Assembly (NCBI RefSeq): GCF_004010155.1
Contig: NZ_RRYH01000027.1
Coordinates: 1 to 64,000, forward strand
Direction of reading: 5' to 3'
Source: Solirhodobacter olei
GTDB lineage: Bacteria > Pseudomonadota > Alphaproteobacteria > Rhodobacterales > Rhodobacteraceae
Length of the DNA stretch: 64,000 nt
In this document: piece after piece, positions 1 through 64,000 of the stretch
How the letters are laid out: each line of letters starts with the position of its first letter
Numbering within the stretch: position 1 is the first letter of the stretch
Translations under genes and position numbers: made by a program
Notes under the pieces: generated by a model
Database searches by the model: none
The model's input: only the letters and a program-made list of their open reading frames with translations
Told to the model about the DNA's origin: nothing

Positions 1-9
1 GGAGGGGCC
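1..9 (-). ncRNA. Partial CcsR-type sRNA (fourth unit, cut by window edge)
   Basis: The first nine bases match the 3' side of the G-rich loop and GGCC stem seen in the complete units. Bases 1-37 closely match 105-143, including the spacer hairpin. I infer a fourth CcsR unit whose remainder lies outside the window. Confidence 0.5.
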
Positions 10-43
10 GCACGTTCCGGTGGGGCTTTCGCCCCGAATAAGG

Positions 44-113
44 TGCGGCGGCACCCAGGGAGGAGGAGGGGCGCCGCCGCAGGTTACGCTTGGCCCAGGG
101 AGGAGGAGGGGCC
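44..113 (-). ncRNA. ccsR3: CcsR-type (cuckoo) sRNA, third unit
   Basis: Two hairpins on the minus strand. One has a GGCC stem (92-113). The other has a perfect 9-bp stem TGCGGCGGC/GCCGCCGCA (44-52 with 73-81). Both expose CUCCUCCUCCC in the loop when read on the minus strand. A separate GGGGC/GCCCC hairpin at 22-37 follows. The double-hairpin plan with anti-Shine-Dalgarno-like loops is the known signature of Rhodobacter CcsR RNAs, which are processed from the ccaF1 transcript. Unit numbering is by position only. Confidence 0.75.
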
Positions 114-150
114 GCACGTTCCGGTGGGGCGTTTTGCGCCCCGAGTAGCT

Positions 151-230
151 GGCGGCCCACCCAGGGAGGAGGAGGGGCGTGCCGCCTTTTTCACGATCGG
201 CCCAGGGAGGAGGAGGGGCCTTTCGCGATC
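151..230 (-). ncRNA. ccsR2: CcsR-type (cuckoo) sRNA, second unit
   Basis: Hairpin 195-230 (GATC plus GGCC stem) and hairpin 151-186 (GGCGGC/GCCGCC stem, one bulge) each present CUCCUCCUCCC in the loop on the minus strand. A GGGGCG/CGCCCC hairpin at about 125-143 separates this unit from the next. Stems differ between units while loops are conserved, which is what selection on the loop would give. Confidence 0.75.
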
Positions 231-271
231 TGTTGAGGGGCACATAGGTGCTCTGTACCCCGAAGAGAAGG

Positions 272-345
272 GGCGGCGACATCAGGGAGGAGGAGGATGT
301 CGCCGCCAGATAAGGAGGGCCCAGGGAGGAGGAGAGGGCCTTCCT
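272..345 (-). ncRNA. ccsR1: CcsR-type (cuckoo) sRNA, first unit
   Basis: It lies directly downstream of the DUF1127 stop codon. Hairpin 313-345 pairs AGGAGGGCCC with GGGCCTTCCT (one G-U type mismatch). Hairpin 272-307 is a perfect 12-bp stem, GGCGGCGACATC/GATGTCGCCGCC, around a 12-nt loop. Both loops read CUCCUCCUCCC on the minus strand. In R. sphaeroides, CcsR1-4 are co-transcribed with the upstream DUF1127 gene from a stress (RpoHI/RpoHII) promoter and released by RNase E. Processing here is inferred from that. Confidence 0.8.
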
Positions 346-354
346 AACTGAAAC

Positions 355-576
355 TTACTTGCCGTTGGCCGCGTCGAGCGCGATACGGCGGATTTGCATC
401 CGGTGAATGCCCAGATCGGTCAGGTCGCGATCGGTCAGGGCCGAAAGCTCGGCGACCGTCCGCTTGTAGATCCGACGCCGGGCGGCGCCTTCGTTGAAGC
501 TGCGCACCAGGGCGGCGATCGCATCCTTCAGGCCGAAGCCGGCGCCGCGGACGTTGCTGACGTTTGCATGTGCCAT
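355..576 (-). CDS. ccaF1: DUF1127 small RNA-binding protein, CcaF1-like
   Basis: 73 residues starting MAHANVSNVRGAG. The C-terminal half carries the DUF1127 pattern: RRRIYKRTVAELSAL, then LTDRDLTDLGIHR (a helix of alternating basic and hydrophobic residues, ending in the LxDLG[IL]xR signature). The start has a GAGG 9-10 nt upstream on the minus strand. In R. sphaeroides the homologous protein CcaF1 (RSP_6037) binds RNA and affects maturation of the CcsR sRNAs encoded just behind it. The same arrangement is present here, with the stop only about 10 nt before the first CcsR hairpin, so the assignment rests on both sequence and synteny. RNA binding itself is inferred from the family. Confidence 0.85.
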   Translation of the reverse strand: MAHANVSNVRGAGFGLKDAIAALVRSFNEGAARRRIYKRTVAELSALTDRDLTDLGIHRMQIRRIALDAANGK

Positions 577-634
577 GTTCGTTGCCTCGTTTGTCTCGTG
601 TTTGAAGCGGTTCGTTTCGCTTGCCGTTGTCGCT

Positions 635-662
635 AACATACGCCCATGCTGCAGTTGCACAA
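635..662 (-). promoter_or_regulatory. Candidate ccaF1-ccsR promoter
   Basis: On the minus strand TTGTGC (662-657) and TATGTT (640-635) are separated by 16 nt, placing a start site near 627, about 50 nt before the ccaF1 ATG. The R. sphaeroides operon uses heat-shock-type sigma factors. Which sigma acts here cannot be read from the bases alone. Confidence 0.4.
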
Positions 663-663
663 T

Positions 664-680
664 GGACCAATTGGTCAATG
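664..680. promoter_or_regulatory. Palindromic box GGACCAATTGGTCAATG
   Basis: Contains the perfect 12-bp palindrome GACCAATTGGTC (665-676), just upstream of the candidate -35 of ccaF1. A near-identical copy (one base different over 17) lies at 31562-31578 in front of lpxC. It looks like a protein-binding site. ACCAATTGGT-type boxes resemble GntR/FadR-type operators, but the regulator is unknown. Confidence 0.45.
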
Positions 681-832
681 CTGCCATGCGGCAAATGCAT
701 AACCCGTGCTGACCTATTTTTGCGGCGTTTGACGGGCGTTTGCACAAGCTTTGACCGTTTGGAAAAGCCGCCCCTTGCCCTTGGCGCCGATCGGCGCGAG
801 GTAAGGGGCGAAAACCAAGCGGAGTCTCTCTT

Positions 833-1939
833 ATGTCGGTTACGCGCGAGGCGGTTCTGGACACGCTCAGGCGGATCAGCCTGCCGGGCGGCGGCGATCT
901 CGTCACCAGCGACATGGTACGGGCGCTGACGATCGAGGGCGACCCGGGGGCGCAATCCGTTCGATTCGTCGTCGAGGCGCCCGATCCGGAGGCCGCGCGG
1001 CGGCTGGAGCCGATCGCCAATGCGGCCGAGGAGGTCGTGCGGCGGATGCCGGGGGTGGCGAAGGCCGCGGTGATCCTGACGGCGCATGGCGCGGGGGCGG
1101 CGGGCGCAGGCGCGCCGCAGGCCAAGGCACCGCCGCAGCTCAAGATCGGCGGCCATCCGACGCCGCAGCAGGGCGGGCCACAGAAGGTTTCGGGCGTGGA
1201 CCGCATCATCGCGATCGCCTCGGGCAAGGGTGGCGTGGGCAAGTCCACGGTCGCCTCCAACCTCGCCGTGGCGCTGGCGCGTCAGGGGCGGCGCGTGGGG
1301 CTGCTCGATGCCGATATCTACGGGCCGTCGCAGCCGCGCATGATGGGCGTGACGGCGCGCCCGGACGCGCCGGACGGCAAGACCATCCAGCCGCCTTCGG
1401 CGCATGGCGTGACGATGATGTCGCTGGGCCTGCTGCTGAAGGAGGACCAGGCGGTGATCTGGCGCGGCCCGATGCTGATGGGCGCGCTGCAGCAGCTTCT
1501 GACCCAGGTGAACTGGGGCCGGCTCGACGTGCTGATCATCGACCTGCCGCCGGGCACGGGGGACGTGCAGCTGACCCTCGGCCAGCGGACGCAGGTGACC
1601 GGCGCCATCGTCGTCTCCACCCCGCAGGACGTGGCGCTTCTGGATGCGCGCAAGGCGATCAACATGTTCCAGACGATGAAGGTCCCGGTCCTGGGGCTGA
1701 TCGAGAACATGTCGACCTATATCTGCCCGAACTGCGGGCACGAGGAGCATATCTTCGGCCATGGCGGCGTGGCGGAGGAGGCGAGGAAGCTGGGCGTGCC
1801 GCTTCTGGGCGAGATCCCCCTCAGCCTCGACGTGCGCGTTGCCGGCGACAGCGGCACGCCGATCGCCGCGGGCGAGGGGCCGATCGCCGAGGCCTATGCC
1901 CGGCTCGCCGCCCGGCTGGTCGCCGGCGGCATGGGATAA
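833..1939 (+). CDS. mrp: Mrp/ApbC iron-sulfur cluster carrier ATPase
   Basis: 368 residues. Residues 1-85 form a MIP18/DUF59-type domain, followed by an Ala/Gly/Pro-rich linker (about 86-120). Then comes a ParA/MinD-like P-loop domain with a deviant Walker A, SGKGGVGKSTVASNLA (about 130-145), and switch region DLPPGTGDVQ. A CPNCG motif (CxxC, about residue 299) is the expected cluster ligand. Family members bind and transfer 4Fe-4S clusters to apo-proteins in the cytoplasm. The start has GGAG about 9 nt upstream. The gene is monocistronic: the DUF1127 operon is divergent and a hairpin follows the stop. Confidence 0.93.
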   Translation: MSVTREAVLDTLRRISLPGGGDLVTSDMVRALTIEGDPGAQSVRFVVEAPDPEAARRLEPIANAAEEVVRRMPGVAKAAVILTAHGAGAAGAGAPQAKAPPQLKIGGHPTPQQGGPQKVSGVDRIIAIASGKGGVGKSTVASNLAVALARQGRRVGLLDADIYGPSQPRMMGVTARPDAPDGKTIQPPSAHGVTMMSLGLLLKEDQAVIWRGPMLMGALQQLLTQVNWGRLDVLIIDLPPGTGDVQLTLGQRTQVTGAIVVSTPQDVALLDARKAINMFQTMKVPVLGLIENMSTYICPNCGHEEHIFGHGGVAEEARKLGVPLLGEIPLSLDVRVAGDSGTPIAAGEGPIAEAYARLAARLVAGGMG

Positions 1940-1945
1940 GCCCCA

Positions 1946-1969
1946 CCGGGGCCGGTCCCGCGGCCCCGG
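1946..1969 (+). terminator. Hairpin after mrp, possible terminator
   Basis: Perfect 8-bp stem CCGGGGCC/GGCCCCGG with loop GGTCCCGC, seven bases after the mrp stop. There is no T-run, so termination efficiency is uncertain. Confidence 0.5.
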
Positions 1970-2047
1970 AACGAATCACTTTGGTGCCAGAAGGCCCCGC
2001 TGAGCGGCCGAACCGGCGCGATTTCCATGGAATTTGCCCCCACTTTG

Positions 2048-2111
2048 CCCCGCCTGCCGGCGGGGTGCGCAGTTTTGGCGCCGGGCCGGGATTTTATCCC
2101 ACCCGGCCGGC
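2048..2111. other. Two GC hairpins between mrp and the mraZ leader
   Basis: 2048-2065: CCCCGCC-TGCC-GGCGGGG, perfect 7-bp stem. 2080-2111: GCCGG(G)CCGGG paired with CCCGGCCGGC, one bulged G, 11-nt loop. The 1970-2230 stretch has no convincing gene. These hairpins may insulate mrp from the dcw transcript. Confidence 0.45.
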
Positions 2112-2209
2112 GTTCGGGAGTTCTTGCTACATCTTGTGGTTGGCACCGAGCTACCCCCAAGGGGTCGCCCTCAAGGGCTGCGAACCCCTGCGCCGCATGC
2201 GCGGATGAA

Positions 2210-2236
2210 GTGGGAAATGGTAGCTGGTGGTATAAA
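2210..2236 (+). promoter_or_regulatory. Candidate leader promoter with a single MraZ-like box
   Basis: GTGGGA (2210-2215) matches the MraZ repeat unit, and TATAAA (2231-2236) could be a -10. Further GTGGGA repeats at 10-bp spacing are not intact, and no good -35 is visible. This is a tentative call. Confidence 0.3.
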
Positions 2237-2242
2237 AACCCA

Positions 2243-2476
2243 TTGCTAGGCATGAGAAACCATGGCATCACTGTTTGCAGATGAGGCGGGCAGTTGAGGG
2301 GCATCAAGACCCCGAACAAAGACCGAGGCAGGTTTCTACAGCCCCCCCACATCGAAGTGAGAGATCCGGCGCGTGGGCGAGCAGACATCCCCCCAGGTGG
2401 CGCGCGTAGCCGGGCAGACCCAGAGATGGGACGAGGGCGGCGGATCGGGCAGTGGCAGCAGCCCGACCGCCGTTTT
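2243..2476 (+). ncRNA. upsM: UpsM-like sRNA in the mraZ 5' leader
   Basis: About 280 nt of non-coding, structured sequence precede mraZ and end in a terminator-like hairpin (2438-2472) with TTTT. Internal hairpins include GGGG-CATCAAGA-CCCC near 2296-2311. In R. sphaeroides the dcw cluster is preceded by an unusually long leader that yields the abundant Hfq-bound sRNA UpsM by partial termination. Position, size and terminator here fit that model. The 5' end is my estimate (2240-2275), and no base-level comparison with UpsM could be made. Confidence 0.6.
2438..2476 (+). terminator. Leader terminator or attenuator before mraZ
   Basis: CGGCGG-A-TCGGGC pairs with GCCCGA-CCGCCG (12 bp, one bulged A) around a 10-nt loop, followed by TTTT at 2473-2476. 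It sits 47 nt before the mraZ start, so read-through is needed for dcw expression from any promoter upstream of it. Confidence 0.75.
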
Positions 2477-2523
2477 CCGTTCCGGGCCTGGGATGGGCTG
2501 AGGGCGGTAAGGAGTGCGGGCGC

Positions 2524-3045
2524 GTGGCGCGCATGTTCAAGGGCTCCTATGACCTGAAGGTGGACCCGAAAGGCCGGGTTTCCATCCCAGCTCCCTTTCG
2601 GCGGATCATCGAGGCCGCCGATCCCGATTTCGATCCGAAGGACAAGACCTCGAAGGACCGGGCCGTCTTCTCCGTGGGCTACGGGCTTGCGGGCAAGGGG
2701 TTTCTCGAGGGCTTCTCCGTCGAATCGCTGGCAGGCGTCCATGCCGACATGGAGGCGCTGAAGCGCGGCTCCCCGGCGCGCAAAACGCTGGAATACCTCT
2801 ATCTTGCCAATGTCCAGGACATGCAGATCGACGACAATGGCCGCATCGTCCTGCCCGCCGCCTGGCGCGAGAAGATGGGCCTGGGCGAGGACGCCAAGTT
2901 CGTCGGCTACGGCAACCGTTTCGAGATCTGGAGCCCCGAGACCTACGCCCGCATCCGCGGCGCCCAGACCGAGGCCTTCCTCGAGGCGCAGGGCGAGGAC
3001 TTCGATCCGCAATCCCTTTTCGAGGCTGAAGGCGGGAGCGCGTGA
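2524..3045 (+). CDS. mraZ: MraZ, DNA-binding regulator of the dcw cluster
   Basis: 173 residues with two SpoVT/AbrB-like halves: [23 protein letters not shown] near the N-terminus and [17 protein letters not shown] near residue 100, the classic MraZ tandem. I chose the GTG at 2524 because AAGGAG (2509-2514) lies 9 nt upstream. The ATG at 2533 would be 18 nt away. MraZ is a nucleoid-associated ring protein that represses its own operon in other bacteria by binding TGGGA-type repeats. It is the first gene of the cluster, and its stop overlaps the rsmH start. Confidence 0.93.
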
Positions 3046-4046
3046 TGGCGGCCGCGGCGCAGAATACCGCCCCGGCCCCCCATGTTCCGGTCCTGCTCGG
3101 CAAGCTTCTGGAGGTGGTCGCCCCGATCCGCGGGATCTGGGCGGACGGCACGCTGGGCGCGGGCGGATATACCCGCGGCCTGCTGGAGGCCGGGGCCGAC
3201 CAGGTCATCGGCATCGACCGCGATCCGCTGGCGCTGGAACTTGCGTCGGGCTGGGCGGCCGAATACGGCGACCGGGTGCGGCTGGTGCAGGGCAATTTCG
3301 CGGATCTCGACAGCCTCGCGGGCGAGCCTCTCGACGGGGTTGTCCTCGATCTCGGCGTTTCCTCGATGCAGCTTGACCGGGCGGAGCGGGGGTTTTCCTT
3401 CCTGCGCGACGGTCCGCTGGACATGCGGATGAGCCAGGAAGGGCCGACGGCCGCCGATATCGTCAATCTCGCGCCGGAGGCGGAGATCGCCGACATCCTT
3501 TACCAGTACGGCGAGGAACGCGCCTCGCGCCGGATCGCGCGGGCGGTCGTGGCGGCACGCAAGGTGGCGCCGATCGTGACCACGGCGCAGCTGGCCGAGC
3601 TCGTCTCCTCCTGTCTGCCGCGGCCGAAGCCGGGGCAGAGCCACCCCGCGACCCGCAGCTTCCAGGCGCTCCGCATCGCGGTGAACGACGAGTTCGGCGC
3701 GCTGGTCGATGGGCTGGAAGCGGCGGAACGCGCGCTGAAGCCCGGCGGGCGCGTCGCGGTCGTCACCTTCCATTCGCTGGAGGACCGGATCGTGAAGCGG
3801 TTCTTCCAGGCGCGCGGCGGCAAGCCCGTCCACGTCAACCGCTACGCGCCGGAGCCGCCGCCCGTGGCCGCGCCGTTCCGGCTTCTGAACCGCAACGCCA
3901 TCGGCCCCGATGCCGAGGAGACTGCCGCCAACCCCCGCGCCCGTTCGGCGCTTCTGCGCGCGGCGGAGCGCACCGAGGTGCCCGCCGGCCACGCCGACCG
4001 CACCACCCTCGGCCTGCCGCAGATCGACCTGAAAGGACGTTCCTGA
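3045..4046 (+). CDS. rsmH: 16S rRNA (cytosine-1402-N4)-methyltransferase RsmH
   Basis: 333 residues. [13 protein letters not shown] at the N-terminus is the family start signature, followed by the SAM-binding loop [17 protein letters not shown] and [18 protein letters not shown]. The C-terminal [19 protein letters not shown] and [15 protein letters not shown] are typical of RsmH/MraW. It methylates C1402 in the ribosomal P site. The start overlaps the mraZ stop, giving translational coupling. A GTG one codon earlier is an alternative. Confidence 0.96.
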
Positions 4047-4417
4047 TGCGCCCCGTTTTCTATGTCCTTTCGGCGCTTGTCGTCATGGGCCTCGCCTTCT
4101 GGGCCTACCGGCAGAACTACGCCACGCAGAAGTCGATCAAGGAGGTGGCCAAGCTGCAGCGCGAGATCGGCCAGCTGCGCGAGAACCTCGCCATGCAGCG
4201 GGCGGAATGGGCCTATGAGAACCGGCCCTCGCGGCTGAGGGAGCTGGCGCTGCTGAATTTCGACAAGCTGCATCTGCTGCCGATGACGCCGGAGCAGTTC
4301 GGCACGATCGCGCAGGTGTCGATGCCGGCAAGCGCGCCCTCGGACGGGGGCATGACTGTCACCCAGCCGGTGCAGACCTCTGCGTCCGGCAAGAGCAAGA
4401 GCGGAGGCAAGAAGTGA
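4046..4417 (+). CDS. ftsL: FtsL, divisome bitopic protein
   Basis: 123 residues. One N-terminal transmembrane helix (about residues 4-21) is followed by a short periplasmic coiled coil (KLQREIGQLRENLAMQRAEWAYENRPSRL) and a low-complexity Ser/Lys/Gly tail. Length, topology and position between rsmH and ftsI identify FtsL although its sequence is poorly conserved. It forms a complex with FtsB and FtsQ and activates FtsWI. It overlaps rsmH by one base and ftsI by four. Confidence 0.9.
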   Translation: MRPVFYVLSALVVMGLAFWAYRQNYATQKSIKEVAKLQREIGQLRENLAMQRAEWAYENRPSRLRELALLNFDKLHLLPMTPEQFGTIAQVSMPASAPSDGGMTVTQPVQTSASGKSKSGGKK

Positions 4418-6195
4418 TCCGCACCCCGCTGCGCCCGCTGGCGCGCATCCTTCAGGCGCGTGCCGCCGGCGAGAACCCGGACGCGATCGAGCGCGAGAAC
4501 ATCCGCCTCCGGCACGAGGAGATGCGCGACCGCTCCCGCGACCAGGCGGAGGGGCGGCTGCTGATGCTGGGGCTCTTCTTCTTCTGCGCCTTCTCCGCCG
4601 TCGGCGCGCGGATGGGGCTGATCGCCGTGGCTCAGCCGAGCGAGCCGCAGCTCGCCTCCAACACCGGGCCGACGATCCCCACCGACCGCGCCGATATCGT
4701 CGACCGCGACGGTCGGATCCTGGCCACCAACCTGGCCACCTATTCGCTTTATGCCCAGCCGCAGGACATGATCGACCCGATCCATGTCGCCAAGGCCCTG
4801 GTGAAGATCTTCCCCGATCTCGACCAGGCCCGGCTGGTGAAGGATTTCACCGGCGACCGCACCTTCGTCTGGATCAAGCGCACCCTCTCGCCCGAGGAGA
4901 TGCAGGAGGTTCACGACATCGGCGACCCCGGCCTTCTGTTCGGCCCGCGCGAGATGCGGCTTTACCCGAACGGCCACCTTGCGGCGCATATCCTGGGCGG
5001 GGCCACCTTCGGCCGCGAAGGCGTCGATTCGGCCGAGATCGTCGGCGTTGCCGGGATCGAGAAGCAGTATGACGGCTGGCTGCGCGATCCCGCCAATGCC
5101 GGCCGTCCGCTGCGGCTGACGATCGACCTGCGCGCCCAGGCGGCGATGCGGGAAGTGCTGGACGCGGGCATGCACCTGATGAACGCCAAGGGCGCGGCAG
5201 CCGTGCTGATGGAGGCCAAGACCGGCCGCATCGTCGCCATGACCTCGCTGCCGGACTTCGATCCGAACAACCGGCCGGTCTACAATCCGAAGGTCAAGCC
5301 GGGCGACAGCCCGCTGTTCAACCGCGCGGTGCAGGGGCTTTACGAGCTGGGATCGGTCTTCAAGATCTTCGACGTGGGCGAGGCGCTGAACCTCGGCCTC
5401 GTCACGCCGAAGACCATGATCGACACCAAGCCGTTCCGCATCGGCGGCTTCCTGATCCACGACTTCCACAACTACGGATCCAAGCTTTCGGTTGCCGACG
5501 TGATCCGCGAAAGCTCCAACATTGGGGCGGCGCGGATCGCGATGATGTTCGGCGGCGACAAGCAGAAGCCGTTCCTGCAGTCGCTGGGCCTGCTCGACCC
5601 CGCGCCGGTGGAGCTGACCGCGGCCGCGGGCGTGCAGCCGATCTATCCGAAGAAATGGACCGACGTGTCGACTACGACCATCGCCTATGGCCACGGCATC
5701 TCGGTCTCGCCGCTGATGCTGGCCACGGGCTATGCCTCGCTCGTCAACGGCGGCATGCGGGTCTATCCGACGCTGATCGAGACCGCCCATCCCCGCATCG
5801 GGCCGCGAGTCGTCAGCGAGAAGACCTCGGCCGAGCTGCGCAGCCTGCTGCGCTACGTCGTGACCTCCGGGACGGCGGAATATGGCCGGGTGAAGGGCTA
5901 TGACGTCGGCGGCAAGACCGGCACGGCCGACAAGCCCGACCCGCAGGGCGGCTATTACCACGACAAGGTGATCTCCACCTTCGCGTCCATCTTCCCGGCC
6001 AGCGATCCGAAATACGTGCTGGTGACAATGCTTGACGAGCCGACCGACACCTCCGGCCCGGTGCCGCGCCGGACGGCGGGCTATACCGCCGTGCCGGTGG
6101 GGGGCGAGATCATCCGGCGCGTCGCGCCGCTCCTTGGGCTCAGGCCCACGATTGAACCCGCCGACCAGAATGCGATAACACTCGCGCGCAACTGA
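4414..6195 (+). CDS. ftsI: FtsI/PBP3, septal peptidoglycan transpeptidase
   Basis: 593 residues, GTG start overlapping the ftsL stop. A cytoplasmic tail is followed by one transmembrane helix (about 48-70), the PBP dimerisation domain (ADIVDRDGRILATNL) and the transpeptidase domain. The three active-site motifs are present: SxxK as ELGSVFK, SxN as ESSN, and KTG as GGKTGTADKP. It crosslinks septal peptidoglycan with its partner FtsW, whose gene lies further downstream. Confidence 0.97.
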   Translation: MIRTPLRPLARILQARAAGENPDAIERENIRLRHEEMRDRSRDQAEGRLLMLGLFFFCAFSAVGARMGLIAVAQPSEPQLASNTGPTIPTDRADIVDRDGRILATNLATYSLYAQPQDMIDPIHVAKALVKIFPDLDQARLVKDFTGDRTFVWIKRTLSPEEMQEVHDIGDPGLLFGPREMRLYPNGHLAAHILGGATFGREGVDSAEIVGVAGIEKQYDGWLRDPANAGRPLRLTIDLRAQAAMREVLDAGMHLMNAKGAAAVLMEAKTGRIVAMTSLPDFDPNNRPVYNPKVKPGDSPLFNRAVQGLYELGSVFKIFDVGEALNLGLVTPKTMIDTKPFRIGGFLIHDFHNYGSKLSVADVIRESSNIGAARIAMMFGGDKQKPFLQSLGLLDPAPVELTAAAGVQPIYPKKWTDVSTTTIAYGHGISVSPLMLATGYASLVNGGMRVYPTLIETAHPRIGPRVVSEKTSAELRSLLRYVVTSGTAEYGRVKGYDVGGKTGTADKPDPQGGYYHDKVISTFASIFPASDPKYVLVTMLDEPTDTSGPVPRRTAGYTAVPVGGEIIRRVAPLLGLRPTIEPADQNAITLARN

Positions 6196-6251
6196 GACAG
6201 GGTGGCGCGGGCTTGGGACAGGCGGACAGAACGGCAGGCAGAGCGAAACGG

Positions 6252-7721
6252 ATGAGCCTTTCGGCGCTGGGCCTCGCGGCGCGGGGCGGGCGCGATGCGG
6301 CGGTGACGGGGCTTGCCGTTGACAGCCGCGCGGTGGAGCCGGGGATGCTTTTCGCGGCTCTTCCCGGCAGCGCCGTTCACGGCGCGCAGTTCATCCCGCA
6401 GGTGCTGGAGGCCGGCGCCGGGGCGGTGCTGACCGATCCCGAGGGCGCAAGGATCGCAGCCGGGGCGCTGGCGGGCTCTCCCGCCGCGCTGGTCGTGGTG
6501 GAGGAGCCGCGCGCTGCGCTGGCGCGTGCCGCGGCTCTCTGGTTCGGGGCGCAGCCCGAAGTGATGGTCGCCGTCACCGGCACCAACGGAAAGACCTCTG
6601 TCGCCACCTTTACCCGGCAGATCTGGATGGCGCTGGGCGAGCCGGCGATCAACCTCGGCACCACCGGGATCGAGGGCGCCTGGGAAGCGCCGCTGCATCA
6701 CACCACGCCCGATCCGATCACCCTTCACCGCGCGCTTGCGGCGGCGGAGGCGGAGGGCGTGACCCATGCGGCGATGGAGGCGTCGAGCCACGGGCTCGAC
6801 CAGCACCGGCTGGACGGGGTGCGGCTGATGGCGGCGGCCTTTACCAACTTCACCCAGGACCACCTGGACTATCACAAGAGCTTCGAGGCCTATTTCGAGG
6901 CCAAGGCCGGCCTCTTCACGCGCGTTCTGCCCGAGGATGGAACGGTCGTGGTGAACATGGCCGATCCGAAGGCCGCCGAGATCGCAGAGATCGCGCGCGA
7001 GCGCGGGCAGGACCTGCTGAGCGTCGGCCGCGGCGAGGGCTGCGACCTGCGCATCCTCGCGCAGCGTTTCGACGCCACCGGCCAGGACCTGCGCTTCACC
7101 TGGATGGGCCGGTCGGTGCAGGTGCGGCTGAACCTCATCGGCGGCTTCCAGGCGGAGAACGTGCTGGTTGCCGCGGGGCTGGCCATCGCCACCGGAGAGC
7201 CGCCGAACGACGTCTTCGGGGTGCTCGACAAGCTTTCCACCGTGCGCGGCCGGATGCAGCTGGCCGCGACGCGGGAGAACGGCGCGGCGGTCTTCGTCGA
7301 CTACGCCCATACCCCCGACGCGGTCGAGACGGCGCTGAAGGCGCTGCGCCCGCATGTGATGGGCCGGCTTGTCGTGGTCTTCGGCGCGGGCGGCGACCGG
7401 GACCGGACCAAGCGGCCGCTGATGGGGGCCGCCGCCGCGGCGCATGCAGATGTGCTGATCGTGACCGATGACAACCCGCGCTCGGAGGATCCCGCCGAGA
7501 TCCGCGCAGCGATCCTCGCCGCCTGCCCGGGCGCCACCGAGGTCGGCGACCGGGCCGAGGCGATCCTTCGCGGCGTGGCCGAGCTTGGCCCCGGCGACGC
7601 GCTGCTGATCGCCGGCAAGGGGCATGAGAGCGGCCAGACCGTGGCCGGCATCGTCTATCCCTTCGACGACGTGGAGCAGGCGAGCCTCGCCGTCGCCGCG
7701 CTCGACGGGAGGCCGGTGTGA
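6252..7721 (+). CDS. murE: MurE, UDP-MurNAc-tripeptide synthetase (meso-DAP adding)
   Basis: 489 residues from ATG 6252. Motifs are the Mur ligase P-loop TGTNGKTSVATF, TTPDPITLHRAL, and DNPRSEDP, the DNPR motif that specifies meso-diaminopimelate rather than lysine. It adds the third stem-peptide residue to UDP-MurNAc-Ala-Glu in the cytoplasm. The 56-nt gap after ftsI is the loosest junction in this block. A TTG 39 nt further upstream in frame is possible but has no ribosome site. Confidence 0.96.
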   Translation: MSLSALGLAARGGRDAAVTGLAVDSRAVEPGMLFAALPGSAVHGAQFIPQVLEAGAGAVLTDPEGARIAAGALAGSPAALVVVEEPRAALARAAALWFGAQPEVMVAVTGTNGKTSVATFTRQIWMALGEPAINLGTTGIEGAWEAPLHHTTPDPITLHRALAAAEAEGVTHAAMEASSHGLDQHRLDGVRLMAAAFTNFTQDHLDYHKSFEAYFEAKAGLFTRVLPEDGTVVVNMADPKAAEIAEIARERGQDLLSVGRGEGCDLRILAQRFDATGQDLRFTWMGRSVQVRLNLIGGFQAENVLVAAGLAIATGEPPNDVFGVLDKLSTVRGRMQLAATRENGAAVFVDYAHTPDAVETALKALRPHVMGRLVVVFGAGGDRDRTKRPLMGAAAAAHADVLIVTDDNPRSEDPAEIRAAILAACPGATEVGDRAEAILRGVAELGPGDALLIAGKGHESGQTVAGIVYPFDDVEQASLAVAALDGRPV

Positions 7722-9181
7722 CCGCGCTCTGGTCCTCCGAGGATGCGGTCGCCGCGACCGGCGGGCGCGCGACGCGGCCCTTCCGCGCCTTCGGTGTCTC
7801 GATCGACACGCGGACGCTGGAGGAAGGCGACCTGTTCGTCGCCCTCACGGCGGCGCGGGACGGGCATGATTTCGTGGCCCAGGCGCTGGAGAAGGGGGCC
7901 GCCGCGGCGCTCGTCTCGCGCGTGCCCGAGGGGCTTGGCGAGGATGCGCCGCTGCTGATCGTGCCGGACGTGCTGGAGGGTCTTGCCGCGCTCGGCGCGG
8001 CGGGCCGGGCGCGGACATCGGCGCGGGTGGTGGCGGTGACGGGGTCGGTCGGCAAGACCTCCACCAAGGAGATGCTGCGCGATGTCCTGTCGGGGCAGGG
8101 GCGGACGCATGTCGCCGAGGCCTCCTACAACAACCACTGGGGCGTGCCGCTGACGCTGGCGCGGATGCCGGCGGATGTGGATTTCGCGGTGATCGAGATC
8201 GGGATGAACCATCCCGGCGAGATCGCACCGCTCGCCCGGCTCGCCCGGCCGCACGTCGCGATGATCACCAATGTCGCGGCCGTCCACCTGGAGGCCTTCG
8301 CCTCGGTCGAGGGGATCGCGCGCGAAAAGGCGTCGATCGTGACCGGGCTGGAACCGGGGGGCGTCGCGGTGCTGAACGCCGATCTGCCGGTCACCCCGAT
8401 CCTGACCGCGGCGGCGGAGGCGCAGGGGGCGAAGGTCGTCCTTTTCGGGCAGGCCGAGGGGGCGCGGTTCCGGATGCGCGACGTGCAGGTGACACGCGAG
8501 ACGACCGTGGTGCAGGCCGAGGTGGCGCAGGGGACGGGGGGCGTGCGCCCCGTCCTTTTCAAGGTACACAGCCCGGGACGGCATTTCGCGATGAACGCGC
8601 TCGGCGTCCTGGCGGTGGCGGAGGCGCTGGGCCTCGATCCGGCACTGGCGGCCACCGATCTCGGGCGCTGGCAGCCGCCGCAAGGGCGCGGCGCGCGGGA
8701 ACGGATCGCGCTCGACATCCTGCACGAGGACCTGGCCTTCGACCTGATCGACGACGCGTTCAACGCCAGCCCGACCTCGATGACGGCAGCGCTGGAGGTG
8801 CTGGGTGCGGCGGAGCCGATCGACGGGGTGGGCCGTGTCTCGGAAGGCCGCCGGGTCGCCATTCTCGGCGACATGCTGGAGCTGGGCCCGACGGAGCTTT
8901 CGCTGCACCGTGCCATCGCCGATCATCCCGCGATGGCCAAGATCGCGCAGGTCCATTGCGTCGGGCCGCGGATGAAATCGCTCTGGCTCGCCTTGCCGCG
9001 GCGGCAACGCGGGCTGTGGTTCGAGACCGCGGCCGAGATGGCGGCCGAGGCGCGCCACCTGGTCGACGCCGGCGATGTCGTACTGGTGAAGGGGTCGAAA
9101 GGCTCGAAGGTCAGCCTCGTGGTTGACGCCCTGCGCAAATTGGCGCAAGCGGCACAGCCGCTCTCCCGGAGGACGATCTGA
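7718..9181 (+). CDS. murF: MurF, UDP-MurNAc-pentapeptide synthetase
   Basis: 487 residues, GTG start overlapping the murE stop (GTGTGA). It has the P-loop TGSVGKTSTKEML, followed by YNNHWGVPLTLARM and EIGMNHPGEI, all typical of MurF, and DAFNASPTSM in the C-terminal half. It adds D-Ala-D-Ala to the tripeptide precursor, so it uses the product of the ddl gene in the same cluster. Confidence 0.96.
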   Translation: MTALWSSEDAVAATGGRATRPFRAFGVSIDTRTLEEGDLFVALTAARDGHDFVAQALEKGAAAALVSRVPEGLGEDAPLLIVPDVLEGLAALGAAGRARTSARVVAVTGSVGKTSTKEMLRDVLSGQGRTHVAEASYNNHWGVPLTLARMPADVDFAVIEIGMNHPGEIAPLARLARPHVAMITNVAAVHLEAFASVEGIAREKASIVTGLEPGGVAVLNADLPVTPILTAAAEAQGAKVVLFGQAEGARFRMRDVQVTRETTVVQAEVAQGTGGVRPVLFKVHSPGRHFAMNALGVLAVAEALGLDPALAATDLGRWQPPQGRGARERIALDILHEDLAFDLIDDAFNASPTSMTAALEVLGAAEPIDGVGRVSEGRRVAILGDMLELGPTELSLHRAIADHPAMAKIAQVHCVGPRMKSLWLALPRRQRGLWFETAAEMAAEARHLVDAGDVVLVKGSKGSKVSLVVDALRKLAQAAQPLSRRTI

Positions 9182-10264
9182 ATGCTTTACTGGCTTAGCG
9201 AATTCGCACATGGCGGGGGCATTCTGAACCTCTTCCGCTACATCACCTTCCGCGCCGGTGGCGCCTTCTTCACCGCACTGATCTTCGGTTTCCTCTTCGG
9301 GCCGCCGCTGATCAACTTCCTCCGCGTTAGGCAGAAGAAGGGCCAGCCGATCCGCGATGACGGGCCGCAGACCCATTTCGCCAAGGCCGGAACGCCGACG
9401 ATGGGGGGCATGCTGATCCTCGGCGCGCTCTGCTTCTCGACGCTCCTCTGGGCGCGGCTCGACAATGTCTTCGTCTGGCTGACGCTCTTCGTCACCCTCG
9501 GCTTCGGCGCGATCGGTTTCGCCGACGACTGGAAGAAGGTGACCAAGCAGAACACCAAGGGCGTCTCCAGCCGGGTGCGGTTCCTGCTTGGCCTCGTTCT
9601 GGCGGCGGTGGCGAGCTTCATCGCCGCGCAGGCCCAGCCGGCCGGTCTGACCAATACGCTGGCGCTGCCCTTCTTCAAGAACGCGCTGATTCACCTGGGA
9701 TTTTTCTTCATCCCCTTCGCCATGATCGTGATCGTGGGCGCCGCCAATGCGGTGAACCTGACGGACGGGCTCGACGGGCTGGCGATCATGCCGGTGATGA
9801 TCGCCGCCGGGACGCTGGGCGTGATCGCCTACTTCGTGGGCAACTTCAATTACGCCGGCTACCTGGACCTGCATTTCGTTCCCGGCACCGGCGAGCTTCT
9901 GGTCTTCGTCTCGGCGCTGATTGGCGGGGGGCTGGGGTTCCTGTGGTATAATGCGCCGCCCGCGGCCGTCTTCATGGGCGATACCGGCTCGCTGGCGCTC
10001 GGCGGCGCGCTTGGGATGATCGCGGTGGCGATCAAGCACGAGATCGTGCTGGCCATCGTCGGCGGGCTGTTCGTGGTCGAGGCGCTTTCGGTCATCATCC
10101 AGGTCGCCTATTTCAAGCGGACGGGCAAGCGGGTGTTCCTGATGGCGCCGATCCACCACCATTTCGAGAAGAAGGGCTGGGCCGAACCGCAGATCGTGAT
10201 CCGGTTCTGGATCATCTCGCTGGTGCTGGCGCTGATTGGGCTGGCGACGCTGAAGCTGCGCTGA
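9182..10264 (+). CDS. mraY: MraY, phospho-MurNAc-pentapeptide translocase
   Basis: 360 residues and about ten transmembrane helices. It has the family signatures [22 protein letters not shown] and [12 protein letters not shown] (catalytic Asp residues), plus the HHHFE motif near the C-terminus. It makes lipid I on the inner face of the membrane. The ATG directly follows the murF stop. It is the last gene of the first tight dcw block, before a gap of about 250 nt. Confidence 0.97.
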
Positions 10265-10281
10265 GGCGGAGGCTCGCGGCG

Positions 10282-10309
10282 AGGTGCGCAATGAATGCGC
10301 ACCCTACGG
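10282..10309. repeat. Short palindromic intergenic repeat, copy 1
   Basis: GGTGCGCA-ATGAA-TGCGCACC (8-bp stem) followed by CTACGG. A second copy with loop ATGAC and TTACGG is at 54398-54425. The rest of 10265-10518 is GC-rich with several GGCGGG/CCCGCC inverted stretches and no gene. Confidence 0.6.
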
Positions 10310-10518
10310 CGTGAGATTGAGGGGGCGCAGCCCCGCCCGATATGCGGTGCGCAGCACCGCCGGGCAGCGCCCGACCGCCCCCGGGGCGGGCGCTTCTTCA
10401 CCTTCAGGGGCGGCTCGGGCGTTCCGGGGAGCTTCACCATAAACGGACAGGCAGGGGGCGTGACGAGCGCCCACCCGCGGTCGGGCGCTGCCCTCTGCCG
10501 CCGAAAAGGAGCCGTTTG

Positions 10519-11055
10519 ATGTCCCGTTTCTACGTCCTGTCCGGCTGCTCGGGCGGCGGCAAGTCCACGCTTCTGGCGGAGCTTGCGCGGCGCGGCCATC
10601 CCACCTTCCCCGAACCGGGGCGCGAGATCGTGCGCGAGGAGATGGCGGCGGGCGGGAGCGGCCTGCCGTGGGAGGATCTGGGCCGCTTCCTGTGGCTGAC
10701 GCTCGAACGGGCGCTCGCGTATCGCGCCGAGGCGGAGGGGCGTCCGGGCCCGGTCTTCTTCGACCGCGCGAGCCTCGACGCGCTGGCGGCGATGCGGCGG
10801 GAGGGGATCGCGGTGCCGGAGGCGCTCACCGCCCAGGCTGCCGGGCTGCCCTATGCCGAGCCGGTCTTCCTTGCCCCGCCCTGGCCGGAGCTCTTCGCGC
10901 CGGACGCGGAGCTGCGGCATTCGCTCGACGCCGCCCTCGCCGAATATGCCGACCTGGAACGCGCCTGGCCCGCGGAGGGTTACCGGACGCTGCTGCTCCC
11001 CAGGACCGGCCCCGCCGCCCGTGCCGATTTCGTCGAGGCCGCGATCCTCGGATGA
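10519..11055 (+). CDS. P-loop ATPase/kinase-like protein, AAA_28 type
   Basis: 178 residues. The Walker A SGCSGGGKSTLLAEL begins at residue 8 and a probable Walker B is GPVFFDRASLDAL (about 75-87). The layout (P-loop, FPEPGREIVREE, FFDR, no C-terminal ABC signature) matches small predicted ATPases related to NadR/nucleoside-kinase folds. The start has AAAAGGAG 7-8 nt upstream. It lies between mraY and murD but has no recognised role in wall synthesis. Substrate unknown. Confidence 0.7.
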   Translation: MSRFYVLSGCSGGGKSTLLAELARRGHPTFPEPGREIVREEMAAGGSGLPWEDLGRFLWLTLERALAYRAEAEGRPGPVFFDRASLDALAAMRREGIAVPEALTAQAAGLPYAEPVFLAPPWPELFAPDAELRHSLDAALAEYADLERAWPAEGYRTLLLPRTGPAARADFVEAAILG

Positions 11056-11126
11056 GCCGGGCTTGCCCCGCCGGAGCGGGGCGGGCAGGGTACGGCCCGA
11101 CTGTGCCGGGCAGGAGGAGACACGCG

Positions 11127-11540
11127 ATGACCGAGACGACCGGGAGATGCCTTTGCGGCGGGATCCGCTATCGGATCTCTGCTGCGCCCCTTGCCGCGCT
11201 CGCCTGCCATTGCCGCGACTGCCAATATGTCTCGGGCGGGGCGGAGGCTAATGTGATCGCGGTGCCGGCCGCGGCGCTGGCCATCGAGGGCGCGCCGAAG
11301 CGCTACGAGAGCCGGGCAGACAGCGGCAGCGGGGTCTGGCGCAGCTTCTGCCCCGACTGCGGCACGCCGCTTTTCGCCGGCAACAGCGCGCATCCGGACT
11401 TCGTCTCGGTCAAGGCCGGCAGCCTTGACGACCCTGCCGCCTTCCAGCGGCAGGCGCATATCTGGACCGCCTCCGCCCCGCCCTGGCACCTGATGGAGGA
11501 CGGCCTGCCCAAGCTTCCCGGCAATCCGCTGCTCGGCTGA
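11127..11540 (+). CDS. GFA/CENP-V family zinc protein
   Basis: 137 residues. Zinc-ligand cysteines follow the family pattern: GRCLCGGIRY (CxC), CHCRDCQ and CPDCGTPLF. The domain is named after glutathione-dependent formaldehyde-activating enzyme, but most members have no proven substrate. ATG has a strong AGGAGGAG upstream. A paralogue with the same motifs sits at 18914-19384, on the other side of the accessory stretch. Confidence 0.85.
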   Translation: MTETTGRCLCGGIRYRISAAPLAALACHCRDCQYVSGGAEANVIAVPAAALAIEGAPKRYESRADSGSGVWRSFCPDCGTPLFAGNSAHPDFVSVKAGSLDDPAAFQRQAHIWTASAPPWHLMEDGLPKLPGNPLLG

Positions 11541-11608
11541 CGGCGGCGCCTTGCGGAGCCCCGGCCCGGCGGGGCATTGTCGGGCCGGGCAAGGGCAGGG
11601 GATGAGCC

Positions 11609-13012
11609 ATGATTCCGGTTCGCGGTTACGATGGGCGCAGGGTCGCCGTTCTGGGGCTGGGCCGCTCGGGGCTGGCCACCGTGCGCGCGCTCGTGGCCGG
11701 GGGCGCCGAGGTGCTGGCCTGGGACGACAGCCCCGAGGCGCGCGAGAAGGCCGAAGCCGCGGGCGTCGCGGTGACCGACCTCACCCGCGCCCGCGCGCTC
11801 GAAGGGGTGGCGGCCCTGATCGCGAGCCCCGGCATTCCGCATCTCTACCCCGAGCCGCACCGCGTCATCGCCCGCGCGCTGGAGGAGGGCGTGCCGGTCG
11901 ACAATGACATCGGCCTTTTCTTCCGCTCCTTCGCGACGGCAGACTGGGACCGGTTCGACGTGATGCCCAAGGTCATCGCCGTCACCGGATCGAACGGCAA
12001 ATCGACCACGACGGCGCTGATCCACCATATCCTTCAGGTCGCGGGCCGGCCGACGCAGATGGCGGGCAATATCGGCCGCGGCGTCCTCGACCTCGAACCC
12101 GCTGCGGATGGCGAGGTGGTGGTGCTGGAGCTGTCGTCCTACCAGACAGAGCTTGCCCGCGCGCTGACCCCGGATATCGCCGTCTTCACCAATCTCTCGC
12201 CCGACCACCTTGACCGCCACGGCGGGCCGGGGGGGTATTTCGCCGCCAAGCGGAGGCTTTTCGCCGAGGGCGGGCCGGATCGCGCGGTAATCGGGGTCGA
12301 CGAGGTCGAGGGGCGGTTCCTTGCCAACCAGATGGCCGAGGCGCCGGAGGACGAGCGGGTGATCCGGATCTCCTCTGGCCAGAAGCTTGACGGGCTGGGC
12401 TGGTCGGTCTTCGCGCGCAAGGGGTTCCTCTCGGAATACCGCCACGGGCGGCAGGTGGCCTCGATCGACCTGCGCGAGATTGCGGGGCTGCCGGGGGCGC
12501 ACAATCACCAGAACGCCTGCGCGGCCTATGCGGCGGTGCGGCCGCTGGGGCTGGCGCCGAAGCTGGTGGAACAGGCGCTGGCCAGCTTCGAGGGCCTGCC
12601 GCATCGCAGCCAGCTGGTGGGCGAGCGGGGCGGCGTGCGCTTCGTCAACGATTCCAAGGCCACCAATGTCGACAGCGCGGCCAAGGCGTTGCAGGCCTTC
12701 CCCAGGATCCGCTGGATCGCGGGGGGGCTTGGCAAGGACGGCGGGATCGCGGCGCTGGCGCCCTATCTTCAGCCGGTGGTGAAGGCCTATCTGATCGGCC
12801 ATTCGGCCCGCGACTTCGCCCTGCAGATCGGCGAGACGCCGCATGAGATCTGCGAGACGATGGAGTGCGCCGTGGCCCGCGCCGCCGAGGAGGCGCAGCC
12901 GGGGGAGGTGGTGCTCCTCGCGCCGGCTGCGGCGAGCTTCGACCAGTATCCGAATTTCGAGAAACGCGGCGAGGATTTCACCGCCCGCGTGGCGGCGCTG
13001 ATCGGCGGTTGA
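11609..13012 (+). CDS. murD: MurD, UDP-MurNAc-L-Ala:D-Glu ligase
   Basis: 467 residues. An N-terminal Rossmann-like domain ([17 protein letters not shown]) precedes the P-loop [14 protein letters not shown], then the AGNIG and ELSSYQ signatures and [11 protein letters not shown] in the C-terminal domain. It adds D-glutamate to UDP-MurNAc-L-Ala. In related genomes murD is close to ftsW. Here they are separated by almost 8 kb of accessory DNA. Confidence 0.96.
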
Positions 13013-13027
13013 CCGGCCGAGACCCTG

Positions 13028-13045
13028 CCCGCCGCCTCTGGCGGG
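13028..13045 (+). terminator. Hairpin after murD
   Basis: CCCGCC-GCCTCT-GGCGGG, 6-bp perfect stem, 15 nt after the murD stop. No T-run follows. The region 13046-13366 holds no gene I can support. Confidence 0.5.
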
Positions 13046-13079
13046 GATGGCCGGGGACGCAAAGGGGCCGCCGCTCTCG

Positions 13080-13101
13080 TTCTTCTGTCCGTAAATATCC
13101 C
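13080..13101. repeat. Intergenic motif TTCTTCTGTCC..TAAATATCCC, copy 1
   Basis: Twenty-one of 22 bases match 48050-48071 (G versus A at position 12). Both copies lie just behind 3' ends of genes and are followed by GC-rich GGAG/GGCCCC sequence. Confidence 0.5.
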
Positions 13102-13366
13102 GGGAGTCCGGGGCCCGACCCAGCCGTCGGTTACCTTATCCCTCTTGGAATGAGCCACTCCGCACCCTGTTCAATACGGGAACGGCTTCGAGCGGACCAG
13201 ACCTGCGCAACGAGTGTACGCGGCCCCACCGGGGCCACGGTCCCGTCTCCCTCTCTCGACGCTCTCCCCAAAAAATAGCAGCGGCAATGCCGGCGCCGCC
13301 GGATCGGGTCTCGCCGAAGCGGAACCGACAGGCGGGGCGTCATCCAACCCCACTGGGGTCCTCCCG

Positions 13367-13880
13367 ATGCTTGATGTTACCCGGGCCACGATTGATGATG
13401 CCGATGCTGCCGACTGGCGGCAGGCGCTCACCTGGGGCGATATCGTCGCCTTTCGGTTCCCCAGTCCGCCCGACGGACGCGGCGGCGACTTCCGACCCAA
13501 AGCCCGGCCCTGCGTGGTGCTAGACGTCACCGGCTACCTTGGCGCGCGCTACGCGACGCGGGCCTATGGCACCACATCCGACAGCCGGGCCAACCTCGGC
13601 TAGGAGGTCAAGGTGACACGCCCCGAAGCGCGTGCCTCGGCGACCGCGGCGCTCCGGTCCTGGGCCGGCTCACCGGCGAAGAGCTCGACCGCCGGAACGG
13701 GGTCCGCGCCCGCATCTTCGCCGAAGCCGATATGGCCGCAGAACGCCACGCCGAGCGCCGGCGGCAGACCCCGCGCCGCAAGGCCGACCCGGTCTCGCGG
13801 CCCTCGCGCGGATGGATATGCTCCCGGCGACATCGCCCTGACACTGACTGCAGCCTGCCGAGCGGGCGCTTCGGCAAACG
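13367..13880 (+). pseudogene. Broken PemK-like/conserved hypothetical gene
   Basis: From ATG 13367 the frame reads MLDVTRATIDDADAADWRQA, then GDIVAFRFP and KARPCVVLDV. The GDIV..F/KxRPxLVL pattern is like MazF/PemK-fold proteins. A TAG at 13601-13603 interrupts it at ANLG-stop-EVKVTRPEA, where the frame continues in the same register. Further on, a different frame gives PVLGRLTGEELDRRNGVRAR, which looks like the natural C-terminal part. So at least one nonsense change and one frameshift are present. Function in related genomes is unknown to me. The toxin fold is inferred. Confidence 0.45.
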
Positions 13881-13981
13881 CTCGACACGCGGCGACTGCT
13901 GACCTCCGATTGCAGAACGCCATCCGTCGCTGGCTTGGCGAGGCTGATCGCTGGCGGGACATGTGCCAAGTGCCAGTCCGT

Positions 13982-15841
13982 TCAGCGTTGCTTCCGGAGA
14001 AGGTAGAAGAAATCTCTTTCGTCTGGAAAGGAAAGAAACCGCGGAAGCGCCCGGCCATTGCTGTCAGATTTATCGGATTCGGCCATTGACGGAACGAGGT
14101 GCTCGACCTCGATCGTGCCGCCATCGTGGACGTAAAGTGCGAGGTAGGTGAACACCGGCGCGTTCATGTCGAGAAGCATGGCAGTGCGACAGCCATAGGC
14201 CTCGAATGTCCGGGCCATGGCCGAGGGCGTCGCGGACGAGAAGAGCGCGTAGATCAGGTAGGTGGTGCCATTGGCATCCCGCAGACAGGCCCCGCCCCGC
14301 TCCGTCCTCAGGTGGCCCTTTGCCGAACCAGACCAGTTGCCGGGGCCCCACTGGGCTACGTACGGGCCCGGGATGCCCTTGCCCGAGGCATCGGGCTCGA
14401 TGAGCGCGACGCCATTCTGCCGGGCAAAGACTAGCTGCGGCAGGAGGGCGTTGTCGGCCTTGTCCCAGGTCTTCATCCCGATGGTCCCGTCGGTCAGGCC
14501 GTAGAGCGTGACAAGGCCCGTGTGGAGCTTGCTGAAAATTGTGCCGTCCTGCAGGAACCCGTAATGGGTTCCTTCGTTCACTGTCGAGAATGGTCCGAAC
14601 TTGAAGGCGCCCTGGAGCCGCTTGTACCCGCCGGTGAAGACGGCGACGGCCCGGTTAGTGAGCGCCGGGCTGATCATGCCGAGGCGCACCAGAGGGTTTG
14701 AGCTGTCGATGCCATCCGGGCCCGGCAGTCCGGGCGTGCGCACCGATGGACGCGGACGAGGCGACCAGCCCACGCGGGGATGTCGGTTGCCGAGCGCATA
14801 GCCAAGCTCGAAGCGGGAAAGATCGAAAGAGATGAGATAGACAGGTGCCTGTGCCTCGACGGCATCGAGCGGATTGGTCCGGCCCGGTCCATGCAGGATG
14901 GCCGGATCGATCGCATCCGGCCGCAGGACGCTGGCGAAGACACCGTCGATTCCAGCGACGGGATACCAGAGGCCGAGGCCCATGCGTTCCCGTGGAGCGC
15001 TCAGGAGACCGAGCCCCAGGTTCGCCGTGACGACGGGCCGGGGCCTCGTCGGGTCGAGCTGGGCCGCTCCCGGACCGGTAGCCGGACCGACGGCTGGACT
15101 GGCGGTGGGGGCCAACCCCTGCGCCGCGCCGCTGTCGTAGAACTTCCGGCTGTCGAACTCTGCGAGCGTGGTGTCGTGCCAGACGTGATCCTGCAGAAAC
15201 GCAGCGCTGCGATCGCGATCGGCGCTGGTGTCGTGGAAGGCCATGCGCAGATAGAGCCGCCCCCCGCAAATAGGGGCATAGGACAGTCCGCTTGCCTCGG
15301 CCGAGGCAATCGCGGGCGGCGAACCTGAGAAGAGATCACAGTCCATCGGCCCTGCCGCGCTGGCGAGCTGCAGCCCGCCACTGGCACCGAGCGTGAGGGT
15401 CTGGCCTCGCGGGTCGGGGTTCTCGATGTGGTAGGTCTTCAGGTCACCACCCTCTTTCGTGCCTGTCTGAAGCACGAACCAGGCGTTGACCCCGGGATTG
15501 AGCGAGATGAGCCGAACCGCGGTTCCGCTGGTGAGTTGGGCCGTACTGACGCTGCGCAGCGGCTGCAACGCCATGATCGTCTTCGGTTGATTGGCGTCGT
15601 ACTCAGAGCGCTGACGTGCGAGATCGGTCTGGCTCTGCGCCGCGGCCGCGAAGGCGATAGAGATGACCGCAAGGAACAGACCAACGGCGAGGCCGGACGC
15701 TTTTCGGTGCAGGTGGAACAGGTGCCTAAATCCAGAACGCAACGCCTTACGCCACCTTTTGCTTCGGAAGCGCAATGTCACAGGGACCGCCATCGGCATG
15801 ATCGGGCGTTGCCCTCCGCCGCAGGTCACCGGTTCATTCAT
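13982..15841 (-). CDS. Membrane-anchored or secreted protein, weak resemblance to phosphodiester glycosidases
   Basis: 619 residues. After a basic N-terminus comes one hydrophobic segment (about 48-68) ending AAAAQSQ, either a signal peptide or an anchor. The rest is probably exported. Near residues 420-570 the order FTGGYKRL, HYGFLQDGTIFSKL, GLTDGTIGMKTW, RTERGGACLRDANG and CRTAMLLDMN recalls the NAGPA/DUF2233 domain, where the last block is normally ...AMNLDGG. The match is by eye and the catalytic residues are not assured. It is divergent from the beta-propeller gene at 16275 and less GC-rich than the dcw genes, which suggests acquisition with it. Confidence 0.5.
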   Translation of the reverse strand: MNEPVTCGGGQRPIMPMAVPVTLRFRSKRWRKALRSGFRHLFHLHRKASGLAVGLFLAVISIAFAAAAQSQTDLARQRSEYDANQPKTIMALQPLRSVSTAQLTSGTAVRLISLNPGVNAWFVLQTGTKEGGDLKTYHIENPDPRGQTLTLGASGGLQLASAAGPMDCDLFSGSPPAIASAEASGLSYAPICGGRLYLRMAFHDTSADRDRSAAFLQDHVWHDTTLAEFDSRKFYDSGAAQGLAPTASPAVGPATGPGAAQLDPTRPRPVVTANLGLGLLSAPRERMGLGLWYPVAGIDGVFASVLRPDAIDPAILHGPGRTNPLDAVEAQAPVYLISFDLSRFELGYALGNRHPRVGWSPRPRPSVRTPGLPGPDGIDSSNPLVRLGMISPALTNRAVAVFTGGYKRLQGAFKFGPFSTVNEGTHYGFLQDGTIFSKLHTGLVTLYGLTDGTIGMKTWDKADNALLPQLVFARQNGVALIEPDASGKGIPGPYVAQWGPGNWSGSAKGHLRTERGGACLRDANGTTYLIYALFSSATPSAMARTFEAYGCRTAMLLDMNAPVFTYLALYVHDGGTIEVEHLVPSMAESDKSDSNGRALPRFLSFPDERDFFYLLRKQR

Positions 15842-16274
15842 TGCGCCTTCGCTCGATTGCCTTTCCGCGGGGCCCCGACCCCTGCCTCAACCTAGGGCCG
15901 GCACGCTGACGATAGGTTGACGGGGGTCAATTCGAACAAACCTCCTTCGCAACCGTCACCTAGGTAGGGCCAGCAGAGAAGTCCGGCGTCCGACCGCTCT
16001 GTTTTTGCGGGGAAGTCCTGACCTGGCAATAGGCTTTTGACGGGTTCGGACTGCATCCAGAGCCTTGGACTGGGTCCCAACGAACGACAGCTTTGTTGCC
16101 GAATATTGATCCTGAACGGAAGACCAGGGGGCGTTCTGCAGCCAATTGTACGGTGCGCAGGTCAGACGCGATATCTGCTCCGGCAGCTGCGCCGTGGGGC
16201 TGGTGTCAGTCTGAGGAAACTACATTTCAGGTGTCGCGACTTCGGCGCTGCATCGTTCCGGATAACCTCAGGAG
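15842..16274. other. Divergent intergenic region of the accessory pair
   Basis: 433 nt between two divergent exported-protein genes, clearly lower in GC than its surroundings. It should hold both promoters. I see no strong -35/-10 pair, RNA gene or coding frame. Confidence 0.5.
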
Positions 16275-17513
16275 ATGATTTTGCGGGTCAATCTGCGGAC
16301 GGGTTTCGTTCTGTCGCTGAGTTTCGCTATCGCGGTGCTTGTGCTCCGTACCGTTTTGGTAGGCACAGGCCAACCAAGTGCTTCGGTGCCTTTGCGAAAG
16401 GGTCCCTCTGCCGTCAAGATTCCCAGAAACGAAGCTTCTACGTCTGGCTCGATGGCACCAGCCGTAGTGACCGGCCAACCCAACGTGCCCCCGCAAGTCG
16501 CCGGCTCAAAGTTCCCTCATGTGGCCGCTGAACTGGCCCGAGCCGCGGGTGATCACTTGCCGTCTTTGAACCGGGTACTGCAGGCAAGAATGGGCCCCGT
16601 AGCAGCGGCAACTCCGCGAGACACGGCGGCTCTCGGAAATTATGACGTGTTAATCGCCGATGAAGGGAACGACAGGCTGCTGATCGTCAATCCGCAAAAG
16701 AAGATCCTATGGAAATATCGCTTCCATGGAACAAAGGTGGGTGCGGATGACGCGTTCTTCACCGATCATGGCAAACAGGTCATTGTGAACCTCGAGCATT
16801 CACAATTCCTGGAAAAGGTCGACATAGCATCGCACAAGCCGGTTTGGCAGTACGGACGGCTGGGCTATCCCGGGTCGACCGGGGAGGAGATGTACTTCCC
16901 CGACGACGCCTACCAGATGCCAGGCGGGAACGTGATCGTCGCCGATATACGCAACTGTCGGATCATCGAAATTTCGCCTGACAAGAGGATCATTCGACAA
17001 GCAGGAGAGACCGGCAACTGCTCGAACGCAAAAGGAACGCTTCGCTCACCGAACGGCGACACACCGCTTTCCAATGGAGATATGCTCGTAAGTGAGATCC
17101 AGAACAACGTGCTTACTGAACTGGGACCGGACTGGAAACCAAGATGGTCACTCAAGCTTCCAATCCGCTATCCGTCTGACCCCCAGCCAACCAAGAATGG
17201 CAACTACGTCATTGCCGGCTACACCAATCCTGGAAAGATCATCATCATCAGTAAGCATGGTCGGGTAATCTGGCGCGACCGGACGGTCACTGGTAGGGCG
17301 TTGAACCACCCTTCGCTCGCAGAGCAGTTACCGGACGGCAATATCATGGCGACGGACGATCTGAACGATCGTGTCATTGTCATCGACCGGAAGACGGGTC
17401 GTGTCCTCTGGCAATATGGCGTGACCGGGGTCGGAGGGAGCCGACACGGATACCTCCGGGAACCAGACGGGTTTGACATCATCCCATCGGGAATGCCCGG
17501 ACGCACGAGATAG
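16275..17513 (+). CDS. Exported beta-propeller protein (PQQ/NHL-like, arylsulfotransferase-like)
   Basis: 412 residues. An N-terminal hydrophobic helix (about 9-29) is followed by a Pro/Ser-rich linker to about 110. Repeated blades follow, such as YDVLIADEGNDRLLIVNPQKKILWKY, GGNVIVADIRNCRIIEIS, NGDMLVSEIQNNVLTEL and DGNIMATDDLNDRVIVIDRKTGRVLWQY. The blade signature [DN]R[VI]xxIdxxGxxxWqY resembles NHL/PQQ propellers and arylsulfotransferase-like proteins. AGGAG directly abuts ATG 16275, so the in-frame TTG at 16281, six bases further, may be the true start. Substrate unknown. Confidence 0.6.
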   Translation: MILRVNLRTGFVLSLSFAIAVLVLRTVLVGTGQPSASVPLRKGPSAVKIPRNEASTSGSMAPAVVTGQPNVPPQVAGSKFPHVAAELARAAGDHLPSLNRVLQARMGPVAAATPRDTAALGNYDVLIADEGNDRLLIVNPQKKILWKYRFHGTKVGADDAFFTDHGKQVIVNLEHSQFLEKVDIASHKPVWQYGRLGYPGSTGEEMYFPDDAYQMPGGNVIVADIRNCRIIEISPDKRIIRQAGETGNCSNAKGTLRSPNGDTPLSNGDMLVSEIQNNVLTELGPDWKPRWSLKLPIRYPSDPQPTKNGNYVIAGYTNPGKIIIISKHGRVIWRDRTVTGRALNHPSLAEQLPDGNIMATDDLNDRVIVIDRKTGRVLWQYGVTGVGGSRHGYLREPDGFDIIPSGMPGRTR

Positions 17514-17643
17514 AAGCCGCGGTCGGTGCCGACTTCCTTGAATGCCCGCTTCTTGGGGGCTCACCGAAGGGCCTGAACGGCTGGAATCGGGGCGCTCAGC
17601 TGCCCAGCGGGTCGGGTCCGGCGAAGGATTACCCTCGAGCCCA
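17514..17643. other. Short non-coding spacer before the IS remnant
   Basis: No supported gene or signal. It lies between the propeller gene and the left end of the IS5 remnant. Confidence 0.4.
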
Positions 17644-18531
17644 GACTCTGTTGCGCATTTCGGCTGTTAGGCGAGGTTCCCCTATCCCCGGTCAGACTTA
17701 TCATACGACCTCAGTGACAAGTATGCCGAGCGCGGTGTAGCCATTCAGGACGGCTATGCGGATCTGGAGTTGAGCGACTTGACGGTCGAACTCCCGCGCC
17801 ATGAGGCGCTGCTCCAACAGTTTCACCCAGTGCATCTTCGTTTCGACGCGGCTTCGGCGGTGATAGCCACTCCAATTTCACCGAAGCGCCCAACCGAGAT
17901 ATTTAGACGCCCGCAAGGCTTTGTTTCGTGCGAACGCCCCGGCGGTGGTTGGCTTCCGTGTTTTGCACTCTTGCGGGGTGGGATGACGGCGGCGGCGCCT
18001 CGATCCGCAATGGCATCCTGGCACTTACGCGTGTCATAGGCGCCATCTGCCGTGACGCTACTGATCTCCTGTTCGGGTGGGATCTGATCGATCAATTCCG
18101 GCAGCATGGGGGCATCGCCGATGCCACTGCTGGTGAACTCGACGGCTCGGATCTCCAGCGTTTGTTCGTCGATCCCGAGGTGGATTTTGCGCCAGACCCG
18201 CCGTTTGGGCCGCCACGCTTACGCGCATTCCACGCGCCTTCGCCCTCGACCTTGATGCCCCTCGCCGGTTTGCTCGCACCGGTGGCGCTTACCGGCTCGA
18301 TGTCGACCAGCCGATGCAGGGGCCTCTTGGAGCCGCGATACGGGATGTTAACGGCCAAGGTCTTCTGACGGCGAGACAGCGTGCTGAAGTCGGGCACCGG
18401 CGCCTGATCGCTTCATTGTAGGCACGCCAGGTCCTGGTCTTGTAGGTAGGGGGTGTGGGTCTGCTCATGCCGTCCATCTATCATGCTGGATTCACGAGAT
18501 GAATCCCCATAGGGGTTTGTGCATCAGAGCC
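17644..18531 (-). mobile_element. IS5-family insertion sequence remnant
   Basis: The left end 17644-17658 (GACTCTGTTGCGCAT) and the inverted right end 18517-18531 (GGCTCTGATGCACAA) agree at 11 of 15 positions. Between them is a minus-strand transposase with frameshifts and an internal loss. Total length 888 bp is shorter than intact elements of this family. No convincing target duplication was found. Confidence 0.75.
17701..18468 (-). pseudogene. IS5-family transposase, degraded
   Basis: Minus-strand pieces in order: MSRPTPPTYKTRTWRAYNEA (start), then directly VPDFSTLSRRQKTLAVNIPY in another frame, GIKVEGEGAWNARK, IPPEQEISSVTADGAYDTRK, AAAVIPPRKSAK, and finally YHRRSRVETKMHWVKLLEQR to the stop at 17701-17703. 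The jump from YNEA to VPDFS skips roughly 60-70 residues of the normal protein. About ten extra codons lie before GIKVEG, and several frame changes exist. It cannot make an active transposase. Confidence 0.85.
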
Positions 18532-18861
18532 AAACTCGGCCAGAAGACCGCCGAGGCGGAGGCCGCCCAGGCAGCAGCGGCGGCCCCGCCGCCTGATCCG
18601 GAGGCGGCCTACGCCGAGGCGCTTCGGCGACTGGAGGAGCTTCTGGGCCAGCCCGCCTTTGTCGACCGGGCCCACGATCACCTGGCAAGCCTAATCCGAG
18701 AGGTCAGGCTCCGACCGGGCGACATCGCTGCAGACGGCCTGGGTGCCGAGACCCGATGGGATCTCGGCACTTTGCTTTCGGCAGCGGGTCAGCGAGGCTG
18801 CCTTGCGCGTCGCTTCATCGGTGACACGCAAATGATGGCTGGGTCCGGGGCAGCGCCCCGG
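18532..18861 (+). pseudogene. C-terminal fragment of a serine-type site-specific recombinase
   Basis: The open frame carries AYAEALRRLEELLGQPAFVD, LASLIREVRLRPGD, ETRWDLGTLLSAAGQ and a final QMMAGSG. This resembles the coiled-coil tail of large serine recombinases (..ALRGLVERVVLTP...GDLA.ILA...VAG). The catalytic part is missing, cut at the IS5 end. It is a possible relic of the element that brought in the accessory stretch. Confidence 0.4.
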
Positions 18862-18913
18862 CGCTTGACCCGTTCCGTGCCCATCGGCAAGCTCGGGCGA
18901 AACGGAGGTCCCG

Positions 18914-19384
18914 ATGCACGGCCATTGCACCTGCGGCGCGGTCCGCTACCGGCTGACGGACCGGCCGCTCTTCACCCATTGCTGCCATTGCACCTGGTGT
19001 CAGCGCGAGACCGGCTCTGCCTTCGCGCTGAACGCGATGATCGAGACGGACAGGGTGGACCTGCTCGCCGGCGCGCCGGAGGAGATCGTCACCCCCTCGG
19101 CCAGCGGCAAGGGCCAGATCATCCTGCGCTGCCCGTCCTGCCATGTCGCGCTCTGGAGCCATTATGCCGGCTCCGGGCGCAGGATCGCCTTTGTCCGCGT
19201 CGGCACGCTGGAGGATCCGGCGGCCTGTCCGCCGGATGTGCATATCTTCACCGCGACCCGACTGCCTTGGGTGCAGATCCCGGCGGGCGCGCGGGTCTAC
19301 GAGGCGTTCTATCGCCGCTCGGAGATCTGGCCGCCGGAAAGCCTCGCCCGGCGCGCCGCGCTGATGGCGGACGGGCCGGGCTGA
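18914..19384 (+). CDS. GFA/CENP-V family zinc protein, second copy
   Basis: 156 residues, GHCTCGAVRYRL, HCCHCTWCQRETGSAF and LRCPSCHVALWSHY giving the zinc-cysteine pattern of the GFA domain. ACGGAGG lies 6-8 nt before the ATG. It is convergent with asd, with 12 nt between the stops. Substrate unknown. It is only a distant paralogue of 11127-11540, so the pair is not a recent duplication. Confidence 0.85.
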   Translation: MHGHCTCGAVRYRLTDRPLFTHCCHCTWCQRETGSAFALNAMIETDRVDLLAGAPEEIVTPSASGKGQIILRCPSCHVALWSHYAGSGRRIAFVRVGTLEDPAACPPDVHIFTATRLPWVQIPAGARVYEAFYRRSEIWPPESLARRAALMADGPG

Positions 19385-19396
19385 GGGGGGCGGGGC

Positions 19397-20461
19397 TCAG
19401 GTCCGGAGCGCCTCGGCGATCTGCACCGCGTTCAGCGCCGCGCCCTTCAGAAGCTGGTCGCCCGCGATGAAAAGCGCGAGCGTGCGGCCCGAGGGATCGG
19501 AGATATCCGTGCGCAGGCGCCCGACGAGCACCTCTTCCGCCCCAGTCGCCTCGGAGGGCATGGGGAAGAGGTTGGCGTCGCGGTCGTCGACCAGCCGAAC
19601 GCCCGGCGCGGCGGACAGAAGCGCGCGAGCGTGCTCCACCTCGACCGGGCTGTCGAACTCCACCGAGGCGGCGATGGCATGGGCGCGCAGGATCGGCACG
19701 CGGATGCAGGTGATGCCGATCGGCAGCGCGGGGGCATCGAAGATGCGGCGGGTCTCGGCCACGACCTTCTCCTCCTCGCCGTTATAGCCGGTCTCGGGGT
19801 TCACCGCGGCGTTGTGGCTGAAGATGTTGAAGGCATAGGGATGGGGCAGCACCTTCGGCGCATAGGCCTCGCCCGCGAGCGCGGCGGCGGTCGAGGCGCG
19901 CAGCTCCTCCATCGCCGCGGCCCCGGCGCCGGAAGCGGCCTGGTAGGTCGCGGCCTGGATCCGGCGGATCGGATGGGCGCGGTTCAGCGCGGCAAGCGCC
20001 ACCGTCAGGATCGCGGCAACGCAGTTCGGGTTGGCGATCACGCCGCGATGGGCGCCGAGCGCTGCGCCGTTGACCTCGGGCACGACCAGCGGCACCTCCG
20101 GATCCATCCGGAAGGCCGAGGAATTGTCGATCACGATGGCCCCGGCGCTGACTGCCTCGGGCGCGTATTGGCGCGAGATCGTAGCCCCGGCGGAGAACAG
20201 CGCCACGTCGATCCCGTCGAAGCTGTAGGGGCCGAGGGGCTTCACCTCCACCTCGCCGCCGCGGAACGGCAGGCGGCGCCCGGCAGAGCGGGGCGAGGCG
20301 AGCAGGCGCAGCTCGCCCACCGGGAAGCCGCGGTCTTCCAGACAGCGGATCAGCTCGATGCCGACGGCACCGGTGGCGCCGACGATGGCGACGGAAAGCG
20401 GACCCATCGGCAGGCGGGCGCCGGCGATGGGGCGGTCGATCAGGTGAAGCGTGTCGTGCAT
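19397..20461 (-). CDS. asd: Aspartate-semialdehyde dehydrogenase
   Basis: 354 residues. NADP-binding SVAIVGATGAVGIELIRCLEDR, active-site cysteine in VIANPNCVAAIL, YQAASGAG, and ITCIRVPILRAHA near residue 250 with the conserved Arg and His. It reduces aspartyl phosphate to aspartate semialdehyde, the branch to diaminopimelate/lysine, threonine and methionine. DAP is the substrate of MurE in this window. From ATG 20461 the protein has an 18-residue extension before MGPLSVAIVG. This start is preferred because AGAGAG lies a few bases upstream, whereas Met19 has no ribosome site. Its leader is unusual (see 20466-20630). Confidence 0.93.
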   Translation of the reverse strand: MHDTLHLIDRPIAGARLPMGPLSVAIVGATGAVGIELIRCLEDRGFPVGELRLLASPRSAGRRLPFRGGEVEVKPLGPYSFDGIDVALFSAGATISRQYAPEAVSAGAIVIDNSSAFRMDPEVPLVVPEVNGAALGAHRGVIANPNCVAAILTVALAALNRAHPIRRIQAATYQAASGAGAAAMEELRASTAAALAGEAYAPKVLPHPYAFNIFSHNAAVNPETGYNGEEEKVVAETRRIFDAPALPIGITCIRVPILRAHAIAASVEFDSPVEVEHARALLSAAPGVRLVDDRDANLFPMPSEATGAEEVLVGRLRTDISDPSGRTLALFIAGDQLLKGAALNAVQIAEALRT

Positions 20462-20465
20462 GGTT

Positions 20466-20492
20466 GCTCTCTCTTGGGTTGGGCGAGAGAGC
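20466..20492 (-). promoter_or_regulatory. Hairpin masking the asd ribosome binding site
   Basis: On the minus strand GCTCTCTC pairs perfectly with GAGAGAGC across an 11-nt loop. The 3' arm contains the purine-rich ribosome site and ends 4 nt before the asd ATG. If formed, it would hide the site. Confidence 0.65.
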
Positions 20493-20510
20493 GGGCACCT
20501 GGCGCGTGGC

Positions 20511-20533
20511 GGCCCCTCCCTCCCGGGGGGGCC
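20511..20533 (-). promoter_or_regulatory. GC-rich hairpin in the asd leader
   Basis: GGCCCC pairs with GGGGCC around a C/G-rich centre that could pair further. It follows the leader peptide stop by about 22 nt. No T-run follows, so it is more likely part of a switching structure than a plain terminator. Confidence 0.5.
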
Positions 20534-20555
20534 TTCTGGTGCTATGCCGTGACCG

Positions 20556-20630
20556 TCACCGCATGCAAGCCAGGGCCCCCGCCGGAGCGGTGGTCTTGGT
20601 CGTGCATTTTTTCGTTACGGTCAGGGTCAT
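20556..20630 (-). CDS. Thr/Lys-rich leader peptide of asd (candidate attenuator)
   Basis: 24 codons on the minus strand beginning MTLTVTKKCTTKTT. Seven Thr and three Lys fall in the first 14 positions and one Met at 23, and it ends at TGA 20556-20558. These are end products of the Asd pathway. Bases 20617-20623 (TGACCGT on the minus strand, inside the peptide frame) are complementary to 20550-20556 (ACGGTCA), so a stalled ribosome could change the fold. No strong Shine-Dalgarno is visible before its ATG, which is the main weakness. Confidence 0.55.
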   Translation of the reverse strand: MTLTVTKKCTTKTTAPAGALACMR

Positions 20631-20869
20631 GCGGGCGGCGTAGCGGCGGCGGGGCGCGGCGTCAACGGAAATTGTGCGGCCCGCCGGGGCATGCGGCAGA
20701 AGGGCCACGCGGGGCGGCGGGTAACACCCGGCGGCGTCCCGCGCGGGGGGCCGCGTACCCGGCGGGGTGGCAAGCGAGGGCGCGCCTCACCCCTAGCGTT
20801 GCGGGGCTGTCTCGGCTAGACTGCCGCCCGAGACCCGGAAAACCGGGCGAGCAGAGGCAGAGCGGTCAG

Positions 20870-22033
20870 ATGACAGAGATGGTCTATGGCACCGTCCGCG
20901 TGAAGGCGGGCGACCCGGTGCTTCCCCGCTGGTGGCGTACGGTCGACAAATGGACCGTGGCCTGCGTGCTTCTGCTGTTCGGGCTGGGGCTGCTTCTCGG
21001 CCTCGCCGCCTCGGTGCCGCTGGCCACGCGGAACGGCTTCCCGCCCTTCCATTATGTCGAGCGCCAGGCCGTCTTCGGCCTCGTCGGCATGGTGGCGATG
21101 TTCTTCTGCTCGCTTCTGACGCCGGATCAGGTGCGCCGCTTCGGCGTCCTCGGCTTCCTCTTCGCCTTCGTGGCGCTCGCATTCCTGCCGGTCTTCGGGT
21201 CGGATTTCGGCAAGGGCGCGGTGCGCTGGTATTCGCTGGGCTTCGCCTCCGTCCAGCCCTCGGAATTCGTCAAGCCCGCCTATGTCATCCTCTGCGCCTG
21301 GCTGATGGCCGCGAGCCAGGAGATCAACGGACCGCCGGGCAAGACCGCCTCGTTCGCGGTCACCGTGGTCGTCGTGGGTTTCCTTGCGATGGAGCCGGAT
21401 TTCGGCCAGTCGGCGCTGGTGATCTTCGCCTGGGGTGTGATGTATTTCGTCGCCGGGGCGCCGACCCTGATCCTGGTCGGCGTGGCCGGCCTCGTCAGCG
21501 GCGGCGGCGTGATCGCCTATGACTATTCCACCCACTTCGCGAAGCGGATCGACAGCTTCATGTCGGCCGACCTCAACCCGCGCACGCAGGTCGGCTACGC
21601 GATCAACGCGATCCAGGAGGGTGGCTTCTGGGGCGTCGGCGTCGGCCAGGGCCAGGTGAAATGGCAGCTGCCCGACGCGCATACCGATTTCATCATCGCG
21701 GTCGCCGCGGAGGAATACGGCACGCTGATGGTGCTCTTCGTGCTGTCGCTCTACACCACGATCGTGGTGCGCTCGCTGACGCGGCTGATGCGCGAGCGCG
21801 ATCCCTTCACCCGGATCGCCGGAACGGGGCTTGCCTGCATCTTCGGGGTGCAGGCGCTGGTCAACGTCTCCGTCGCGGTGCGGCTCATGCCCGCCAAGGG
21901 GATGACGCTGCCCTTCATCAGCTACGGGGGCTCCTCGATCATCGCCGCGGGGATCACCATGGGGATGCTGCTGGCGCTGACCCGGACCCGGCCGCAGGGC
22001 GACCTGGGCCAGGTTTTCAAGCGGGGCCGGTGA
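20870..22033 (+). CDS. ftsW: FtsW, septal peptidoglycan glycosyltransferase (SEDS)
   Basis: 387 residues with about ten transmembrane helices. SEDS signatures: QAVFGLVGM near the N-terminus, [49 protein letters not shown] and [18 protein letters not shown]. It polymerises lipid II at the septum with FtsI. Start ATG 20870. ATG 20879 is a close alternative and neither has a strong ribosome site. Its 3' end overlaps murG by one base. It is the first gene of the second dcw block. Confidence 0.96.
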
Positions 22034-23151
22034 TGGCACGCGAAACGGCCCGGGCCCCGCTGCTGCTGATCGCGGCCGGCGGCACCGGCGGGCATATGTT
22101 CCCGGCCCAGGCGCTGGCCGAGGCGATGGTGCGCAAGGGCTGGCGCGTGAAGCTGTCGACCGATGCCCGCGGCGCGCGCTATGCCGGGGGCTTTCCGCAT
22201 GTGGTGGAGGTGGCCGAGGTGGCTTCCGCCACCTTCGCGCGCGGCGGCGCACTGGCCCGCGCCATGGTGCCGGTTCGGATCGGGGCGGGGGTTCTGGCCG
22301 CGCTCTTGGGCTTCTGGCGGGACCGGCCGGCGGTGGTGGTGGGCTTCGGCGGCTATCCGACGATCCCGGCGCTGACAGCTGCGACGATCCTGAAGCTGCC
22401 GCGGATGATCCATGAGCAGAACGGCGTCCTCGGCCGGGTCAACACCCGTTTCGCGCCGCGCGTCGACGCGGTCGCCTGCGGCACCTGGCCCACCCGCCTG
22501 CCCGACGGGGTGCGCGCCGAGCATACCGGCAACCCGGTGCGCGCCGCGGTGCTGGAGCGGGCGGGATCGGCCTACATTGCCCCGGGCGACTACCCGATGA
22601 GCCTTCTGGTCTTCGGCGGCAGCCAGGGCGCGCGGGTACTTTCCGACGTGGTGCCCGCCGCCGTCGCGACCCTGCCGGACGCGCTTCGCCGCAACATCCG
22701 CGTGGCCCAGCAGGCACGCGAGGAGGATATCGCCCGGGTGACCCAGGCCTACGCCGAGGCGGGCGTGCGCGCCGAGGTGGCGAGCTTCTTTTCCGACATT
22801 CCCCGCAGGCTTTCGGAGGCGCAGCTGGTGATCTCGCGCTCCGGCGCCTCCTCTGTCGCCGATATCTCGGTGATCGGGCGGCCGTCGATCCTCGTCCCCT
22901 TCGCCGCCGCCACCGGAGACCACCAGACCGCCAATGCCCGCGGCCTTGCCGAGGCCGGCGCGGCAATCCTGATCCCGGAATCGAGGCTTGACGCCGCCAG
23001 CCTTTCGGACCAGATCGCCACGATCCTCGGAAGCCCCGACGGCGCCCAGCAGATGGCCGCCAACGCGCTCGCGCAGGGCCTCCCGGATGCAACAGACAGG
23101 CTCGTCAGAATGGTCGAGCAGATCGCGAAGAAAGACGCTGTAGACTTATGA
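22033..23151 (+). CDS. murG: MurG, lipid II synthase (GlcNAc transferase)
   Basis: 372 residues. N-terminal [17 protein letters not shown], then [14 protein letters not shown] and the C-terminal UDP-GlcNAc site [25 protein letters not shown]. It adds GlcNAc to lipid I at the inner membrane face. The ATG overlaps the ftsW stop and its 3' end overlaps murC by four bases. Confidence 0.97.
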
Positions 23152-24587
23152 ATGCAAGTGCCGCCACCAAGCTGCCCGGCGAACTCGGTCCGATCCATTT
23201 CGTAGGGATCGGCGGGATCGGCATGTCGGGTATCGCCGAGGTGCTGATGACGCTCGGCTATGCCGTGCAGGGCTCGGACGCGAAGGCCTCCAGGATCACC
23301 GAGCGGCTGCAGTCGCTGGGCGCGACGGTCTTCGAGGGTCAGCGGGCCGACAACATCGGCGAGGCGGCCGTTGTCGTCATCTCCTCCGCCATCAAGCGCG
23401 GCAACCCGGAGCTGGAGGAGGCGCGCCGCCGCCAGCTTCCCGTCGTCCGCCGGGCCGAGATGCTGGCGGAACTGATGCGGCTGAAGTCGAACATCGCCAT
23501 CGCGGGCACCCACGGCAAGACCACGACCACGACGATGGTGGCGACGCTTCTGGACAAGGGCGGCTTCGATCCGACCGTGATCAACGGCGGGATCATCCAT
23601 GCCTATGGCTCGAACGTCCGGGCGGGTGCGGGCGAATGGATGGTGGTGGAGGCCGACGAGAGCGACGGCTCCTTCAACCGCCTGCCGGCGACGATCGCGG
23701 TCGTCACCAACATCGACCCGGAGCATATGGAGCACTGGGGCGATTTCGACCGGCTGCGCCAGGGGTTCACCGATTTCGTCTCCAACATCCCGTTCTACGG
23801 GCTGGCGGTCTGCTGCACCGACCATCCGGAGGTGCAGGCGCTGGTCGGCCGGGTGACCGACCGCCGCATCGCCACCTTCGGCTTCAACGCCCAGGCCGAC
23901 GTGCGCGGGATCAACCTGCGCTTCGAGGGCGGCTCGGCCCATTTCGACGTGGTGCTGAGCGGCGAGACCGACGACGAGGGTACCCCTTCGATGATCGAGG
24001 GCTGCACCCTGCCGATGCCGGGGACGCACAACGTCTCGAACGCGCTTGGCGCGATCGCGGTGGCCCGCCACCTCGGCATGAAGAAGGAGGAGATCCGCGC
24101 GGCGCTGGCCGGTTTCGCCGGGGTCAACCGCCGCTTCACCAAGGTGGGCGAGGTCGATGGCGTCACCATCATCGACGACTACGGCCACCACCCGGTGGAG
24201 ATCGCCGCCGTGCTGAAGGCGGCGCGCCAGGCCGTTTCCGACCGGCCCGGCGCCCGCGTGATCGCGGTCCACCAGCCGCACCGTTTCACGCGGCTGCATT
24301 CGCTCTTCGAGGACTTCTGCACCTGCTTCAACGAGGCCGATGTCGTCGCCATCGCCGAGGTCTATCCCGCCGGCGAGGATCCGATCCCGGGTGCCACGCG
24401 CGATGACCTCGTCGCCGGCCTGATCGCGCATGGCCATCGCCATGCCCGCGCCATCCTCGACGAGGACGACCTCGTGCGGCTCGTGCGCGAGCAGGCCCGC
24501 CCGGGGGATATCGTCGTCTGCCTCGGCGCGGGGACGATATCGACCTGGGCCAATGCCCTTCCGGCCCGGCTCAAGGCTGGGGGCTGA
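23148..24587 (+). CDS. murC: MurC, UDP-MurNAc:L-alanine ligase
   Basis: 479 residues. [17 protein letters not shown] at the N-terminus, P-loop [26 protein letters not shown], and [13 protein letters not shown] in the C-terminal domain. It adds the first stem amino acid to UDP-MurNAc. The ATG overlaps the murG stop (ATGA type). Confidence 0.97.
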
Positions 24588-24588
24588 G

Positions 24589-24852
24589 ATGCTGCTGGCG
24601 CTCGCCTGTATCCTCTGGGTCTTCGCCGCGACCGGCATCGCCATGCTGCCGATGCGACGCCAGATGCTGCCGGGCTTCGGGCTGCTGATTGCCGCGCCCG
24701 TGATCATCGTCTGGATCGGGGCGGCGCATGGCCCCTGGATCGCCGCGCTCGCCGCGCTGACCTTCTTGTCGGTGTTCCGGCGCCCTCTCGTTTACCTGAG
24801 CCGGCGGGCGCTGGGGCTGCCGTCGAAACGGCCCGACCGGGAGGGGCGCTGA
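24589..24852 (+). CDS. DUF2484 small membrane protein, first copy
   Basis: 87 residues, two to three hydrophobic segments (about 2-20, 26-43, 47-60) and a basic tail. ATG overlaps the murC end region by one base spacing, and the stop overlaps the next gene. MLLALACILWVFAATGIAML and RRPLVYLSRRAL are also recognisable in the following gene, so the two are paralogues. DUF2484 is typical of Rhodobacterales at this place. Function unknown. Confidence 0.75.
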   Translation: MLLALACILWVFAATGIAMLPMRRQMLPGFGLLIAAPVIIVWIGAAHGPWIAALAALTFLSVFRRPLVYLSRRALGLPSKRPDREGR

Positions 24853-25112
24853 TGCTGTCGATCACGCTGGCCTGCCTCTGGGTGCTGATCGCCACCGCGA
24901 TCGCCCTGACGCGCGGCCGCTACCACTGGCCCGCCGCCTATGCGCTGATCGCATCGGGGATCCCGATCGTGGGCTATGTCACCTTCCAGGACGGTCCCGT
25001 GCTGGGGATGATCGTGCTTGGCTGCGGCGCCTCCATGCTGCGCTGGCCGGTGCGCTTTGCCACGCGCTGGCTGGTGCGGCGGATGCGCGGCCGGCCGGGC
25101 GGGGCGGAATGA
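24852..25112 (+). CDS. DUF2484-like small membrane protein, second copy
   Basis: 86 residues. [20 protein letters not shown] and [18 protein letters not shown] align with the preceding protein along its length, though identity is modest. Three predicted hydrophobic segments and an Arg-rich cytoplasmic tail. Start and stop overlap both neighbours, so it is translated as part of the murC-murB run. Confidence 0.65.
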
Positions 25113-25492
25113 TCCCGGCTGCCGCCGCTGCAGCCACGAACCTTGCCGTGGGGGCTGCGGGGGGCGCTGCCGGGAGCCCGAGCATTCTCGACGCGCTGCG
25201 CGCCGTGCCGCCCGACGGCATCGCGCTCGCCGCGGGGCTGAGCTTCGCGGGCTTCCTGCTCTTCGGCCGCTGCGGCTGGAGAACCTCGGCGCTGGTCGTG
25301 GCCTGCGTGCTTGCCATGGGGCTGGCCTTCTGGGGCGGGATCGCCGTGCTTTCCGTCGATGCCGCCGGGCGCGCCTCGGCCAAGGTGGTGGCGGGGCTGC
25401 AGCTTTGCTACCTGATCGTCGGGGGCCTGGGCTGGCTGATCGGCCGGCGCTGGCGCGCCCGGTCGGGGGCCGGAGCGGGGAAGCTGGAATGA
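25109..25492 (+). CDS. Small membrane protein of unknown function
   Basis: 127 residues. An Ala/Gly-rich N-terminus precedes three hydrophobic segments (about 37-55, 60-80, 90-110) and a basic tail. It overlaps the second DUF2484-like gene by four bases and murB by four. I do not recognise a family. Its fixed place in the coupled run argues that it is expressed. Confidence 0.6.
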
Positions 25493-26418
25493 CCGGCCTT
25501 CCCACGCCGCGCGGAACCCTCACGCCGAACCGGGCGCTGGCCGATCTCACCTGGCTTCGGGTCGGCGGCCCGGCGGACTGGCTGTTCCAGCCGGCGGATG
25601 CAGAGGATCTGGCGGACTTCCTGAAGGCGCTCGACTCCGCGGTTCCGGTCTTTCCGATGGGCGTCGGGTCCAACCTCATCGTGCGGGACGGCGGGCTGCA
25701 CGCACTCGTGATCCGCCTCGGGCGCGGCTTCAACGCGATCAGGGCAGGGGACGGGACGGTCACCGCCGGGGCCGCCGCGCTCGACGCGCATGTCGCGCGC
25801 CGCGCGGCGGAGGCGGGGCTGGACCTCACCTTCCTGCGCACCATCCCCGGCGCCATCGGCGGGGCGGTGCGGATGAACGCGGGCTGCTACGGCTCCTATG
25901 TCGCCGACCATTTCACCGGCGCGACCGCGATCACCCGCGCGGGCGAGATCGTGGAGCTTTCGCCCGCCGATCTCGGCTTCGCCTACCGCCATTCCGAACT
26001 GCCGCCCGACTGGACGGTGATCGAGGCCCGCTTCGCCCCGCCCGGCGGGGAGCCGGAGGCGCTGGCCGCGAAGATGGAGGAGCAGATCGCCCGCCGCGAC
26101 GCCTCCCAGCCCACCAGGGACCGCTCAGCCGGGTCCACTTTCCGCAACCCGGCGGGGTTTTCCTCGACCGGCCGGGCCGACGACACGCATGAGCTGAAGG
26201 CCTGGGCGCTGATCGACAGGGCCGGTCTCAGGGGCGCGCGGAGGGGCGGGGCGCAGATGTCCGAAAAGCACCCCAACTTCCTGATCAATACGGGAAATGC
26301 GAGTGCCGCCGATCTTGAAGGATTGGGCGAGGAAGTCCGAAAAAGGGTTTTCCAAGACTCCGGGCTGCTGCTAGAGTGGGAAATCATGAGGGTCGGCGAA
26401 CCGGCCCCGGACAACTAG
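25489..26418 (+). CDS. murB: MurB, UDP-N-acetylenolpyruvoylglucosamine reductase
   Basis: 309 residues. FAD-binding [15 protein letters not shown] and [14 protein letters not shown], then [26 protein letters not shown] carries the catalytic Ser, with the C-terminal Glu in LLEWEI. It reduces the enolpyruvyl group to give UDP-MurNAc. Start overlaps the preceding membrane gene. Confidence 0.96.
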
Positions 26419-26468
26419 AGCGGGCAGGGCGGCCGAGAGCGCCGTCACATGACCCGTCAGAGGCAGTT

Positions 26469-27392
26469 ATGGCAGGCATGTCGGGCAGGGCAGCCTCCAA
26501 TGTTGCAGTGCTGATGGGCGGCCTTTCCGCGGAGCGGGAGGTGTCGCTGTCGACCGGGCGCGAATGCGCCGAGGCGCTGCGGGAGGCCGGATACAAGGTG
26601 ACGGAGCTGGATGCCGGCCCCGACCTTGCCGCACGTCTTGCCGATCTGAAGCCCGATGTCGCCTTCAACGCACTCCACGGCCGCTGGGGCGAGGATGGCT
26701 GCGTACAAGGCCTGCTGGAATGGCTGCGCATTCCCTATACCCATTCGGGCGTCCTCTCCTCTGCCCTCGCCATGGACAAGACCCGCGCCAAGGCGGCCTA
26801 TCGCGCCGCGGGCCTGCCGGTGGTCGAAAGCGTGATCGCCCCGAAGGCGGAGGTCGAGGCCCGCCACGTCCTGGCCCCCCCCTACGTGGTGAAGCCGAAT
26901 GCAGAGGGCTCCTCCGTCGGGGTCTATATCGTGCGCGAGCAGGCCAACGGCCCCCCCGTGCTGTCCGCCGAGATGCCGGAGGAGGTGATGGTGGAGACCT
27001 TCGCCCCCGGCCGCGAGCTGACCGTCAGCGTGCTGGGCGACCGGCCGCTGACCGTGACCGATATCCTCACCGACGGCTGGTACGACTACCACGCGAAATA
27101 CACGCCCGGAGGGTCGCGCCACGTCCTTCCGGCAGAGGTGCCGGCCGAGATCTTCGACGCCTGCATGGACTATGCCGTGCGCGCCCACGTCGCGCTTGGC
27201 TGCCGTGGGGTGTCGCGCACCGATTTCCGCTGGGACGAGGCCCGCGGCCCGGCTGGGCTGATCCTTCTGGAGACCAACACCCAGCCCGGGATGACGCCCA
27301 CCTCGCTGACGCCGGAGCAGGCCGCCCATTGCGGCATCGGCTTCCCGGCGCTCTGCCGCTGGATCGTGGAGGACGCTTCGTGCAACCGATGA
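26469..27392 (+). CDS. ddl: D-alanine:D-alanine ligase
   Basis: 307 residues, ATP-grasp enzyme of the DdlB type. [19 protein letters not shown] at the N-terminus, [35 protein letters not shown], and [18 protein letters not shown] at the C-terminus with metal and substrate ligands. It supplies D-Ala-D-Ala to MurF. The 50-nt gap after murB is non-coding. ATG 26478 is an alternative start. Confidence 0.96.
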
Positions 27393-28237
27393 CCCGCCGC
27401 GACCCCGCGCCCTCGCGCCTCGCCTATCGGCTGCAGCGGCTCTGGCTGACGCCGCTGTTCCGCGGCTTCCTGCGCCACGGGGTGCCGGCACTGGCGATCA
27501 TGTTGTTCTTCGGCATCTGGCTGGGCAACGTGCAGCGCCGCGACGCGCTGGTGGCGCAGTTCGAGGCGCTGAAGAGCCAGGTGGAGCACCGGCCGGAATT
27601 CATGGTCACCATGATGTCGGTCGACGGCGCCTCGCCGGCACTGGGCGACGCGATCCGCAAGATGGTGGACATCTCCTTCCCGATCTCCTCCTTCGATCTG
27701 AAGCTGAAGGCAATCCGCGCCCGGATCGAGGGGCTCGACGCCGTCGCCGCGGCCGATATCCGCGTGGCGCCCGGGGGCGTGCTGCAGGTCGAGATCCGCG
27801 CGCGCAAGCCGGTGATGGTCTGGCGCGGCCCGGCGGGGCTGGAGATGGTCGACGACACCGGCCACCGCGTGGCCACGCTGGCCACCCGCGACGCCCGCGC
27901 CGACCTGCCGCTGATCGTGGGGCAGGGCGCCAACAAGGCCGTGCCAGAGGCGCGCGCAATCCTTGCCGCCGCGGGCCCGCTGGCGCCGCGCATCCGCGGA
28001 CTCGTTCGCGTCGGCGCCCGCCGCTGGGACGTGGTCCTCGACCGCGACCAGAAGATCATGCTGCCCGCGACCGATCCGGTCGCCGCGCTGGAACGCGTCA
28101 TCGCCCTCGACCAGGCCCAGGGCCTGTTCTCGCACGACATCACCGTGGTCGACATGCGCCTGCCGGACCGTCCGACGCTGCGCCTCAGCGACCAAGCCTT
28201 TGCCGCGCGCCAGAAGGCGCTGGGACTCAAGCCATAG
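27389..28237 (+). CDS. ftsQ: FtsQ, divisome bitopic protein
   Basis: 282 residues. Short cytoplasmic Arg-rich tail, one transmembrane helix (about 31-48), then a POTRA-like region ([48 protein letters not shown]) and the FtsQ domain. It links FtsL/FtsB to the division ring in the periplasm. Overlaps ddl by four bases. Confidence 0.94.
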
Positions 28238-28250
28238 GAGCCGTCCGAAG

Positions 28251-29585
28251 ATGACCGACCTCTACCAGTCCCAACGTGCGATGCGGAACATGCGGCGCGC
28301 CGCCATGCAGCGGGGCGTGATCGCGATCCTCGACATCGGCACGTTCAAGATCGCCTGCCTCGTGCTGCGCTTCGACGGCCCCAGCCAGCTGGGCGAGCGC
28401 GACGGCGTCGGCCCGATGGCCGGCCAGTCCTCGTTCCGCGTCATCGGCGCGGCCACGACCCGGTCCCGCGGCGTCCGCTTCGGCGAGATCGACGCGATGG
28501 CCGAGACCGAGCGCGCCGTGCGCACGGCCGTGCAGGCGGCGCAGAAGATGGCCAACGTCCGGGTCGACCACGTCATCGCCTGCTTCTCCGGCGCGCGGCC
28601 GCGCAGCTACGGCCTTGTCGGCGAGCACATGCTGACCGACCGCGTGGTGACCGAGCAGGACGTGGCCCGCGTGCTGGCCGCCTGCGATGTCCCCGACGTC
28701 GGGCGCGACCGCGAGGTGCTGCACGCCCAGCCGGTGAACTTCGCGCTCGACCACCGCTCCGGGCTGGCCGATCCGCGCGGGCAGTCGGGCAACAAGCTGA
28801 CCTGCGACATGCACCTGCTGACGGTCGACGCGATGGTGGTGGAAAGCCTTCTGCACTGCATCAACCGCTGCGACCTGGAGGTCGCGGGCCTCGCCTCGGG
28901 TGCCTATGTTTCCGGCGTGGCGAGCCTCGTGGAGGACGAGCAGGAACTGGGCGCGGCCTGCATCGACATGGGCGGCGGGGCGACGGGCCTGTCGATCTTC
29001 ATCAAGAAGCACATGATCTACGCCGACTCGGTCCGCCTTGGCGGCGATCACGTCACCTCGGACATCTCCAAGGGCCTGCAGATTCCGCTGACCGTGGCCG
29101 AGCGCATCAAGACCCGCCACGGCGGCGTTCACGCCACGGGCATGGACGACCGCGAGATGATCGAGATCGGCGGCGATTCGGGCGACTGGGAGAAGGACCG
29201 CCGCCAGGTCAGCCGTACTGAGCTGATCGGCATCATGCGCCCCCGGGTCGAGGAGATCCTGGAGGAGGCCCGCGCGCGGCTCGACGCGGCCGGCTTCGAC
29301 CATCTGCCAAGCCAGCAGATCGTGCTTACCGGCGGCGGCAGCCAGATCCCCGGGCTCGACGGGCTTGCAGCGAAGATCCTCGGCCAGAGGGTGCGCCTCG
29401 GCCGTCCGCTGCGCGTTCAAGGTCTGCCGCAAGCCGCGACAGGACCGGCTTTTTCCTCTGCCGTGGGTCTCTGCCTCTTTGCGGCCCATCCGCAGGACGA
29501 GTGGTGGGATTTCGACATCCCGGCCGATCGCTATCCCGCCCGCTCGCTGAAGCGTGCCGTGAAATGGTTCAAGGATAACTGGTGA
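28251..29585 (+). CDS. ftsA: FtsA, actin-like membrane tether for FtsZ
   Basis: 444 residues. ATPase phosphate loops AILDIGTFKIACLV and CIDMGGGATGLSIF, and the adenosine motif VLTGGGSQIPGL. The C-terminal SLKRAVKWFKDNW is the amphipathic membrane-targeting helix. An insertion rich in acidic residues (MDDREMIEIGGDSGDW) lies before the helix ERIL-like segment, as in other alphaproteobacteria. It recruits FtsZ to the membrane. Confidence 0.96.
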   Translation: MTDLYQSQRAMRNMRRAAMQRGVIAILDIGTFKIACLVLRFDGPSQLGERDGVGPMAGQSSFRVIGAATTRSRGVRFGEIDAMAETERAVRTAVQAAQKMANVRVDHVIACFSGARPRSYGLVGEHMLTDRVVTEQDVARVLAACDVPDVGRDREVLHAQPVNFALDHRSGLADPRGQSGNKLTCDMHLLTVDAMVVESLLHCINRCDLEVAGLASGAYVSGVASLVEDEQELGAACIDMGGGATGLSIFIKKHMIYADSVRLGGDHVTSDISKGLQIPLTVAERIKTRHGGVHATGMDDREMIEIGGDSGDWEKDRRQVSRTELIGIMRPRVEEILEEARARLDAAGFDHLPSQQIVLTGGGSQIPGLDGLAAKILGQRVRLGRPLRVQGLPQAATGPAFSSAVGLCLFAAHPQDEWWDFDIPADRYPARSLKRAVKWFKDNW

Positions 29586-29760
29586 CCACTACAGGATGAC
29601 GTAATGGCGAAATCCCGCTGGTTTGACCTGCCCGGTCCCCATATTTTGTGGGAAACCGGCGTTTTTTGCGTGACCTCCAGCCAGCCAATGGCTAAGGTTG
29701 CGCAAATGCGGGGTCGATCGGCGGAGCAGGCCGGATAACTGGTGCAGGCGGGATAAAGCG
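29586..29760 (+). promoter_or_regulatory. ftsA-ftsZ intergenic region
   Basis: 175 nt, AT-richer than its surroundings, with TTGACC at 29623-29628 and an inverted TCCCCA-N6-GTGGGA-like element near 29635-29652. A separate ftsZ promoter is likely, but no -10 at the right distance is evident. Confidence 0.35.
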
Positions 29761-31458
29761 ATGACATTGAATCTAACGATGAGCAGCGACCACCAGGAAG
29801 AGCTGAAGCCGCGGATCACGGTGTTCGGCGTCGGCGGCGCAGGCGGCAATGCCGTCAACAACATGATCGAGAAGAAGCTCGAGGGCGTTGAGTTCGTCGC
29901 CGCCAATACCGACGCTCAGGCCCTTTCGCAAAGCCGCGCGACGGCCAAGATCCAGATGGGGATCAAGGCGACCGAGGGGCTCGGCGCGGGCGGCAAGCCC
30001 TCGATGGGCGCGATGTCGGCCGAGGAGACGATCGAGGAGATCGTCGACCATCTCGCCGGCGCGCACATGTGCTTCATCACCGCCGGCATGGGCGGCGGCA
30101 CCGGCACCGGCGCGGCCCCGATCATCGCGCAGGCGGCGCGGGAGCTGGGCGTGCTGACCGTGGGCGTCGTCACCAAGCCCTTCCAGTTCGAGGGCGCCAA
30201 GCGGATGCGCCAGGCCGAGGAGGGCGTCGAGAGCCTTCAGAAGGTCGTCGACACGCTGATCATCATTCCCAACCAGAACCTGTTCCGGCTGGCGAACGAG
30301 AAGACGACCTTCACCGAAGCCTTCGCAATGGCCGACGACGTGCTCTACCAGGGCGTCAAGGGCGTGACCGACCTGATGGTCCGTCCGGGCCTCATCAACC
30401 TCGACTTCGCCGACGTGCGGTCGGTGATGGACGAGATGGGCAAGGCGATGATGGGCACGGGCGAGGCCTCGGGCGAGGACCGCGCGGTGCAGGCCGCCGA
30501 GAAGGCGATCGCCAACCCGCTGCTCGACGAGATCAGCCTGAATGGCGCCAAGGGTGTTCTGATCAACATCACCGGTGGCTACGACATGACGCTGTTCGAG
30601 CTCGACGAGGCCGCGAACATCATCCGCGAGAAGGTCGACCAGGACGCCAACATCATCGTCGGCTCCACGCTGGATACCGAGATGGAGGGGATGATCCGCG
30701 TCTCCGTCGTCGCGACCGGCATCGATGCGTCGCATGTCCACCGCGACCTGCCGCAGCCGCGCCGCAAGATGACTGACGCGGTGGCCCAGGCCGCCGAACC
30801 GGCGCCGGCCCCGGCCGAAACGGCCGCCCGCGTGCCGCTGCAGATGCCGCCGGCCTTCGCGCCCGCGGCTGGCGCGCCGGTGCAGGAAGAGCCGACGCTC
30901 TTCACCGATCCGCAGCCCGAAGAGGCGATGGAAGACGAGGCCCCGGCCTTCATGCCACGCCAGGACGCAGTGCCCTCGGCCCCGCCGTCCCGTGCGCCGG
31001 TGGCCCGCGAGGACCTGCCGCCGCCGGCCTACCGGCCGCAGCCGCAGGCTCAGGCGCCGCAGCATCCGGCCCCGAGCCATGACGAGAGCGCCGGCGATTT
31101 CGTCGCCCCGCGTCCGCGCCCGGCCGGAACCCCCTCGCCGGAGGCGATGGCGCGCCTTGCCGCAGCTGTGAACCGCGGCCCCGGGGCCGCCGCGCCGCGT
31201 GCGCCCGCCGCCGCGCCGCAGCAGCGCCAGCAGCCCGCCGCGCAGCAGCGCCCGGCCGCCGCCGAGAAGCCGCGCTTCGGGATCAACTCGCTGATCAACC
31301 GGATGACCGGCCACGCGGCGGACCCCGCGCCGGGCGCCGAACGCTCGGCCGCGGTGCGTGCGCAGCCGCCGGTGACCGCCCACGAAGAGGATCAGGACAT
31401 CGATCCCGAACAGGAGCGGATCGAAATCCCGGCATTCCTGCGGCGCCAAGCCAACTGA
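29761..31458 (+). CDS. ftsZ: FtsZ, tubulin-like division GTPase
   Basis: 565 residues, longer than E. coli FtsZ (383). Residues 1-335 hold the GTPase core with the tubulin signature [19 protein letters not shown], and the catalytic [11 protein letters not shown]. Residues 340-550 form a Pro/Ala/Gln-rich disordered linker, as usual in alphaproteobacteria. It ends in the conserved peptide [10 protein letters not shown], which binds FtsA and other partners. It forms the Z ring. A strong terminator follows. Confidence 0.97.
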
Positions 31459-31476
31459 TCGCGGTAACATTTTGCG

Positions 31477-31506
31477 GAAAAGGGCCGGAGAAATCCGGCC
31501 CTTTTC
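31477..31506 (+). terminator. Rho-independent terminator of the dcw cluster
   Basis: Perfect 13-bp stem GAAAAGGGCCGGA/TCCGGCCCTTTTC with a GAAA tetraloop, followed by TTGTTTTATTT. It is a textbook intrinsic terminator 19 nt after the ftsZ stop. Confidence 0.92.
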
Positions 31507-31561
31507 TTGTTTTATTTCAGGGTATTATGCCCGGTTCCGAGCGGATTGGCACGATCCCGCC

Positions 31562-31578
31562 GGACCAATTGGTTAATG
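31562..31578. promoter_or_regulatory. Box GGACCAATTGGTTAATG upstream of lpxC
   Basis: Sixteen of 17 bases match the box in front of ccaF1 (664-680). It is centred about 117 nt before the lpxC GTG, in the space between the ftsZ terminator and the gene. Confidence 0.45.
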
Positions 31579-31686
31579 TTACATCGCGTTGCAAAGAGTG
31601 AGTTGAGCTTGCGCGGGTGCACTTCTAAGTGACGAATGCGGCAGGACGTATGTCGTACTTCAAGACGCATACCAGGACGAAATTCG

Positions 31687-32607
31687 GTGCAGCACGCGAT
31701 CAAATCCCCGGTCAGTTTCTCCGGCGTCGGCCTCCACACCGGCGCGCCGGTGCGCATGACCATCCGGCCGGCCTCGGCGGATTACGGCATCTGGTTCAAG
31801 CGGCTCGACGTGACGCGCGGCGACGCGATGGTTCCCGCGATCTGGAGCGCGGTCGTCCCCGCCAGGCTCTGCACCCAGATCGCCAATGCCTCCGGCGTGA
31901 CCGTCTCCACGATCGAGCATGTGATGGCGGCCCTTGCCGGCTGCGGCATCCACAACGCGCTGATCGAGATCGACGGCCCGGAAGTGCCGATCCTCGACGG
32001 CTCCGCCACCGCTTTTGTCGAAGGCATCCTCGGCCGCGGCATCCGCACGCTTGCGGTGCCGCTGCGCGCCTTCCGCATTCTCGACCGGATCGAGGTCAGC
32101 GAAGGCGCGGCCATCGCCCGGCTCGACCCGGCCCCGGGGCTGGAGATCGACTTCCACATCGATTTCGTCGATGCCGCCATCGGTCGGCAGTCGAAGCGGC
32201 TGAACATGGCCAACGGCGCTTTCGTGCGCGAGCTTTCCGACAGCCGCACCTTCTGCCGGCAGTCGGACGTCGACTACATGCGCGCCAACGGCCTTGCGCT
32301 CGGCGGAACGATCGACAATGCCGTCGTCGTCGATGGCGATGCGGTCCTCACCCCCGGCGGTCTGCGCCACGCGGACGAGGCCGTGCGCCACAAGATGCTC
32401 GACGCGCTCGGCGACCTCGCGCTGGCGGGTGCGCCGATCCTCGGCCGCTACACCGGCAACCGGGCGGGCCACGCGCTGACCAACAAGCTGCTGCGCGCGC
32501 TCTTCGGCAATCCGGACGCCTATCGGCTGACCGAAATCGAACCCGGCGAGCGGGCCGCGCTTCCGGGCGTCGGCATCCACCGGGCCGATCTTCAGGCCTA
32601 CGCCTGA
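31687..32607 (+). CDS. lpxC: LpxC, UDP-3-O-acyl-GlcNAc deacetylase
   Basis: 306 residues from GTG 31687, chosen because AGGA lies 9 nt before it and the protein then begins with the family block SPVSFSGVGLHTG. Zinc ligands are in STIEHVMAALAG and RHKMLDALGDLALAG (HxxxD). The committed step of lipid A synthesis. An ATG 51 nt upstream would add 17 residues without homology. Its place after ftsZ is conserved in alphaproteobacteria. Confidence 0.95.
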   Translation: MQHAIKSPVSFSGVGLHTGAPVRMTIRPASADYGIWFKRLDVTRGDAMVPAIWSAVVPARLCTQIANASGVTVSTIEHVMAALAGCGIHNALIEIDGPEVPILDGSATAFVEGILGRGIRTLAVPLRAFRILDRIEVSEGAAIARLDPAPGLEIDFHIDFVDAAIGRQSKRLNMANGAFVRELSDSRTFCRQSDVDYMRANGLALGGTIDNAVVVDGDAVLTPGGLRHADEAVRHKMLDALGDLALAGAPILGRYTGNRAGHALTNKLLRALFGNPDAYRLTEIEPGERAALPGVGIHRADLQAYA

Positions 32608-32630
32608 CCCCCTTCACCGCCAGCGTAAAG

Positions 32631-32674
32631 AACGCCAAAGGCGTTTTGCGCCCGGAATTTTTCTGTGCTAGGAG
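32631..32674 (+). promoter_or_regulatory. lpxC 3' hairpin and candidate bamD promoter
   Basis: AACGCC-AAA-GGCGTTTT (32631-32647) may terminate lpxC. TTGCGC (32646-32651) and TAGGAG (32669-32674) are 17 nt apart and could start the bamD transcript. Confidence 0.35.
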
Positions 32675-32767
32675 ACGGTCAGACGCGCGGGGCAGGGGGG
32701 ACGGCGGCAGGCAATTGTCCGCTCCCATGCGATCCGGTCGCAGATAACGGCGATGGGTAGGCAGAGC

Positions 32768-33613
32768 ATGGCAGGCAGAGGGTCAACGGCGGCGCTGGTC
32801 GGGTCGCTCATGTTCACCTTCGCGCTGGCAGGCTGCGGCGGCGGTGGGCAAAGGGCCAAGACGATCCCGAACGAGGATCTGACCGCCAAGCAGATATATT
32901 CCCGCGCCGAATACGCGCTGGAGGGCCGGCACGACCCCAAGACGGCAGCGAAGGACTTCGGCGAGGTCCAGCGGCTCTACCCCTATTCCGCCTGGGCCAA
33001 GCGCGCCACGATCATGGAGGCCTATGCCGACCATCAGGCGAAGAAATACCAGGAAAGCCGCGACGCCGCGCAGCGCTATCTGGACTACTACCCGGGCGAC
33101 GAGGATGCGGCCTATGCGCAATACCTGCTCGCGCTGTCCTATTACGACCAGATCGATGCCGTTGGCCGCGACCAGGGCGTGACCTTCCAGGCGCTGAAGG
33201 CGCTGCGCGACGTCATCCAGAAATACCCCAACAGCGACTACGCCCGTTCGGCGATGCTGAAGTTCGACCTCGCCTTCAACCATCTCGCCGCCAAGGAGAT
33301 GGAGATCGGCCGCTATTACGAGAAGAAGGGCGATTACGCAGCGGCCGCCAACCGCTTCCGCGCGGTGGTGGAGCAGTACCAGACCACGACCTACACGCCC
33401 GAGGCGCTGGAGCGGCTGGTGGAATGCTACATCGCGCTCGGCTTCACCGATGATGCCCAGACGGCGGGGGCCATCCTTGGCCACAACTTCCGCTCCAGCC
33501 CGTTCTACCAGGAGGCCTATGTGCGCCTGAAGCACAACGGCCTCGCCCCGTCGGCGAAGACGGGCAGCTGGCTGAACCGCATCTTCGACAACGGCGCGAA
33601 GAGCGGCAAATAG
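32768..33613 (+). CDS. bamD: BamD, outer membrane assembly lipoprotein
   Basis: 281 residues from ATG 32768 (ATG 32753 would add five). Lipoprotein signal with lipobox LAGC about residue 23, then five TPR-like repeats, for example AKQIYSRAEYALEGRHDPKTAAKDF, AYADHQAKKYQESRDAAQRYLDYYPGDED and KKGDYAAAANRFRAVVEQYQTT. It is the essential scaffold of the BAM complex, inserting outer membrane proteins from the periplasmic face. Length is slightly more than E. coli BamD (245). Confidence 0.92.
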   Translation: MAGRGSTAALVGSLMFTFALAGCGGGGQRAKTIPNEDLTAKQIYSRAEYALEGRHDPKTAAKDFGEVQRLYPYSAWAKRATIMEAYADHQAKKYQESRDAAQRYLDYYPGDEDAAYAQYLLALSYYDQIDAVGRDQGVTFQALKALRDVIQKYPNSDYARSAMLKFDLAFNHLAAKEMEIGRYYEKKGDYAAAANRFRAVVEQYQTTTYTPEALERLVECYIALGFTDDAQTAGAILGHNFRSSPFYQEAYVRLKHNGLAPSAKTGSWLNRIFDNGAKSGK

Positions 33614-33626
33614 CGGGGCGCCAAAG

Positions 33627-35276
33627 ATGCTCCGCGGCCTCGACATCCGCGACATGCTGATCATCGAGCGGCTGGAGCTGGCCTTCCAGCCCGGCCTCAA
33701 CGTGCTGACCGGCGAGACCGGCGCGGGCAAGTCGATCCTGCTCGACGCGCTCGGCTTCGTGCTCGGCTGGCGGGGACGGGCGGACATCACCCGCCCCGGC
33801 GCCGCGCAGGGCGAGGTGACGGCAGTGTTCGACCTGCCCCCCACCCATCCGGCGCGCGAGATCCTGGCCGAGGCGGGGCTGCCGCTCGACGACGAGCTGA
33901 TCCTGCGCCGCACCGCCACGCCCGAGGGCCGCAAGACGGCCTATGTCAACGACCGGCGCACCTCTGGCGAGGTGCTGCGCACGCTGTCCGAGACATTGGT
34001 GGAACTGCACGGCCAGCAGGATGACCGCGGCCTTCTGAACCCGCGCGGCCACCGCGACATTCTCGATGCTTTCGCCGAGACGGGCCCGCTGCTGGCGGAG
34101 ACCCGCCAGCGCTGGCGCGCGCTCTCCGCCGCCCGCCGCGCGCTGGAGGAGGCCGAGGCCGGGCTGGAGGCCGCCCGGGCGGAGGAGGACTACCTACGCC
34201 ATTCGGTGGCCGAACTCGACAAGCTCGCCCCCGAGGCGGGGGAGGAGGCCGAGCTCGACGCCCGCCGCCGGCTTATGCAGGCCTCGGCCCGGATCCGCGA
34301 GGATATCGCCCGTGCGCACGAGGCGCTTGGCCCCCAGGGCGCCGAGGGGATGGTGACCGATGCCTCCCGCTGGCTCGAAGGTGCCTCTGACCGGGCGGAG
34401 GGGCGGCTCGACGCCGCGCTCGACGCGCTGCAGCGGCTGATGGTGGAACTGGGCGAGGCGCAGCAGGGGGTCGAGGACTGCCTGGAGGCGCTGGCCTTCA
34501 ACCCCTCGGAGCTGGAGGTGGTGGAGGAGCGACTCTTCGCCATCCGCGCGCTGGCCCGCAAGCATGGCTGCCTGGCAGACGACCTCGCCGGGCTGTCAGA
34601 GGCGCTCCACGCCCGCCTCGCAGCGCTCGACAGCGGCAGCGACAACCTGGCGCGGCTCACGGCCGAACTGCGCAGCGCCGAAGCGGCCCATGCCGAGGCC
34701 TGCGCCCGCCTGACGAAGGCCCGCAGCGCCGCCGCCACGCGCCTCGACAAGGCCATGGCGGGCGAGCTGCCGCCGCTGAAGCTGGAACGTGCCCGCTTCG
34801 CGACCGAGGTCGCGGCGGCCGAACCGGGCCCCGAGGGGGCCGATGCAGTGGCCTTCACCGTGGCCACAAACCCCGGCGCGCCGGCGGGGCCGCTGGACCG
34901 GATCGCCTCGGGCGGGGAGCTGTCGCGGTTCCTGCTTGCGCTGAAGGTCTGCCTGACCCGCGGCTCCACGCCCGTCACCATGATCTTCGACGAGATCGAC
35001 CGCGGCGTCGGTGGCGCCACCGCCGATGCTGTCGGCCGCCGCCTCGCCGCGCTTTCGACCGAGGCGCAGGTGCTGGTCGTCACCCACTCGCCGCAGGTCG
35101 CGGCGCGCGCGGCGCATCACTGGCGGGTCGAGAAGCGGGTGAAGGCGGGGCTGACGACCTCGCAGGTCGTGCCGCTCGACGCGGAGGAGCGGGTGGACGA
35201 GATCGCCCGCATGCTCGCCGGCGACACGATCACGGAGGCGGCCCGGGCGGCCGCGCAGGCGCTTCTGGCAGGCTGA
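33627..35276 (+). CDS. recN: RecN, SMC-like DNA repair ATPase
   Basis: 549 residues. Walker A GETGAGKSILLDAL and QDDRGLLNPRGHRDILDAF are followed by a long Ala/Glu-rich coiled-coil centre (about 155-370). Then the ABC signature ASGGELSRFLLALK and Walker B TMIFDEIDRGVGG. It acts in double-strand break repair. It follows bamD by 13 nt, probably co-transcribed as in many alphaproteobacteria. Confidence 0.95.
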   Translation: MLRGLDIRDMLIIERLELAFQPGLNVLTGETGAGKSILLDALGFVLGWRGRADITRPGAAQGEVTAVFDLPPTHPAREILAEAGLPLDDELILRRTATPEGRKTAYVNDRRTSGEVLRTLSETLVELHGQQDDRGLLNPRGHRDILDAFAETGPLLAETRQRWRALSAARRALEEAEAGLEAARAEEDYLRHSVAELDKLAPEAGEEAELDARRRLMQASARIREDIARAHEALGPQGAEGMVTDASRWLEGASDRAEGRLDAALDALQRLMVELGEAQQGVEDCLEALAFNPSELEVVEERLFAIRALARKHGCLADDLAGLSEALHARLAALDSGSDNLARLTAELRSAEAAHAEACARLTKARSAAATRLDKAMAGELPPLKLERARFATEVAAAEPGPEGADAVAFTVATNPGAPAGPLDRIASGGELSRFLLALKVCLTRGSTPVTMIFDEIDRGVGGATADAVGRRLAALSTEAQVLVVTHSPQVAARAAHHWRVEKRVKAGLTTSQVVPLDAEERVDEIARMLAGDTITEAARAAAQALLAG

Positions 35277-35457
35277 AGGGCTGAAGACGGAGGGCGGCCG
35301 CGCGCTGCCGCACGGCCCTTGCGCCGCAGAGGATTCTTGCCAGCAAAACGTGGGGCGCGGGCGCGGTGTTGCGCGGCAGGCGGCAGCACCGTCCCGATTT
35401 ACGGTACTTTACGGTGCGAAAGCGGTGGCATTGCGGTGCGGAACCGGCGGGGCGGGA

Positions 35458-35850
35458 TCAGTCCCCCTCGGCCACGAATTGCACGGAAACTGCGACCCAG
35501 CCGCCGGGCTGGCGCGACAGCACCGCCGTCAGCAGGGTCGAGATCCGCCCCGCGTCGCTGCCATCGGCATTGCGGATGCCGGACAGGACGAAGCGCTGGT
35601 GCGTCACCGCCACCACGGGCCCGAGCGGGCGGATCTTGCCGCGGCCGGTCACCAGCCGCGCCTTGGCAAAGGCGCCGCGCCACTCGCTCTTGAGCACCTT
35701 CTCGATCGCGGCGCGGCCCTCGGCCCAGGCGCCCGTTAGGCTAAGGAAATCAGCGTCTTCCGAGAAGAGCGTGCCAAGCGCCGCCGCGTCCTGCGACAGC
35801 CAGCAGGCCGAGAAGTTGCGGGCGAAGGCTTCTGCCGTTTCCGAAGCCAT
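35458..35850 (-). CDS. NTF2-like fold protein, SgcJ/EcaC type
   Basis: 130 residues from ATG 35850. AEAFARNFSACWLSQDAAALGTLFSEDADFLSLTGAWAEGRAAI is the typical NTF2/DUF4440 start (helix, then W.GR.AI), and the C-terminus is rich in beta strands (ILTAVLSRQPGGWVAVSVQF). These are small cone-shaped domains, often of unknown substrate. It overlaps the flavoprotein stop by one base (TGATG), so it is coupled to that gene. Confidence 0.75.
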   Translation of the reverse strand: MASETAEAFARNFSACWLSQDAAALGTLFSEDADFLSLTGAWAEGRAAIEKVLKSEWRGAFAKARLVTGRGKIRPLGPVVAVTHQRFVLSGIRNADGSDAGRISTLLTAVLSRQPGGWVAVSVQFVAEGD

Positions 35851-37223
35851 CAGTTGCCCCGTACCATCTTGCCGGGGTTCATCAGCCCGGCCGGGTCCAG
35901 CGCCCGCTTGATGTCGCCCATGATCTCCCACCCCGCCCCGTGTTCGCGCGCCATGTAGTCGAGCTTGCCCATGCCGATCCCGTGTTCCCCCGTCACCGTG
36001 CCGCCAAGCCTGAGCGCGCGGTCGGCCATCCGCGCGGCAAGCCGCTTGGCCTCCGTCGCCTCGGCCTCGTTACCGGGGTCGACCAGCAGGATCGCGTGGA
36101 AGTTGCCGTCGCCCACATGGCCGAGGATCGGGCCGGGGATGGAGGCCGCGGCGATGTCGGCGCGGGTTTCCTCCACCGCCTCTGCCAGGCGCGAGATAGG
36201 GACACAGACATCGGTCACCCAGGCCGTGGCGCCGGGGCGGAGCGCGAGGCAGGCGTAATAGGCGTTGTGCCGCATCCGCCAGAGACGCGCGCGGTCCTCT
36301 GCCTTGTCGGCCCATTGGAAGCCGCGGCCGCCGGCCTCTGCAACGATCTCGCCGAAGCGTTCGGCCTGTTCGGCGACGGCGGCGGGGGAGCCGTGAAACT
36401 CCACGAGCAGATGCGGCTCCTCCGGCATGCCGGCGTGGTCGCGCTGGTTGAAGGCCGCGACCGTGGCCGCGTCGACGAATTCGATCCGCGCCATCGGGAT
36501 GCCGGATTGAATCGTGGCGATCACCGCTTCCACCGCCGGGGCCATCGCCGGGAAGGCGCAGACGGCGGCAGAGACCGCCTCGGGCTGGCCGTGGAGGCGG
36601 ATGGTGATCTCGGTGATCAGTCCCAGGGTGCCCTCGGCGCCGACGAAGAGGCCGGTGAGGTCATAGCCGGCGGAGCTTTTGCGCGCCGCGGTCCCGGTGC
36701 GAATGACGCGGCCGTCGGCCAGCACCACCTCCAGCGCCAACACGTTGTCGCGCATCGTGCCGTAGCGCACCGCGGTGGTGCCGGAGGCGCGGGTCGAGGC
36801 CATGCCGCCGAGAGAGGCATTGGCGCCGGGGTCGACCGGAAAGAAGAGGCCGGTGGCGCGAAGTTCGGTGTTCAGCGCCTCGCGGGTGATGCCGGGCTGG
36901 ATGCGGGCGACCATGTCTTCGGACCGCACCTCCAGCACCCGCGCCATGCGGGCGAAATCCACCGTCACCCCGCCATGCAGCGCCAGCGCGTGCCCTTCGA
37001 GCGAGGTGCCCGCGCCCCAGCCGGTCACCGGCAGACCGTGACGGGCGCAGATCGAAACGAGGCGGGAGACCTCTTCCGTCGTCTCGGGGTAGGCCACGGC
37101 CTCGGGCGGCAAGGCCGGGAAATGCGTCTCGTTCCGGCCGTGGGCCTCGCGGTCGGCGGCGGAGGTGACCAGCCGGTCGCCGAGGAGCGTGGACAGCTCC
37201 GCCAATGCGGGGGAAGGGGCCAT
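35850..37223 (-). CDS. FAD-linked oxidase, D-lactate dehydrogenase (cytochrome) type
   Basis: 457 residues. FAD_binding_4 domain with PVTGWGAGTSLEGHAL and FFPVDPGANASLGGMASTRASGTTAVRYGTMRDNVL. The C-terminal FAD-oxidase domain has GHVGDGNFHAILLVDP and GGTVTGEHGIGMGKLDYM. It oxidises a 2-hydroxy acid, most likely D-lactate, passing electrons to the respiratory chain. Glycolate oxidase GlcD is a related alternative, but GlcE and GlcF genes are not next to it. Confidence 0.85.
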   Translation of the reverse strand: MAPSPALAELSTLLGDRLVTSAADREAHGRNETHFPALPPEAVAYPETTEEVSRLVSICARHGLPVTGWGAGTSLEGHALALHGGVTVDFARMARVLEVRSEDMVARIQPGITREALNTELRATGLFFPVDPGANASLGGMASTRASGTTAVRYGTMRDNVLALEVVLADGRVIRTGTAARKSSAGYDLTGLFVGAEGTLGLITEITIRLHGQPEAVSAAVCAFPAMAPAVEAVIATIQSGIPMARIEFVDAATVAAFNQRDHAGMPEEPHLLVEFHGSPAAVAEQAERFGEIVAEAGGRGFQWADKAEDRARLWRMRHNAYYACLALRPGATAWVTDVCVPISRLAEAVEETRADIAAASIPGPILGHVGDGNFHAILLVDPGNEAEATEAKRLAARMADRALRLGGTVTGEHGIGMGKLDYMAREHGAGWEIMGDIKRALDPAGLMNPGKMVRGN

Positions 37224-37359
37224 AGGGAACCTCGCGAAAGGGGCGGCGGCACCGCCGCCCGCGCCTCTCTCTTGGCAAATGCCGGGGCGCGGCGCAATGG
37301 CCGGGCGGCGCGCCCGGGGGCTTTCCGCCGGGGCGAGGTGTCAGGGCGGCGCGCCGGGC

Positions 37360-37701
37360 TCAGATCCGCTCGAGCGTCACCTTGTCGGGGTAGAAGGCGA
37401 GGTGGCCCGCGATCCGCTCCATCGCGTCGAGCGGCGTTTCGTAGGACCAGGCGGCGTCATGGATCTGGCCGCTCTTGGTAACGATGGAGAAATAGTTCGC
37501 ATCGCCCTTGTGGGGACAATGGCTGCGCGTCTCCGAGCGTTCGAGGAAGGTCATCGCGATATCCTCGCGCGGGAAGTAGATCACCGCGTCATAGCCCGTC
37601 TCGGTCAGTTCCAGCGCGTTGGTGCTTTCGGCCAGGATCGCGCCGCCGGCGCGGACGGTCCAGTTGCCCTGAGCCCGGGTGATGCGGATATGGTCGGCCA
37701 T
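37360..37701 (-). CDS. DUF427 family protein
   Basis: 113 residues. ALELTETGYDAVIYFPREDI, SHCPHKGDANYFSI, AAWSYETPLDAMERIAGHLAFYPDKV are the conserved blocks of DUF427, a small beta-tent fold of unknown activity. It lies 33 nt downstream of the aminopeptidase gene on the same strand and may share its transcript. Confidence 0.88.
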   Translation of the reverse strand: MADHIRITRAQGNWTVRAGGAILAESTNALELTETGYDAVIYFPREDIAMTFLERSETRSHCPHKGDANYFSIVTKSGQIHDAAWSYETPLDAMERIAGHLAFYPDKVTLERI

Positions 37702-37734
37702 GGTGGTCTCCTTAACTCGTGTTGGGGTCCGCGC

Positions 37735-39534
37735 TCAGATCGGCGCGGTCACCGCCTCGAGCCAGGAACGTGCCGTTTCGCCGACGCGCGGGCCGATCTT
37801 CTCCCGCACCTCGGCGTGATAGGCGTTCAGCCAGTCCCGTTCCGGTTGGGAGAGCATCGCGGTCTCGACCAGACGGCGGTCGATCGGCACGAAGGTCAGC
37901 GTCTCGAAGCTATACATGGCGCGGTCATCGGCTCCCGGCAAGTCCGGGGCGCCCTCGACCACCACGAGGTTCTCGATCCGGATGCCAAAGGCGCCCTCGC
38001 GGTAGTAGCCGGGCTCGTTCGACAGGATCATCCCGGGCTCCAGCGGCACTTCCGAGCTGCGGGCGAGGCGCTGCGGCCCCTCGTGGACCGAGAGATAGGC
38101 GCCGACGCCGTGGCCGGTGCCGTGGTTGAAGTCCTGGCCGGCGAGCCAGAGCGGGTAGCGCGCGAAGCCGTCGAGGTCGCGGCCGGTCAGCCCCACGGGC
38201 CAGCGCGCGCGGGAGATCGCGATCATCCCCTGCAGGACGCGGGTGAAGCAGGCGCGGGCTTCCTCCGACGGCGCACCGATCGCGATGGTGCGGGTGATGT
38301 CGGTGGTGCCGTCCGGGTACTGGCCGCCGGAATCGACGACCAGAAGCTCGCCCTCGCCGAGGGAGCGTTTGGTCTCCTCGGTCACGCGGTAATGCATGAT
38401 CGCGCCATGGGGGCCTGCGCCGCAGATCGTCTCGAAGCTGATCTCGCGCAGGGCGTTGGTGGCGCGGCGGAAGCCTTCGAGTTTCTGGACCACGTCGATC
38501 TCGGTCAGATCGCCGGGGGCGTTGGCGTCGAGCCAGGCGAGGAATTCGACCATCGCGCCCGCGTCGCGGAGATGGGCGATGCGCATCCCCTCGATCTCGG
38601 AGGCGTTCTTGCGGGCCTTGGGCAGCAGGCAGGGATCGGCGCCCGCGGCCGCGGTGACGCCCGCGCCCTCGAGGATCTGCCAGACGGCGAGCGGCGCCGT
38701 GCCGCGGTCGGTGCGGACGGGGCCCGAAAGGGCGGTCAGGGCGGCGGTGAAGGCCTCGGGCGCGGCCAGCGTGACCTCGGGGCCGAGATGGGCGCGCAGG
38801 TCGTCGTCGAGCTTGGCCGGGTCGATGAAGAGCGTCAGCCGCCCGTCGTTGAAGAGTACGGCGAAGGCTTGGACGACCGGATTGCGGGCAATATCGCTGC
38901 CGCGGATGTTCAGGAGCCAGGAGATCGAATCCGGCAGGGTAATGACGGCGGATTTCTGACCCGCCGCGCGCAGTTCGGCGGCAAGGCGGGCGCGTTTGTC
39001 CGCGGCGCTTTCGCCGGCGAATTCAAGCGGATGGGCAAGGACGCGGCCCTTCGGCGGGGGCGGCTGATCCTCCCAGATCGCGTCGATCAGGTTGGAGGTC
39101 GGCTTCAGCGTGATCGCGGTGCCGGCGAGCGCCGCCTCGATCTTCGCGATCTCGTCGGCGGTGTGGAGCCAGGGATCGAAGCCGATGACGCCGCCGCCGA
39201 GCTTTTCCTTCAGCCAGTCGCCCGGCTTGATGTCGGGCCAGGGGACGGGGGTGAAATGCGCCAGGTCCACCTGGCTTTTCACCTGCGTCCGGTAGCGCCC
39301 GTCGATGAAGACGCCCGCCACATCGGGCAGCACGATGCAGAAGCCGGCCGAGCCGGTGAAGCCGGTGAGCCAGGCCAGGCGTTCGTCATGCGGGGCGACG
39401 TATTCGCCCTGATGGGCGTCGGCGCGCGGCACGATGAAGCCGGTCAGCCCCTCCGCCGCGAGGCGCGCGCGCAGCGTGGCAAGGCGGGGCGGGCCCTGTT
39501 CGGGCCGGGCGGTCGATTGAAAGCTCTGGAACAT
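37735..39534 (-). CDS. pepP: Xaa-Pro aminopeptidase (M24B), long form
   Basis: 599 residues. Two creatinase-like N-terminal domains (GFIVPRADAHQGEYV.. and a second copy around 170-310) precede the pita-bread M24 domain. Metal ligands are recognisable in LLVVDSGGQYPDGTTDITRT (two Asp), GHGVGAYLSVHEGPQ (His), and ILSNEPGYY (Glu). The three-domain length matches eukaryote-like aminopeptidase P of alphaproteobacteria. The start overlaps the cobT stop by one base. The name pepP is by activity class. Confidence 0.88.
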   Translation of the reverse strand: MFQSFQSTARPEQGPPRLATLRARLAAEGLTGFIVPRADAHQGEYVAPHDERLAWLTGFTGSAGFCIVLPDVAGVFIDGRYRTQVKSQVDLAHFTPVPWPDIKPGDWLKEKLGGGVIGFDPWLHTADEIAKIEAALAGTAITLKPTSNLIDAIWEDQPPPPKGRVLAHPLEFAGESAADKRARLAAELRAAGQKSAVITLPDSISWLLNIRGSDIARNPVVQAFAVLFNDGRLTLFIDPAKLDDDLRAHLGPEVTLAAPEAFTAALTALSGPVRTDRGTAPLAVWQILEGAGVTAAAGADPCLLPKARKNASEIEGMRIAHLRDAGAMVEFLAWLDANAPGDLTEIDVVQKLEGFRRATNALREISFETICGAGPHGAIMHYRVTEETKRSLGEGELLVVDSGGQYPDGTTDITRTIAIGAPSEEARACFTRVLQGMIAISRARWPVGLTGRDLDGFARYPLWLAGQDFNHGTGHGVGAYLSVHEGPQRLARSSEVPLEPGMILSNEPGYYREGAFGIRIENLVVVEGAPDLPGADDRAMYSFETLTFVPIDRRLVETAMLSQPERDWLNAYHAEVREKIGPRVGETARSWLEAVTAPI

Positions 39535-41399
39535 CAGCTGGCGCGCCTCCGGCCCATGACGCGCGCGCGGGCCTTGGGATCGGCCTCGAACAGCGCGGCG
39601 AGTTGTTCGGTGATGGCGCCGGCGAGCTGCTCGACGTCGGTGATGGTCACGGCGCGGTCGTAGTAGCGCGTGACGTCATGGCCGATGCCGATGGCGATCA
39701 GTTCCACGAGCTTCTTCTTCTCCACCATCGCGATCACGTCGCGCAGGTGCTTTTCGAGGTAGTTGGCGGGGTTCACCGAGAGGGTGGAATCATCCACCGG
39801 CGCGCCGTCGGAGATCACCATCAGGATCTTTCGCGCCTCGTGGCGCTGCGCCATCCGGCGATGCGCCCATTCCAGCGCCTCGCCGTCGATGTTTTCCTTC
39901 AGGAGGCCCTCTTTCATCATCAAGCCGAGGTTCTCGCGCGCCCGGCGCCAGGGCGAATCCGCGCCCTTGTAGATAATGTGGCGCAGGTCGTTCAGCCGGC
40001 CCGGCGACTGCGGGCGGCCGTCTGCCAGCCAGCGCTCGCGGCTTTGCCCGCCCTTCCAGGCGCGGGTGGTGAAGCCGAGGATCTCGACCTTCACCTGGCA
40101 GCGTTCCAGTGTCCGGGCCAGCACGTCGGCGCAGATCGCGGCGATCGAGATCGGACGGCCGCGCATGGAGCCGGAGTTGTCGAGAAGCAGCGTCACCACC
40201 GTGTCGCGGAACTCGGTGTCCTGCTCCTGCTTGAACGAGAGCGGGGTCGTCGGGTTGGCGACCACGCGGGCGAGACGGCCGGCGTCGAGCGTGCCTTCCT
40301 CGAGGTCGAAGAGCCAGGAGCGGTTCTGCTGCGCCTGAAGCCGCCGCTGCAGCTTGTTGGCAAGCCGCGAGACGGCGCCCTTCAGCGGTTCCAGCTGCTG
40401 GTCGAGATAGGCCCGCAGGCGTTCCAGCTCGGCGGGTTCGGCCAGGTCCTCGGCGCGGATCTCCTCGTCGAACTCGGTGCAGTAGACCGTGTAGTTCGGG
40501 TCGGCGTCGGAATGCGGCGCGGGCGGCGGCGGCTCCAGCGGGGCCTCGCCTTCGGGCATCTCGGCCTCGTCCGACATCTCGGCATCGGCGGCCTCGTCCA
40601 TGGAGACCTGGGCCTGCGACTGGTCCTGCGTCTCCTCCTGGCTCTGCTCGGGGGAGGCGTCGCTGTCCTCGCTCTCCTCCTCCTCCTCGCCGGCGCTCTC
40701 GGGGCTGTCCTCGTCTTCCTGAGCCTCGTCCTGCCCCTCTTCGTCGTCTTCCTCCGGCTCGTCGCCGAGCTGGTCGGCATAGCCGAGATCGGCGATCACG
40801 CGCCGGGCGAGGCGGGCGAAGGCGGCCTGGTTCGAGAGGGTCTCGGAGACGGATTCAAGATCGCCGCCGGCCTGCTGCTCCACGAAGCCGCGCCAGAGGT
40901 TGGCGACGTTGGCGGCCCCCTTCGGCAGATCCCGGCCGGTGGCCAGTTCGCGGATGATGTAGCCCGCCGCCTGCGCCAGCGGCGCATCCTCGCGCCGGGT
41001 GATCTGGGAATAGCCGCGCCGCTCCGCCTCATGCGCGATCTTGGCGTCGATGTTGCCCGAGGTGCCGGGCATCTCGCGCGCGCCCATCGCTTCGCAGCGG
41101 GCGGTTTCCATCGCCTCGTAGAGGTCGCGCGCCATCTGGCCCTGCGGCGCGAAGCGGGCATGGGTCTTGGCGTCGTGGAACCGGTGGCGGAGCGCGAAGG
41201 CGTCCGCCGTTCCGCGGGCCAGAAGCACCTCGTCGCGGGTCATCCGGCGGCTGACCTGAGGCAGGCGGATCGCCTCGCCCGACATGCCGGGCGGGTCGAC
41301 CGAATAGCTGACGGTCAGCTCGGCGTCCTGCGCCATGGTCTTTGTCGCCTCGGCGAGCGCCTTCTTGAACGGCTCGGCGGGGTTGTCGGGTTTGTTCAT
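39534..41399 (-). CDS. cobT: CobT, aerobic cobaltochelatase subunit
   Basis: 621 residues from ATG 41399 ([15 protein letters not shown]). Residues 1-220 are the CobT N-terminal domain. About 220-315 is a very acidic Glu/Asp/Ser/Gln tract. The C-terminus is a VWA domain with MIDAS motif [14 protein letters not shown]. With CobS (AAA+) and CobN it inserts cobalt into hydrogenobyrinate diamide in the aerobic B12 pathway. cobS is 1.9 kb upstream on the same strand rather than adjacent. Confidence 0.94.
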
Positions 41400-41513
41400 C
41401 TTCGCGCCCCGGATATTCCATGCGCGGCCGCGCGGGCCGCTTCGGGCCCGACCGGGCCCTTTCGCAGGAAGATAAATCACCCCCGGGGCCGGGGGGCAAG
41501 CGGGCGGGCCGCC

Positions 41514-41885
41514 TCAGCCGCCGTTTTCGGCGTCGTAGCGGGCGCGGGCGGCGTTGATCCGGGCGGTGTTCTCCACCGTCCATCGCACCAGCGTGTCAAT
41601 CGGGCCGAGCAACTCGCGCCCGAGGTCGGTCAGCGCGTAATCGACGCGCGGCGGGCGGGAGGGTGTCACCACCCGCGCCACCAGCCCGTCGCGTTCGAGG
41701 TTCCTAAGCGTCGTCGTCAGCATCTTCTGCGAGATGTTGCCGATCTCGCGCCGCAGCGCGGAGAAGCGCATCGGCCCCTGGCCGAGGTAGGTCACCACCA
41801 GCGCCGACCACTTGTCGCCGATTCGCGAGAGCATGGCGGAGATCGTCTGGCAGCTGGCGGTCTGGTCGCGGACATCCGGTTTCAA
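41514..41885 (-). CDS. HxlR-family transcription regulator
   Basis: 123 residues from TTG 41885, chosen because AAGGAGG lies 7 nt upstream. Winged helix: ISAMLSRIGDKWSALVVTYLGQGPMRFSALRREIGNISQKMLTTTLRNLERDGLV, the HxlR/DUF24 signature. The usual redox cysteine before the domain may be the one in TASCQTIS. It is divergent from the FMN reductase at 41968 and probably controls it, as is common for HxlR/quinone-reductase pairs. Confidence 0.88.
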   Translation of the reverse strand: MKPDVRDQTASCQTISAMLSRIGDKWSALVVTYLGQGPMRFSALRREIGNISQKMLTTTLRNLERDGLVARVVTPSRPPRVDYALTDLGRELLGPIDTLVRWTVENTARINAARARYDAENGG

Positions 41886-41921
41886 AAAGGTGCCTCCTTG
41901 CAACTCGCGGATGGTTTCCAA

Positions 41922-41950
41922 ATTATATCAGGTATGGATTCGTAACCAGC
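41922..41950. promoter_or_regulatory. Shared promoter/operator of the HxlR-reductase pair
   Basis: On the minus strand TATAAT occupies 41927-41922, about 37 nt before the HxlR start. The partial palindrome GGTATGGATTCGTAACC (41931-41947) sits between the divergent genes and is a plausible HxlR site. Confidence 0.4.
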
Positions 41951-41967
41951 ACGAACAGGAGGCTTCG

Positions 41968-42573
41968 ATGGCAGGCATGAAACCCAGGATAGCAGTGGTG
42001 ATCGGTTCGACCCGGAAGTCGCGCTTCGCGGACAAGCCGGCGGAGTGGATCCTCGCCAAGGCGAAAGAGCGGACCGGCTGGGATGTCGACCTGGTCGACC
42101 TGCGCGACTTCGACCTGCCGTTCTTCGACGAGCGGGCCTCCAACCTCTGGGTGCCCAGCGAGGATCCCCACGCGGTGAAATGGCAGGAGACGATCGGCGG
42201 CTATGACGGGTTCATCTTCGTGGTGGCGGAATACAACCGCTCGATCACCGGGGCGCTGAAGAACGCGCTCGACCAGGCCTACAAGGAATGGGGCCGCAAG
42301 CCGATGGCGGCGCTCGGCTATGGCGGGCTGGGTGCGGCGCGCGCGATCGAGCATCTGCGGCTGATCGGGGTGGAACTGCAGATGGTGCCGCTTCGCAACG
42401 CCGTTCACATCGGCGCGGGCGAGTTCCGCAAGGTCAGCCCGATGGGCGGCAACGGCGCGATGAGCGAGATCGACGAGGTTCTGGCGCCCTCTGCCAAGGC
42501 GATGCTGGACGAGCTCGACTGGTGGGTGCGGGTCACCATGACCGGCCGTCAGGAAAGTGCCGCGGCGGCCTGA
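41968..42573 (+). CDS. NADPH-dependent FMN reductase
   Basis: 201 residues, flavodoxin-like fold. AVVIGSTRKSRFADKPAEWI is the FMN phosphate loop, and VVAEYNRSITGALKNALDQ and LGYGGLGAARAIEHLR are further conserved. Members reduce quinones, azo dyes or flavin with NADPH. AACAGGAGG precedes the ATG. Control by the divergent HxlR protein is inferred from layout. Confidence 0.88.
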   Translation: MAGMKPRIAVVIGSTRKSRFADKPAEWILAKAKERTGWDVDLVDLRDFDLPFFDERASNLWVPSEDPHAVKWQETIGGYDGFIFVVAEYNRSITGALKNALDQAYKEWGRKPMAALGYGGLGAARAIEHLRLIGVELQMVPLRNAVHIGAGEFRKVSPMGGNGAMSEIDEVLAPSAKAMLDELDWWVRVTMTGRQESAAAA

Positions 42574-42579
42574 GGGCCC

Positions 42580-43281
42580 TCAGGCGAGCGGCCGGGTGCC
42601 GCTCGCCAGCTCTGCCAGCAGGGCCACATGGACGTCGAGCCCGTCGATCACCGGGTAGCCGGGGTCGTGCTTGCCGTCGAAGGCGAGGTTAAGGTCGGTG
42701 CCGCCGAGCACGATCGCCTCGGCGCTCTGATCCTCCACCATCCGGCGGCCGGCCTCGAAGAAGGCGGCGCGGCTTTCCTCGGGGCAGATGCCCGCGACGG
42801 CGACGTCCTGATAGAGCTGGCGCAAGGGCTCCAGCTGGTCTTCGGGCGGGGCGACGGCGCGGGTGCGGGAGAGCTGGCCGTAAAGCCGCGTCTCCATCAC
42901 CACGCGGGTGCCGAGGATGCCAACAGTGCCATAGCCCTGCGCGGCGAAATAGTCGTCGAGCGGGGCCACGGCGGAGACGAGCGGCAGAGACGAGATCGCC
43001 TGCGTCTCCGCAAAGCAGAAATGCCCGCCGAGCGAGGTGATCGCGGCGCAATCCGCGCCCGCGGCCTTCAGCCGGTCAATGAGGCGGGCATAGACCTCCG
43101 CCTGCTCCTGCCGGCGGTCGGCGAGGTTGTTGCGGATCAGCGTCTGGATGTCGGCCTGCACGATTGTCAGCTCCAGCGGCTTGCCGGCCATCGCCGCGCA
43201 GAGCCGCTGGTAGTAGACCACGGTCGCGGCGGCACCGATGCCGCCGATGAGCCCGATGTGGAGGCCCTTGCCCCCGGCCAT
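42580..43281 (-). CDS. Asp/Glu racemase family protein lacking the catalytic cysteines
   Basis: 233 residues, start ATG 43281 overlapping the cobS stop. IGLIGGIGAAATVVYYQRL and PLVSAVAPLDDYF, GTVGILGTRVVMETRLYG match the aspartate/glutamate racemase fold. In that family the two acid-base cysteines lie in a CNT.H-like motif and in LGCTE. Here the corresponding segments read AAITSLGGHFCF and VLGGTDLNLAF, so both positions appear to be replaced (Ser and Gly). It is placed between cobS and cobT. Racemase activity is doubtful. Confidence 0.75.
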   Translation of the reverse strand: MAGGKGLHIGLIGGIGAAATVVYYQRLCAAMAGKPLELTIVQADIQTLIRNNLADRRQEQAEVYARLIDRLKAAGADCAAITSLGGHFCFAETQAISSLPLVSAVAPLDDYFAAQGYGTVGILGTRVVMETRLYGQLSRTRAVAPPEDQLEPLRQLYQDVAVAGICPEESRAAFFEAGRRMVEDQSAEAIVLGGTDLNLAFDGKHDPGYPVIDGLDVHVALLAELASGTRPLA

Positions 43282-44267
43282 CACTTCATCGCGGTCGAGG
43301 CGGCGCTTTCGGGCAGCTCTTCGTCAAAGCAGCGCTGGTAGAACTCCGCCACCGTCTGGCGCTCCAGCTCATCGCATTTGTTGAGGAAGCTGAGGCGGAA
43401 GGCATAGCCGATGTTGTGGAAGATCTCGGCGTTCTGGGCCCAGGCGATGACGGTCCGCGGCGACATGACGGTCGACAGATCACCGGCCATGAAGGCAGTG
43501 CGGGTGAAATCCGCCACCGTGACCATCTGGCTGACCGTCTTGCGGCCCTTGTCGGTGTTGTAGTGCGGGGCCTTCGACAGGATGATCGCCACCTCGGCAT
43601 CATGGCTGAGGTAGTTCAGCGTGGCGACCAGCGACCAGCGGTCCATCTGGCCCTGGTTGATCTGCTGAGTGCCGTGGTAAAGGCCGGTCGTGTCGCCGAG
43701 GCCCACGGTGTTCGAGGTCGCGAAGAGCCGGAAATACGGGTTCGGCGTAATCACCTCGTTCTGGTCCAGAAGCGTCAGCTTGCCGTCGGCCTCCAGCACC
43801 CGCTGGATGACGAACATGACGTCGGCCCGGCCAGCATCGTATTCGTCGAAGACGATGGCGGTGGGGTTGCGGAGCGCCCAGGGCAGGATGCCTTCCTGGA
43901 ACTGCGTGACCTGGCGCCCGTCGACGAGCTTGATCGCGTCCTTGCCGATCAGGTCGATCCGCGAGATGTGGCTGTCGAGGTTGACGCGCACGCAGGGCCA
44001 GTTGAGGCGCGAGGAGACCTGCTCGATATGCGTCGACTTGCCGGTGCCGTGATAGCCTTGGATCAGGACGCGGCGGTTGTACTGAAACCCGGCGAGGATG
44101 GCGAGCGTGGTGTCCGGATCGAACTTGTAGGTGGGATCCTCCGCCGGCACCCGGTCGGTGCGCTCGGCAAAGCCCCTGACCTTCATGTCGGTATCGATGC
44201 CGAAGACATCACGGACCGAGATTTCCTCGGTCGGTTTCGCGTTCACGTCGATCATGCCGTCGGCCAT
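43281..44267 (-). CDS. cobS: CobS, AAA+ subunit of aerobic cobaltochelatase
   Basis: 328 residues from ATG 44267. [22 protein letters not shown] is the CobS start block. Walker A is [13 protein letters not shown], Walker [11 protein letters not shown], then the sensor [20 protein letters not shown]. ATPase of the CobNST complex. Next gene on the strand is the racemase-like protein, overlapping by one base. Confidence 0.95.
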
Positions 44268-44446
44268 CGTCTTATCCCTGTCCGGGGCGGCCCTCCGCCC
44301 GCCGTTCATCCAACCCCGGTGTGATGGAACATAACGCCGGGGGGTTCAAGGGGAAGGGCGGCGAAACGACGCCCTCGCTGGCTGGCGCCGCCGCCGCATC
44401 GGCACCCCCGCGCGCAGAGCGGGGCGGGCGGGGCGGGGGACGCCGC
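44268..44446. other. Intergenic stretch between cobS and the J-domain gene
   Basis: 179 nt with no gene. It should contain the cobS promoter. GC-rich inverted stretches (GCGCCGCCG, CGGGGGACG) are present near the J-domain stop but form no clear terminator. Confidence 0.4.
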
Positions 44447-45079
44447 TCAGTCCTTGAAGAAGCGACTTTCCTTGATCTGGTCCCAGGCCCAGACGACCTC
44501 TTGCAGCCGGTCCTCGTCAGAGCGGTTGCCGCCATTCATGTCGGGGTGGAGATCCTTCACCAAGGCCTTGTATTGGCGCCGTATTTCCACCTTCGTCCAA
44601 TGATCCCGCGCGTCGAGGATCTCGAGCGCCCGGCGCTCGGTCGGCGGCAGCTTGCGGGAGGCGGCGGTGGCGCGGCCGGGGTTCTGCGTGGCGTTCGGGC
44701 CGAGGATCTCCATCGGGTCGTCGACGCCGAGGCGGGACCAGGCGCGCGTCTCCTCGCCCCGCTTGTTGAAGGGCTTGGTGTCGCGGTTCCAGACCCGGTC
44801 GCTGTCGAGCTGCTTGTTGAACTCCTCCTCGGTATGGCCGGAGAAGAAGTTCCACTTCAGATTATACTCGCGGACATGGTCGCGGCAGAACCAGTAGTAC
44901 TCGTCGAGCTGGTCGGGCGATTTCGGCGCACGGTACTGCCCGGCCTCCCGGCAGCCCGGGTGGTCGCAGACCCGCGTGGAGGTCTCGAAGGCGCCCGACA
45001 TGCCGCGGCGCGTCTTGGTGCGGCGCTTCTTGTCGGAGGAAACGCGCATGTCGAATTCAAAGGGTGTGCGCTCGCTCAT
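44447..45079 (-). CDS. J-domain protein (DnaJ-like co-chaperone)
   Basis: 210 residues. Unusual order: the J domain is at the C-terminus (RRALEILDARDHWTKVEIRRQYKALVKDLHPDMNGGN, HPD motif near residue 180). The N-terminal 120 residues hold a CDHPGC...FCRDHV cysteine set that could bind zinc. J domains stimulate Hsp70 ATPase; the partner and client are unknown. The layout is conserved in alphaproteobacterial J-domain proteins near bolA. The start has a plausible AGGCAG upstream and is divergent from bolA, 74 nt away. Confidence 0.85.
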   Translation of the reverse strand: MSERTPFEFDMRVSSDKKRRTKTRRGMSGAFETSTRVCDHPGCREAGQYRAPKSPDQLDEYYWFCRDHVREYNLKWNFFSGHTEEEFNKQLDSDRVWNRDTKPFNKRGEETRAWSRLGVDDPMEILGPNATQNPGRATAASRKLPPTERRALEILDARDHWTKVEIRRQYKALVKDLHPDMNGGNRSDEDRLQEVVWAWDQIKESRFFKD

Positions 45080-45153
45080 GAACCTGCCTTTCCGACTCGG
45101 AGGGGAGAGTCTAGGGTTTTTCGCGCGACATTGAAGGGGACGAGGGCGAGAAA

Positions 45154-45408
45154 ATGACCATGCAGGCGGAGATCGAACAGCGGCTGCGCAAGGCTTTCTC
45201 GCCGGAGGAGCTGGAGGTGGTGAACGAGAGCCACCGCCATGCCGGCCATGCCGGGGACGACGGCTCGGGCGAAAGTCATTTCCGTGTGCGCATCCGCGCG
45301 GCCGAGCTTGCCGCGATGGGTCGGGTCGCACGGCACCGGGCGATCCACCGCGCGCTTGGCGACGAGGTGACGGCGCGGATCCACGCGCTGGCGCTCGACG
45401 CGGGTTAA
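45154..45408 (+). CDS. bolA: BolA family protein
   Basis: 84 residues. IEQRLRKAFSPEELEVVNESHRHAGH, SHFRVRIRAAELAAMGRVARHRAIHRAL and VTARIHALALDAG follow the BolA class II fold, with the conserved His residues that share a 2Fe-2S cluster with monothiol glutaredoxins. Probable role in iron or Fe-S handling. Same neighbour pair with a J-domain gene is known in alphaproteobacteria. Confidence 0.92.
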   Translation: MTMQAEIEQRLRKAFSPEELEVVNESHRHAGHAGDDGSGESHFRVRIRAAELAAMGRVARHRAIHRALGDEVTARIHALALDAG

Positions 45409-45547
45409 CCAGGTCTTGGCGGGGCGTTCCGGCACGCCGGGCGGGGGATCGGGATTCCCCCGCAAGCCTTTGGCGTGGCTTGGAAAAGCGAATACCGTAA
45501 CAGCACCGCTTTTGCACCGCTTTGTCACCGTAACGCACCGGCGCATT

Positions 45548-45601
45548 GTGCGCTGGCGCACGAAAATCGCAAAACCCAGCAAAATCCGTGCGCTGGCGCA
45601 C
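45548..45601. repeat. Two identical 14-bp palindromes GTGCGCTGGCGCAC
   Basis: Copies at 45548-45561 and 45588-45601, exactly 40 bp apart, in the convergent gap between bolA and the DUF4177 gene. Overlapping GCGCA-TTG-TGCGC adds another inverted pair at the first copy. The area has AAAATC/AAAACC runs between the copies. Confidence 0.6.
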
Positions 45602-45631
45602 GGTGGCGGAGAGGGGCGCGGAGACGGGCGG

Positions 45632-46198
45632 TCAGCCGGCGGAGGGGGGCTCGTCCTTCCCCTTGCGGGTGAAGCTCGGCACCTGGCGGGCGTGCGCGGG
45701 GCCGGCCGAGGGGGCGCCGGCATTGGCCGGGCCGAGGGGCGGCGCCCGGTTGCCGGACAGGAACCCCTCTTCCTCCCCCGCCGGGGCCACGAGGCGCGGG
45801 CCGCGGGTTTCGGGCATGGCATGGACCGAGGCGAGCTGCGAGGCGGCGGCGGCCGAGAGCGGCTCCGGCTCGGCCGGGGTCTCGACCGCGACGCGGGGGG
45901 CGGCCGGACGGTGGGGCGCCTCGGCGGCCTCCTCGGCCGGGGCGACGCGGGGCGCGGTGTCCGGCAGCAGACGGCGGAAGACCAGCATGTTCTGCGATGT
46001 GACGGTGATCCGCCCGGCGAGGCCGTGGCGTTCTTCCACCGGCAGGGTGTCGGCGCGGACATATTCCCAGCCGTCGCGGCCGAGCTGGTTCATCAGCGTC
46101 GTGAGCGTCAGCGCGAAGCGATCTTCCAGGCCCTTGACGCCGCGCGCCTTGTCGCCGCGCCGGGGCGCCGGGACCACCTTGTATTCGAACCGTGTCAT
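45632..46198 (-). CDS. DUF4177-type protein with disordered tail
   Basis: 188 residues. Residues 1-75 (MTRFEYKVVPAPRRG, FALTLTTLMNQLGRDGWEYVRADTL, MLVFRRLL) resemble the short beta-alpha DUF4177 domain. The remaining 110 residues are Pro/Ala/Glu-rich and probably disordered, ending SFTRKGKDEPPSAG. GAGAGAGGG precedes the ATG by about 6 nt. Function unknown. Confidence 0.7.
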   Translation of the reverse strand: MTRFEYKVVPAPRRGDKARGVKGLEDRFALTLTTLMNQLGRDGWEYVRADTLPVEERHGLAGRITVTSQNMLVFRRLLPDTAPRVAPAEEAAEAPHRPAAPRVAVETPAEPEPLSAAAASQLASVHAMPETRGPRLVAPAGEEEGFLSGNRAPPLGPANAGAPSAGPAHARQVPSFTRKGKDEPPSAG

Positions 46199-46373
46199 CG
46201 GATCCCTCTCTCGAAGCCGCAGCCACGAAAACCTTTGCGGCGACGACGTTACCCCGAAGGGTACCGCGAGTCCAAGCCGCGTTTCCGTGTGCTGGAGTGA
46301 TGGACGCGCGGCCGGCCGCCGGGGGCGGCCGCGCATCGGTGGAAAACCGCCCCGAACGGGGGCGGATCGGCAA

Positions 46374-47885
46374 TCAGAGGCCGAGCTTCCTGGCCACCAG
46401 TTCGTTCACCGCAGCCGGGTTGGCCTTGCCGCCGGTCGCCTTGAGGACCTGGCCCACGAACCAGCCGGCCAGCTTGGGGTTGGCCTTGGCCTTCTCGACC
46501 TGCGCCGGGTTGGCGGCGATCACCTCGTCCACCGCCTTCTCGATGGCGCCGGTGTCGGTGACCTGCTTCATGCCGCGGGCCTCGACGATCTCTGCCGGAT
46601 CGCCGCCTTCGGTGTAGACGATCTCGAACAGGTCCTTGGCGATCTTGCCGGAGATGTCGCCCTTGCCGATCAGGTCGACGATGGCGCCGAGCTGGGCGGC
46701 GGAGACCGGGCTTTCGCCGATCTCGTGGCCTTCCTTCTTCAGGCGCCCGAAGAGCTCGTTGATCACCCAGTTGGCGGCCATCTTGCCGTCGCGGCCCTTC
46801 GCCACCTCCTCGAAGAAGCGGGCGGCGTCGAGCTCTGCCGTCAGCACGGAGGCGTCGTAATCGGTCAGGCCGAAATCGGCCATGAAGCGGGCCTTCTTGG
46901 CGTCCGGAAGTTCCGGCATGCGGTCGGCGATGTCGTCGACCCAGGCCTGCTCGATCTCCAGCGGCAGAAGGTCGGGGCAGGGGAAGTAGCGATAGTCATG
47001 CGCCTCTTCCTTCGAGCGCATGGAGCGCGTCTCGCCCTTGTCGGGATCGTAGAGGCGGGTTTCCTGGTCGATCTTGCCGCCGTCCTCGAGGATGGCGATC
47101 TGGCGGCGCGCCTCGTATTCGATGGCGGCTTGGATGAACCGCATCGAGTTCATGTTCTTGATCTCGCAGCGGGTGCCAAGATGCGAGAAATCCTGCGTCT
47201 CCTGGTAGCGCTCGTAGGCGCCCGGGCGGCAGACGGAGACGTTCACGTCGGCGCGCAGGTTGCCGTTCTGCATGTTGCCGTCGCAGGTGCCGAGGTAGCG
47301 CAGGATCTGGCGCAGCTTGCCGACATAGGCCGCGGCCTCTTCCGGCCCGCGGATGTCGGGGCGGGAGACGATCTCCATCAGGGCGACGCCGGTGCGGTTG
47401 AGGTCGACGAAGGACATCGCCGGGTCCATGTCGTGGATCGACTTGCCGGCGTCCTGTTCCAAGTGGATGCGTTCGATCCGCACGCGGCGGGCGACGCCGG
47501 GGGCCATCTCGACGATCACCTCGCCCTCGCCGACGATCGGGTGGTAGAGCTGGGAGATCTGGTAGCCCTGCGGCAGGTCCGGGTAGAAGTAGTTCTTCCG
47601 GTCGAAGGCGGAGCGCAGGTTGATCGCGGCCTTGAGGCCAAGGCCGGTGCGCACGGCCTGTTCGACGCAGAATTCGTTGATCACCGGCAGCATCCCCGGC
47701 ATCGCGGCATCGACGAAGGAGACGTTGGAGTTCGGCTCCGCCCCGAAGCGGGTGGAGGCGCCGGAAAAGAGCTTGGCGTTGGAGGAGACCTGGGCATGGA
47801 CCTCCATGCCGATCACCAGTTCCCATTCGGACTTGGCGCCCTGGATCACTTTGGGCTTCGGGGCTTCGAAGGTGAGATCGAGCAT
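46374..47885 (-). CDS. gatB: GatB, Asp/Glu-tRNA amidotransferase subunit B
   Basis: 503 residues. [13 protein letters not shown], then IEFRRSAFD-like [59 protein letters not shown], and a C-terminal YqeY-like domain ([40 protein letters not shown]). With GatA and GatC it converts Glu-tRNA(Gln) and/or Asp-tRNA(Asn). GatA and GatC genes are not in the window. Confidence 0.96.
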
Positions 47886-47908
47886 GTCGGCGGTCCTTCC
47901 GTGCGGTC

Positions 47909-47922
47909 GGCCTAATTAGGCC
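47909..47922. promoter_or_regulatory. Palindrome GGCCTAATTAGGCC upstream of gatB
   Basis: Perfect 14-bp palindrome, 24 nt before the gatB ATG. TAATTA could overlap a -10. No regulator can be named. Confidence 0.4.
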
Positions 47923-48024
47923 AGCCGGAGGGGCGGGGGCAAGGGGGCAGGCGCCAGGGGAAGGGGGCGGCGGCAGGGGGCTTCCGCCCCCTCGGCCTGC
48001 GGCCTCACTCCCGAGGTTACTTGC

Positions 48025-48060
48025 GGACAGAAGAATTCCCGGGGGGTGCTTCTTCTGTCC
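48025..48060 (-). terminator. Hairpin after pepN, contains intergenic motif copy 2
   Basis: GGACAGAAGAA (48025-48035) pairs perfectly with TTCTTCTGTCC (48050-48060), 11 bp, 14-nt loop. The right arm and the next bases repeat the motif at 13080. No long T-run follows on the minus strand. Confidence 0.55.
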
Positions 48061-48098
48061 ATAAATATCCCCGCCGGAGGCCCCAGCCGGGCGCGGGA

Positions 48099-50666
48099 TC
48101 AGCCCTCGCCGAGCATCCTTTGCGTCATCTCGCCCAGGTCGCGCGAGAGGCCGGGGGTGGCGCGGATGCGGGCGAGCTCTGCCCGGATCATGCCCTGGCG
48201 GTCGGCGTCGTAGCGGCGCCAGGTTTCGAAGGCGGTGGAGAGGCGGGCCGCCGTCTGCGGGTTGATGCCGTCGAGCTTGATCAGCCAGTCGGCGAGCAGG
48301 CGGTAGGCGGCGCCGGAGGCGTGGTGGAAGCCCGCGTGATTGGCCGCCATGGCGCCGAGGACGGCGCGGAAGCGGTTGGGGTTCTTCCAGTCGAACTCCG
48401 CGTGCTCCGTCAGGCGGCGGGCGGTCTCGGCCAGCGCCGCGGGGGTGGCCTCGAGCACCTGAAGGGTGAACCACTTGTCCATGACGAGGCGGTCGGCGGC
48501 CCAGCGGCGGGCGAAGCTTGCAAGCGCCTCCTCTCCCTTGCCGATCATCAGGAGGGCGGCCATGGCGCCGAGTTCCTCTGTCATGTTCGAGGCCTCGGAG
48601 AACTGCTTTTCCGCCCGGGCGCCGCCATCGAGGCGGGTCAGGTAGGCCAGCGCCTGCAGCCTGAGCGCGCGCTGGCCGGCGGCCCGGGGATCGGGCGTGT
48701 AGGGGCCGGGGACGGCCATCGTCTCGTGCAGGCTGGTCAGGGTCGGACGCAGCGCCTCGGCCACCGCGAGGGCGAGCTTCTCCCGCGCGGCGTAGATCGC
48801 GGCGGGGTCTGGCGTCCGGCCGGCGGCGAAGAGGGTCTGGGCCATGTCGTCCTCGGACGGCAGGCGCAGGGCATAGGCGCGGAAGGCGGGGTCGAGCGCC
48901 TCGTCGCGGGCCATGCGGGTGAGCGCGTCGAGGTAGTCGGGGCCGGGCGCCGCGCCATCGGTGACCATGCGGGCCAGCACGTCCTTGGCGAGGCTGCGGC
49001 CCGCCTCCCACTTGTTGAACGGGTCGGTGTCATGCGCCAGCAGGAAGGCGCGTTCCTCTGGCGTTGAGGCGCGGTCGAGCACCACGGGGGCGGAGAAGTT
49101 GCGCAGGATCGAGGGGACGGGCCGGGTCGCGAGGCCCTCGAAGGTGAAGCTCTGCTCCGCCTCGGTCATCTCGAGGACTTGGGTCGGCAGCACCTCGTCG
49201 CCGTTCGGGTTCAGGAGGCCGACGGCGATGGGGATGACGCGGGGCGGCTTTTCCGACTGGCCCGGGGTGGGGGCGGTTTCCTGTTTGAAGCTGAGCGTGT
49301 AGCGGCCGTCCCTGAAGTCCTCCGTCACCGTCAGGCGGGGGGTACCGGCATCGGTGTACCAGCGCTTGAACTGGGTCAGGTCGCGGCCGGTCGCGTCCTC
49401 GAACACCTTCAGCCAGTCCTCGATCGTGGCGGCGTCGCCGTCGTGGCGGTCGAAGTAGAGATCGAGCGCCTTGCGGTAGCCGTCCTCGCCGACGAGGCTT
49501 TTCAGCATGCCGATCACCTCGGCGCCCTTCTCGTAGACGGTGGCGGTGTAGAAGTTGTTGATTTCCACGTAATTGTCGGGCCGGACCGGGTGGGCGAGGG
49601 GGCCGCCGTCCTCGCGGAACTGGCGGGCGCGGAGCGTCAGCACATCCTCGATCCGCTTCACGGAGGCCGAGCGCATGTCAGAGGAGAAGGACTGGTCGCG
49701 GTAGACGGTCAGCCCTTCCTTCAGGCAGAGCTGGAACCAGTCGCGGCAGGTGATGCGGTTGCCGGTCCAGTTGTGAAAATACTCGTGGGCGATGATCGCC
49801 TCGATGCGGGCGAAGTCGTCGTCGGTCGCGGTCTCTGGCAGGGCGAGGACGTATTTGGAGTTGAAAATGTTCAACCCCTTGTTCTCCATTGCGCCCATAT
49901 TGAAGTCATCGACGGCGACAATGTTGAAAATGTCCAAGTCGTATTCGCGGCCGTAGGTCTCTTCATCCCACTTCATCGCGCGTTTCAGGGCGCCCATCGC
50001 ATAGGCGCATTTGCCCTCGTCCCCCGGGCGAACCCAGATGTTGAGCGCGACCTCGCGGCCCGAGGCGGTGGTGAAGCGGTCGGAATGGGCGACGAGATCG
50101 CCCGCGACCAGCGCGAAGAGATAGGAGGGCTTGGGCCAGGGGTCGTGCCATTCGGCCCAGCCGGGGCCCTCGCCCTTCAGGTCGCCGTTCGACAGCAGGA
50201 CCGGCAGGTCGGATTCGATGCGGACATGGAACGGGGCCATGACGTCGGGGCGGTCGGGGTAGAAGGTGATGCGGCGGAAGCCCTCGGCCTCGCATTGGGT
50301 GCAGTACATGGCGCGCGACATGTAGAGCCCTTCGAGGCGGGTGTTGTCCTCTGGCGCGATCTCGACCTCGGCCGTGAAGATGAAGGGGCCATCGGGGAGG
50401 GTCGCCGCCGGCAGGGTGAGGCCGGTGGTGTCGGGCAGCGCCGTGATGGGCGTTCCGTCCACCGCGGCGGAGATCAGGCCGAGCGCCTCGCCGTCGAGCC
50501 TGAGGTCGTGCGCGCCGGGGCGCGCGGGATTGGGGGTGAAGCGGATCTCGGAGAGGACGCGGGTCGAGGCCGGGGCGAGGCGGAAGGTCAGCCGCACGTC
50601 CTCCACCAGGTGGCTGGGGGGCAGGTAGTCGGCCAGATGCACCGTCTGCGGGGTCTCGTCCTTCAT
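48099..50666 (-). CDS. pepN: Aminopeptidase N (M1 family)
   Basis: 855 residues from ATG 50666 (MKDETPQTVHLADYLPPSH). Exopeptidase motif GAMENKGLNIFNSKYVL, zinc site HEYFHNWTGN with the third ligand in LKEGLTVYRDQ (HExxH-18-E). The C-terminal helical domain is of the gram-negative PepN type. It removes N-terminal residues from cytosolic peptides. Length matches E. coli PepN (870). Confidence 0.95.
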   Translation of the reverse strand: MKDETPQTVHLADYLPPSHLVEDVRLTFRLAPASTRVLSEIRFTPNPARPGAHDLRLDGEALGLISAAVDGTPITALPDTTGLTLPAATLPDGPFIFTAEVEIAPEDNTRLEGLYMSRAMYCTQCEAEGFRRITFYPDRPDVMAPFHVRIESDLPVLLSNGDLKGEGPGWAEWHDPWPKPSYLFALVAGDLVAHSDRFTTASGREVALNIWVRPGDEGKCAYAMGALKRAMKWDEETYGREYDLDIFNIVAVDDFNMGAMENKGLNIFNSKYVLALPETATDDDFARIEAIIAHEYFHNWTGNRITCRDWFQLCLKEGLTVYRDQSFSSDMRSASVKRIEDVLTLRARQFREDGGPLAHPVRPDNYVEINNFYTATVYEKGAEVIGMLKSLVGEDGYRKALDLYFDRHDGDAATIEDWLKVFEDATGRDLTQFKRWYTDAGTPRLTVTEDFRDGRYTLSFKQETAPTPGQSEKPPRVIPIAVGLLNPNGDEVLPTQVLEMTEAEQSFTFEGLATRPVPSILRNFSAPVVLDRASTPEERAFLLAHDTDPFNKWEAGRSLAKDVLARMVTDGAAPGPDYLDALTRMARDEALDPAFRAYALRLPSEDDMAQTLFAAGRTPDPAAIYAAREKLALAVAEALRPTLTSLHETMAVPGPYTPDPRAAGQRALRLQALAYLTRLDGGARAEKQFSEASNMTEELGAMAALLMIGKGEEALASFARRWAADRLVMDKWFTLQVLEATPAALAETARRLTEHAEFDWKNPNRFRAVLGAMAANHAGFHHASGAAYRLLADWLIKLDGINPQTAARLSTAFETWRRYDADRQGMIRAELARIRATPGLSRDLGEMTQRMLGEG

Positions 50667-50862
50667 CGCGCTCTCCTCTGGAAGTGCCACAGGTGTAGCG
50701 GTTCGGGCCGGAGGTTCAAGCCAGGGGAGGCGTGCGGGCCGGGGCGGCCGGGGTGACCGCCGGGATCGAGAGCGCTCAAGATCCCGCGACGCACGGTTTC
50801 ATCGCGGCGGGGCGGGGCCCACCTGTTGGGAAAGGCCCCAGGCGGGCCGGAAAGGAGCTGAC
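50667..50862. other. Divergent promoter region between pepN and a small membrane protein
   Basis: 196 nt, GC-rich, no gene. AAAGGAG (about 50850-50856) is the ribosome site of the following gene. Confidence 0.4.
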
Positions 50863-51198
50863 ATGTCCGCCCCTGACGTGAATCTTGAAGAGCAATCGCG
50901 GCGCCACACCGCGCCGCTTCTGGGGATCAGCGCCGTGGTGGCCGTGGTGCTGGTCTATCTGATGATCTCTGTCGCCGGACTGGTCCGGCAGGCGCAGCCG
51001 ATCCGCAGCAGCGGGCCGAAGATCAACGACCAGACCGGCAAGCTGATCCACTTCTCGACCCCGGTGATGCCCGCGCCGCAGCCGACGCTGCCGCAGGGCG
51101 CGCGCGACAGGGGTTATGGCCAGCAGGGTTACGGCGAGACGCCGGCCCAGACGGCCAGCGCCCTGGATAACGGGCCGGCTGCGCCGGTCAGAGCGTGA
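50863..51198 (+). CDS. Single-pass membrane protein of unknown function
   Basis: 111 residues. Hydrophilic N-terminus, one transmembrane helix (about 21-41, ISAVVAVVLVYLMISVAGLV), then a Pro/Gln/Gly-rich tail. AAAGGAG upstream of the ATG supports expression. Its last 11 bases overlap the 3' end of the convergent AHSA1 gene. No family recognised. Confidence 0.65.
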   Translation: MSAPDVNLEEQSRRHTAPLLGISAVVAVVLVYLMISVAGLVRQAQPIRSSGPKINDQTGKLIHFSTPVMPAPQPTLPQGARDRGYGQQGYGETPAQTASALDNGPAAPVRA

Positions 51199-51652
51199 CG
51201 GCCAGCCGCTCCAGCTGGCGCAGGGCCGTCGCCCAGCCGTCCATGAAGCCCATGTGTTCGTGCTGGTGCTTGTTCTCGGCATTGGCATGGAGGGCGCGGG
51301 CGGTATAGCGCGTGCCCTCGCCCTCGCGCGCGACGGTGAGGATCGCGGTGAAGAAGGGCTGCGGCGCTGGGCGCCAGTCCGCCTGCAGCGCGTCGGTGAA
51401 GACGAGGCGCTGTTCGGGGACGACGTCCAGGTAGCAGCCCTCGACCGGCATGGTATGGCCGTCGGGCAGACGCATGACGGTGTAGAACTTGCCGCCGGGG
51501 CGCAGGTCTATCCGCGCCTCTATCGTTTCGACCGGCTTCGGGGCCCACCATTGCTTCAGAAGCTCCGGTTCGGTCCAGCAGCGCCAGACCTGCGCCGGGC
51601 TGGCGGCGATCAGGCGGGTCAGTTCGAGGTCGAGTTCGGGATTAATTTCCAT
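51188..51652 (-). CDS. SRPBCC/AHSA1-like protein
   Basis: 154 residues from ATG 51652. LTRLIAASPAQVWRCWTEPELLKQWWAPKP is the AHSA1/START-like opening, and HMGFMDGWATALRQLERLA the closing helix. A hydrophobic-cavity fold. It overlaps the ArsR gene by 11 bases. ArsR-AHSA1 pairs are widespread; their ligand is mostly unknown. Confidence 0.87.
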   Translation of the reverse strand: MEINPELDLELTRLIAASPAQVWRCWTEPELLKQWWAPKPVETIEARIDLRPGGKFYTVMRLPDGHTMPVEGCYLDVVPEQRLVFTDALQADWRPAPQPFFTAILTVAREGEGTRYTARALHANAENKHQHEHMGFMDGWATALRQLERLAVTL

Positions 51653-51989
51653 CGGTCTCCTCCTTGGGAAATGTCGCGAGGAGCGCGTCGAGCCGGTCGA
51701 GGCGCCCCTCCCAGATCGAATGCTGCCGGGTGAGCCAGTCCGTGGCCGGGGCAAGCCGGTCAGGCAGCGCGCGGCAGAGGCGGGTGCGGCCGGTCTTCTC
51801 GCTGGCGATGAGGCCTGCCTGCTCCAGCACAGCGAGGTGGCGCATGACCGTCGGCAGGGCGAGGCCGGTCGGGGCGGCGAGCTCCGTCACCGGCGCGGGG
51901 CCGCGGAAGAGCCGCTCCAGCATCGCGCGTCGTGTGGGGTCGCCGAGCGCGTGGAACAGGGTGTCGAGTGCAGGGTCATGCTTAGTCAT
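51642..51989 (-). CDS. ArsR-family transcription regulator
   Basis: 115 residues. LDTLFHALGDPTRRAMLERLFRGPAPVTELAAPTGLALPTVMRHLAVLEQAGLI is a standard ArsR winged helix. No metal-binding cysteine pair (ELCVCDL) is present, as expected for the subgroup linked to AHSA1 proteins. It probably represses its own two-gene operon through the palindrome at 52030-52049. Confidence 0.9.
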   Translation of the reverse strand: MTKHDPALDTLFHALGDPTRRAMLERLFRGPAPVTELAAPTGLALPTVMRHLAVLEQAGLIASEKTGRTRLCRALPDRLAPATDWLTRQHSIWEGRLDRLDALLATFPKEETDGN

Positions 51990-52029
51990 GTCGCTAAGTA
52001 TTCACGCCCGGGTGAGTCGGGCAAGGAAA

Positions 52030-52049
52030 ACTTAGCTGATTGGCTAGGT
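52030..52049. promoter_or_regulatory. Candidate ArsR operator
   Basis: ACTTAGCtgattgGCTAGGT: seven-base half-sites with one mismatch, 6-bp centre. A third half-site GCTAAGT lies at 51993-51999, just before the ArsR ATG. Position and symmetry suit ArsR autoregulation. Confidence 0.5.
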
Positions 52050-52153
52050 TTCGGCATGCGGCCGCGGGCAGCGGCGGATTGTCTTTGGTTGTCATGGGCT
52101 TGGCGCCTGTAGGGCGGGGCACAGGGCGGCCCTTCCACCCAGAGTGCCGTTTG

Positions 52154-52182
52154 TTGCCTATCGGAAACTTTTTCCCTAATGG
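52154..52182 (+). promoter_or_regulatory. Candidate glcB promoter
   Basis: TTGCCT (52154-52159), 17-nt spacer, TAATGG (52177-52182), about 52 nt before the glcB ATG. Confidence 0.4.
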
Positions 52183-52233
52183 TGTGCCATGGCATACCGG
52201 GCGCATGGCGCCCAAGAAGAGGGACTTTCTGGC

Positions 52234-54381
52234 ATGACGGACCGCATCGGGAAAAACGGCCTACAGGTCGATGCGCGGCTGGTGGCGTTCATCGAGGGCG
52301 AGGCGCTGCCGGGAACGGGCGTATCGGCGGAGGCGTTCTGGGCGGGTCTGTCGGATGCGGTGCATGGGCTCGGGCCGAAGAACGCGGCGCTCCTTGCCCG
52401 GCGGGAGGAGCTGCAGGCGGCCATCGACGGCTGGCACAAGGCCCGCAAGGGGCAGGCGATGGACCAGGACGCCTATGAGGCCTTCCTGCGCGAGATCGGC
52501 TATCTCGTTCCCGAAGGCCCGGATTTCAGGATCGAGACCGAGGGCACGGATCCGGAATTCGCGGCGATCCCCGGGCCGCAGCTGGTCGTGCCGGTGATGA
52601 ACGCGCGCTATGCGCTGAACGCGGCCAATGCGCGCTGGGGATCGCTCTATGACGCGCTTTACGGCACCGATGCGCTGGGCGACGCGCCGAAGGCGGGCGG
52701 CTTCGACGCCGAGCGGGGCGCGCGGGTGATCGCCTGGGGGCGGACCTTCCTCGACGAGGCGGTGCCGCTCGCCTCGGGCAGCCATGCCGACGTGACGGGA
52801 TACAGCGTGAAGGACGGGGCGCTGGTGCCGGCGCTGGCCGACCCGTCGATGTTCGTGGGCTACGCGGGCGCGGCGGCGGCGCCCTCTGCCGTGGTGCTGA
52901 AGCAGAACCATCTGCACATCATCATCGACATCGATGCGGGCCATTTCATCGGCAAGACCGACCGTGCCCATGTCGCCGATATCCGGCTGGAGGCGGCGGT
53001 CTCCTCGATCATGGACTGCGAGGATTCGGTGGCGGCGGTCGATGCGCCGGACAAGGTGCTGGCCTATCGCAACTGGCTGGGCCTGATGAAGGGCGACCTG
53101 GCCGACACGTTCGAGAAGGGCGGAAAATCCGTAACCCGGACGCTGAGCGGTGACCTGGGCTTCACCGCCGCCGACGGCTCGGCGCTGGCGCTGAAGGGCC
53201 GCTCGATCATGCTGGTGCGCAATGTCGGCCACCTGATGACCAACCCGGCGGTTCTGGATCGCGACGGGAACGAGGCCTACGAGGGGCTTCTGGACGCCTT
53301 CTGCACCGTGCTTTGCGCGATGCACGACCTCAGGAAGGTCTCCGGGCCGCGGAACTCCGTCACCGGCTCGGTCTATGTCGTGAAGCCGAAGATGCACGGG
53401 CCGGAAGAGGTCGCCTTCGCCGACCAGATCTTCACGGCGGTCGAGGCCTGCCTGGGCCTGCCGGCCAATACCGTGAAGCTCGGCATCATGGACGAGGAGC
53501 GGCGTACCTCGGCCAACTTGAAGGAATGCATCCGGGCCGCGAAGCGGCGGGTGGCCTTTATCAACACGGGTTTCCTCGACCGTACCGGGGACGAGATCCA
53601 CACTTCGATGGAAGCCGGGCCGATGGTCCGGAAGGGGGAGATGAAGAACTCCGCCTGGATCAAGAGCTACGAGGATCGCAACGTCGACATCGGCCTGGCC
53701 TGCGGGCTTTCCGGCAAGGCGCAGATCGGCAAGGGAATGTGGGCGGCGCCGGACCTGATGGCGGCGATGCTGGCCGAGAAGATCGGCCATCCGAAGGCGG
53801 GCGCGAACACCGCCTGGGTGCCGTCGCCGACGGCGGCGACGCTGCATGCCACGCATTACCACAAGGTCGACGTCTTCGCCCGGCAGGGCGAGATCGCCTC
53901 GGGCGGGGCGCGCGGCAGCCTGCGGGACCTGCTGACGATCCCGCTTGCCCATGGCACCAACTGGAACGCCGACGAGATCCAGGCGGAACTGGAGAACAAC
54001 GCGCAGGGTATCCTTGGCTATGTCGTGCGCTGGATCGATCAGGGCGTCGGCTGCTCCAAGGTGCCGGATATCCATGATGTCGGGCTGATGGAGGACCGGG
54101 CGACCTGCCGGATCTCCTCGCAAGCGCTGGCGAACTGGCTGCATCATGGCGTGGTGAGCCAAGAGCAGGTCATGGCGGTGATGAAGAAGATGGCCGCCGT
54201 CGTCGACCGGCAGAACGCGGGGGACGCGGCCTATGTGCCGATGGCGCCGGGCTTCGACGGTCAGGCCTTCAAGGCGGCCTGCGACCTGGTCTTCGAGGGG
54301 CGGGTGCAGCCCTCGGGCTATACCGAGCCGGTGCTGCATGCGCGGCGGCGGAAGCTGAAGGCGGAGCGCGGGATCATCTGA
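52234..54381 (+). CDS. glcB: Malate synthase G
   Basis: 715 residues from ATG 52234, the usual length of the G isoform (about 720). [55 protein letters not shown] and [17 protein letters not shown] hold the acetyl-CoA, Mg and glyoxylate residues. [19 protein letters not shown] and [18 protein letters not shown] are further signatures. It condenses glyoxylate and acetyl-CoA to malate. GAGG lies about 10 nt upstream. Confidence 0.96.
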
Positions 54382-54397
54382 GCGCGGCCGCATGGAT

Positions 54398-54425
54398 GGT
54401 GCGCAATGACTGCGCACCTTACGGG
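54398..54425. repeat. Short palindromic intergenic repeat, copy 2
   Basis: GGTGCGCA-ATGAC-TGCGCACC followed by TTACGG. It matches 10283-10309 except in the loop and one flanking base. Confidence 0.6.
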
Positions 54426-54433
54426 AGGGTGAG

Positions 54434-54856
54434 ATGATTTCACTTCGGAAGGCGCGGAGCATCATCCGTGCGGCACTGGCGAAGGGGACCGAGGCGGGGT
54501 TCAAGCCGCTGTCGGTCGTGATTCTGGACGAAGGCGGTCACGTGATCGCCTTCGAACGCTCCGACGGGGCAAGCCCGGGGCGGTTCGACATCGCGCGGGG
54601 CAAGGCCTACGGCTGCCTGATGCTGGGCCTTGGCGGCGATGCGATCCAGAAGCGGGCGGAGGCGCAGCCGACCTTCACCGACGCGATGAACGGCCTTTAC
54701 GGCGGCCGATTCGTGCCGGTGCGTGGCGGCGTGCTGGTGCGCGACGCGCGCGGCAAGGTGCTGGGTGCGGTGGGCGTGACCGGCGACACCTCAGACAACG
54801 ACGCGGTGGCGGCGGTGGCCGGGATCGAGGCGGCGGGCTACCGGGCCGAAGCCTGA
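54434..54856 (+). CDS. GlcG/HbpS family protein
   Basis: 140 residues. [79 protein letters not shown] are the family blocks. HbpS members bind haem, while GlcG is encoded with glycolate genes. It lies 52 nt behind glcB with GGGAGG before its ATG, which suggests a shared glyoxylate context. Function is not proven. Confidence 0.85.
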
Positions 54857-54936
54857 GGCCGGCGCGGGCGCCCCGGCCCCGTGGACGCCGCCCGGCAACC
54901 GCGCTATCAGGCGGCGAGATTTACGAGGAGCGCCCG

Positions 54937-56289
54937 ATGGCCGGCCATGACTTTGCCCAACCGATGACCGCGCGGAAATCCGGCCCCCTCAAGGGCGTGG
55001 CGGAGATCCCGGGCGACAAGTCGATCAGCCACCGCGCGCTGATCCTGGGCGCGCTGGCCGTGGGCGAGACCCGCGTCACCGGTCTGCTGGAGGGCGAGGA
55101 CGTGCTGGGCACCGCCGCTGCAATGCGCGCCTTCGGCGCCGAGGTGACGCGCCACGGGCCGGGGGCCTGGTCGGTCCACGGCGTGGGTGTGGGCGGCTTC
55201 GGCGAGCCGGCCGACGTGATCGACTGCGGCAATTCCGGCACCTCCGTCCGCCTGATCATGGGCGCGATGGCGACGACGGCGATGACGGCGACCTTCACCG
55301 GCGATGCGAGCCTCCGGAAGCGGCCGATGGGGCGGGTGACGGATCCGCTGTCGCTTTTCGGGGCGCAGGCTTACGGGCGGGCCGGCGGGCGACTGCCGAT
55401 GACGGTGATCGGCGCGGCCGATCCGGTGCCCGCGCGCTACACCGTGCCGGTGCCGTCGGCGCAGGTGAAATCCGCCGTGCTTCTGGCGGGCCTCAACGCG
55501 CCCGGCGAGACGGTGGTGATCGAGCGCGAGCCGACGCGGGACCATTCCGAACGCATGCTGCGCGGCTTCGGCGCGACGCTTTCGGCGGAAAAGACCGCCG
55601 AGGGCCATGTGATCACCCTGCAGGGCCGGCCGGAGCTGCGCCCGCAGGAGGTCGCCGTGCCGCGCGATCCCTCCTCCGCCGCCTTCCCGGTCTGCGCGGC
55701 GCTGATCGTCGAGGGGTCCGAGATCCTCGTTCCCGGCGTCAGCCAGAACAGCACGCGCAACGGGCTCTATACGACGCTCGTCGAGATGGGCGCGCTGATA
55801 GATTTTGAGAACGCGCGCGAAGAGGGCGGCGAGCCGGTGGCCGATCTGCGCGTGCGCTTCTCGCCCGAGATGAAGGGGATCGAGGTGCCGCCGGAGCGCG
55901 CGGCCTCGATGATCGACGAATATCCGGTGCTCTCGGTCGTCGCGGCGAACGCGACCGGCACCACGGTGATGCGCGGCGTCAAGGAGCTGCGCGTCAAGGA
56001 AAGCGACCGGATCGACGCCATGGCGCGCGGCCTCGAGGCCTGCGGGGTGACGATCGAGGAGGATGAGGATACGCTTATCGTCCACGGGATGGGACCGGGG
56101 GCGGTTCCGGGGGGCGCTGTTTGCGCGAGCCACCTGGACCATCGGATCGCGATGAGCTTCCTTGTTCTCGGCCTTGCGGCGAAGAAGCCGGTCTCGGTCG
56201 ATGACGGCGCGCCGATCGCGACCAGCTTTCCGGTCTTCGAGGGCCTGATGGCGGGGCTTGGCGCCTCCATCGCCCGCGACAACCAATAG
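54937..56289 (+). CDS. aroA: EPSP synthase (3-phosphoshikimate 1-carboxyvinyltransferase)
   Basis: 450 residues. [21 protein letters not shown], the substrate loop [50 protein letters not shown] and [13 protein letters not shown]. The GNSGTSVRL block resembles class II type enzymes (Agrobacterium/alphaproteobacteria) more than the E. coli type. It makes EPSP in the shikimate pathway. 48 nt before cmk, with which it is often linked. Confidence 0.95.
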
Positions 56290-56336
56290 GGCGGGCGCAC
56301 CGAGGGTACGGGAACGGCTTGGCCGGGAGGGATGCG

Positions 56337-56933
56337 ATGAGCTTCACGGTGGCGATCGACGGGCCCGCTGCGGCGGGCAAGGGGACGATCTCGCGCGCGG
56401 TGGCGGCGCGGTTCGGCTTCGCGCATCTCGACACCGGGCTTCTTTACCGTGCGGTCGGCGCCAAGGGCGGCGATCCGGTGGCGGTGGCCCGGGGGCTGAG
56501 CGCGGCGGACCTTGAACGGGACGACCTGCGCTCGGCCGAGGCGGGGCAGGCGGCGAGCCGGGTGGCGGCGGTGCCGGAGGTGCGCAAGGCCCTGGTCGCG
56601 TTCCAGCAGGCCTTTGCCCGGCGCGATGGCGGGGCGGTGCTCGACGGGCGGGATATCGGCACGGTCATCTGCCCGGAGGCCGAGGTGAAGATCTATGTCA
56701 CCGCCACCGACGCGGTGCGGGCGCATCGCCGCTGGCTGGAGCTTCGCGAGGCGGGCGAGACGGTGAGTGAGGCGGAGGTTCTCGCCCAGCTGCAGGAGCG
56801 CGACGAGCGCGACCGGGCACGGACCTCGGCGCCGCTGAAGCCCGCGGCGGATGCGGTGGTGCTGGACACCTCCAGCCTGGGGATCGACGAGGCGGTGGCC
56901 CGCGCGATCGATCTGGTCTCCGCCCGGCGCTGA
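56337..56933 (+). CDS. cmk: Cytidylate kinase
   Basis: 198 residues. P-loop [64 protein letters not shown] and [12 protein letters not shown]. It phosphorylates CMP and dCMP. It is somewhat shorter than E. coli Cmk (227), as in related alphaproteobacteria. GGGAGG lies 7 nt before ATG 56337. aroA-cmk-rpsA order is a classic bacterial string. Confidence 0.94.
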
Positions 56934-57057
56934 GGCTGTTGCGCAATGGCCGCAGACGTCCACCGATGCGGCGGGATGTCGCGGCAGAGGCTTGCCCGAG
57001 CGGCCCCCGGGGCCTAAAGCCGGAACCCTGACCCACGTTTTGAAAGGGAGGCGCTGC
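56934..57057. other. Spacer between cmk and the small open frame
   Basis: 124 nt, GC-rich, no gene. AAAGGGAGG near 57043-57051 serves the next open frame. Confidence 0.4.
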
Positions 57058-57144
57058 ATGATTACCAACCGTTACGCTCGCCTCGCCAATGTGGGCCTGG
57101 CCGGGATGCATCCCGGCAATTGGTGCTCTCGCCGTTTGGCCTGA
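57058..57144 (+). CDS. Candidate 28-residue microprotein
   Basis: ATG 57058 to TGA 57142-57144, starting MITNRYARLANVGLAGM. AAAGGGAGG sits 6-7 nt upstream, a stronger ribosome site than many genes here, and a hairpin with TTTT follows 10 nt after the stop. Basic N- and C-ends with a neutral centre; no family recognised. Too short for statistical support from composition. Confidence 0.4.
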   Translation: MITNRYARLANVGLAGMHPGNWCSRRLA

Positions 57145-57154
57145 TGCCCCTCAC

Positions 57155-57176
57155 GGACCTTCGCGGGTCCCCTTTT
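57155..57176 (+). terminator. Short intrinsic terminator
   Basis: GGACC-TTCGCG-GGTCC followed by CCTTTT. A 5-bp stem is weak, but it lies directly behind the small open frame. Confidence 0.5.
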
Positions 57177-57258
57177 CCAAGACTTGACAACAGCTTGACC
57201 CGATAGGGGCCGGTTTCGGTCCGCCGTTCCGGGTCTCATTTCACCAGGAGAGGCCGGA

Positions 57259-57519
57259 TTGCCGCGAGGCGCCGGAATTCATGCCATGATTGCACAACCG
57301 AACCTTCCCGCATCCCGGCCCGATCTGACCGCGGCGCTGCAGGACATCATCGACCGGCACGGCGCCTGGCGCGTTCTGCGCGCGGCTTTCGCGGCAGCGC
57401 TGCGCCACCGTCCGCCGGCGCGGGGCGACGATGCCGGGCAGCTCAACGCCCACCTGCGCCGCGATATCGGGCTGCCGCCCGTTCCGCCCGGGCGACCCTC
57501 GTTCTGGGACCTGCGCTGA
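57259..57519 (+). CDS. DUF1127-like small protein
   Basis: 86 residues from TTG 57259, preferred because AGGAGAGG ends 5 nt before it. ATG 57286 would give 77 residues but has only a weak GGA. The region WRVLRAAFAAALRHRPP followed by LNAHLRRDIGLPP resembles the DUF1127 pattern (basic helix, then L..HLLRDIGL). Role unknown; the family includes RNA-binding proteins such as CcaF1. Confidence 0.55.
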   Translation: MPRGAGIHAMIAQPNLPASRPDLTAALQDIIDRHGAWRVLRAAFAAALRHRPPARGDDAGQLNAHLRRDIGLPPVPPGRPSFWDLR

Positions 57520-57598
57520 GGCAGTCCGGAATTCGGGCCGGGGTACGCGGGCGGCGTGCTATCCTCCCGGGGGACGGGTTCCCCGGGAGGGTTTCGCC

Positions 57599-58012
57599 AT
57601 GAGAGATGCCCTGGCCGCCGCCGCGCTGGCGCTGATCCTTGCCGGGGCCGCCCCGGCGCAGGAGGTGCGGCGCATCGACTTCGCAGCCGGGGCGAGTGCC
57701 ACGACCGCGCGGGGCGAGATCCGGGGCTATGACTATATCCTTTACGAGCTGCGCGCGGCGGCGGGGCAGCGGATGCGGATCAGGATGGCGAGCCCGAATA
57801 CGGCCGCCTATTTCAACGTCTTCGCCCCGGGCAAAGGGCCGGGGGATGCGGCGATCTTCATCGGCTCGATCTCGGGGCCGGTCTTCGATGCGCCGCTTGC
57901 GGCCTCGGGCGTCTACTCGGTGCAGGTCTACATGATGCGCTCGGCCGCGCGGCGGGGGGAGCGCGCGGCCTACCGGCTCTACGTCTCGATCACGGGGAGG
58001 CCGGACGGCTGA
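57599..58012 (+). CDS. Periplasmic protein of unknown function
   Basis: 137 residues. Signal peptide MRDALAAAALALILAGAAPAQ (cleavage after about residue 20), then a beta-rich domain: ARGEIRGYDYILYELRAAAGQRMRIRM, AYFNVFAPG, GVYSVQVYMMRSAARRGERAAYRLYVSI. This resembles the PPC-like beta sandwich of secreted proteins. No catalytic residues are recognisable. Confidence 0.6.
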   Translation: MRDALAAAALALILAGAAPAQEVRRIDFAAGASATTARGEIRGYDYILYELRAAAGQRMRIRMASPNTAAYFNVFAPGKGPGDAAIFIGSISGPVFDAPLAASGVYSVQVYMMRSAARRGERAAYRLYVSITGRPDG

Positions 58013-58042
58013 GGGCCTCGGGCCCGGCAATGCTGTGCGCTC

Positions 58043-58071
58043 TTGCCTCCGGGCCGCGATATCTTTATAGC
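58043..58071 (+). promoter_or_regulatory. Candidate rpsA promoter
   Basis: TTGCCT (58043-58048), 17-nt spacer, TATAGC (58066-58071). The transcript would start near 58078, leaving a leader of about 165 nt, which could hold the autogenous S1 control region. Confidence 0.55.
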
Positions 58072-58242
58072 AGCCGCAGTCAAAACGGCGGTCAAGAAGC
58101 CGGACGATATGGGGCAGGGTCGGAGATGCAATCCGGCCCTTTGTCTTTTGTCCGGCCTCCTGGGCGCCCGACGGACCGCAACGAAGACCGGCGGAGCCAA
58201 CCGCCCGGCCAGTGAAAACCCTATGAAGGAAACCGTGACTCT

Positions 58243-59925
58243 ATGAGCGCTAAAGCTAGCATGGAAGAATTCGAAGCCCTCCTGCAGGAGAGCTTCGAGA
58301 TCGACACCCCCGACGAGGGCTCTGTCGTAAAGGGCAAGGTCATCGCCATCGAGGCGGGCCAGGCCATCATCGACGTCGGCTACAAGATGGAAGGCCGTGT
58401 CGATCTGAAGGAATTCGCGAATCCGGGCGAGGCCCCGTCGATCACCGTCGGCGATGAGGTCGAGGTCTACCTCGACCGCGTCGAGAACGCGCGTGGCGAG
58501 GCCGTCATCAGCCGCGACAAGGCGCGGCGTGAAGAGGCCTGGGATCGTCTCGAGAAGGCCTACGCCAGCGAAGAGCGTGTCGAAGGCGCGATCTTCGGCC
58601 GCGTGAAGGGTGGCTTCACCGTCGATCTCGGCGGCGCCGTGGCCTTCCTTCCGGGCTCCCAGGTCGACGTGCGCCCGGTGCGCGACGCCGGCCCGCTGAT
58701 GGGCCTGAAGCAGCCGTTCCAGATCCTCAAGATGGACCGTCGCCGCGGCAACATCGTCGTGTCGCGCCGGGCGATCCTGGAAGAGAGCCGCGCCGAGCAG
58801 CGCGCCGAAGTCATCGCCAACCTCTCCGAAGGTCAGGTGGTGGATGGCGTGGTCAAGAACATCACCGAATACGGCGCCTTCGTCGATCTGGGTGGTGTGG
58901 ACGGCCTGCTGCACGTCACCGACATGGCCTGGCGCCGCGTCAACCACCCGTCGGAAATCCTGTCGATCGGCGAGACCGTCAAGGTTCAGGTCATCAAGAT
59001 CAACAAGGAAACCCACCGCATCAGCCTGGGCATGAAGCAGCTGCTGGCCGATCCGTGGGATTCGGTGGAAGCCAACTATCCGCTGGGTTCGGTCCACAAG
59101 GGCCGCGTGACCAACATCACCGACTACGGCGCCTTCGTGGAGCTGGAGCCGGGCGTCGAAGGTCTCGTCCACGTCTCGGAAATGTCCTGGACCAAGAAGA
59201 ACGTCCACCCCGGCAAGATCGTTTCGACCAGCCAGGAAGTCGACGTCATGGTTCTCGAGATCGACAGCGCCAAGCGCCGCGTCTCGCTGGGCCTGAAGCA
59301 GACCATGCGCAACCCGTGGGAAGTCTTCGCCGAAACCCATCCGATCGGTACGCAGATCGAGGGCGAGGTGAAGAACATCACCGAGTTCGGGCTGTTCGTG
59401 GGTCTCGACAACGACATCGACGGGATGGTTCACCTCTCCGACCTGAGCTGGGATCAGCGCGGGGAAGAGGCGATCCAGAACTACCGCAAGGGCGACGTCG
59501 TCCAGGCGGTCGTCACCGAGGTCGACACCGAGAAGGAGCGGATTTCGCTCTCGATCAAGGCGCTGGGTGAAGACACGTTCAGCGATGCGGTCGACGGCGT
59601 GAAGCGCGGCTCGGTCGTCACCGTCACGGTGACCGCGATCGAGGATGGCGGCATCGAGGTCGAGTACAACGGCATGAAGAGCTTCATCCGTCGCTCCGAC
59701 CTGTCGCGTGACCGTTCCGAGCAGCGCCCCGAGCGCTTCCAGGTCGGCGACCACGTCGATGCGCGCGTGACCAACATCGACAGCAAGACCCGTCGTCTGG
59801 GCCTGTCGATCAAGGCGCGCGAGATCGCCGAGGAGAAGGAAGCCGTGGAACAATACGGTTCGTCCGACTCCGGTGCGTCGCTGGGCGACATCCTTGGCGC
59901 CGCGCTCAAGGGCGACAAGAACTGA
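58243..59925 (+). CDS. rpsA: 30S ribosomal protein S1
   Basis: 560 residues with six S1 (OB-fold) domains beginning near residues 27, 112, 197, 284, 369 and 457. The clearest blocks are GQVVDGVVKNITEYGAFVDL, GSVHKGRVTNITDYGAFVEL and GTQIEGEVKNITEFGLFVGL. It binds mRNA and helps initiation on structured leaders. Codon use is very strongly biased to C/G-ending favourites, as expected for a highly expressed gene. Strong terminator follows. Confidence 0.97.
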   Translation: MSAKASMEEFEALLQESFEIDTPDEGSVVKGKVIAIEAGQAIIDVGYKMEGRVDLKEFANPGEAPSITVGDEVEVYLDRVENARGEAVISRDKARREEAWDRLEKAYASEERVEGAIFGRVKGGFTVDLGGAVAFLPGSQVDVRPVRDAGPLMGLKQPFQILKMDRRRGNIVVSRRAILEESRAEQRAEVIANLSEGQVVDGVVKNITEYGAFVDLGGVDGLLHVTDMAWRRVNHPSEILSIGETVKVQVIKINKETHRISLGMKQLLADPWDSVEANYPLGSVHKGRVTNITDYGAFVELEPGVEGLVHVSEMSWTKKNVHPGKIVSTSQEVDVMVLEIDSAKRRVSLGLKQTMRNPWEVFAETHPIGTQIEGEVKNITEFGLFVGLDNDIDGMVHLSDLSWDQRGEEAIQNYRKGDVVQAVVTEVDTEKERISLSIKALGEDTFSDAVDGVKRGSVVTVTVTAIEDGGIEVEYNGMKSFIRRSDLSRDRSEQRPERFQVGDHVDARVTNIDSKTRRLGLSIKAREIAEEKEAVEQYGSSDSGASLGDILGAALKGDKN

Positions 59926-59952
59926 GCACAGCTCAGTCCACGAGATTGGAAG

Positions 59953-59981
59953 CGGCCCCCGTTCGGGGGCCGTTTTCTTTT
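59953..59981 (+). terminator. Rho-independent terminator of rpsA
   Basis: CGGCCCCC-GTTC-GGGGGCCG, perfect 8-bp stem, then TTTTCTTTT. It begins 27 nt after the rpsA stop. The rest of 59982-60186 holds no gene I can support. Confidence 0.92.
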
Positions 59982-60186
59982 GGCGCGAGCCCCCGCCCGC
60001 CCGGATGGGCGCGGCCCTCCGTGGTCGCGGGATGGGGCGCGGGTGCGAATCGGTCCCCCCCCTCTCTGGCATGCCGCGCTGCCGCGAAACCCGTGGACGC
60101 ACCCCGGCGCCGCCTTTGCACAATGCAATGCGCCCCTTGACAGGCAGGGAGTGGCGGAAATCGCCGCTATTCCAATGGCTTTCTGT

Positions 60187-60214
60187 TTGAGCCTCGGAGA
60201 ATTGGCCCTATAGT
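60187..60214 (+). promoter_or_regulatory. Candidate ihfB promoter
   Basis: TTGAGC (60187-60192), 16-nt spacer, TATAGT (60209-60214), about 58 nt before the ihfB ATG. Confidence 0.5.
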
Positions 60215-60272
60215 TCCGACCAGCGACAGAGGGGGGTGTCTGTCCGACTGACCGCCCACAGGGGGATTTTGC

Positions 60273-60560
60273 ATGATCCGTTCCGAATTGATCGAGAAGA
60301 TTGCCGGCGAGAACCCGCACCTTTACCAACGCGACGTGGAGAAGATCGTGAACACGATCTTCGAGGAGATCATCGAGGCGCTGGCCCGCGGTGACCGGGT
60401 CGAGTTGCGCGGCTTCGGGGCCTTCTCGGTGAAGAAGCGCGACGCCCGCGTCGGGCGCAACCCGCGCACCGGCGAAGCGGTGCAGGTAGAGGAAAAGGCG
60501 GTGCCGTTCTTCAAGACCGGCAAGCTGCTGCGAGACCGGCTTAACGGCAAAGAGGCGTGA
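60273..60560 (+). CDS. ihfB: Integration host factor subunit beta
   Basis: 95 residues. [68 protein letters not shown], the DNA-binding arm with the proline that intercalates (GRNPRTGE). It bends DNA as a heterodimer with IhfA. Behind rpsA as in E. coli and other proteobacteria; its stop overlaps the next gene. Confidence 0.95.
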
Positions 60561-60925
60561 TGCGACGGATCCGGCTTCTGCGCTACCTGGCGATCGCCGT
60601 TCTGGCGATCGTGCTGATTGCGGCTGCGATGGCCAACCGGGGCGTGGTGACGGTCCGGGCGCTGCCCGCCGATTTCGCCGATTTCCTTGGCTGGAACGCC
60701 ATGGCCCAGGTGCCGCTGTTCCTGGTCATCCTGGCCTCTGCCGCGCTTGGCATCGTCATCGGCTTCTTCTGGGAGTGGCTTCGCGAGGGCAAGCACCGCA
60801 AGGCCGGGCGCACCGGCCAGCGGCGTGTCACGGCGCTGGCCCGCGAGGTCAGCAAGCTGCGCGAGCAGCACGGCCACAAGAAGGACGACGTGCTGGCGCT
60901 GCTCGACGGGCCGACCAAGCACTAG
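60560..60925 (+). CDS. lapA: LapA domain membrane protein
   Basis: 121 residues. Two transmembrane helices (about 8-27 and 50-72, LFLVILASAALGIVIGFFWEWLREGKHR), followed by a coiled-coil tail (VTALAREVSKLREQHGHKK). DUF1049/LapA proteins are linked to LPS assembly control in E. coli. ATG overlaps the ihfB stop. Confidence 0.85.
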   Translation: MRRIRLLRYLAIAVLAIVLIAAAMANRGVVTVRALPADFADFLGWNAMAQVPLFLVILASAALGIVIGFFWEWLREGKHRKAGRTGQRRVTALAREVSKLREQHGHKKDDVLALLDGPTKH

Positions 60926-60958
60926 GCCCGGACCGGGCAAGCAGAACAGGATGACGTG

Positions 60959-61609
60959 ATGGCGAGGCAGGGCGGGATCCGCGTGAAGATCTGCGGGCTG
61001 CGCGAGCCGCGGCTGGTGGAGGTCGCGGCCGAGGCGGGGGCCGCCTATGTCGGCTTCGTCTTCTTCGACCGCTCGCCCCGCAACCTCAGCCCCGAGGCGG
61101 CGCGCGAGGCCGCCTGGGCCGCGCCGATGGGCGTTGCAAAGGTCGCGCTGACGGTCGACGCGAGCGATGCGGCGCTGGATGCGATCCTCGACAAGGTGCC
61201 GCTGGACATGCTTCAGCTTCATGGCCGCGAAAGCCCGGAGCGCGTGGCCGAGGTCCGCGCCCGTTTCGGCCTGCCGGTGATGAAGGCGGTCGGCGTGGCC
61301 GAGGCGGCCGACCTTGCGCGGATCGCGGAATACGAGGCCGTGGCCGACCAGATCCTGATCGACGCCAAGCCGCCGAAGGGGGCTGCGCTGCCGGGCGGCA
61401 ACGGGATCCCCTTTGACTGGCGGCTGATCGCCGGGCGGCGCTGGGAGAAGCCCTGGATGCTGGCGGGGGGGCTCGACGCCTCCAACGTTGCCGAGGCGAT
61501 CCGGCTGACGGGCGCGACGCAGGTCGATGTCTCCTCGGCGGTGGAGAGCGCGCCGGGGGTGAAGGACGAAGGCCTGATCCGGGCCTTCATTGCGGCGGCG
61601 CGGGGATGA
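60959..61609 (+). CDS. trpF: Phosphoribosylanthranilate isomerase
   Basis: 216 residues. [35 protein letters not shown] (catalytic Cys), [52 protein letters not shown] and [18 protein letters not shown] barrel, third step of tryptophan synthesis. Separated from trpB only by an acetyltransferase gene. Confidence 0.96.
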
Positions 61610-62055
61610 GCGTCAGCTTCCGTCCCGCGCGGCGCGCGGATGTGGCAACCATCGTCGCCATGCTGGCCGATGACGAACTGGGCAAGGCGCGGGAGACGGC
61701 AGAGCTTGCCACCTATCTTGCCGCCTTCGACGGGATGGAGCGCCGCGAGGACAGCCACCTGATCGTAGGCGAGATGGAGGGGCGGATCGTCGCGACCTAC
61801 CAGCACACCATCCTCCACGGGCTTTCCCTGCGCGCAGCAACGCGGGCGCAGGTGGAAAGCGTGCGGGTGGAGAGCGCATTGAGGAGCAAGGGCATCGGCG
61901 CCGCGCTGATGGCGGATGCCGAGGCGCGGGCGCGGGCGGCGGGTTGCAGCCTGATCCAGCTCACCTCCTCCAACAGCCGGGCGCGGGCGCATCGTTTCTA
62001 TGAGCGGCTCGGCTTTACCGCCAGCCACGTTGGCTATAAACGCAGTCTGGACTGA
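61606..62055 (+). CDS. GNAT-family N-acetyltransferase
   Basis: 149 residues. [22 protein letters not shown] at the start, the acetyl-CoA site [31 protein letters not shown], and the closing [23 protein letters not shown]. Overlaps the trpF stop by four bases and sits 16 nt before trpB, so it is part of the trp operon. Substrate unknown. Confidence 0.88.
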
Positions 62056-62071
62056 GCGCGGGAAGACAGCC

Positions 62072-63304
62072 ATGGCCGACGATCTCTTCAATTCCTTCAT
62101 GAACGGCCCGGACGAGAACGGCCGTTTCGGGCAGTTCGGGGGGCGGTTCGTCTCCGAGACGCTGATGCCGCTGATCCTGGATCTGCAGGCGGAATACGAG
62201 AAGGCGAAGGAGGATCCGTCCTTCTGGGCGGAGATGAACGACCTCTGGAAGCATTACGTCGGCCGGCCGAGCCCGCTTTATTTCGCGCCGCGGCTGACGG
62301 AGCATCTGGGCGGCGCAAAGATCTACATGAAGCGCGACGAGCTGAACCACACCGGCGCGCACAAGATCAACAACGTGCTGGGGCAGATCCTGCTCGCCCG
62401 CCGCATGGGCAAGACGCGGATCATCGCAGAGACGGGCGCGGGTCAGCATGGCGTGGCCACCGCCACCGTCTGCGCCAAGTTCGGGCTGAAATGCGTGGTC
62501 TACATGGGCGCGCATGACGTGGAGCGGCAGGCGCCGAACGTGTTCCGGATGAAGCTGCTGGGGGCGGAAGTTCACGCGGTCACCTCTGGCCGCGGCACGC
62601 TGAAGGACGCGATGAACGACGCGTTGCGCGACTGGGTGACCAATGTCCGCGACACGTTCTACTGCATCGGCACCGTCGCGGGTCCGCATCCCTATCCGGC
62701 GATGGTGCGCGATTTCCAGTCGATCATCGGCAAGGAGGTGCGCTGGCAGCTTCCCGAGCAGGAGGGCGAGGGCCGCCTTCCCGACACGGTCATCGCCGCG
62801 ATCGGCGGCGGGTCGAACGCGATGGGCCTGTTCTACCCGTTCCTCGACGATCCGTCCGTCCGCATCATCGGCGTCGAGGCGGGCGGCAAGGGCGTGAACG
62901 AGAAGATGGAGCATTGCGCCAGCCTTACCGGTGGGCGCCCGGGCGTGCTTCACGGCAACAAGACCTACCTGCTGCAGGACGAGGACGGGCAGATCCTGGA
63001 GGGCTTCTCGATCTCGGCCGGGCTCGACTACCCGGGCATCGGGCCGGAACACGCCTGGCTGCACGACACCGGGCGCGCCGAATATGTCGCCATCACCGAT
63101 TCCGAGGCGCTGGAGGCGTTCCAGCTCTGCTGCAGGACCGAAGGCATCATCCCGGCGCTGGAGCCGTCCCACGCGCTGGCGCATGTGATGAAGATCGCGC
63201 CGACGCTGCCCAAGGACCACATCATCGTCATGAACATGTGCGGCCGGGGCGACAAGGACATCTTCGCCGTTGCCCGGCATCTCGGCGTCGAACTGAACGG
63301 CTGA
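62072..63304 (+). CDS. trpB: Tryptophan synthase beta chain
   Basis: 410 residues. [18 protein letters not shown] lysine in [35 protein letters not shown], phosphate-binding [16 protein letters not shown], and [16 protein letters not shown] near the C-terminus. It joins indole and serine to tryptophan. trpA is not in the window and would not follow directly, since another transcription unit starts next. Confidence 0.97.
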
Positions 63305-63514
63305 GGCAGGTGTGGTCCCGGCCGCCCCTTGGGGACGGCGCGGCGCGGGGTTCGAAAACCGGCCCGGACGGGCATAGTCCAAAGGTTTATGCTGCCCCGG
63401 GGCCGGCAGAAGTGCGCGGAATATGCCGTGCGGCCAATGGATTGGCGGAACCGAATTAGGTCATGTCCTTCCCGTCGCCCATCCGAGGGCGCAGCAGCAG
63501 GAAAGGACATTCCA
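63305..63514. other. Spacer behind trpB
   Basis: 210 nt without a gene. GAAAGGACAT in front of 63515 is the next ribosome site; no terminator is obvious. Confidence 0.4.
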
Positions 63515-63883
63515 ATGAAACTTCCCTTTGTTACCTATGTCGCGACCCTCGCCATTGTGAGCGCCTTCGCGGTCGCTCAGGGCGCCCGGGCGCAGACCGC
63601 CTCCGGTTCCGTCTCCGGCACGACGGTCAGCCAGCCGTCCAGCGGACAGGACGACGGCTGCGCCGCCTCCGGCGCAAGTTCGTCCTGCGGCAGCGATGCC
63701 ATCGAGCATGGCGGGGCGGTCGGGCAGGGGACGAGCGGCCAGCATTCCTCCGGCGATGACGTGACCGGCCACGACTCGGGGGATCATGGCGGTTCGGGCG
63801 GCCACGATGGCGGGCACGACGGCGGCAACGGCGGCGGCAATGGTGGCTCGGGCGGGCACGACTCGAGTGGCCACGACGACTGA
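63515..63883 (+). CDS. Exported Gly/His/Asp-rich protein
   Basis: 122 residues. Signal peptide of about 26 residues ending ARAQ, then a Ser/Gly-rich part with two cysteines (DGCAAS and SSCGSD, a likely disulfide). The last 45 residues are low-complexity repeats of GHD, GGHDGG and GGN. The His/Asp content suggests metal binding. AAAGGA lies about 7 nt before the ATG. No family recognised. Confidence 0.65.
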   Translation: MKLPFVTYVATLAIVSAFAVAQGARAQTASGSVSGTTVSQPSSGQDDGCAASGASSSCGSDAIEHGGAVGQGTSGQHSSGDDVTGHDSGDHGGSGGHDGGHDGGNGGGNGGSGGHDSSGHDD

Positions 63884-63901
63884 GCCTAGTATATGAGTTT
63901 C

Positions 63902-63928
63902 GGGGCCGCCCTTTGCCGGGGCGGCCCC
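63902..63928 (+). terminator. Hairpin after the Gly/His/Asp-rich gene
   Basis: Perfect 9-bp stem GGGGCCGCC/GGCGGCCCC with a 9-nt loop, 18 nt after the stop. No T-run. Confidence 0.55.
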
Positions 63929-63948
63929 AGAGCGGTGGAGAATGGATC

Positions 63949-64000
63949 ATGCCAACACGTCGCGCAGTTGTCGTCACGCTCGCGCTGTCGCTGGCACCGG
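63949..64000 (+). CDS. Start of an exported protein, truncated by window end
   Basis: ATG 63949 reads MPTRRAVVVTLALSLAP, the opening of a signal peptide, with GTGGAG about 9 nt upstream. Only 17 codons are visible, so no function can be given. Confidence 0.5.
   Translation, partial: MPTRRAVVVTLALSLAP

Follow-up and report, generated by a model that had tools for sequence, protein, structure and literature searches.

A Thr/Lys-coded leader frame before a second asd gene in Solirhodobacter olei and its relatives, a probable ribosome-mediated attenuator

Why would a bacterium keep two genes for aspartate-semialdehyde dehydrogenase, and is one of them controlled by the short Thr- and Lys-rich frame that precedes it? 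These questions are raised by a locus of Solirhodobacter olei lying in what we call the window, that is, the whole stretch of 64,000 nucleotides that was analysed. At aspartate semialdehyde, the route to Lys (with cell-wall diaminopimelate) parts from that to Thr, Met and Ile. If a leader on a second copy of this branch-point enzyme read two end products at once, the retention of two asd genes would be explained. The leader in front of asd is real and conserved. We read it, with a probability of roughly 0.8, as a ribosome-mediated attenuator that senses charged tRNA-Thr and charged tRNA-Lys and controls a second, inducible asd.

The leader frame, its promoter-like site and its relatives

The gene, the frame and the promoter-like elements are as follows.
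19397-20461, minus strand: asd, aspartate-semialdehyde dehydrogenase, 354 aa, second copy (NCBIfam match)
20556-20630, minus strand: leader peptide frame MTLTVTKKCTTKTTAPAGALACMR and stop (24 codons plus TGA)
20589-20627, minus strand: Thr/Lys run, codons 2-14 (7 Thr, 3 Lys), proposed ribosome stall region
20637-20642, minus strand: -10-like hexamer TACGCC, 6 nt ahead of the leader ATG
20660-20665, minus strand: -35-like hexamer TTGACG, with a 17-nt spacer to the -10-like hexamer

The first-pass annotation had described a 24-codon frame before asd with seven Thr and three Lys codons among its first 14, and exactly this frame was confirmed at 20630-20556 on the minus strand, its stop codon lying 94 nt from the asd ATG. 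With ten Thr plus Lys in 14 codons it leads the 1298 stop-free 14-codon ATG frames on both strands of the window, where the runner-up has six. In block-shuffled copies of the window, none of 21614 frames had nine or more Thr plus Lys and one had eight. Similarly, none of 5998 frames had eight or more in 75 asd loci (L008-L082) that are non-alphaproteobacterial where a group is named. The asd family match begins at residue 22-23 (window 20461-20400, minus strand), and because the frame begins about 21 codons ahead of this match, the ATG at codon 19 may be the true start of asd. The ATG farther upstream (20461) has the Shine-Dalgarno-like sequence AGAGAGAG. Elsewhere in the window, frames at 17823-18397 on the minus strand resemble, by eye, a broken IS-element transposase.

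The canonical asd copy of the same genome (G000:C12:70149-71138) is 43% identical to the window asd and has no Thr/Lys frame upstream. A canonical copy was also present in all of the 32 leader-bearing genomes taken in by this check, which are a part of those found, with 66-100% identity to the canonical copy of the window genome. When 40 canonical upstream regions were sampled from 153 genomes with a match, 38 had no frame with more than five Thr plus Lys in 14 codons. Two canonical asd loci (L207 and L226) carry a different leader, whose Thr/Lys run closes the frame at its 3' end; in L226 a hairpin and a T-run follow. These leaders may be of the type of SEP5, a Sinorhizobium frame discussed below. 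MQPG-like frames recurring before canonical asd were set aside as candidates, since by eye they resemble the tail of a leuB-like gene lying upstream.

The type of asd found in the window is scattered, occurring in 18 of 394 family genomes (E up to 1e-100) and in 28 of 385 class genomes (E up to 1e-90). Within the genus, five of seven genomes have it with readable upstream DNA, and the leader is present in all five (for example, MTRIATTKRTTKTTASAGVVGRAR); one genus locus (L092) is on a split contig. The leader was found in 17 of 17 evaluable loci of the 18 in the family and in 19 of 27 evaluable loci of the 28 in the class, counting as present two leaders with weak runs (L121, 4 of 10; L131, 5 of 10). 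For these counts, L103 and L130 were not evaluable upstream, their asd match being incomplete at the start, and L098 was dropped as identical to L003. Absence of the leader from the other eight of the 27 class loci counts against the attenuator reading. Going by record titles, members extend to Reyranella and Bradyrhizobium MAGs. Loss of the frame among relatives would have spoken against a leader; instead, the Thr/Lys frame has been kept.

Composition of the frame follows the same pattern across relatives. Among 44 asd leaders (50 minus six near-duplicates), Thr accounts for 34% and Lys for 15% of codons 2-18, compared with 1.9% and 0.3% after codon 18, and the four Thr codons and the two Lys codons all occur in the run. 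The synonymous share of changed codon pairs was 29% in the run versus 8% after it, where the base make-up of the run alone would give 22%; this was determined on alignment A2, which holds 37 of the 44 leaders, seven close relatives having been left out.

A promoter-like site accompanies the frame. The best sigma-70-like site ends 6-10 nt ahead of the leader ATG in 42 of 44 leaders, although the start codons of four (L094, L111, L137 and L138) were set partly from promoter spacing. Its mean score was 8.4 versus 6.2 in shuffles, and the site beat 95 of 100 shuffles in 28 of the 44; a stricter consensus promoter scan of the window called none here. Matches to AGGAGG reached at most three of six ahead of the leader in 40 of 44 cases, versus at least four ahead of asd in 39 of 44, with asd starts picked with weight on the Shine-Dalgarno match. 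The promoter spacing suggests a transcript that probably begins at the leader AUG or right beside it, giving a leaderless or nearly leaderless start.

RNA segments and the predicted switch

Nine elements of the RNA, all read on the minus strand, are needed to describe the switch.
20607-20630, minus strand: segment 0, 5' end of the leader frame, which partners the leader-stop region (TGACCGT, 20623-20617)
20587-20594, minus strand: segment 1, ACCACCGC, in the last Thr codons
20574-20585, minus strand: segment 2, CCGGCGGGGGCC, which pairs with segment 1 or segment 3
20550-20556, minus strand: segment 2b, ACGGTCA, which lies at the leader stop and partners segment 0
20522-20533, minus strand: segment 3, GGCCCCCCCGGG
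20511-20518, minus strand: segment 4, GAGGGGCC
20533-20511, minus strand: 3:4 terminator-like hairpin without U-tract (0 T in the next 8 nt)
20485-20492, minus strand: segment 5, GCTCTCTC, anti-Shine-Dalgarno arm, complementary to segment 4 too
20466-20474, minus strand: segment 6, AGAGAGAGC with the asd Shine-Dalgarno, which pairs with segment 5 in the predicted fold

A complementarity between a segment within the frame and one near its stop had been noted earlier. It is real (TGACCGT, 20623-20617, with ACGGTCA, 20556-20550), and the corresponding pairing 0:2b is the most species-specific of the 28 tested, own exceeding foreign in 31 of 34 (permutation p=0.0002). In this cross-species duplex test, a species' own pair was compared with pairs built from other species, using 34 thinned sequences and non-overlapping windows with some segments as short as 3 nt. 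Species specificity was also seen for 1:2 (p=0.0026), 2:3 (p=0.0082), 3:4 (p=0.0002), 4:5 (p=0.0006) and 5:6 (p=0.0002). Among the other pairs, 20 of 22 were not species-specific, the unpredicted exceptions being 2:6 (p=0.0078) and 2b:5 (p=0.021). With wider windows, the test agreed in Rhodobacteraceae and, apart from 1:2 (p=0.074), also in non-Rhodobacteraceae; in this version the unpredicted 2:5 reached p=0.04 in all leaders and 0.026 in non-Rhodobacteraceae.

An alignment of 20 Rhodobacteraceae speaks for 1:2 plus 3:4: both sides had changed in four base pairs, all of them in 3:4, and 2 of 500 shuffles did as well. For 2:3, covariation in the alignment fell short of significance (35 to 93 of 500 shuffles). 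None of 200 dinucleotide shuffles folds as well as the 175-nt stretch 20630-20456 (z -3.60). The relatives thus support a conserved Thr/Lys-coded leader that has alternative predicted RNA folds.

We predict that the leader works in the following way. Transcription would start at or a few bases from the leader AUG. When charged tRNA-Thr and tRNA-Lys are sufficient, the ribosome would clear the Thr/Lys run, and once it is past the run, 0:2b, 1:2, 3:4 and the Shine-Dalgarno hairpin 5:6 would form, keeping asd low. When either tRNA is short, the ribosome would stall in the run and cover segments 0 and 1, so that segment 2 would be free to pair with segment 3 as an antiterminator. Formation of 2:3 would leave segment 4 free for segment 5, and asd would be expressed. 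The switch is therefore best described as what is probably a relay, in which 0:2b and 1:2 compete with 2:3, and then 3:4 with 4:5.

Folding with the ribosome-covered bases masked was used to follow this switch. In 23 of 37 leaders, 2:3 is preferred to 3:4 at one or more stall positions, and the last codon favouring 2:3 lies 0-6 codons ahead of the last Thr/Lys; with the ribosome at the stop codon, 3:4 was formed in 30 of the 31 leaders listed. In the other 14 of the 37, folding computed at equilibrium retains 3:4 whichever codon the ribosome stalls at. The switch of the window leader is weak: 2:3 narrowly exceeds 3:4 (about 0.7 versus 0.6) only with the A-site at codons 7-9, which are well ahead of the last Thr. 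The earlier suggestion that stalling could switch the RNA fold is supported as far as the alternative folds are concerned, whereas the one pairing that it named is probably insufficient as a switch on its own. The computed basis of the attenuator is the conserved coding run, the promoter placement, the species-specific pairings and the switch in these 23 leaders; from it we infer leader translation, stalling, the starvation response and the output stage.

Possible outputs of the relay

How the relay acts on asd may differ between groups. In leaders with a U-tract after 3:4, the OFF output would probably be intrinsic termination. Five or more T among the eight bases after 3:4 were found in 9 of 19 non-Rhodobacteraceae versus 2 of 18 Rhodobacteraceae; the Bradyrhizobium-like leaders L005 and L006 have seven, and the window leader has none. 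A terminator scan of the window likewise called no terminator at the 3:4 hairpin. Two features of attenuators are nevertheless present, namely a short frame rich in end-product codons before the gene and mutually exclusive helices, of which the switch is weak in the window. Because the U-tract is absent, we do not assign the window leader to the transcriptional attenuators, though it would work like them. For the same reason, the output in the window and in most Rhodobacteraceae may be termination by Rho or at an atypical terminator, or else control of initiation. In leaders without a U-tract, the working of attenuation in Rhodobacteraceae can be tested directly.

Control of initiation would take the form of a translational relay. 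Without a U-tract, free segment 4 would capture segment 5 and unmask the asd Shine-Dalgarno, while formation of 3:4 would leave 5:6 to mask it. A Shine-Dalgarno held in a hairpin, here 5:6, is a feature of erm-type translational attenuators, and the species specificity of both this helix (p=0.0002) and 4:5 (p=0.0006), together with the rarity of the U-tract in Rhodobacteraceae, argues for such an output. Furthermore, in 34 of 37 leaders at least three bases of segment 5 are common to 4:5 and 5:6, and the duplex energy is lower for 4:5 in all 24 leaders listed. However, the computed accessibility of the Shine-Dalgarno was 0.26 in the stalled state versus 0.23 in the finished state, it changed by more than 0.1 in only 4 of 37 leaders, and shortened forms of 4:5 and 5:6 coexist in folds. 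U-tract and hairpin strength were also not anticorrelated (Spearman p=0.17), which leaves the idea that loss of the U-tract was traded for a Shine-Dalgarno hairpin unsupported. On balance we consider a translational output in these leaders somewhat unlikely.

An output through Rho is, in our estimation, neither more nor less probable than the translational one. A C-rich stretch before asd would load Rho in the OFF state and would be masked by 4:5 in the ON state. The C-richness of segment 5 in the genus, the missing U-tract and the conserved 4:5 are consistent with this, but the argument is one from composition, which is weak evidence.

Related leaders, proposed sensed residues and known systems

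Related leaders were sought with a covariance model (R2) built from asd leaders only, with a hand-set 1:2 plus 3:4 structure. Another model (R1) was sequence-only and was not used, because an RNAalifold consensus on 37 leaders gave no pairs. The class search with R2 returned 73 matches in 56 of 385 genomes (E up to 0.01), and in the window genome the window leader was the only match at E below 0.1. Fifty of the 73 were inspected or already known: 25 precede asd (L184 and L189 assigned by eye), 13 thrS, one dapA and one an acetyltransferase-like gene (by eye). Ten inspected matches (L176, L178, L181-L183, L185, L186 and L190-L192) had no Thr/Lys leader, and the 23 matches outside the inspected set have E values of 3.9e-4 to 0.009. 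A sample of the phylum gave matches in 19 of 329 genomes (E up to 1e-4), second matches being inspected in part. Six matching genomes lie outside the class, with the leader before thrS (L233, L240 and L241), before isochorismatase-domain genes (L237 and L248) or before a ThrA-like gene (L249).

Several of these matches precede other genes. In L188 (G344:C128), dapA (NCBIfam; ORF 697-1620, plus strand) follows a similar leader and a terminator-like hairpin. This is a single case, and the leader run holds just two Lys (MRRLMNVAAKAKAPPPG...). In L163 (G307:C45), a Met-containing frame (MPLMHPFATSMLMLVIQTHSGG...) with the same terminator-like hairpin precedes the gene that by eye is acetyltransferase-like. 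The leaders of L237 and L248 are Thr-rich (MIFIEMFLTRTTTTTADGG... and MNQPRIASTTTTTTARGGS) and precede isochorismatase-domain hydrolases (Pfam), while in L249 a Thr-rich frame precedes a separate homoserine dehydrogenase that matches the C-terminal half of ThrA.

Leaders before thrS were found at L144, L153, L160, L161, L165-L167, L173-L175, L177, L180, L187, L233, L240 and L241, with Thr-coded leaders recognised by eye only at L243 and L250. The thrS linked to the leader is mostly a short form, and TGS and the second additional domain are missing from the five examined with Pfam (L144, L160, L165, L166 and L174); L187 is the exception, its thrS being full length. Eleven of 13 thrS-leader genomes also hold a thrS with a longer frame (645-728 aa). 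One genome (G542) has two further partial thrS matches, and in another (G302) the leader is on the only thrS copy found.

The two kinds of leader differ in Lys. Lys occurs in 44 of 44 asd leaders (mean 2.50) versus 5 of 11 thrS leaders (mean 0.55; p=3.7e-7), and Thr is equal in both; the 11 thrS leaders are those left after L180 was dropped from 12, the L153 leader not being included. Since Lys differs between asd and thrS leaders at equal Thr, the residues of the leader follow the downstream gene. Since R2 was trained on Thr/Lys leaders, the search itself favours Thr in its matches; the low Lys of thrS leaders runs against this bias. Thr leaders before a short, spare thrS are a natural control for the tracking of the controlled gene by leader codons.

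These observations bear on what is sensed. The first-pass annotation had proposed Thr, Lys and Met, and Thr and Lys are supported. The window leader does have a Met at codon 23, but a Met near the end is not conserved as a signal, Met making up 1.9% of residues after codon 18 in the 44 asd leaders. As a sensed residue it was rejected, with a mean of 0.91 in asd versus 0.73 in thrS leaders (no difference). Several Met lie inside the run of some Rhodobacteraceae leaders (L101, L132, L134 and L135). Overall, Met cannot be told apart from background in asd leaders.

It could be argued that the attenuator senses Thr alone and that the Lys codons merely aid codon context, as Thr exceeds Lys in asd leaders (mean 5.75 versus 2.50) and thrS leaders mostly carry Thr alone. 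However, context alone is insufficient to explain why Lys is found in every asd leader and is scarce in thrS leaders, and we regard sensing of Thr alone as improbable. That the frame is untranslated and conserved for RNA structure only is hardly credible: its last Thr codons do overlap segment 1 and the synonymous excess comes partly from base make-up (22% expected versus 29%), but the run reaches beyond segment 1 on its 5' side, stays Thr/Lys while drawing on every Thr and Lys codon, and has a composition that tracks the downstream gene. We therefore retain the reading of a translated leader that senses both charged tRNAs.

A wider proposal, which we put forward tentatively and at slightly less than even odds, is that one leader-attenuator family runs a 'spare enzyme' regulon in Alphaproteobacteria and some other Pseudomonadota. 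Its members would be a second asd (Thr and Lys codons), a short second thrS (Thr alone) and, in one genome, dapA (few Lys). The asd and thrS copies, usually found beside a housekeeping copy, would be induced by a drop in charged tRNA-Thr or tRNA-Lys. The relay of Rhodobacteraceae would have lost its U-tract and would act via the asd Shine-Dalgarno or Rho.

The first-pass annotation knew of no asd attenuator of this kind in Rhodobacteraceae. In a full-text literature search, which took in few subscription papers, we likewise recognised nothing on a Rhodobacteraceae asd leader or on such thrS leader peptides. In Sinorhizobium meliloti, though, SEP5 has already been suggested as a leader peptide. 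This small ORF, which has six Thr and three Lys codons and precedes a gene given as 'aspartate dehydrogenase', was shown to be translated by Ribo-seq and a tagged fusion, was termed a possible leader peptide and was reported as Sinorhizobium-only in conservation (PMC10117765). Compared by its description there, SEP5 has its Thr/Lys cluster near the 3' end of the ORF (PMC10117765), whereas that of the window leader is in the 5' half. The trpL attenuator of S. meliloti, described in the same paper with a leaderless mRNA starting at the AUG (PMC10117765), is likewise an alphaproteobacterial leader peptide of an amino-acid biosynthesis gene; it differs in reading Trp, and the AUG start reported for it is a prediction for the asd leader. 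In a survey of premature terminators, asd and thrS are absent from the main text (PMC2965389).

No Rfam family, the lysine riboswitch included, reached the gathering score in the window or in 15 related loci. The enterobacterial thrL (Rfam Thr_leader, presumably RF00506) is a Thr-rich leader peptide with mutually exclusive hairpins, and in E. coli it codes for Thr plus Ile. The asd leader resembles it in its Thr-rich peptide, exclusive hairpins and aspartate-family target; unlike thrL, it has Thr plus Lys, a second asd as its target and an implied leaderless start. A scan of 20300-20760 of the window (E up to 10) gave three Rfam matches, all far below threshold and to families other than Thr_leader. 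In Firmicutes, T-box RNAs exert starvation control over genes such as thrZ, a spare threonyl-tRNA synthetase, by binding uncharged tRNA. Like the T-box, the leaders described here are predicted to respond to starvation and to act on a spare threonyl-tRNA synthetase or an amino-acid gene, but they would do so through a leader peptide instead of the binding of uncharged tRNA, and the window has no Rfam family at gathering. Attenuation through ribosomes stalled on Thr and Lys codons is our best reading, with a mode of action like that of the thr and trp leaders.
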